Positions 1 through 26,702 of a stretch of DNA of 26,702 nt are shown here, piece by piece. Every line of letters starts with the position of its first letter. Position 1 is the first letter of the stretch. The stretch covers positions 1 through 26,702 of the IMG/VR virus record IMGVR_UViG_3300030102_006934; one strand, 5' to 3'. Source of the DNA: a virus. Made by a program: the position numbers and the translations under genes. The notes beneath the pieces are model-generated. The model made no database searches and was not told where the DNA came from. It worked only from the letters and a program-made list of their open reading frames with translations.

Positions 1-246
1 AATGAAGAACAAACATTAGTTTTGGAAAATCAATTAGTAGAAATAGACGGTAATAGAGATAAGTCTTTAATAAGAGATTTTGCAAATAATATGAGGGTTG
101 GTGATGCTCAGGGTCTTAGAGATTATATATCTACTATTGAGTGTGGTATAGACATGAACATTGAAGTTAGGACTCCTGGAGGTGAGTCCGTTCCCATGTT
201 TCTTCCCATTACACCAAGGTTTTTTTGGCCTAACTCCAGAATATAA
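1..246 (+). CDS. Tail assembly chaperone, gp26-like, upstream frame (5' end outside the window)
   Basis: This frame is open from the first base, so the gene probably starts before the window. The only start-like codon nearby is a TTG at 22. The visible part reads as the N-terminal half of the T4 gp26-type baseplate/tail chaperone family: a helical stretch (DYISTIECGID), then a beta segment ending in a PITPRFFWPN motif. An FFWP motif near the middle is, from memory, typical of that family. The frame stops at 244-246, only a few codons after FFWP. The rest of the family's usual sequence continues in the +1 frame (next entry). The tape measure gene lies one gene downstream, which is where G/GT-type tail chaperones are found. 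The short product could be a separate chaperone form, or the gene could carry an indel. Family assignment is from motif memory, without a search. Confidence 0.6.
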   Translation, partial: NEEQTLVLENQLVEIDGNRDKSLIRDFANNMRVGDAQGLRDYISTIECGIDMNIEVRTPGGESVPMFLPITPRFFWPNSRI

Positions 247-499
247 GTCAGGATTACTTGAAGAAATTTATATATGTATAAAACATCTTGGTATGACGTA
301 TCAAGATGCTTTATCAACACCAACGCACGAAAGAAAATTCTTTATATTAACACTTATTAATGAAAATAACAAACAAAATGAAGAATCTCAAAAGCAAATG
401 GAAAGGCTTAGAAATAAGGGCGCTAAGGGCACTAGGTCTTCAAGAATTGGTGGTGAGCAATTAAAATCAAAAATGAGAAGTGGAGAAATACCTAACTAA
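161..499 (+). CDS. Tail assembly chaperone, gp26-like, downstream (+1) frame
   Basis: The frame is open from before 161 to the TAA at 497-499, but the family-like part begins only at about 227 (GLTPEYKSGLLEEIY). The ATG at 161 lies inside the upstream frame and probably is not a real start. The continuing sequence has a helical segment and an LSTPTHERKFFILTLINE segment, resembling the 'MP..R..f...l' part of the gp26 family, then a basic coiled tail. Joined by a +1 (or -2) shift at the T7 run 220-226 or just after it, the two frames give about 158 residues plus the missing N-terminus. The stop codon sits in the loop of the terminator that follows. The frameshifted product would be the equivalent of lambda gpGT; a one-base assembly error would give one ordinary gene instead. 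Confidence 0.55.
   Translation: MKLGLLEVSPFPCFFPLHQGFFGLTPEYKSGLLEEIYICIKHLGMTYQDALSTPTHERKFFILTLINENNKQNEESQKQMERLRNKGAKGTRSSRIGGEQLKSKMRSGEIPN
220..226 (+). other. Candidate frameshift site (T7 run)
   Basis: Seven T residues lie in the upstream frame as AGG TTT TTT TGG CCT. Moving +1 here (or -2) passes the ribosome into the frame that carries the rest of the protein. Shifting at TTT gives RFF-GLTPEYK; shifting after the Pro codon CCT (229-231) gives FFWP-TPEYK, which keeps the family motif. The shift must occur before the TAA at 244. I cannot choose between slippage and an indel from one sequence. Confidence 0.45.
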
Positions 500-524
500 T
501 TAAACTTGTTAGGTATTTTTTTTT
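486..524 (+). terminator. Rho-independent terminator after the chaperone gene
   Basis: The arms ATACCTAAC (488-496) and GTTAGGTAT (508-516) form a perfect 9-bp stem, extendable by A-T pairs. The loop is 11 bases, followed by a run of T residues to 524. The stop codon of the chaperone gene (497-499) lies in the loop, so the terminator overlaps the end of the gene. The next gene therefore needs its own promoter, for which a candidate lies at 531-540. Confidence 0.85.
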
Positions 525-530
525 ATTCTA

Positions 531-547
531 TATATTTATAATAAAAG
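531..547 (+). promoter_or_regulatory. Candidate phage promoter motif, TATATTTATA type
   Basis: TATATTTATAATAAAAG lies right after the terminator and 16 bases before the ATG at 557. The same 18 bases, one further A included, recur before the gene at 5007. The shorter core TATATTTATT occurs before 17182 and 22189. It resembles neither a Shine-Dalgarno site nor the TAnnTTTG host element exactly. A phage-specific (late?) promoter is an inference from recurrence and position. Confidence 0.45.
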
Positions 548-556
548 AATATATCT

Positions 557-2089
557 ATGAAATTAGTTATTACTGAATCACAATATAATAGGGTTTTTAA
601 CAAAATTAAAACTAAATTAGTTATCACTGAAAGTCAATATAATAAAATATTGTTGGAAAGTAATATGACTAAAACTATTAGTAAGATAGAAGAGGGTGAT
701 GCAATTAAGTTAATTGATAAGAGTAATAATGAATTATTTTTTAAAGTTTTAGAGGCTTTTAGTGGAAAAATAATCATGATTAACTGCAATGATGGAGTTA
801 TGAAGAATAACTTTTATTACATGGGTAGTGATAGTTTAATCAATAATAGTTTGAAAGTTAAATTTAGACATTTAAAAAATATAAAGGATAGTAGTAACCT
901 AGAAGGTATTAAGTCTGAAATTGACAGTTGGGCTAAATCAACTTTTAAGAACATAAAGTCATTTGAAGTTTTTGAAGGTGCTGGTAAAGATTTAAATTGT
1001 AATTTGGGTTCTAAATTAAAACCTAAATTTAATGTTAATCCAGAAACTGGTGTTATTGAGGACCCTGATAGTGGTAATGAACCTGATAATGAAGAAGAAG
1101 GTAGAATAGAAGATTATAAGAATGACTTTTTAAGTGAAGTTGGTAAATCTAATAGGGGTGAGTCATATAATATGGAATTTAAGGACGGTGGATACCTTAA
1201 TTTAATTGTCGTTAATAAAGGCGCTGGAGTTATTTCTTTTGAAATTAATGGTTCTTCTACTGGAAATGAAGGTGAAAGGTATCAAGAACTTATTGGTGAT
1301 TTAATTGAATTAAAATTACACCCAGATGAGCTAGAGGTTAAAGTTAATACTGTTAATAATAAAAATACTGGAAAACCAAATTATAATTTAGATTATTTAA
1401 ATGTTAAAGTAAAAAGATATTTAGGTGGTTCAGAAGAAGATGAAGATAAATCAAAGTCAGAAAAGATGATTATTCACGGTGTTGATAATTATGTTTCAAG
1501 TAAACTTAAAAAAGATTTAGAAAATAAAGAATCTGAAGAACTAAGTGATGAAGAATTAGAAGACCAAATAAAAAACTATACAAAAAATGATAAGATTCTT
1601 AGAAAAGCTTTATGGAACAAACCTAATTGGATTCTTGATTTACTTAGGATAAGTAAGGAGAGGGGTATTTTACCAGCTGATGATAGAATTAGTAGGTGGT
1701 ATGATAGAGCTAAAAAATATAGAAAGATTAATAGAGAATTTAAATTTAACACTAAAAAAACTTTTGAATTTACTCAATTTAGTGTCACTAATAAAGATAT
1801 TTCAAAATTACCAATGCAAGAAAATAAGAAGTATGTTGGGTTGGTTAGAAAAAAAGGTACAGATGAAATTTATCCTAGAATATCCACTAATTTCGATATA
1901 GATATAAAGACTAATGAATTTCTAAAATATAATATATTCATAACTAATTTAATTGAAGATAATGATAGATTTAAAATTTATGAGATTAAATTAAAATATA
2001 GAGACGAAAACTCCAAAAAATATACTGATGTTGGTACTGGTAAAGTACTAATAGATAATAGTAATAAAAAAGAAGATAAAAAAGATTAA
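557..2089 (+). CDS. Putative virion protein with duplicated N-terminal peptide
   Basis: The 510-aa protein lies between the tail chaperone and the tape measure gene. I do not recognise its fold. Residues 2-11 (KLVITESQYN) are repeated almost exactly at 20-29, 19 residues apart, so the protein starts with two copies of a short 'ITESQY' peptide. The middle (about residues 165-185) is very acidic and low in complexity, and a second acidic, Lys-rich helical stretch lies around 290-345. The C-terminal third (about 350-500) is basic with alternating beta-like segments. There is no signal peptide or membrane segment. It follows a terminator and a candidate promoter and is 19 bases from the next gene, so it is probably co-transcribed with the tape measure gene. 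A tail or capsid structural role is inferred from context only. Confidence 0.8.
   Translation: MKLVITESQYNRVFNKIKTKLVITESQYNKILLESNMTKTISKIEEGDAIKLIDKSNNELFFKVLEAFSGKIIMINCNDGVMKNNFYYMGSDSLINNSLKVKFRHLKNIKDSSNLEGIKSEIDSWAKSTFKNIKSFEVFEGAGKDLNCNLGSKLKPKFNVNPETGVIEDPDSGNEPDNEEEGRIEDYKNDFLSEVGKSNRGESYNMEFKDGGYLNLIVVNKGAGVISFEINGSSTGNEGERYQELIGDLIELKLHPDELEVKVNTVNNKNTGKPNYNLDYLNVKVKRYLGGSEEDEDKSKSEKMIIHGVDNYVSSKLKKDLENKESEELSDEELEDQIKNYTKNDKILRKALWNKPNWILDLLRISKERGILPADDRISRWYDRAKKYRKINREFKFNTKKTFEFTQFSVTNKDISKLPMQENKKYVGLVRKKGTDEIYPRISTNFDIDIKTNEFLKYNIFITNLIEDNDRFKIYEIKLKYRDENSKKYTDVGTGKVLIDNSNKKEDKKD
560..643 (+). repeat. Direct repeat of a 30-base coding segment
   Basis: The segments 560-589 and 614-643 are near-identical copies 54 bases apart (start to start), differing at a few positions. 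They encode KLVITESQYN twice in the N-terminus of the 510-aa protein. The intervening 24 bases encode RVFNKIKT. Confidence 0.9.
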
Positions 2090-2108
2090 TCCAAAATAGT
2101 TTATTTAA

Positions 2109-4706
2109 ATGGCTGATGATTTTGATAAATATAATGAAATGTTTGGCGAAGCCGCTAGGAATTTAGACAAAATACGTAAGGGTTCTAAAGAGGTAGAAAA
2201 AAGTATTAGTGCTTGGTATAAAGCATCAAGAGATATTGCTGAAACTCAGAAAGATATAGCTAATATTGAGAATCAGATAGAGGCTACTAAAAAAGAATTA
2301 TCAACTTTAGATGAATTAAGAAAGAAAGATGCTGCTAAATTAACCGAACAAGAAAAGAAAACATTAAGAGTATTAACAGAGCAAGAAAAATACATTAAAG
2401 GTAGATTAAAATACCTTGAAAGAGAAAATAAAGAGAAGAGAGAAGGGTTAAACAATCTAAAAGAGTCAGTTAAGGAGGCTAATAAATTAAAATCTATAGC
2501 TAGGTCAACTGGAAGCTTTGTTAAAAAGTGGGGTTGGGATAAACTAAAATCATACGGGATATTTGATATGGATAAAGCCATACGTAATGCATCTCGTAGT
2601 ATGGCTCTTGGTAATAATCAATTTGAATCTTTTTCTAAAAATTTATCAACAGCTGCGGATAGCACTGTAATGATGGGTGTTAATGTAACTCAGTTAGCTA
2701 AAATGCAACAGGGTTATAGTAAAGAAATTGGTAGAAGTGTTAGGCTTACACAAGGAGGACTTAAAGCTATGGCTGGATTGGCTGAAGGTACTGGACTTGG
2801 TGAACAATTCGCAATAGGTATGGCTTCAGCAATGGATAACTTTGGAGTTGGGGCTGAAGCTAGTGCTGATTTGGTTGAAAAGACTATGAATATTTCTGGT
2901 CAGATGGGTGTTAATGGACAGGCCGCTGCACAAGCATTACAAAAGAATTTAAAATTAGCCCAAAGATATAACTTTAAGGGTGGTGTTAAGGCTTTAGGTA
3001 AGATGTCTGCTGATGCAGTTAGGCTTAAATTAGACATGGATGGTATTGCTGGATTAGCCGATAAAGTTTTTAGACCAGAAGGGGCAATAGAAATGGCCGC
3101 ACAATTATCAGTAATGGGTGGAGAGTTCGCAAAACTAGGTGACCCTATGACACTTATGTTTAAGGCTAGAAATGACTTTGAGGGCTTTGCTAAAGATATT
3201 GGTAAGGCTACGTCTGAATTTGTTGAGTTTAATAAAGAGACGGGCTCTTTTGAGGTGATGGGTGGTCTTGCTAGAGATAGGATGAGAGAGTTATCTAAAA
3301 TTACTGGTATTAGTGTTGATAAGATGCAAGAGATGGCGGTTCAACAAAAGAAATTGGAAACTATTGGTGGTATAACACCAGTTAATTTTGAAGAAAAGGA
3401 TAAAGAATTTCTGTCTAGTATAGCCGAGTACAGTGAAGATAAAAAGGGGTTCACTATTAATTTAGGTGGTCAAGAAAAATTAATTAGTCAATTAAGGGCT
3501 AGTGATTTAGAGTCTATCAGGAGTAAAGAACAAACACTTGAAGAAAGAGCTGAAGCTTCTAGAAGTTTTGATGAAACTATTAAGGATTTAATGATGTCGC
3601 TTAAACAAATACTATTACCTGTAGCTCAAGGACTTAAGAAGTTTGTTGGTGACCCATTAATTAAACTACAAAAACAATGGAGAGATGCTGGGTTTTATGA
3701 TAGCTTAAAATCTTTTGCTAAAAGTGCAATTTCTTTAGCTGGTAGTATAGCTAAATTTATTATAGAAAATCCAATTAAGTCATTAATTGGTGTTTTAGGT
3801 GGTTGGGCAGCACTGAAAGCTGCTACTTGGATATTCAACGGAAGAATGCTTAGATTAGGATTTAACATGGGTGGACCTATGGGTGGACCTATGGGTGGTA
3901 TGGGTCCTGGAGGTGTCGTTGGTGGTGGTGGTGTAGGTGCAAGTGGTTTATTTAATACTAGAGCCACTGGTGCTGGTAGTGCAATGAGTAGAGCGGGTAT
4001 GAGTAGAATGGCTATGGTTGGTAAAAACTTTAGAGGTGCGGCTGGTTCTGCTGGTGCTATTGGTGGTGGTATTTTAGCCGCTGGGTTTGCGGGTTATAAT
4101 GAATATCAAGAGAATAAAGCAATGGGTCTAGATGGCGCAGAAAATGCTGGTAGAACCGCTACTAAAGCTATTAGTGCTGGTCTAGGTGCTTGGGGTGGAG
4201 CTGCTGCTGGAGCTGCAATCGGTAGTGTTGTCCCTGTTATCGGTACTGTTATTGGTGGGCTTATAGGTGGGGCTATTGGGGCTTATGGTGGTGGTTCGTT
4301 AGGTGAATCTATAGGTGACGCTGTTTATGGTAATGAAAGAGAGAATGCTGGTGGAAGTATGGGTTATAGTAGACTGCCAATGAACGATGGTATAATAGAA
4401 TTTAACCCTAAAGATAAATTTGCTACTATAAGTAATGTTGGTATGGGTGGTGGTATCCTTGCAGCATCAACAAGTCAAAATCAATTAAATACATTAGTTG
4501 ATAACGCCAATTCTAACGGTATTGTAAATCATAAATTTGATAAAATAGATATAAACCTTAATTTTAAGGGTAATATAAATGAATCAACAGCTAAGGAATT
4601 TCTAGATGTTCCTGGTATGAGTGAAGCACTAACAACCGCAATAAACGAACAAATAGCTGGTTCACAAAATCAAAATAAACCATCACCACAACCATTTTCG
4701 GCTTAA
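2109..4706 (+). CDS. Tail tape measure protein
   Basis: The 865-aa protein should set tail length and pass through the tail tube during DNA injection. Residues 1-130 are strongly helical and charged (coiled coil, many E/K/Q). Residues 160-460 are Ala/Gly/Met-rich helices of the kind seen in myophage tape measures. There is a hydrophobic segment around 535-580, then a Gly/Met-rich low-complexity patch (about 587-620). A long Gly/Ala-rich hydrophobic region (about 640-745) contains alternating membrane-like helices. The C-terminus is hydrophilic and ends in a Gln/Pro-rich tail. At about 1.5 angstrom per residue it would predict a tail near 130 nm. The position after a tail chaperone and before baseplate genes supports the call. 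The ATG at 2109 follows an A/T-rich leader without Shine-Dalgarno sequence. Confidence 0.85.
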   Translation: MADDFDKYNEMFGEAARNLDKIRKGSKEVEKSISAWYKASRDIAETQKDIANIENQIEATKKELSTLDELRKKDAAKLTEQEKKTLRVLTEQEKYIKGRLKYLERENKEKREGLNNLKESVKEANKLKSIARSTGSFVKKWGWDKLKSYGIFDMDKAIRNASRSMALGNNQFESFSKNLSTAADSTVMMGVNVTQLAKMQQGYSKEIGRSVRLTQGGLKAMAGLAEGTGLGEQFAIGMASAMDNFGVGAEASADLVEKTMNISGQMGVNGQAAAQALQKNLKLAQRYNFKGGVKALGKMSADAVRLKLDMDGIAGLADKVFRPEGAIEMAAQLSVMGGEFAKLGDPMTLMFKARNDFEGFAKDIGKATSEFVEFNKETGSFEVMGGLARDRMRELSKITGISVDKMQEMAVQQKKLETIGGITPVNFEEKDKEFLSSIAEYSEDKKGFTINLGGQEKLISQLRASDLESIRSKEQTLEERAEASRSFDETIKDLMMSLKQILLPVAQGLKKFVGDPLIKLQKQWRDAGFYDSLKSFAKSAISLAGSIAKFIIENPIKSLIGVLGGWAALKAATWIFNGRMLRLGFNMGGPMGGPMGGMGPGGVVGGGGVGASGLFNTRATGAGSAMSRAGMSRMAMVGKNFRGAAGSAGAIGGGILAAGFAGYNEYQENKAMGLDGAENAGRTATKAISAGLGAWGGAAAGAAIGSVVPVIGTVIGGLIGGAIGAYGGGSLGESIGDAVYGNERENAGGSMGYSRLPMNDGIIEFNPKDKFATISNVGMGGGILAASTSQNQLNTLVDNANSNGIVNHKFDKIDINLNFKGNINESTAKEFLDVPGMSEALTTAINEQIAGSQNQNKPSPQPFSA
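3867..3908 (+). repeat. Short tandem repeat in tape measure gene
   Basis: Two exact copies of ATGGGTGGACCT (3867-3878, 3879-3890) are followed by two shortened copies (ATGGGTGGT, ATGGGTCCT). They encode a Met-Gly-Gly-Pro-rich patch that links the hydrophobic segments of the tape measure protein. Confidence 0.85.
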
Positions 4707-4731
4707 TTAAAAAAAAAATACTGATTAATAG

Positions 4732-4762
4732 TTGCTTTTTTGGTATAATGTTATTATTTTTG
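4732..4762 (+). promoter_or_regulatory. Bacteroidota-type promoter upstream of baseplate operon
   Basis: A TTG (4732-4734, within AGTTGC) is followed after 20 bases by TATTTTTG (4755-4762). This fits the Bacteroidota vegetative pattern of TTTG, about 19-21 bases, TAnnTTTG. The -33 part (AGTTGC) and the spacing are the same as in the promoter before the ssDNA-binding protein gene. The start of transcription would be near 4767, giving a leader of about 240 bases that contains the 39-bp repeats. Confidence 0.5.
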
Positions 4763-4783
4763 TATTATATATATAATATATAG

Positions 4784-4876
4784 TATATAATTAATAATAT
4801 ATAGTTAATATAATAGTTATAATATATAATTAATAATATATAGTTAATATAATAGTTATAATATATAGTTAATATA
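4784..4876 (+). repeat. 39-bp A/T-only tandem repeats, two copies plus a partial one
   Basis: Copies at 4784-4822 and 4823-4861 appear identical. A third, shorter copy begins at 4862 and carries the TATATAGTTAATATA part. Each unit consists mostly of the words TAATAATATATAGTTAATAT and AATAGTTATAA. The units have no spacers, so this is not a CRISPR array. They lie in the inferred leader of the baseplate operon. Confidence 0.8.
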
Positions 4877-4982
4877 TTATTCTAAATAATCACAAACTTT
4901 TTTTTTATTCAAAAACTTATATCTTAATATAATTAAGGTAAAGATTTTATATCATTTATTTTAATAAAATTTCTAGTACTTT

Positions 4983-5000
4983 TATATTTATAATAAAAGA
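4983..5000 (+). promoter_or_regulatory. Candidate phage promoter motif, TATATTTATA type
   Basis: TATATTTATAATAAAAGA is identical over 18 bases to the sequence at 531-548 and lies 6 bases upstream of the ATG at 5007. Finding the same string in front of two structural genes suggests a phage promoter or a shared translation-start context. Confidence 0.45.
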
Positions 5001-5006
5001 TATAAT

Positions 5007-8000
5007 ATGCCAAGTAGTATAAATAGTTTATCACCTACATTTAGAGATTTATTACTTAATAGAAATATAGTCACTGATACTATATCTAATAATGGATTAA
5101 CAACCCTACTAAACGGTATAGGTACTCCAGTTAATCCATCAACTCAACCAGAGATAATACAACCCTCAGAAGATATTGAAGTAATTGGTGTTTTTCATAG
5201 AGAAAGTGATACAATAGTTAATAAATATCAAGGTTCATTATCTGATTACGAACAATATAGTGTAAACTATTTACCAGGTAATAATAATACTACAATAGCT
5301 GGAAACCCTTGGAATAATGGTATTTATGATGTTAATGGTTCAGCCGCTGAACTATTACAAGCTAATAATGATTTTATTCAAGTAAATACATCAAATAATG
5401 CTTATTTAGATACTAGTCAACAAACAGTTTCTGATATATATACTAATCCAGTTAATTCTCAAACAGGTTCATACAATGATTCAGAAGCTGAATTAATTGA
5501 TGAAAGTAATGGTTTTTTAGAAACAAATGTCGTAAAAAACATGTATTCAGATGAGGATTCACAAATACCAACAATAGTTAGTTATAATTCATCCACACCT
5601 AAAAATGGTCCATACTCTCCAGGGGACACTAATTCTACTATAGGTGGTAGTTTAGCCGAATCAACTAGTAATATATTAGGTTCTAGTAGTGAATACTTAC
5701 AAACAAACACATCTAACAATATTTACTTAGATGTTGATAAACAAACACAGGTTAATATTGAATATAAATCAGTAACATTTCAAACTGGTTCTTATTTAGA
5801 TGAAAACAATAACGTTAACGTTGGTGGACCAGATACACAACCTTTTGATATCGCTAGTAGTTTACTAAATGGTGGTGGTGTTGGATTTGACCCTAACGGT
5901 GGTGGATTAGTTTCAAATGCTGATGTTAGAAGCTCATTAAGCGGTAGAATACTGACAGCAAGTGGCGTTATAAATGATACAAGATTAGGTCAATTGTCAG
6001 CTGGATATTTAGCAACGGCTATAGGTAATAATATAGCATTTGAACTACAAGAAAATACAATTGGTAAGGTTAATACAAATTTAACCAGTCTCATAAAAGG
6101 TGGTAATTTAATAATACCAAACTATAAAATAACTGTTGGTAGTGGTATACTAGGTAAAACTGGAGATTTATTAGAAAGAATGACTGGCGCTAAGATACCA
6201 CTTAGTTTACTAAAAACATCAATATTTGCATCTGAAAGTGGTTGGGATACAGGTAATATATCTAGAGCCAATTCAATGCTTGAAAACACTGGTAAAGGCC
6301 AAATACTACAAATGTTTAGTAATTTGAACGCCAGTACCGACCCATCACTAATTGGGGATAAAAGAAATGGTTTTACACCACCTTTAAAAAATGATAAAAC
6401 TGGTATAGGAGTTAATAAAGAAGATTCTCCAAGTGGTAGTTCATATATCTATGAAGACCAATTAGCTGATGGGACCAATATTATAAATAATGGTCCAGCA
6501 CAATTAATAGGTGGATTCAATGATGAATTTGAAGGAGATGTTTTAGCATCAACTAGCTTTGGTTTTGGTAATTTAAGTTCATCTCAATTTGGTGAGTTTG
6601 GGAGGAAGCAAGGTGTATTTTCATGGGGAGATACTAACAATAATTATGAAGCACTTTCAGGTGTTAGTTCAACAGATGGTGGAGAAGGAATAAGTTTCGC
6701 CCTTAAAACTGAAAACCCAGGAGAGAGCTCGGCTAATAACTTTAAAAACGTAAATAGTTTATTATATAAGACACAAGAGTTATTTAAAGAAGGTAGAATG
6801 AAAACACTTGTATCTGGACAAGGTGTTAAAAATGAAACCACAACACAACTACAAATATCTAGAAAAGGTCTTATATCTAAAGGTTCTGGTGTATTAAGTG
6901 CTGACGCTTTATTAGGTGGTAATTTAGAACCACATGAAGTTTTTTGTAGAACATGGTCTACATTTGATAGATATGATAATAATCTAGATTTACAAAAAAG
7001 CTCTGGACTAATAGGTGGTGAAAATGGAGAATTCCCAAATAGACCATTTGGTAGAGCTAGTTTAGACGCATCGGTATTAGATAGTACTGGATTTGTGAAT
7101 ATAGGTCCAACTACAGATGATGAAGGTAATATTAGTGATATAAAAAGATTTATGTTCTCAATAGAGAATCTAGCATGGGCAGATGATTTACAAAAATTAA
7201 TGCCTTCTGAAAAGGGGCCAGGAGACCCGTTAAGTGGTTTAAGAGGTAGAATTATGTGGTTTCCACCATATGATATAAGTTTTAATGAGAGCACTTCAGT
7301 TAATTGGGACAGAAGTAATTTTATAGGTAGAGGAGAACCACTATACACTTATAATAATACTGAAAGAACTGGTTCGCTATCTTGGAAGATAATTATTGAC
7401 CACCCAAACTATTCTAATTACTTTCCAAAAGATTGGGGTAATGATGAAATAACATCTTTTTACGCTGGTTGCCTTGAATATGAACCAATAAGAGAAGTAA
7501 TATTAACTCCAGAAGAAAATGATGAAGTTGAGATAGACCAAAATATAGAAGTTGAGGAAAAGGTTGATGAGCAAGAGCCAGAAGCTGTATTATTTAATAT
7601 GTACTTCCCTAATGATGTTGGTCTGATTAATGATAAATACGAAAATGGTCTTAGTGGTACAACAACAGCAGATACTATTAATTACTCAGTAAACCCAACT
7701 GGTGAAGGATTTGGTATAGGTGTTTATAAATCTGGACCTCAATCCAATGGTGCATATAGTAACAGAAAATATACTGATAAAACTAATTTTGGTCTTAACG
7801 GTTCTAATAATAAATTTAAAATTGGTGATAAGGAAATAAATGGATACCAAGATGATATTTTTATATCAACACTAAGTGAATATATGAAAAACGAGTGTAA
7901 GTATTGTAAGATATTCTTAAAAGGTTATGCTAGTAAACAAGGTCAAAATAGTACAAAAAATCAAAAGCTATCAGATAATAGAGCTAATGAAATAAAAGAC

Positions 8001-9458
8001 TTTCTTAAAAAAGAAGTATTAATCGGTGACACTTTAGGTGATTCTAGATTCGAATTAGTTAAAGGTTTAGGTCAAATAAGTAGTAGTTCTTGTATCGCAA
8101 ACGGAGCAACATACACCAAAGCTTGTAAAAAAGACAGATATACTGAAATTAAAATAGAATATGACCCAAGTTTAAAACCAAAAGAAGAAGCGGTTGAGGA
8201 AAAAAAACCAGAAGTTAAAAAAACAAAAACAGTATCAATACCAAAAGGTAGATTTTTTACGGAGACTCATTATTTTAAAAAGTTAAAAGAAAGTGATGAA
8301 TTTATCTATAGAGATATAAGAGATAAAATAAAATATTTTCACCCTTCATTTCACAGTATGACACCAGAAGGATTTAACTCCAGGCTTAATTTTCTACATC
8401 AATGCACTAGACAAGGACCTACAACAAATGGAGTTGGAAATCCTAATAATTTAGCCTTTGGTAGACCACCAATTTGCATACTTAGAATTGGTGATTTTTA
8501 TCATACCAAAATAGCAATTGACTCAATGACATTAGATTATGAACCATTAGTATGGGACTTAAACCCAGAAGGTGTAGGTGTTCAACCTATGATTGCTAAT
8601 GTAACAATTAGCTTTGCATTTATAGGAGGGTCTAGTTTAGAGGGTCCGATAAATAAATTACAAAATGCAATATCATATAACTTCTATGCTAATACTGAGA
8701 TATACGATGCTAGAGCAGATAGAATTACTATTAACAAAGACTTACAAGCAAATGATGAAGGTAAGGGTTATGGGGAATTAGTACCAGGAGAATCACCAAA
8801 TTCACCAGTAGTTAAGTTAAAAAATAATGAAGACAAAGAAGGGTTAAATGATATTGATAAAGACCAAGAAGCAGTTGCCGACAATGAAGCTAATAAACCA
8901 GAAGTAGCTGAAGAACCAGAAAAAAGTGAGGATTATAAACACCTTAAAGATATTGTATTAGTTAATTTTTTTAATGATGATGATAAAATAATTTCATTTA
9001 AAGCAAGTGATTTAGATTTTCTTAGTGATGGGTGGAATTATAGATTTGGTGTGAATAACGGAACTTCAAATATAGCCTTAAAAAATGGCCCTATAAAACA
9101 AGAAGATTTAACAGATAATGGTAGTCTAATAGTAAATACTGGAGTTAAAACTTTTGACATGATAAAGTCAAATAATGGAATAACATTATATGGAAAGACA
9201 TTTAAAGATTATTATGATAACAATGAAATAGACCAATCATTAACATGTTATAGTGCAAATACCTCTGAATTAAAAGTTGACGGAGCCTTACTATATGTTG
9301 AGTTCTATAAAAACGGGGAAGATAAGGTTTTTAAAAGCAAATTTGATACTGGTTATACTTACTTTTATCAATGTGATTTTGATGATGAGATAAGAGGACA
9401 TATTGCCGATGGTAAGTATTCCGTAGAACAAAATTTGTTAGGATGTTTAATGTGTTAA
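5007..9458 (+). CDS. Large tail tube initiator/baseplate protein with inserted OmpA-like domain
   Basis: The 1483-aa protein has several parts. Residues 118-265 hold three degenerate repeats (cores near 123-157, 170-204, 230-264; pattern F/YLQTNTSNNxYLD...TGSY). Residues about 755-800 (SVNWDRSNFIGRGE, YTYNNTERTGS) and 1117-1245 (GVGVQPMIANVTISFAFIGG) resemble the tail-tube-like fold of gp48/gp54-type tube caps and initiators. Between these halves, framed by Glu/Lys-rich linkers (about 825-862 and 1053-1080), is an OmpA-like peptidoglycan-binding domain (about 863-1052). It has YFPNDVG, GYASKQG, LSDNRA and a Cys pair before DRYTEIKIEY, as in enterobacterial OmpA. The diaminopimelate-binding Asp of the TD motif is Ser here, while the Arg is kept. 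The C-terminal 240 residues are unrecognised. The position after the tape measure matches gp48/gp54. Confidence 0.7.
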   Translation: MPSSINSLSPTFRDLLLNRNIVTDTISNNGLTTLLNGIGTPVNPSTQPEIIQPSEDIEVIGVFHRESDTIVNKYQGSLSDYEQYSVNYLPGNNNTTIAGNPWNNGIYDVNGSAAELLQANNDFIQVNTSNNAYLDTSQQTVSDIYTNPVNSQTGSYNDSEAELIDESNGFLETNVVKNMYSDEDSQIPTIVSYNSSTPKNGPYSPGDTNSTIGGSLAESTSNILGSSSEYLQTNTSNNIYLDVDKQTQVNIEYKSVTFQTGSYLDENNNVNVGGPDTQPFDIASSLLNGGGVGFDPNGGGLVSNADVRSSLSGRILTASGVINDTRLGQLSAGYLATAIGNNIAFELQENTIGKVNTNLTSLIKGGNLIIPNYKITVGSGILGKTGDLLERMTGAKIPLSLLKTSIFASESGWDTGNISRANSMLENTGKGQILQMFSNLNASTDPSLIGDKRNGFTPPLKNDKTGIGVNKEDSPSGSSYIYEDQLADGTNIINNGPAQLIGGFNDEFEGDVLASTSFGFGNLSSSQFGEFGRKQGVFSWGDTNNNYEALSGVSSTDGGEGISFALKTENPGESSANNFKNVNSLLYKTQELFKEGRMKTLVSGQGVKNETTTQLQISRKGLISKGSGVLSADALLGGNLEPHEVFCRTWSTFDRYDNNLDLQKSSGLIGGENGEFPNRPFGRASLDASVLDSTGFVNIGPTTDDEGNISDIKRFMFSIENLAWADDLQKLMPSEKGPGDPLSGLRGRIMWFPPYDISFNESTSVNWDRSNFIGRGEPLYTYNNTERTGSLSWKIIIDHPNYSNYFPKDWGNDEITSFYAGCLEYEPIREVILTPEENDEVEIDQNIEVEEKVDEQEPEAVLFNMYFPNDVGLINDKYENGLSGTTTADTINYSVNPTGEGFGIGVYKSGPQSNGAYSNRKYTDKTNFGLNGSNNKFKIGDKEINGYQDDIFISTLSEYMKNECKYCKIFLKGYASKQGQNSTKNQKLSDNRANEIKDFLKKEVLIGDTLGDSRFELVKGLGQISSSSCIANGATYTKACKKDRYTEIKIEYDPSLKPKEEAVEEKKPEVKKTKTVSIPKGRFFTETHYFKKLKESDEFIYRDIRDKIKYFHPSFHSMTPEGFNSRLNFLHQCTRQGPTTNGVGNPNNLAFGRPPICILRIGDFYHTKIAIDSMTLDYEPLVWDLNPEGVGVQPMIANVTISFAFIGGSSLEGPINKLQNAISYNFYANTEIYDARADRITINKDLQANDEGKGYGELVPGESPNSPVVKLKNNEDKEGLNDIDKDQEAVADNEANKPEVAEEPEKSEDYKHLKDIVLVNFFNDDDKIISFKASDLDFLSDGWNYRFGVNNGTSNIALKNGPIKQEDLTDNGSLIVNTGVKTFDMIKSNNGITLYGKTFKDYYDNNEIDQSLTCYSANTSELKVDGALLYVEFYKNGEDKVFKSKFDTGYTYFYQCDFDDEIRGHIADGKYSVEQNLLGCLMC

Positions 9459-9472
9459 AAAATAAATAAATT

Positions 9473-9790
9473 ATGCCAAGATATTTTGATAGATATGAAG
9501 CCTTTAGGGCTGATGAAGAGATTAAACCTATACCTGGTTTAAAAATAAATTTAGGTTTAGAAGATAAATCAGTTTTATATAAGATAGGTAAAACTAGACT
9601 TGACATTTTGAGTCAAAAGTATTATAATAACCCTTACCACGGTTGGTTAATATTATTAGCAAACCCACAATATGGTGGTTTAGAATTTGAAATAAAAGAT
9701 AGAGATGTTATTAGAGTACCCTACCCATTTGAAGATGCTATAGATAGGTACATAAACTCTGTTAACATTTACAAAGAGTTATATGGCTGA
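9473..9790 (+). CDS. Baseplate wedge protein, gp53/LysM-like
   Basis: The 105-aa protein resembles T4 gp53 and tail protein X, small baseplate proteins built around a LysM-like fold. Residues 43-85 carry the recognisable core: TRLDILSQKYYNNPYHGWLI, then LLANPQYGG, and DRDVIRVPYP near the end. The pattern of a short helix with Tyr-Tyr, a Trp, an Asn-Pro, and a closing D-V-I-R-V/I-P strand is typical of that group. In contractile systems the LysM-type protein connects tube initiator, hub and wedge. The gene lies 14 bases after the large baseplate gene, and its TGA overlaps the next start by 8 bases (ATGGCTGA), suggesting translational coupling. Confidence 0.7.
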   Translation: MPRYFDRYEAFRADEEIKPIPGLKINLGLEDKSVLYKIGKTRLDILSQKYYNNPYHGWLILLANPQYGGLEFEIKDRDVIRVPYPFEDAIDRYINSVNIYKELYG

Positions 9791-12700
9791 TAAAGATAAA
9801 AAAAATAATGGTGATAGATTATTAGTATTTGAACCGAACCCAGAAGACAATAGAATTTTTTCAAATGAAGATTTATCTATAAATGTTGAATTAAACACCT
9901 TTAAAAAAAATAGGAGTATAATAAATTCTGGAATTGTAACAAATACTTCTGACGGTGGTAAAAATGGCCCCATAAAATTTATTGGCGGTAGTAAAACTGG
10001 TGAAGATGAAAAAACTGGGAAACCTATCTATAATCTAACAACTAATTACACTAATGCAACTACATCTTTCGATAAAAAAGATAGTGGTAGGGATTTAGAA
10101 ACATTAGGTATAGAAAATATACATATTAATTTCGATACAGCTTACACTCCTAAAATAACTATAAAATTTGTAGATATAAGAGGTAACGCAATATTCCAAC
10201 AAGGAAATGACTCAAAGTATAGTGCATTCTTTGAAATGCCTTACCCTATTTTTGAGTTAAAAGTAAAGGGATTCTATGGTAAACCAGTCACATATTGTCT
10301 ACATATGTATAAATGGAATTCAAATTTTAATAGTGAAACTGGTAATTTTGAAATAAAAGCTGAATTTATAGGATACACATATGCTTTATTAACTGATATG
10401 CTATTAGGCTTAATAAGAGCTGTAATAAAAACAAATAGAGGTAAAAAAATATGGGCTGAAGAACAACAGAAAGACCCATCACTAACTAGTATTGACGAAT
10501 TCATGGATAACGTTGATAAGTTAGGTGAAGAATTTGATAAGATAAAAAACGAAGACACAAATTTAACTAGAATTGAAGAGAGTAAATTAACATTAGATTT
10601 AATACAAAGATTAGAAGATAGGTTTAATTCATTAATGAAATCAATGTTAGATGGAAAAGAGTTTATACACGATAAAAACAATGGCATAGTTGTCACAACC
10701 GCAGAAAAAGCTAAAGAACAAGCTTTAATAGACCTAATAGAATCAGACAAAAAAGGCCTTGTAATACTACTAGACGGTGATGAAAGTACTGGTGAAAAGG
10801 GAGCTAATTCTAGTATTGAAAATGATGATTTTAAAATAGATTCAAACGAAATAATAGATTTTAAAACTAATGGTATTGGACCATTTAGTGGTGGAACAGG
10901 TCAGCTAGAAGAAACTAAAATTGCTAGTAAATTAGTAGAACTAGATAACGAAAAATTCAGTGGTGAAGATAATAAGGAAACTGAAAAAATGGTAAGTTTT
11001 ATAACAGATTATGGCCAAGCAGTAGACTTTCACATATTTGATTTGACTAAACAATTTAAAATACTAAATGAATTAAAAGAAAATATTGAAAAAAGAAATA
11101 AAGAAACTACAGAAAAATTAGCTAAAGATTTAGCAAAAAGTGCTGAAAATAGTTTAAACTTTAGACCAACAGTAAGGAATATAGTAAAAATGTTAGTCAA
11201 ACATTCAGAAGTATTTTTGAAAGTATTAAAAGATGTTTCCGATGAAGCATATAAAAGCACAAGTAGAAGTAAAAAAATAATTAAGAAACTAGACTTAAAA
11301 ACTTCAAATACAGATAGTGGTATTAATCAAAACAATACTAAAACTGAAAATGCTAAAATATACCCTTGGCCAGAATACTTTGAGAAAACAACTAACTCAG
11401 ATGGTGAAACAATACAAGAAGAGTCATGGATAGGTAATAAAATTTTACCTGGCACTGGCATGATTGAAGTTGATTTTGTTGAAGAATTATTAGAATTATT
11501 ATTAAAAGATTTTCAGGAAGACGAGGAAGAGTTAAACCAAAATCTAAACTTAACAGAAGTACCAAATTATTATCCAATATCACCATTAGACACAAACATA
11601 CCACAGTCCTCATCAAAAAAAAGTTATATTACTCAAAATCCATATAAAACAGCATTATCAACTGACGAAGGTAATAAAACAATCACAGAAGAAGCCATAA
11701 AAACACTAATGTTAAGAGCTTGGCTAGGGCTATCATTTTCAAACCCAAGTAGAATTAGTGGACCAATGAAGACCGCCATGGGCCAAATTGAGGCTGAAAA
11801 TTTATATAACGCATTATTAGACATCAATAATGATAAAAAAAGACAAATAATACAACAAATACAAAATATTGAAAAAGCTGAAGACATAATAAATTCTTAC
11901 GATATATTAGGTAGTACAAATAATAAAAATATGATGTCTTCATTTAGAATAACTACAGCTGGTGCTGGCGCAAATTTAAGTTTAATAGAGAACGGTGAAG
12001 ACGTATACTATCGGTATAGATATTTAATAACAGACCCCCAAGACGCTGATGAACCTTCCACTGCTGTTGCTATTTTACCAATAAATAAAGGTTTTAATGG
12101 TAAAAAATTTAAATCATCAACAAACGAATTAAAATTAAAAAGTTTTGAAGAACTAGTAGAACTTAGAGATGATTATTTTTTTATAGACAACTCAGGTAAT
12201 AGCCAACTTAATCAAGAATTCCCACTTTGGGATAAATTTATCGAACCAGGTTGTGAATTTTTTAAAATATTACACCCAAGTGATTATAATGGTTTAATTC
12301 AACAACCAGATTTTGCACAAACAACATTTACTGAAATATCTAAAAACCTTTTAAGTTTTTTTCAAGGTACAAATTCTGTTATTAATGATTTAATGGTATT
12401 ACAACAAAGTACTTTAAAGAATCCATCATACAATGATGTTAATTATAAACCAAATTCATTAAAATTGACAGAAGACACTAAGTATAAGCCTGCTGAACCT
12501 CTTTTTACGTATGGCGGTAGGTTAAAAGCAATGGAAATATTAAACATAAATTATGATTCAACCGTTCATAATAATTCAAGTTATTTAACCCCACAGAATA
12601 AACATTATAGAAAGAGAAATATGCCAGATGGTATATCAGATGTTTTATGTGCATATTGGGCACAGCCAAAAATGGTTAATACGTCTTCGCTTATACCAAG

Positions 12701-15389
12701 TAACCCGCAAAGTGCTTGTGGAACATATTTATCTAGAGGATTTAAAGAAGGTGCTAAGAATAAGGCTATTGCTGGGGCTACTTATACATGGAAATCTAAT
12801 TTTGAATATGATATTAATAACGATAACTCTCTTATGCCAGATAACTACACACTAAGTAAAACTCAGAATCAGTATAGAATATTACCCGAAGACTACGGAA
12901 AACAAAGAGAATTATTAGGTTTAGTAAATGGTGAAGCTGCAAATTTAAATGCGAATAGTGATAATAAAGTAACATCAGCATATTTTCCATATATAGAATT
13001 TAATGTACAGGGATATACTAATACTAATTCATATGTTAACAACAATTTAAGTTTATTCGGCTCAAGATTTTATTATGAGCAAGAAACAAATAAAGCTAGA
13101 GCTTTTTTATTTCTACACACCTTTGGTTTTCAAGGAATAGTTGGGGATATTAAAGACTATAGAAGCCAAACAAATACATTCGGTGAAAGCCCTCAAGTAC
13201 AACCAGATGTAAGTTTATTTGACAGAACATATATGGATACAACTGGTACTGATGAGGAAACATCGTTTAAGAGTTATGACGAAAGTCCAACAATTAAAGG
13301 ACTATTCAATAATTATGCATCATTTATAAAAGCTCCAAGATTGTGGTGTGCATTTATAGGTGGTTTATTATCTAGATATGAAGAAAAATTTGATATTAGA
13401 TTTACCTCTAAAGTTCCAGATGCAAACTACCCATATCTTATACCATGGATGAGAGAAGATACACCCTTACCAAATAAGAATCAATACTTAATAGATGTAG
13501 GTAGTTTAGCCTATGATAATGGAAAAAACCAAAGCGGTATGAATATAGGTACCGAATATGTAGGAATGACTAGCTCAGCCGTGAAATACGCTGGAATAGA
13601 TTCCACGTTATTAAGATTACCCCAATCAGTAAAAGATGAATTTATTAGGATATTTGATGAATTTGTACTTGGTGAGCTGAGTGAAACTGGAGAAGCTGGG
13701 TTTCAAGATGTAAGGAAACAATTTGAGTTAATGTACACTAAAGACCCAAAAGATTTCAGCACTGGCGGGGCTAAAGGCTGGGAACAACTACATGATAATC
13801 TAGTTTCCGCACAACACCGCAGCAACCCTGGTGTGGCACAACCTAATTATTTACTTAGGAATCCAAACCAAACTAAATTTACTGTTGGAAAATTAAAAGA
13901 AATTTTTACCGAAACCAATACTAGCGGACCCAGAATGTCAAAAGATGGTGACGGATTAAAAAACATGACATCAATTGTGGCCATTAGAGACCTTGGAATA
14001 GGTGGACTTACAGACCAGGCAAATACATGGGGTTTTACATGGCCGCAGAAGAAGGCGTGGCAAATTAATATTGTGTATAGAAGGGAATGTAAAGGTAGTG
14101 ATTTAATGAGAGATTTAGTTTCACAATACAAATGGGTTATGAATGGAAAACCACAAGTATTTAGAAGTTCTGAATTGAGATTTGGGCTACAAGACGGCCA
14201 ATTTCTAAAGAAGGTAGATTTAATTGTTTTTTTAGATGGTTTTTTAGCAAAATTTAAAACCCTATCAAAAGACTTTGATAAACAGATAGAACAAGAGAAA
14301 GACAAACTAGAGCAACAGATTTTCAAAACAATAGATGATGACACCATTAAATTGACTATATATAGGGAGCTAAGCTCAATTTATAATAAGTGGATTGCTG
14401 GTGCTGGAGCCACATCATCAACTTCATGTGCTAAAAGTGCATCTAAAAATGGCTTATTTAATAGTTTTAAATTTATAGATAGGTCTTACAATGACATAGG
14501 TGACAAATTCTTTATAAACCCATTTACAGTTAAAGAATTAATGTTAGGAAAACCTAATACAAACTTATTTACTTTATTAGATGTAATATTCAAAGATAAT
14601 AACTTTAATTTCATACCTCTACCAACATATATTGATTACAGTAAACCAAAAGATGTTTTAGAAGTTTTTAAACCATATCCTTACAGTAAAAGTTTTGATA
14701 CTAATCAAGGACCATCATTCGTATGTATGTATGTTGGCCAAACATCGAATAGTTTAGATTTAGGTAATAATTCACAATATCCAGATGATTCATTTACAGT
14801 ATTAGATTCTGGTAATAAAGGGTACATTATGACCAATGTGCCAGATGATTTTAAAACCTCTAGAGATAAAGACGGTAGAAGTTTAAATATACCATATTTT
14901 TTAGTTAGTTACGGTAGACAAAATCAGTCAATTTTTAAGTCTTTAAAACTAGACCAAAATGAATTTACGTCTACATTAGAAAGTTTAAATGTAGTTGAAG
15001 ATTTATCTCAGCTGGGTGATAAAACAAAGCCAACTTATAAAGGACAAAACCTTTGGAATGTTTATCAAAACAGGGCATATAGTTGTGAGATAGAGATGAT
15101 GGGTAATTCAATGATACAACCATTTATGTATTTTCAATTATCAAACGTACCAATGTTTAGGGGCGCTTATAGTATATTTAAAGTAACTCATAGTATAACA
15201 CCACATAATATGAAAACTAACTTTAAGGGTGTTAGAATTAAAAAAACTAGAACTCCATTAATTACTGAAGTTGAATTATATAGTAATTTATTATCGTACC
15301 TAAATTCAACAATAGACTCTTCAAAAGAGACTAGAAATAGAAATATAAAATATACATTAATGTCTTCACCAGGAGGTATTGTGATTTAA
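9783..15389 (+). CDS. Giant baseplate hub-like structural protein
   Basis: The 1868-aa protein is the largest in the window. Residues about 112-200 form a beta-rich module (HINFDTAYTPKITIKFVDIR, then MPYPIFELKVKGFYGKPV) that I associate with large baseplate proteins of Bacteroidota and marine myophages. Residues 235-320 and 430-520 are charged, mainly helical. A long mixed region follows. The C-terminus (about 1758-1835: RAYSCEIEMMGNSMIQPFMY, QLSNVPMFRGAYSIFKVTHS) looks like the hub-domain end of gpD/gp27-type proteins. The start overlaps the gp53-like gene by 8 bases and the stop is 16 bases before the amidase gene. Role inferred: central hub or an elaborated wedge. No enzyme motif was seen. 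The fold assignment is tentative; the virion-protein call is safer than the hub call. Confidence 0.65.
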   Translation: MADKDKKNNGDRLLVFEPNPEDNRIFSNEDLSINVELNTFKKNRSIINSGIVTNTSDGGKNGPIKFIGGSKTGEDEKTGKPIYNLTTNYTNATTSFDKKDSGRDLETLGIENIHINFDTAYTPKITIKFVDIRGNAIFQQGNDSKYSAFFEMPYPIFELKVKGFYGKPVTYCLHMYKWNSNFNSETGNFEIKAEFIGYTYALLTDMLLGLIRAVIKTNRGKKIWAEEQQKDPSLTSIDEFMDNVDKLGEEFDKIKNEDTNLTRIEESKLTLDLIQRLEDRFNSLMKSMLDGKEFIHDKNNGIVVTTAEKAKEQALIDLIESDKKGLVILLDGDESTGEKGANSSIENDDFKIDSNEIIDFKTNGIGPFSGGTGQLEETKIASKLVELDNEKFSGEDNKETEKMVSFITDYGQAVDFHIFDLTKQFKILNELKENIEKRNKETTEKLAKDLAKSAENSLNFRPTVRNIVKMLVKHSEVFLKVLKDVSDEAYKSTSRSKKIIKKLDLKTSNTDSGINQNNTKTENAKIYPWPEYFEKTTNSDGETIQEESWIGNKILPGTGMIEVDFVEELLELLLKDFQEDEEELNQNLNLTEVPNYYPISPLDTNIPQSSSKKSYITQNPYKTALSTDEGNKTITEEAIKTLMLRAWLGLSFSNPSRISGPMKTAMGQIEAENLYNALLDINNDKKRQIIQQIQNIEKAEDIINSYDILGSTNNKNMMSSFRITTAGAGANLSLIENGEDVYYRYRYLITDPQDADEPSTAVAILPINKGFNGKKFKSSTNELKLKSFEELVELRDDYFFIDNSGNSQLNQEFPLWDKFIEPGCEFFKILHPSDYNGLIQQPDFAQTTFTEISKNLLSFFQGTNSVINDLMVLQQSTLKNPSYNDVNYKPNSLKLTEDTKYKPAEPLFTYGGRLKAMEILNINYDSTVHNNSSYLTPQNKHYRKRNMPDGISDVLCAYWAQPKMVNTSSLIPSNPQSACGTYLSRGFKEGAKNKAIAGATYTWKSNFEYDINNDNSLMPDNYTLSKTQNQYRILPEDYGKQRELLGLVNGEAANLNANSDNKVTSAYFPYIEFNVQGYTNTNSYVNNNLSLFGSRFYYEQETNKARAFLFLHTFGFQGIVGDIKDYRSQTNTFGESPQVQPDVSLFDRTYMDTTGTDEETSFKSYDESPTIKGLFNNYASFIKAPRLWCAFIGGLLSRYEEKFDIRFTSKVPDANYPYLIPWMREDTPLPNKNQYLIDVGSLAYDNGKNQSGMNIGTEYVGMTSSAVKYAGIDSTLLRLPQSVKDEFIRIFDEFVLGELSETGEAGFQDVRKQFELMYTKDPKDFSTGGAKGWEQLHDNLVSAQHRSNPGVAQPNYLLRNPNQTKFTVGKLKEIFTETNTSGPRMSKDGDGLKNMTSIVAIRDLGIGGLTDQANTWGFTWPQKKAWQINIVYRRECKGSDLMRDLVSQYKWVMNGKPQVFRSSELRFGLQDGQFLKKVDLIVFLDGFLAKFKTLSKDFDKQIEQEKDKLEQQIFKTIDDDTIKLTIYRELSSIYNKWIAGAGATSSTSCAKSASKNGLFNSFKFIDRSYNDIGDKFFINPFTVKELMLGKPNTNLFTLLDVIFKDNNFNFIPLPTYIDYSKPKDVLEVFKPYPYSKSFDTNQGPSFVCMYVGQTSNSLDLGNNSQYPDDSFTVLDSGNKGYIMTNVPDDFKTSRDKDGRSLNIPYFLVSYGRQNQSIFKSLKLDQNEFTSTLESLNVVEDLSQLGDKTKPTYKGQNLWNVYQNRAYSCEIEMMGNSMIQPFMYFQLSNVPMFRGAYSIFKVTHSITPHNMKTNFKGVRIKKTRTPLITEVELYSNLLSYLNSTIDSSKETRNRNIKYTLMSSPGGIVI

Positions 15390-15405
15390 ATTAAAAATAA
15401 AAATT

Positions 15406-16107
15406 ATGGGACTACAACCATTCGTTAATTTATCAACCGAAAATTTCAACCTAATACAACCCTATTTTGTTGGTAGGTCTAGAAATGTTGAAAAATTAGA
15501 TACTATATGCTTACATTGGACTGCTGGTTCAAGTGTGGATAATGATATAAAAACACTTAAAAGAAAAGGTTATGGCTATCATTTCATAATAGATAAAGAG
15601 GGTAAAGTAAATCAAGGGGCTCCATTAAGTAGAAGAGTTGGTCATGCTGGAAATGCTTATGGCCCAAACAAGGGTTTAGTTAATACAACTAGTATAGGAA
15701 TTTCATTTAGCATGTTAGGCACTAAAGGTAATGATGATTTTAATCAGTCCCAACTAAATTCTTTAGAGGATTTAATATTAGACCTAAGAGAAGCAGTACC
15801 AACATTAAAATGGCTAACAGGTCATCATTGGGTATCACCAGGTAGAAAAATAGACCCATATACCTTCCCATTTGATGAATTCATTAGTAGCCCAAATCTA
15901 AAGGGTTGGTTAAAATTATGGAAAACTGGTTATGAACCATTCCCAGAGGGTTTAAGTGATTGTAAATGTATAGAAAAAAGAAGTGATGGTAGTTGTAAAA
16001 AATCTAAAGGTAGTTGTACAGGACCTGGAGATTTAAGTTATTCAGAAAGAAAATTGAGTAAAGAAGTTTCAGATTTAGGTTTTCAATCAGACCGAGACAC
16101 ACCATAA
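15406..16107 (+). CDS. N-acetylmuramoyl-L-alanine amidase (Amidase_2/T7 lysozyme type)
   Basis: The 233-aa enzyme should cut the amide bond between N-acetylmuramic acid and the stem peptide. Motifs appear in family order: LHWTAG with zinc ligand His37, GYGYHFIID with Tyr58, GHAGN with His80, and TGHHWVSPGRKIDP with zinc ligand His140 or His141, Lys148 and zinc ligand Asp150. Lys148 and Asp150 correspond to T7 lysozyme Lys128 and Cys130. The catalytic domain ends near residue 165. The remaining 70 residues carry four cysteines (186, 188, 197, 204) in a Lys/Ser-rich tail, perhaps a small disulfide or metal-binding module. There is no signal peptide. It is the last gene of the baseplate block, so it may be a virion-borne lysin acting at infection (like the T4 gp5 lysozyme), though an endolysin role is possible. 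Confidence 0.88.
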   Translation: MGLQPFVNLSTENFNLIQPYFVGRSRNVEKLDTICLHWTAGSSVDNDIKTLKRKGYGYHFIIDKEGKVNQGAPLSRRVGHAGNAYGPNKGLVNTTSIGISFSMLGTKGNDDFNQSQLNSLEDLILDLREAVPTLKWLTGHHWVSPGRKIDPYTFPFDEFISSPNLKGWLKLWKTGYEPFPEGLSDCKCIEKRSDGSCKKSKGSCTGPGDLSYSERKLSKEVSDLGFQSDRDTP

Positions 16108-16138
16108 TTTGTTTTTAATATAAAAATTATTATATTTG
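16108..16138 (+). promoter_or_regulatory. Bacteroidota vegetative promoter, near-leaderless
   Basis: TTTG (16108-16111), 19 bases, then TATATTTG (16131-16138): an exact match to the Bacteroidota consensus TTTG-N19-TAnnTTTG. The ATG at 16144 is only 5 bases after the -7 element, so transcription would start at or next to the start codon and give a leaderless or almost leaderless mRNA. Confidence 0.75.
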
Positions 16139-16143
16139 CATTA

Positions 16144-16740
16144 ATGATTGGTAATATAGTAACTTTAGATAATATAAAAGTAGATGATAACTTTAACATA
16201 GTTAATTCATTTAACGATATTATACAAGATATACCTACATTAGTAGTTGGAATTGATGATGCTAAAAAATCATATGGTAAGTTAAATTATATTGATAGAA
16301 AAATAGACGATTTAAATTATTGGACATTTAGTAAAAAAGAAAAAAGACTACTATTTGAAGAAGACTTATTTTATTTTATTGAAAATTCATATAAAAACCT
16401 AACTAATAGAATAGAGTATATATTTGTTGATGTTATATTATATGATGATGAAAAAGTAAAAAATATTATTAAAAAAATAAAAAGTTTTAATAGTAATATT
16501 TCTTTTTTAACAGATAAAATGCTATATATTTATTCTGATAAATACATATTTGGTTTTGATATTAAACAAATAGAGTATGTAAAAGGAGATATAGATAAAT
16601 TCATATCAAAAATGAAAAGCTTATCAAAAGACTTTTTATTAAATAATGAGATACTTATAGAATATAAGAATAACTTGGGAATGCTTGAGGACGACCTTAA
16701 ATACATCCCAGTTTTATATTCTATGAGAAGAAATGGATAA
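16144..16740 (+). CDS. Uncharacterised protein, 198 aa
   Basis: I do not recognise this protein. It is Asp/Ile/Lys-rich with no signal peptide or membrane segment. Residues 1-50 look beta-rich and end in TLVVGIDDAKKSYG. Residues 52-85 hold DRKIDDLNYWTFSKKEKRLL, a segment with conserved-looking Trp-Thr-Phe and charged residues. Residues 88-150 alternate beta strands and helices (EYIFVDVILYDD; YIFGFDIKQIEYV), as in a Rossmann-like or response-receiver-like alpha/beta fold. The C-terminal 45 residues are helical. It is expressed from its own host-type promoter and overlaps the next gene by 8 bases (ATGGATAA), so the two are likely co-translated and may act together. The host-type promoter suggests use of unmodified host RNA polymerase, possibly early in infection. 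Confidence 0.8.
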   Translation: MIGNIVTLDNIKVDDNFNIVNSFNDIIQDIPTLVVGIDDAKKSYGKLNYIDRKIDDLNYWTFSKKEKRLLFEEDLFYFIENSYKNLTNRIEYIFVDVILYDDEKVKNIIKKIKSFNSNISFLTDKMLYIYSDKYIFGFDIKQIEYVKGDIDKFISKMKSLSKDFLLNNEILIEYKNNLGMLEDDLKYIPVLYSMRRNG

Positions 16741-17134
16741 AACAATATTATTAGCATCATTTATTTTTCCAGAAAGATTAGATTGGTTTCTGGATTATTT
16801 AGAGAATAGATTTAATATACCTAAAGACAGAGTTTTTGTTTATAAAAACCTAGAAGACGAATCAAAAGTTATAGTTACATTTAAATTCGTAATAAAAGAG
16901 GGTAGAAAATTGAACCTTAAAAATTTATTTCCAAACGCAATACCTATACATAAGAAAGGAAATTGCATATACACAATAAATGCACTTAATAAATTAATTG
17001 AATTACAAAGTGAAGGTGATTTAGGTAATATAGATTATAAATCAGTAAAAATTAACTGGGACGATTATCAAGGTAAGCTATTACTATACAGTAATAACAA
17101 CCTTAATATATCGCCTATGAAGCGGATTTTTTAG
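16733..17134 (+). CDS. Uncharacterised protein, 133 aa, coupled to the preceding gene
   Basis: The start codon lies inside the last codons of the preceding gene, an 8-base overlap like that at 9783, which points to termination-reinitiation. The protein begins with a beta strand and helix (TILLASFIFPERLDWFLDYL) and a second helix-strand (NIPKDRVFVYKNLED), followed by a strand VIVTFKFVIK and a positively charged stretch, suggesting a small alpha/beta fold. The C-terminus is Asn-rich and ends in a hydrophobic/basic peptide (SPMKRIF). No catalytic motif was recognised. Its stop (TAG) is followed by a T-rich stretch with at most a weak hairpin. Confidence 0.75.
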   Translation: MDKTILLASFIFPERLDWFLDYLENRFNIPKDRVFVYKNLEDESKVIVTFKFVIKEGRKLNLKNLFPNAIPIHKKGNCIYTINALNKLIELQSEGDLGNIDYKSVKINWDDYQGKLLLYSNNNLNISPMKRIF

Positions 17135-17142
17135 TATTTCTA

Positions 17143-17152
17143 TATATTTATT
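17143..17152 (+). promoter_or_regulatory. Candidate phage promoter motif, TATATTTATT type
   Basis: TATATTTATT lies 29 bases before the ATG at 17182 in the short intergenic space 17135-17181. It shares the TATATTTAT core with the motifs before 557, 5007 and 22189. Confidence 0.35.
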
Positions 17153-17181
17153 AATATAACTTATTTACAAACGTAATAGAT

Positions 17182-17367
17182 ATGGAAGACAAGAATTTAA
17201 AAAAAGGTTTAAATGACTTTTTAACAGATGAAGATACAGAAAAGTTAAGCGAAGAACATGAGTTAGATTGTAGCTCTGGAACATGTGTTGTTAAAAATGA
17301 TAAAAGCATTGTAGAAAGAATCAATAAAAAAATAATTACAGAAGATGGTAGACAACTTCTTTTCTAG
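17182..17367 (+). CDS. Small conserved-looking protein, 61 aa, with C-x4-C motif
   Basis: A short acidic N-terminal half (DFLTDEDTEKLSEEHELD) is followed by CSSGTC (Cys30, Cys35) and a basic helix with ERINKKIITEDGRQLLF at the C-terminus. The last segment looks like a conserved peptide (K-K-I-I-T-E-D-G-R-Q-L-L) that I associate with short proteins of marine phages, though I cannot verify this here. Two cysteines alone cannot make a zinc finger, so a dimeric metal site or a redox pair is possible. It has its own upstream TATATTTATT motif, ends in TAG, and the next ATG is 18 bases on. Function unknown. Confidence 0.7.
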   Translation: MEDKNLKKGLNDFLTDEDTEKLSEEHELDCSSGTCVVKNDKSIVERINKKIITEDGRQLLF

Positions 17368-17385
17368 TAAAAAAAGTTTTTTAAT

Positions 17386-18084
17386 ATGAAAAATAAAATA
17401 AAAAAAGAATTACTTAACGAGGAAATAAAAAAGTTTAAGTTAATGTCCGAGTATGCGTTTTATGAAGATAGAGACGAAAAAGAAGAATTAATACTAGGGA
17501 TGAATGAGGAAGATGAGGACACATCTGAAGAAGCCCCTGAAGAAGAATCAGAAGAATTAGGACTTGGTGACGAAGATGGAACATCTGAGGAAGCCCCTGA
17601 AGAAGAACCTGAAGAATTAGGATTTGGTGACGAAGAAGTTCCAGAAGAAGAATCAAATGAAGACGAGGTTGAACTAGATGTCACTGAATTAGTTAAAGGT
17701 TCTGAAGAAGCAAAAGCTTCAGCCGATTCAGCAAATGAAAAAATAGACCAATTAATGAACATGGTTGGTAATCTTGAAGGACAATTAAAATCTATGGAAG
17801 AAATTTCAGATAAAATTGAATCACTAGAAGGTGAATTAGAAAAAAGAGCCCCAACTCCAGAAGAAAAAATAGAAATGCGCTCTCTTGATTCTTATCCATA
17901 TAATTTAAAGCTAACTGATTTTTGGGGTGACCAAGAGGGTAAGTATGATGTTTTAAACAAAGATGAAGAAGGAAACAAAGAAAAAGAATATGTTTTAACT
18001 AAAGATGATGTTGATTATGATTATAATGATATTCATGTTAAAACATCACTAGATGACAACGATTACGTTGAAGACGAAATATAA
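17386..18084 (+). CDS. Acidic coiled-coil protein with 20-residue duplication, possible scaffold/core protein
   Basis: The 232-aa protein begins with a basic amphipathic helix (KKELLNEEIKKFKLMSEYAF). It then becomes extremely acidic: residues 46-65 and 66-85 are a near-perfect tandem repeat (TSEEAPEEE.EELG.GDE). A predicted coiled coil covers about 105-160, with heptad-like Leu/Met/Ile spacing. The C-terminus (165-232) is acidic with Tyr/Asp pairs. There is no enzyme motif, signal peptide or cysteine. The composition resembles prohead core or scaffolding proteins of T4-like phages, and the N-terminal helix could be a targeting peptide as in T4 core proteins; both are inference. The gene is followed by a strong terminator that separates it from the replication cassette. 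Confidence 0.75.
   Translation: MKNKIKKELLNEEIKKFKLMSEYAFYEDRDEKEELILGMNEEDEDTSEEAPEEESEELGLGDEDGTSEEAPEEEPEELGFGDEEVPEEESNEDEVELDVTELVKGSEEAKASADSANEKIDQLMNMVGNLEGQLKSMEEISDKIESLEGELEKRAPTPEEKIEMRSLDSYPYNLKLTDFWGDQEGKYDVLNKDEEGNKEKEYVLTKDDVDYDYNDIHVKTSLDDNDYVEDEI
17521..17640 (+). repeat. 60-bp tandem duplication in acidic protein gene
   Basis: 17521-17580 and 17581-17640 match at most positions and both start with ACATCTGA.GAAGCCCCTGA. The unit is 60 bases, 20 codons, so the reading frame is kept. Differences are few and partly change the protein (ES/EP, LG/FG), suggesting a fairly recent duplication. Confidence 0.9.
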
Positions 18085-18108
18085 AATTAAAAAAAAAATA
18101 TAAAAAAT

Positions 18109-18140
18109 ATGAGAACACATAAAATGTTCTCATTTTTTTT
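18109..18140 (+). terminator. Rho-independent terminator before the replication cassette
   Basis: ATGAGAACA (18109-18117) and TGTTCTCAT (18125-18133) form a perfect 9-bp stem with a 7-base loop, followed by eight T residues to 18140. It lies 25 bases after the stop of the acidic protein gene and just before the promoter of the ssDNA-binding protein gene, so it insulates the two transcription units. Confidence 0.92.
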
Positions 18141-18149
18141 ACCTAAAAG

Positions 18150-18180
18150 TTGCATAACTAAATAGTGTGTATTATATTTG
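18150..18180 (+). promoter_or_regulatory. Bacteroidota-type promoter of the ssDNA-binding protein gene
   Basis: TTG (18150-18152, within AGTTGC) is followed after 20 bases by TATATTTG (18173-18180). The -7 part fits TAnnTTTG exactly. The -33 word and the spacing are identical to those of the promoter at 4732-4762. Transcription would begin near 18185, leaving a leader of about 213 bases. Confidence 0.7.
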
Positions 18181-18184
18181 CTAA

Positions 18185-18397
18185 CGAATTTAAAAAAATC
18201 TTAAAGTACTTTACTTTTTATAAAGTTTTAGTATATTTAAGATAACAAAAATGTGCATAATAATGCAAAATATTATTAACTAAGAATATTACTATTAAAA
18301 TTATTACAAATACAAATATTACGACTTATAAATATTACGCCTTATTACGACAGACTATTAAATAACACAATTAAAAACAAAACAAAAAACAATTATT
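18185..18397 (+). promoter_or_regulatory. Long structured leader, possible autogenous control region of gene 32
   Basis: This gene-free stretch precedes the ssDNA-binding protein gene. Near its 5' end is an imperfect 46-base hairpin (18198-18243). It is built from ATCTTAAA/TTTAAGAT, then GTACT/AGTAT (one G-U pair, one bulged A) and an inner ACTTT/AAAGT with a 4-base loop. Downstream come five repeats of the word (A/C)(A/T)TATTAC at 18285, 18300, 18315, 18331 and 18341, then an unstructured A/C-rich tail to the ATG. T4 gene 32 is controlled by a 5' pseudoknot followed by A/U-rich repeats to which gp32 binds. The layout here is similar, so autogenous translational control is a reasonable inference. 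Confidence 0.5.
18285..18348 (+). repeat. Five ATATTAC-type repeats in the gene 32 leader
   Basis: AATATTAC at 18285, ATTATTAC at 18300, AATATTAC at 18315 and 18331, and CTTATTAC at 18341. Start-to-start distances are 15, 15, 16 and 10 bases. Three of the last copies are followed by G, giving TATTACG. Confidence 0.8.
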
Positions 18398-19336
18398 ATG
18401 AGCAACGTTTTTGAAGCAATGATGAAGCAGTACGAAAATTCCCACAATGGAAGAACATCCACAACTGCAAAAAAGTATGATTTAAAGAATTATTTCAGTA
18501 CTTACTTACCAAAGGGTGTAAATCAAGAAACAAAAAGAATTAGAATTCTACCTCCAGCTGAAGGCGAAACAACACCCTTCACTGTTTTTTGGGGACATAA
18601 AGCCCAAGTGGAAGGTGAATGGAAAACATTTCCATGTCTTAAATTAGAAGACGATGAGGCATGCCCATTCTGTGAAGCTAGACAAGCTTTATTATCAACG
18701 GGTAAAGAGAGCGATAAGGAATTAGCTAAAAAATATTCTCCAAGAATGATGTATGTGGTTAAGATTATCGATAGAGATAATGAATCTGACGGTGTAAAAT
18801 TCTGGAGATTCAACCACGATTACAGAAAAACTGGAACTATGGATAAAATTATGGGGGCAATAAAAGCAGTTCAGCATGACATTACAGACACTGAAACTGG
18901 CAGAGATTTATTAATTAACATCGCAAGAGACCAAAACAATAGACCAGTTGTACAATCAATTACATATCCAATTGAATCAACACCTTTGAGTTCAGATGAG
19001 AATACTGTAAAAGAATGGGTTTCTGACACAAGAACCTGGAGAGATGTTTACAGTACTAGAAAGTATGATTATTTAGCAATTGTAGTTGGTGGTGAAACTC
19101 CAGTATGGGACAAACAGAAAGAAAAGTATGTTTCTAAGGAAAGTAGAGAATCAGAAGCTAATCAAAATGAAATTGATAGTCTAGACTCTGAATTAAGAAT
19201 GGGTTCCGAAACCAATGATAATGCTAATCATACTTTAGATTCAGTTAAAAATGAAAATGCATCAGTTGAAACTAAAGTTGTTGAAACTACATCAGCAAAT
19301 AGTTACGATGATGAAGATGATGATTTACCATTTTAA
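18398..19336 (+). CDS. 32: Single-stranded DNA-binding protein, T4 gp32-like
   Basis: The 312-aa protein coats ssDNA during replication and recombination. The zinc site of gp32 is present: His67 (FWGHKAQ), Cys80, Cys89 and Cys92 (ACPFCEA), with spacing nearly the same as T4 His64/Cys77/Cys87/Cys90. The N-terminal basic region (about 20-50, with KRIRILPP) corresponds to the start of the core domain; T4 gp32's cooperative binding segment would lie before it. The OB-fold core runs to about residue 235. A low-complexity Asn/Ser/Glu linker follows, ending in the acidic tip DDEDDDLPF, the partner-docking tail shared by gp32 and bacterial SSBs. The length is close to T4's 301 aa. It is the first gene of the replication cassette, has its own promoter and long leader, and ends in its own terminator. 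Confidence 0.93.
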   Translation: MSNVFEAMMKQYENSHNGRTSTTAKKYDLKNYFSTYLPKGVNQETKRIRILPPAEGETTPFTVFWGHKAQVEGEWKTFPCLKLEDDEACPFCEARQALLSTGKESDKELAKKYSPRMMYVVKIIDRDNESDGVKFWRFNHDYRKTGTMDKIMGAIKAVQHDITDTETGRDLLINIARDQNNRPVVQSITYPIESTPLSSDENTVKEWVSDTRTWRDVYSTRKYDYLAIVVGGETPVWDKQKEKYVSKESRESEANQNEIDSLDSELRMGSETNDNANHTLDSVKNENASVETKVVETTSANSYDDEDDDLPF

Positions 19337-19356
19337 TGGTTATTAAAATAATAAAT

Positions 19357-19382
19357 GGGTGGTTTTTAGCCACCCTTTTTTT
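19357..19382 (+). terminator. Rho-independent terminator after gene 32
   Basis: GGGTGG (19357-19362) pairs with CCACCC (19370-19375) around a 7-base loop, and is followed by seven T residues. The six-pair GC-rich stem stands out in this AT-rich region. It probably lets gene 32 be expressed at higher level than the downstream replication genes. Confidence 0.9.
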
Positions 19383-19399
19383 ACTAAAAATTAATTAAT

Positions 19400-20506
19400 A
19401 TGAATATGGCTAAAAAAGCACCTAAAAAAACTATTGGAAAAAAGAACTTTGATTTATCAAGTTTTAAAAAAAGTAACGGTATGGATATTACCGTAAAAGA
19501 AAAAGATTTAACGTGGATACCCATGTCAGATTCTTTTCATGAAGCATTAAAGATACCAGGATTAGCCAGAGGTTATTTTACATCATTCAGAGGTTATTCA
19601 AATACAGGAAAGTCTACAGCTATATATGAAGCAGTTGCTGGGGCTCAAAAAATTGGTGACTTACCAGTTATTATAGAGACTGAAGGCAATTGGTCTTGGG
19701 AACACGCCAAAAATATTGGTGTTAAGTTTGAAGAGATTATAGATGAAGACACTGGTGAAATTATTGATTACGAGGGTGATTTTATCTTTATGAATGGTGA
19801 TGATTTACTACAAAGATATAAATTTATAGACTATTCTAACGGTAAAGAGGGTACCAAACAATTAAGAGGTGAACCAGTTATTGAAGACGTTGCTAGAATA
19901 ATTAGTGACTTATTAGATGCACAGGATGAAGGTGATTTACCAAGAAACCTATGTTTTTTATGGGATTCAGTTGGTTCTATTAATGGGTTTAAATCAGTAA
20001 TGTCCAAGTCTAATAATAATCAATGGAACGCTGGCTCAATGGAGACAGCATTCAAGTCATTAACAAATCATAGAATACCAGCATCTAGAAAAATGGGTAA
20101 ACCATATACAAATACATTTGCTGTTGTACAAAAGATTTGGTTAGATAATGAGAACAAGGTTATTAAACACAAGGGTGGTGAAGCATTCTTCTACTCACCT
20201 AGAGTAATTGTTCATTTTGGTGGAATACTTTCACACTCTACAGTTAAATTGAAAGCAACATCTGCTGGAGAAACTTACCAGTTCGGCATTGAGACCAAAG
20301 TTAGATGTGAGAAAAATCAAGTTAATGGTATAGAGGAACATGGTAAATTAGCATCTACACCACATGGTTATTGGAATCCAGGAAAAATTGACCAGTACAA
20401 AAAAGAACATAAAGATTATATATTGAAAAGATTGAATACAACTCTTGACGATTTCGTAATCGAAAAAGAAGAACAAGGCTTCGGGATGGATGACCTTGGA
20501 GAGTAA
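19400..20506 (+). CDS. uvsX: UvsX-like RecA-family recombinase
   Basis: The 368-aa protein would form filaments on ssDNA and drive strand exchange in recombination-dependent replication, working with the gp32-like protein. Walker A is GYSNTGKST (65-73). The catalytic Glu is in IIETEGN (Glu94 or Glu96). Walker B ends in NLCFLWDS (Asp189). A basic, partly disordered N-terminus (residues 4-15, KKAPKKTIGKK) precedes the core. The C-terminus is acidic (GFGMDDLGE), a likely contact surface for partner proteins. An in-frame ATG at 19406 is an alternative start (MAKK...). The sequence TSFRGYSNTGKST resembles the extended Walker A neighbourhood of phage UvsX more than bacterial RecA. It follows the gene 32 terminator by 17 bases, so transcription comes by read-through or an unseen promoter. 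Confidence 0.88.
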   Translation: MNMAKKAPKKTIGKKNFDLSSFKKSNGMDITVKEKDLTWIPMSDSFHEALKIPGLARGYFTSFRGYSNTGKSTAIYEAVAGAQKIGDLPVIIETEGNWSWEHAKNIGVKFEEIIDEDTGEIIDYEGDFIFMNGDDLLQRYKFIDYSNGKEGTKQLRGEPVIEDVARIISDLLDAQDEGDLPRNLCFLWDSVGSINGFKSVMSKSNNNQWNAGSMETAFKSLTNHRIPASRKMGKPYTNTFAVVQKIWLDNENKVIKHKGGEAFFYSPRVIVHFGGILSHSTVKLKATSAGETYQFGIETKVRCEKNQVNGIEEHGKLASTPHGYWNPGKIDQYKKEHKDYILKRLNTTLDDFVIEKEEQGFGMDDLGE

Positions 20507-20535
20507 ACTATTTATTAACATTCTAATTAACATGA

Positions 20536-21594
20536 ATGAAAAGAAGACCACCTAAGCATGAAAGGGTAGTACAGAGTAAAAATGTTTTATTGGTAGATGG
20601 TAATGCCCTTTATAAAAGGGGCTTTATGGGTGCCAAAAACGAATACAATAGACATGGCCAACACATTGGCGGTATATATCAATTCATTACAGTATTAAGA
20701 AAATTAATTGACGAAAATCTTTATCATAAGGTTTTCGTTTTTTGGGATGGCGAGTTCTCTGGTAAATTAAGATGGGAAATATATAAAGATTATAAAAGTG
20801 GTAGAGGTAAAGACTATGTAAATGGTACTAAGCCAGAAGATTTAGAAGAGGTAGCTCAGAGAGGTACGGTATTTAATTACTTAGAGGAATTATATATTCG
20901 ACAATTAGTTGATGAAAAAGTTGAAGCGGACGATTTTATTGCTTATATTTGTAATACAAAAAAACAAAACGAAAAAATAACCATAGCTACAAGTGATAGA
21001 GATTTGTGTCAGCTAGTTAATGATGAAGTTAGAATGTATTTACTAGATTTAAAAAAATATATCACAACAGATAACTTCAAAAATTACTTTAAATATCACT
21101 ATGAAAATGTTGCTTTAGTTAAGATACTTACGGGAGATGTAAGTGATAGCATAAAAGGTGTTAAACGTTTGGGTGAAGAAACACTAATCAAATTATTTCC
21201 AGAAATAACTTATAAGAAAGTTAAACTAAATGATATAATTGAAAAAGCCAAAAAATTACAAGAAAGTAGGTTAGCTGAAAATAAAAAACCTTTAGCTGTG
21301 TTAACTAATATAATCAACGGAATAACCGATGGTATTCAGGGTGACAAACTATATAATATAAATGAAAAATTAGTTGACCTGAAAACCCCACTTTTAACTG
21401 ATAGTGCTATTAATAATGTTAAAGAATTGATAGACACCCCACTAAGTGATGATAGAAGTATAAAGAATGTCTATAGGATGCTAAAAAATGATGGTATTGA
21501 TTCCATTTTAGGTGAAAATAGATATGAAAATTACCTTTTACCTTTTAAAAAATTGATAGAAAGGGAAAAGAAGAATAATGAAATTTTAAGTTAA
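20536..21594 (+). CDS. rnh: 5'-3' nuclease, T4 RNase H/FEN family
   Basis: The 352-aa enzyme should remove RNA primers and flaps from lagging-strand fragments. The family's metal-binding acids are all visible in order: VDGNAL (Asp21), FWDGEF (Asp71) followed by KLRWEIYKDYKSGR, VEADDF (Glu130, Asp132, Asp133), TSDRDLCQL (Asp154, Asp156), and LTGDVSDSIKGVKRLGEET (Asp201, Asp204), which is the helix-hairpin-helix region. It is slightly longer than T4 RNase H (305 aa), with extra residues in the C-terminal helical part. The ATG at 20536 is preferred over the ATG at 20532, whose frame stops after seven codons. There is no polymerase domain, so it is a stand-alone nuclease and not the N-terminus of a Pol I. 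Confidence 0.9.
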   Translation: MKRRPPKHERVVQSKNVLLVDGNALYKRGFMGAKNEYNRHGQHIGGIYQFITVLRKLIDENLYHKVFVFWDGEFSGKLRWEIYKDYKSGRGKDYVNGTKPEDLEEVAQRGTVFNYLEELYIRQLVDEKVEADDFIAYICNTKKQNEKITIATSDRDLCQLVNDEVRMYLLDLKKYITTDNFKNYFKYHYENVALVKILTGDVSDSIKGVKRLGEETLIKLFPEITYKKVKLNDIIEKAKKLQESRLAENKKPLAVLTNIINGITDGIQGDKLYNINEKLVDLKTPLLTDSAINNVKELIDTPLSDDRSIKNVYRMLKNDGIDSILGENRYENYLLPFKKLIEREKKNNEILS

Positions 21595-21604
21595 ATTAAT
21601 ATTT

Positions 21605-22162
21605 ATGAAAAATCAAAAAAATAAAAGACGAAACTTTTGGGAAGACTTTAGATTCGAGTTTGTCCTATACATTAATAATGGTAGGAGAGAGGAAAGTGAC
21701 CACATAATATGCCAAAGGTTATTTGATGTTAAAAACTACAATGAAGAAGTTCTACATTCAATGGAATTAAAGGAAGTTATGGATGAAATAGCTGGTGTTA
21801 ATAACGGTATGTTTGGTGAAATGGGTATCATACCTAAATTCTTCAAAGAACAATCTAAAGAGGTTTGTTGGAAGCTATACAGACCATATCTAATTAATAA
21901 AACTGATGGTAATAGAAACTTATTTGAGAATGAAGACTTATTTACTTTTGAAATTAAGGTTGACAAAAAGACAATAGCTAAATCAGTCTTTTCTGGAAAT
22001 TGGTTTCAAACAGATGTTAGGTATGCTGTCAATATTAGAAAAATAATACCTAAAATTATTGAAGAAATTCAAAATACTTTTTCTAAAAAAGCTTATACGA
22101 CAACGTATGAGGGGTATGACTTAAAAAAGGTAATTGAAGACGTAGACTTTAAAGTTGATTAA
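21605..22162 (+). CDS. Uncharacterised protein of the replication cassette, 185 aa
   Basis: This gene lies between the 5' nuclease and the helicase, 10 bases after the former and 26 before the latter. The N-terminus is very basic (KNQKNKRRNFWEDFRFEF). The middle is mixed: GRREESDHIICQRLFDVK, a helix HSMELKEVMDEI, then NNGMFGEMGIIPKFFKEQSK. Residues 120-155 form beta strands (LFTFEIKVDKKTIAKSVFSG) and the C-terminus is helical. No known motif is apparent. It is smaller than T4 gp59 (217 aa), the helicase loader, and I see no convincing similarity. A role with the helicase or nuclease is suggested only by position. Confidence 0.8.
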   Translation: MKNQKNKRRNFWEDFRFEFVLYINNGRREESDHIICQRLFDVKNYNEEVLHSMELKEVMDEIAGVNNGMFGEMGIIPKFFKEQSKEVCWKLYRPYLINKTDGNRNLFENEDLFTFEIKVDKKTIAKSVFSGNWFQTDVRYAVNIRKIIPKIIEEIQNTFSKKAYTTTYEGYDLKKVIEDVDFKVD

Positions 22163-22188
22163 TATATTTATTAAATACAAGTTTTAAA
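22163..22188 (+). promoter_or_regulatory. Candidate phage promoter motif before the helicase gene
   Basis: TATATTTATT (22163-22172) lies 16 bases before the ATG at 22189 and shares the TATATTTAT core with the motifs before 557, 5007 and 17182. The distance to the start codon equals that at 557. Confidence 0.35.
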
Positions 22189-23625
22189 ATGAGCAAAATA
22201 AACAAAGACAATCTAGGTTATTTAGGTAAAGATTTTCAGTATAGATTAATACAACAAATAATAGTTGACCCAAAATTTGGAGAATCTATTATTGATATAC
22301 TTAAACCAAATTATTTCGATGACAGCTTCCTAAGAGCATTATCTAGTGAGATAGTAAATAACTATGATGAGTATGGCACAATTCCAGATATTAACAACTT
22401 AGAGTCCATAATATTATCAACAGCCAATGACGATATAGATAAGAAAATGTATGAAGACCATTTAGATATGGTTAAAAATGCTAATTTAAACAATGGTTTA
22501 AGAACACAGGATACAGCGATGAAATTCTGCAAACAACAAGAGTTAAAAAAATCTGTTGTTGAAATACAAAAAATAATCGATAAAGGTGATTTAGAAGATT
22601 ATATAAAGTGTGAAGAAATATTAAAAAAAGCGCTAGAAGTAGGTGAAAACAAGGATAGTGGTATTGATGTTTTTGAAGATATAGAATCTGTATTAGAAGA
22701 TGATTTTAGAGACCCCATAGCTACTGGTATTAATGGGTTAGACAGTTATATGGATGGTGGTTTATCTAAGACTGAGTTGGGCGTTATTTTAGCACCATTT
22801 GGGGTGGGTAAAACAACAATGATGACTAAACTGGGTAACCATGCTAAGAATATTGGTAAAAATGTAGTACAAATATTTTTTGAAGACAACCCAAAAGTTA
22901 TACAAAAGAAACATTTAGCTTGCTGGGTTAACCTTGAAGAAGACGTTGATTTAACTCTTAATGAATTAAATGAAAACACTGAAGAGGTTTTTAGAATTAA
23001 AGATAAGAGATATGGACAACCAGGGAAGATACAACTTAAAAAGTTTCCTAGTGACGGAACTACGATACCTCACATTAAACAATACATTAAAAAGTTAATA
23101 TCTCAAGGGTTCATACCAGATGTTGTACTTTTAGATTATATTGATTGTGTTCAATCCACAAAACAATATAAAGAAAGTTGGGATGCCGAGGGCAATGTCA
23201 TGAGGCAATTTGAAACAATGTTATCAGAAATGAATTTAGCTGGATGGACAGCTGTACAGGGTAATAGAAGCTCAATAGGTGCCGATAAAGTAGATTCAAC
23301 AATGATAGGGGGCTCTATAAAAAAAGGTCAAATAGGACATTTTATTGTCTCAATAGCTAAAACACTAGAACAAAAAGAAAGTGGACATGCTACCATGGCA
23401 ATACTAAAATCAAGATTTGGTAAAGATGGTATTATTTTCGAAGATATAGTATTCGATAATGGTAGAATAAAAATTGATATGACCGAAGGTGGTGAGCAAG
23501 GAAAAACATTCTTACAAACCGATGAAATGAATAAAAAAAGAGAGGTTGAAAGAGCTAATTCACTTAGGATTGCTATGTTAAATAGAACTGTAGGTGAAGT
23601 AGAAAATAATAATAATAATAATTAA
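22189..23625 (+). CDS. 41: Replicative DNA helicase, gp41/DnaB family
   Basis: The 478-aa helicase would unwind DNA 5' to 3' at the fork as a hexamer. An N-terminal helical domain (about 1-150; DnaB-N-like) is joined by a linker to the RecA-like motor, entered by the ATGINGLDSYMDGGLSKTEL segment (178-197). Walker A is APFGVGKTT (202-210). The catalytic Glu is in IFFEDN (Glu232). Walker B is VVLLDYID (312-319, Asp316). The sensor is in AVQGNRSS (Gln357), and the arginine finger is probably in LKSRFGKDG (Arg409). The C-terminus ends in an Asn run (five Asn) after a charged helix. The length matches T4 gp41 (475 aa). No zinc-binding primase domain is fused to it, so a separate primase must lie elsewhere in the genome. 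Confidence 0.93.
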   Translation: MSKINKDNLGYLGKDFQYRLIQQIIVDPKFGESIIDILKPNYFDDSFLRALSSEIVNNYDEYGTIPDINNLESIILSTANDDIDKKMYEDHLDMVKNANLNNGLRTQDTAMKFCKQQELKKSVVEIQKIIDKGDLEDYIKCEEILKKALEVGENKDSGIDVFEDIESVLEDDFRDPIATGINGLDSYMDGGLSKTELGVILAPFGVGKTTMMTKLGNHAKNIGKNVVQIFFEDNPKVIQKKHLACWVNLEEDVDLTLNELNENTEEVFRIKDKRYGQPGKIQLKKFPSDGTTIPHIKQYIKKLISQGFIPDVVLLDYIDCVQSTKQYKESWDAEGNVMRQFETMLSEMNLAGWTAVQGNRSSIGADKVDSTMIGGSIKKGQIGHFIVSIAKTLEQKESGHATMAILKSRFGKDGIIFEDIVFDNGRIKIDMTEGGEQGKTFLQTDEMNKKREVERANSLRIAMLNRTVGEVENNNNNN

Positions 23626-23640
23626 ATAATTATACGTAAT

Positions 23641-24600
23641 ATGTATTTAAAAAATTCAGACACGGAAAAAAGATATTCTATTTTTCCAATTAAAAATCAA
23701 GATTTATGGGATGCTTATAAAGCAGCCGAAAAACAAACATGGGTTGCTGAAGAAGTCAACCTCGCACAAGACGATTATGAATCACTAACAGAAGGTGAAA
23801 AGTTTTATTTAAAAAATATTTTAGCATTTTTTACAATATCAGATGGATTGGTTATTGATAATCTATGTGATAATGTTATTGATAATGTTGAGATAGCAGA
23901 AGCTAAGTATTATTATAATCACCAGATGTTTATGGAGCAAGTTCATGCAAATGGATATGCACTACTAATAGATACATACATTGAAGACCCACAAGAGAAG
24001 TCTGAATTATTTAATTCAATGTTAACGAATAGAGCCGTAAAATCAAAAGCGTCTTGGGCTGAATTTTGGTTAACTAACGGTACATTTGTTGAAAAATTAA
24101 TTGCTTTTGCATGTGTTGAGGGTATCGCATTTTCATCTGTATTTGCTGGAGTATTTTGGTTTAGAAGTAGAAATAAAATGCCTGGCTTAGCAGAGATGAA
24201 TGAACTCATATTAAGAGATGAATCATTTCACTATGAATTTGCTTTACAGATGTTTAAAAATTACATTAAAGACGAGTACAAACCAAATAAAGACAGAATC
24301 AGAGAAGTTATAATGTCTTGTTTTGAAACTGAAAAAAGATTTGTTGAAGAAAGTTTACCAGATGGGTTACAGGGAATGACCAAAGAAATGATGATTGAGT
24401 ATGTTGAATTTGTAACTGACATAGTATTAAATGATTTCATTGGTGAAACAGAATTCAACACAAAAAACCCACTTGATTTCATGAAGAAAATAGGGTTATC
24501 ATCAAAAAATAATTTCTTTGAAAGAAGAACTGGCGGTGGATATACCAGAGTTGATATACCTACAAGTAATGTTGGTATTTTTGATGATGCAGATTTTTAA
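23641..24600 (+). CDS. nrdB: Ribonucleoside-diphosphate reductase small subunit, class Ia
   Basis: The 319-aa subunit houses the diiron-tyrosyl radical that starts reduction of ribonucleotides. All expected residues are visible: metal ligands Asp68 (ISDGL), Glu99 and His102 (MEQVHANGY), Glu160 (CVEGIAF), Glu194 and His197 (RDESFHYEF), and the radical Tyr106. Asp193 corresponds to the Asp of the radical-transfer chain. The C-terminal tail ends in FDDADF, the short peptide by which NrdB docks on NrdA. The sequence (LAFFTISDG, LLIDTYIEDP) is closer to the eukaryote-like R2 pattern than to the E. coli/T4 pattern. The gene precedes nrdA, with 24 bases between them, the reverse of the T4 order. Confidence 0.95.
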   Translation: MYLKNSDTEKRYSIFPIKNQDLWDAYKAAEKQTWVAEEVNLAQDDYESLTEGEKFYLKNILAFFTISDGLVIDNLCDNVIDNVEIAEAKYYYNHQMFMEQVHANGYALLIDTYIEDPQEKSELFNSMLTNRAVKSKASWAEFWLTNGTFVEKLIAFACVEGIAFSSVFAGVFWFRSRNKMPGLAEMNELILRDESFHYEFALQMFKNYIKDEYKPNKDRIREVIMSCFETEKRFVEESLPDGLQGMTKEMMIEYVEFVTDIVLNDFIGETEFNTKNPLDFMKKIGLSSKNNFFERRTGGGYTRVDIPTSNVGIFDDADF

Positions 24601-24624
24601 TATTAACTAATAAAAAAAATATTT

Positions 24625-26702
24625 ATGAAAATTATTAAAAGAGATGGAAGTAGACAATCTTTCATGCCTAATAAAATATTGACTAGAATAAAGCAACAAT
24701 CTAAAGATTTAAACATTAAAGCGGATAAATTATTTCAAAAAGTTGTTCCTCATGTTAAAGATGAGATGACTGCAACTGATATAGATGAGATAATTGCATT
24801 TCAATGTGCTGATTTACAGATTGAGCATCCAGATTATGCAATACTTGGTGGTAGAATACTAATATCTAGACAAGCTAAGTTATTAGAGGTTGAAACAAAG
24901 GCTGTAGATGAAAAATTTGATTCATTTGCCGCATCTACATTTTTAAAAAAATACTCAAAAAAAGATGATAACAAAAAACCATTAGAGATACCATCAATGA
25001 TGCACAACAGGGTTGCAAATCACTTATACCCAGACTCATTCAAAGAGAGGAGAAAACTATTAAATGAGTTGTATAATAAAAAAGTTAATTTTGCCACACC
25101 CATTTTATCTAATTCTGGTATTGAAGGTAGGAACGGACTAATTAGCTGTAATTTAACTACACTAATGGACGATAGTATAGAAGGTATAAATCAAACATTA
25201 GATAAGATTGCACATGGCTCAAAGGAGGGTTCTGGAATAGGACTATGTATTGATAGATTAAGGAGTGCAAAGAGTATGGTTAGCAGCTTCAAGGGTCAGG
25301 CTGGTGGCGTTGTAAGATTTGCAGATATGGTACAATCTAAAATGAGATTTTTCAAACAAGGTAATAGGTCTGGAAGTTGTGCGTTATACTTGTCAACATG
25401 GCATAAAGATATTATACCTTTTCTAGAATTAAGATTACCAATTGGCGAGGAGTTAAATAGAGCCAGAGACTTATTCACAGCTGTAACAATAGATGATGTT
25501 TTTATGAATTGTTTAACAAGTGGCGAAAAGTATTATTTATTTTGTCCCAACGATATTAAAAAGGCTGGACTAAAACCTTTCTATGAAATACATGGTGAAG
25601 AATTTAAAGAAGAATATAATAAGGCAGTTGAGTTAGGTATAGGTGAAGCAATTGAACCTAAAAAAGTTTGGGACGCAATTGTTCGTTCACAAGTTGAGAG
25701 CGGAACACCATATACATTTTTTAAGGATAATGCCAACAAGATAAATATGCAAGATAATATAGGTATTGTTAATCAGTCAAACCTTTGTATTGAAATTATG
25801 CAAGCCAGCAAGCCAACCTATACACCTCAATGTACACTAGCCTCGGTTAATCTAGCTGAACATGAAAATCTTAAAAGTATTTCTAAATCGGTTAGAGTTT
25901 TAGTTAGGGCATTAAATAGAGTAATTGACAATAATAAATGGTCTGATGAATGGAGTAAAAATGCTGGTGAAGACCAAAGGGCCGTAGCAATAGGTGTTGC
26001 TGGGTTGGCAGATTTCTTCGCAAAGAAAAAGATTTCGTTTGAAAGTGAAGAGGCTAAAAAATGGAATCATGATATTTTTGAAACAATGTATAAGTCTGCT
26101 GTTGAAGAGAGCATGATTCTAGCTAATGAAGAAGGTGAAAATTACCCAGCATGGGAAGGTAGTAAATACTCTAAAGGAGAAACATATATTGATGGATGGT
26201 CACCATTAGAAAAGGGTGAACCAATACCCATGAGAAACTCATTATTAATAGGTTTAATGCCAACAGCCTCTAGTGCAATATTATTAGGCGCTTTTGAATG
26301 TTTTGAACCAGTAACATCAAATATATTTACAAGAATGGTTGGTGATGGTGAGTTTATTGTAGTGAATAAATACTTAGCTAGAGAGTTAGATGAATTAGAT
26401 TTATGGACTGAAGAAATAAGAGACCAAATTATAGCTAATGAAGGTAGTATTCAAGATATACAAGAAATACCACAAGACATTAGGTATAGATATAAAACAG
26501 TCTGGGAGATACCACAAAAAGTTTTATTAGAACTTTCCATAATTAGAAATAAGTTTGTGGACCAATCTCAAAGCTTAAATGTTTACCATAAAGATGCTAA
26601 ATATAGTAAAATATCAAGCGCATTAGTATTTGCCTGGAAAAAAGGCCTTAAGACTGGTTCTTACTATACTAGAACAGAGTCTAAATTAGGTAAAAATAAA
26701 AA
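24625..26702 (+). CDS. nrdA: Ribonucleoside-diphosphate reductase large subunit (3' end outside the window)
   Basis: The frame is open from the ATG at 24625 to the window end (692 codons visible). This is the catalytic subunit of class Ia ribonucleotide reductase. It begins with an ATP-cone domain (KRDGSRQSFMPNKILTRI, about 4-21), the site for overall allosteric control. Cys175 (ISCNLTTL) and Cys403 (CTLASVNL) form the substrate-reducing pair. Asn386, Cys388 (thiyl radical) and Glu390 lie in SNLCIE. Tyr680 and Tyr681 (SYYTR) belong to the radical-transfer path. The C-terminal Cys pair that re-reduces the active site would lie beyond the end. Family members are about 750-800 aa, so only a small part is missing. 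It presumably forms one transcription unit with nrdB. Confidence 0.95.
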   Translation, partial: MKIIKRDGSRQSFMPNKILTRIKQQSKDLNIKADKLFQKVVPHVKDEMTATDIDEIIAFQCADLQIEHPDYAILGGRILISRQAKLLEVETKAVDEKFDSFAASTFLKKYSKKDDNKKPLEIPSMMHNRVANHLYPDSFKERRKLLNELYNKKVNFATPILSNSGIEGRNGLISCNLTTLMDDSIEGINQTLDKIAHGSKEGSGIGLCIDRLRSAKSMVSSFKGQAGGVVRFADMVQSKMRFFKQGNRSGSCALYLSTWHKDIIPFLELRLPIGEELNRARDLFTAVTIDDVFMNCLTSGEKYYLFCPNDIKKAGLKPFYEIHGEEFKEEYNKAVELGIGEAIEPKKVWDAIVRSQVESGTPYTFFKDNANKINMQDNIGIVNQSNLCIEIMQASKPTYTPQCTLASVNLAEHENLKSISKSVRVLVRALNRVIDNNKWSDEWSKNAGEDQRAVAIGVAGLADFFAKKKISFESEEAKKWNHDIFETMYKSAVEESMILANEEGENYPAWEGSKYSKGETYIDGWSPLEKGEPIPMRNSLLIGLMPTASSAILLGAFECFEPVTSNIFTRMVGDGEFIVVNKYLARELDELDLWTEEIRDQIIANEGSIQDIQEIPQDIRYRYKTVWEIPQKVLLELSIIRNKFVDQSQSLNVYHKDAKYSKISSALVFAWKKGLKTGSYYTRTESKLGKNK

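Follow-up and report, generated by a model that had tools for sequence, protein, structure and literature searches.

A probable programmed +1 frameshift splits a putative gp26/gp51-type tail chaperone gene in a large group of T4-related viruses

Bacteriophage lambda makes gpG and gpGT, a short and an extended product with a common N-domain, from a gene located between the tail tube and tape measure genes, by a programmed −1 frameshift at GGGAAAG. According to a review of recoding, most long-tailed phages conserve G-T frameshifting, with T4 as the exception, and other shifts occur in tail genes as well, −2 in Mu-type phages and +1 in the archaeal HSTV-2 (PMC5009743). The T4 proteins gp26 and gp51 are classed among the hub assembly chaperones, the latter being essential and of unknown function (PMC3004832). 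Here we describe a gene at the start of a 26,702-nucleotide window (bases 1-26702 of the 380,343-bp virus record IMGVR_UViG_3300030102_006934) which, as judged from comparison with its relatives, very probably undergoes a programmed +1 frameshift that yields a short and a long putative tail chaperone. No earlier report was found in the literature searched, a scope that ended short of subscription journals and preprints.

Because position 1 of the window is base 1 of the virus record, the gene is truncated at its 5′ side by the contig end. The two contig ends of the record do not overlap, and the 5′ part of the gene was therefore taken from contig L005, which is identical to the window (0 mismatches in 2500 bases) and encodes a complete zero-frame product of 375 aa. 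In the window, where the split gene, the hairpin that follows it and the tape measure gene lie on the + strand, the zero-frame ORF (1-246) carries the 3′ part of the N-domain. Read from the letters, it has a run of seven T's at 220-226 and ends (217-246) with AGG TTT TTT TGG CCT AAC TCC AGA ATA TAA, i.e. R F F W P N S R I and a stop (244-246), eight codons past the first Phe codon of the site. The +1 frame, from 221 TTT TTT GGC CTA ACT CCA GAA TAT AAG, is open until TAA 497-499 and continues past the T7 run with FFGLTPEYK and about 90 further residues; the part at 224-499 (F-GLTPEYK...GEIPN) is hereafter called the C-domain. Part of the listed +1 ORF (161-499) is nominal: about 20 initial codons overlap the zero-frame gene, and the stretch matching its start is closed by stops in most relatives. 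An intrinsic-terminator-like hairpin with a U run (486-527; −11.3 kcal/mol, z −3.8) is located directly 3′ of the +1-frame stop, and the C-domain is therefore the last coding unit ahead of the hairpin.

The N-domains of all 27 relatives compared match phrog_150 ("baseplate hub"; best 2.8e-22), and those of 21 of them match PF12322 ("T4 bacteriophage base plate protein"; best 1.6e-18); the window's own N-domain (from L005) scores 17.5 bits against PF12322, below the Pfam cut-off of 24.5 bits. By sequence, the split gene belongs to the gp26/gp51 family. Of the 27 C-domains, 3 hit phrog_634 ("baseplate hub assembly catalyst"; 8.2e-5), a profile also matched by the last 45 residues of T4 gp51 (3.9e-7) and by a small cyanophage C-domain ORF (4.7e-25). 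HHalign placed the C-domain on the T4 gp51 tail at the expected position (E 5.6e-4, 33 columns); single-sequence comparisons with T4 gp26/gp51 were weak, and small profiles gave better scores. Together this lends moderate support to the C-domain being a counterpart of the gp51 C-terminal extension. Weak matches to DUF6760 (13/27, best E 1.1e-4), a family of stand-alone small proteins of unknown function, make kinship with it suggestive only. The predicted N-domain model has a pLDDT of 93.4, and the C-domain, folded apart from the N-domain, is predicted to be a helical hairpin (pLDDT 93.1). Searching the PDB by sequence and by fold gave no significant match, with the HK97 tail chaperone 2ob9 fourth in the fold ranking (E 1.9). 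Neither sequence nor fold tied the protein to tail chaperones already described (TAC families, HK97 gp13); one of the 27 C-domains hit Phage_TAC_13 at 0.089. The mode of action may be lambda-like by analogy; by sequence the gene points to gp26/gp51 and has no detectable kinship with the lambda chaperones.

The gene order fits a G/GT-type role. In L005 the split gene is preceded by the sheath (phrog_23) and tube (phrog_4542) genes and followed by one gene and then the tape measure gene (phrog_167), and so is positioned between tail tube and tape measure. This order recurs in cultured relatives, where the split gene and the tape measure gene are separated by a small gene or by none. In the window a single gene (557-2089) separates it from the gene (2109-4706; phrog_167, E 7.8e-18) of the tape measure protein, the presumed chaperone client. 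The initial annotation had taken the two frames to be halves of a gp26-family protein, broken at the T7 run a few codons before a stop, and both points are borne out; its placement of the gene near the tape measure gene also stands, corrected in that one gene intervenes. The product of that gene starts with two near copies of KLVITESQYN and has no convincing family match. Further along, 3′ of the tape measure gene, the window encodes a tail-region protein of 1483 aa that weakly matches an OmpA-type family (5007-9458; 4.3e-4) and an amidase_2 enzyme (15406-16107; 3.8e-17).

Recruitment of relatives with the +1 peptide as query gave 80 environmental loci. Since many of these had been recruited through FFGLTPEY, a second set of 80 loci was collected with N-domain motifs alone (alignment A1), the junction being unused. 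The break was kept in 80/80 loci of the first set and in 80/80 of the second; pooled, 160/160 relatives have it at TTT-YTT-TNN-CCN (the script sought TTT[TC]TTT, then one of four allowed dinucleotides, then CC; 0 loci were excluded), and an alignment of relatives across the T run and frame change, proposed in the initial annotation, returned a single uninterrupted frame in none. TTT Y TTT is invariant among them, the forms being TTTTTTTGGCCT (134 loci), TTTCTTTGGCCT (18), TTTCTTTACCCT (3), TTTTTTTTCCCT (2), TTTTTTTACCCT (2) and TTTTTTTGGCCA (1); the TTTCTTT form, found in 21 of the 160, has no T run longer than three. When the viral collection was scanned with a protein-blind 18-base DNA motif, TTTYTTTGGCCTRACNCC, the gene architecture was present in 78 of 79 loci among the matches listed; the odd one, L200, has the right peptide but a stop upstream. 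The nucleotides of the site are conserved beyond the requirements of the protein. In 105 of 105 less-redundant loci the first Phe codon is TTT, while TTC makes up 17% of Phe codons in the N-domains of the same loci; the chance of this is about 2e-9, in a statistic that ignores kinship. The short zero-frame tail, WP-N/D, is conserved too, and is followed by an early stop (5 to 12 codons past the first Phe codon, mostly 6 or 8; n=160).

The same break is found in eight cultured phages, Mel-JY01, Flavobacterium immuto, SP-15, LIS04, GXN1, BRock, LuckySocke and RM378. In the public records of Flavobacterium phage immuto (L086, 4630 onward) and Bacillus phage SP-15 (L171, 3717 onward) the +1 C-domain is unannotated, and in that of Mel-JY01 (L085, 4740-4976) it is entered as a separate overlapping hypothetical protein.

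The initial annotation had allowed a shift of either +1 or −2. A Mu-like −2 ribosomal frameshift at the T7 run would reach the same frame, and pairing two bases back is feasible within seven T's. However, TTT CTT T, TTC TTT C, CTG TTT C and TTT CTA do not let a P-site tRNA re-pair two bases back, so that −2 fails in the TTTCTTT loci as well as in GXN1, BRock, LuckySocke and LR756508; slipping by +1 at UUU_Y (or CUU_U) gives good pairing in all these variants. Because TTTCTTT and the other variants permit re-pairing at +1 and never at −2, we favour +1, and regard −2 as highly unlikely. All forms share a UUU in the zero frame with a pyrimidine (U or C) directly after it, seen as TTT T and TTT C(TT), as TTT C(TA) in LR756508, as TTT C in GXN1, BRock, LuckySocke and SP-15, and as TTT T in LIS04, Mel-JY01 and RM378; inspection of the sites indicates that tRNA-Phe can re-pair one base forward in every form. 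UUU_Ynn is reported to be especially prone to +1 shifts, even without a 3′ stop codon (PMC5009743).

In the window the candidate shift site (220-226) has UUU at 220-222 followed by U 223. Slippage is possible at two adjacent codons, the first UUU_Y or, in the environmental clade, the second (UUU_U / CUU_U); in the window a slip at the next codon gives an identical peptide. The codon after either candidate is a stop in 0 cases. We could not identify a stimulator among SD-like sequences or RNA structure: upstream SD-like sequences occur in 9/105 loci against a background of 14%, and structure around the site gave weak signals, with z averaging about −0.9 at −30 and −1.1 at +50. An AAGG just 5′ of the T run in the window was considered as an RF2-type SD stimulator and rejected, as it is not conserved. 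The site thus resembles that of RF2 (prfB; CUU_UGA) in a forward P-site slip on YUU_U, the CUU_U form being that of the 21 TTTCTTT loci, and differs from it in lacking an A-site stop codon and an SD-like stimulator.

A T7 run in a metagenome assembly could also reflect a one-base homopolymer error, which the initial annotation had put forward as the main alternative; the true gene would then be a single uninterrupted ORF. This does not fit with the recurrence of the break in every one of the 160 independent contigs and in the eight cultured phages, nor with the conservation of the zero-frame tail itself, for which L130 keeps the Pro codon (CCA) and sacrifices the +1-frame Leu. Seven T's could likewise slip during transcription, giving mixed mRNAs and the same products; however, the TTTCTTT loci and immuto keep the break without any run over three T. 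Given such forms, sequencing error is therefore practically excluded, and transcriptional slippage is very improbable. It could further be proposed that the C-domain is made as a separate protein from its own start, by re-initiation and with no fusion, as cyanophages and 121Q have an ATG beside the stop and a C-domain annotated as its own gene. In the +1 clade, however, 46 of 105 loci have no ATG, GTG or TTG near the start of the +1 ORF, and therefore no independent initiation; any ATG is found there in just 27 of the 105, and the T4 counterpart, gp51, is one continuous protein of N- and C-domain. We give separate synthesis little credence.

A programmed frameshift, as had been suggested for a G/GT-type chaperone, is thus strongly supported by the conservation of the break, site, short tail and gene order, and +1 is its best reading. 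Comparison establishes that the site, the frame, the ends of both products and the order of the genes are conserved; a shift in vivo, its rate and exact codon, and the chaperone roles are inferred. Most ribosomes would stay in the zero frame and stop a few codons past FFWP, producing the short protein. In a minority, the P-site tRNA-Phe would slip at UUU_Y, re-pair with the overlapping UUY and enter the +1 frame; in the window it would move from 220-222 to 221-223, and reading would resume with UUU 224-226 and GGC 227-229. The shifted ribosomes would add the helical C-domain of about 90 residues and so make the long product. By analogy with gpG/gpGT, the short form may coat the tape measure protein and the rarer long form may bring in tube or baseplate-hub subunits, in a ratio presumably set by the shift. 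The conserved break, site and architecture are consistent with two products from one gene.

Compared with lambda, the split gene has the same location and the same scheme of short and extended products with a common N-domain, in contrast to which the shift is +1 at UUU_Y instead of −1, the sequences have no detectable kinship, the tail is contractile and T4-type, and an extra gene lies ahead of the tape measure gene. The Mu-type −2 and HSTV-2 +1 shifts are other routes into the same forward frame in tail-assembly genes; unlike the Mu type, the site here is UUU_Y, with variants incompatible with −2.

Other lineages (Atu_ph07, Phosso, Paride, 121Q, 7t3 and RAS14) place the C-domain in the −1 frame, in most cases at T_TTT_TTC; Cygsa01 shares the −1 arrangement but lacks a good slippery site. 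Among cyanophage-type loci and relatives of 121Q, T_TTT_TTC ends the N-domain in 81/83 loci, and nearly all have a −1-frame C-domain. In cyanophages and 121Q an ATG just past the stop permits separate initiation of the C-domain ORF, and −1 recoding there is therefore only a candidate.

T4 has two copies of PF12322, and 121Q, Sf-FS3, SP-15, BRock, Cygsa01 and Paride have one each. The T4 copies, gp26 and gp51, are paralogous (HHalign 8e-20 over gp51 5-202); they belong to the same N-domain family as the split gene, and gp26 stops at the zero-frame end, where gp51 runs on into its C-terminal extension. Unlike the split gene, they are two separate genes on opposite strands, with no recoding. In a tree of N-domains, drawn with a midpoint root and containing some long branches, gp26 and gp51 of Straboviridae cluster together in a group (97/94) adjoining the cyanophage form (100/99). 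We lean towards the view that the gp26/gp51 family is the missing G/GT system, ancestrally one frameshifted gene, and that in Straboviridae duplication replaced recoding, with gp26 as the short and gp51 as the long form; T4 would therefore appear as the exception. On the same view the ancestral shift would have been at the terminal FF of the N-domain; one large assemblage would use UUU_Y there for a +1 shift, and jumbo phages and cyanophages U_UUU_UUC for a −1 shift. This proposal draws on a moderate C-domain similarity and a tree that is in itself unrooted, and is consistent with the tests made.

T4 was thought to be without a lambda-type short/long helper, and a large T4-related group seems to have one. 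Frameshift architecture extends across T4-type relatives, with +1 and candidate −1 solutions at one homologous position and duplication in T4. If duplication did replace recoding, gp51 would act as the rare form that bridges. What gp26 and gp51 each do becomes directly testable, the relatives offer a large natural series of putative UUU_Y +1 sites, and a C-domain absent from the annotation of phage records such as those of immuto and SP-15 can be recognized.

The same virus record contains a second tail module (L189; G000:C1:220000-233000). Its tube is 74% identical to that of L005, its tape-measure-like ORF has 35% identity, and its chaperone-like gene (5943-6716), with an N-domain 48% identical to the first copy, ends with FLWPEFGV* and likewise carries a +1 break, at TTTCTTTGGCCTGAG. 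The record has only a single Portal_T4 gene and a single Gp23 gene among those found, so either the phage possesses two tail modules or the contig is chimeric. A strong terminator-like hairpin with a U run also follows the +1-frame stop of the second copy (L189, 6886-6960). An identical 15-mer, TATATTTATAATAAA, is present at 531-545 and 4983-4997 of the window, 10-12 bases 5′ of the start codons ATG 557 and ATG 5007, where 0.16 matches would be expected if one mismatch is tolerated. A near copy lies 5′ of the gene following the second chaperone; the 15-mer is possibly a phage promoter.
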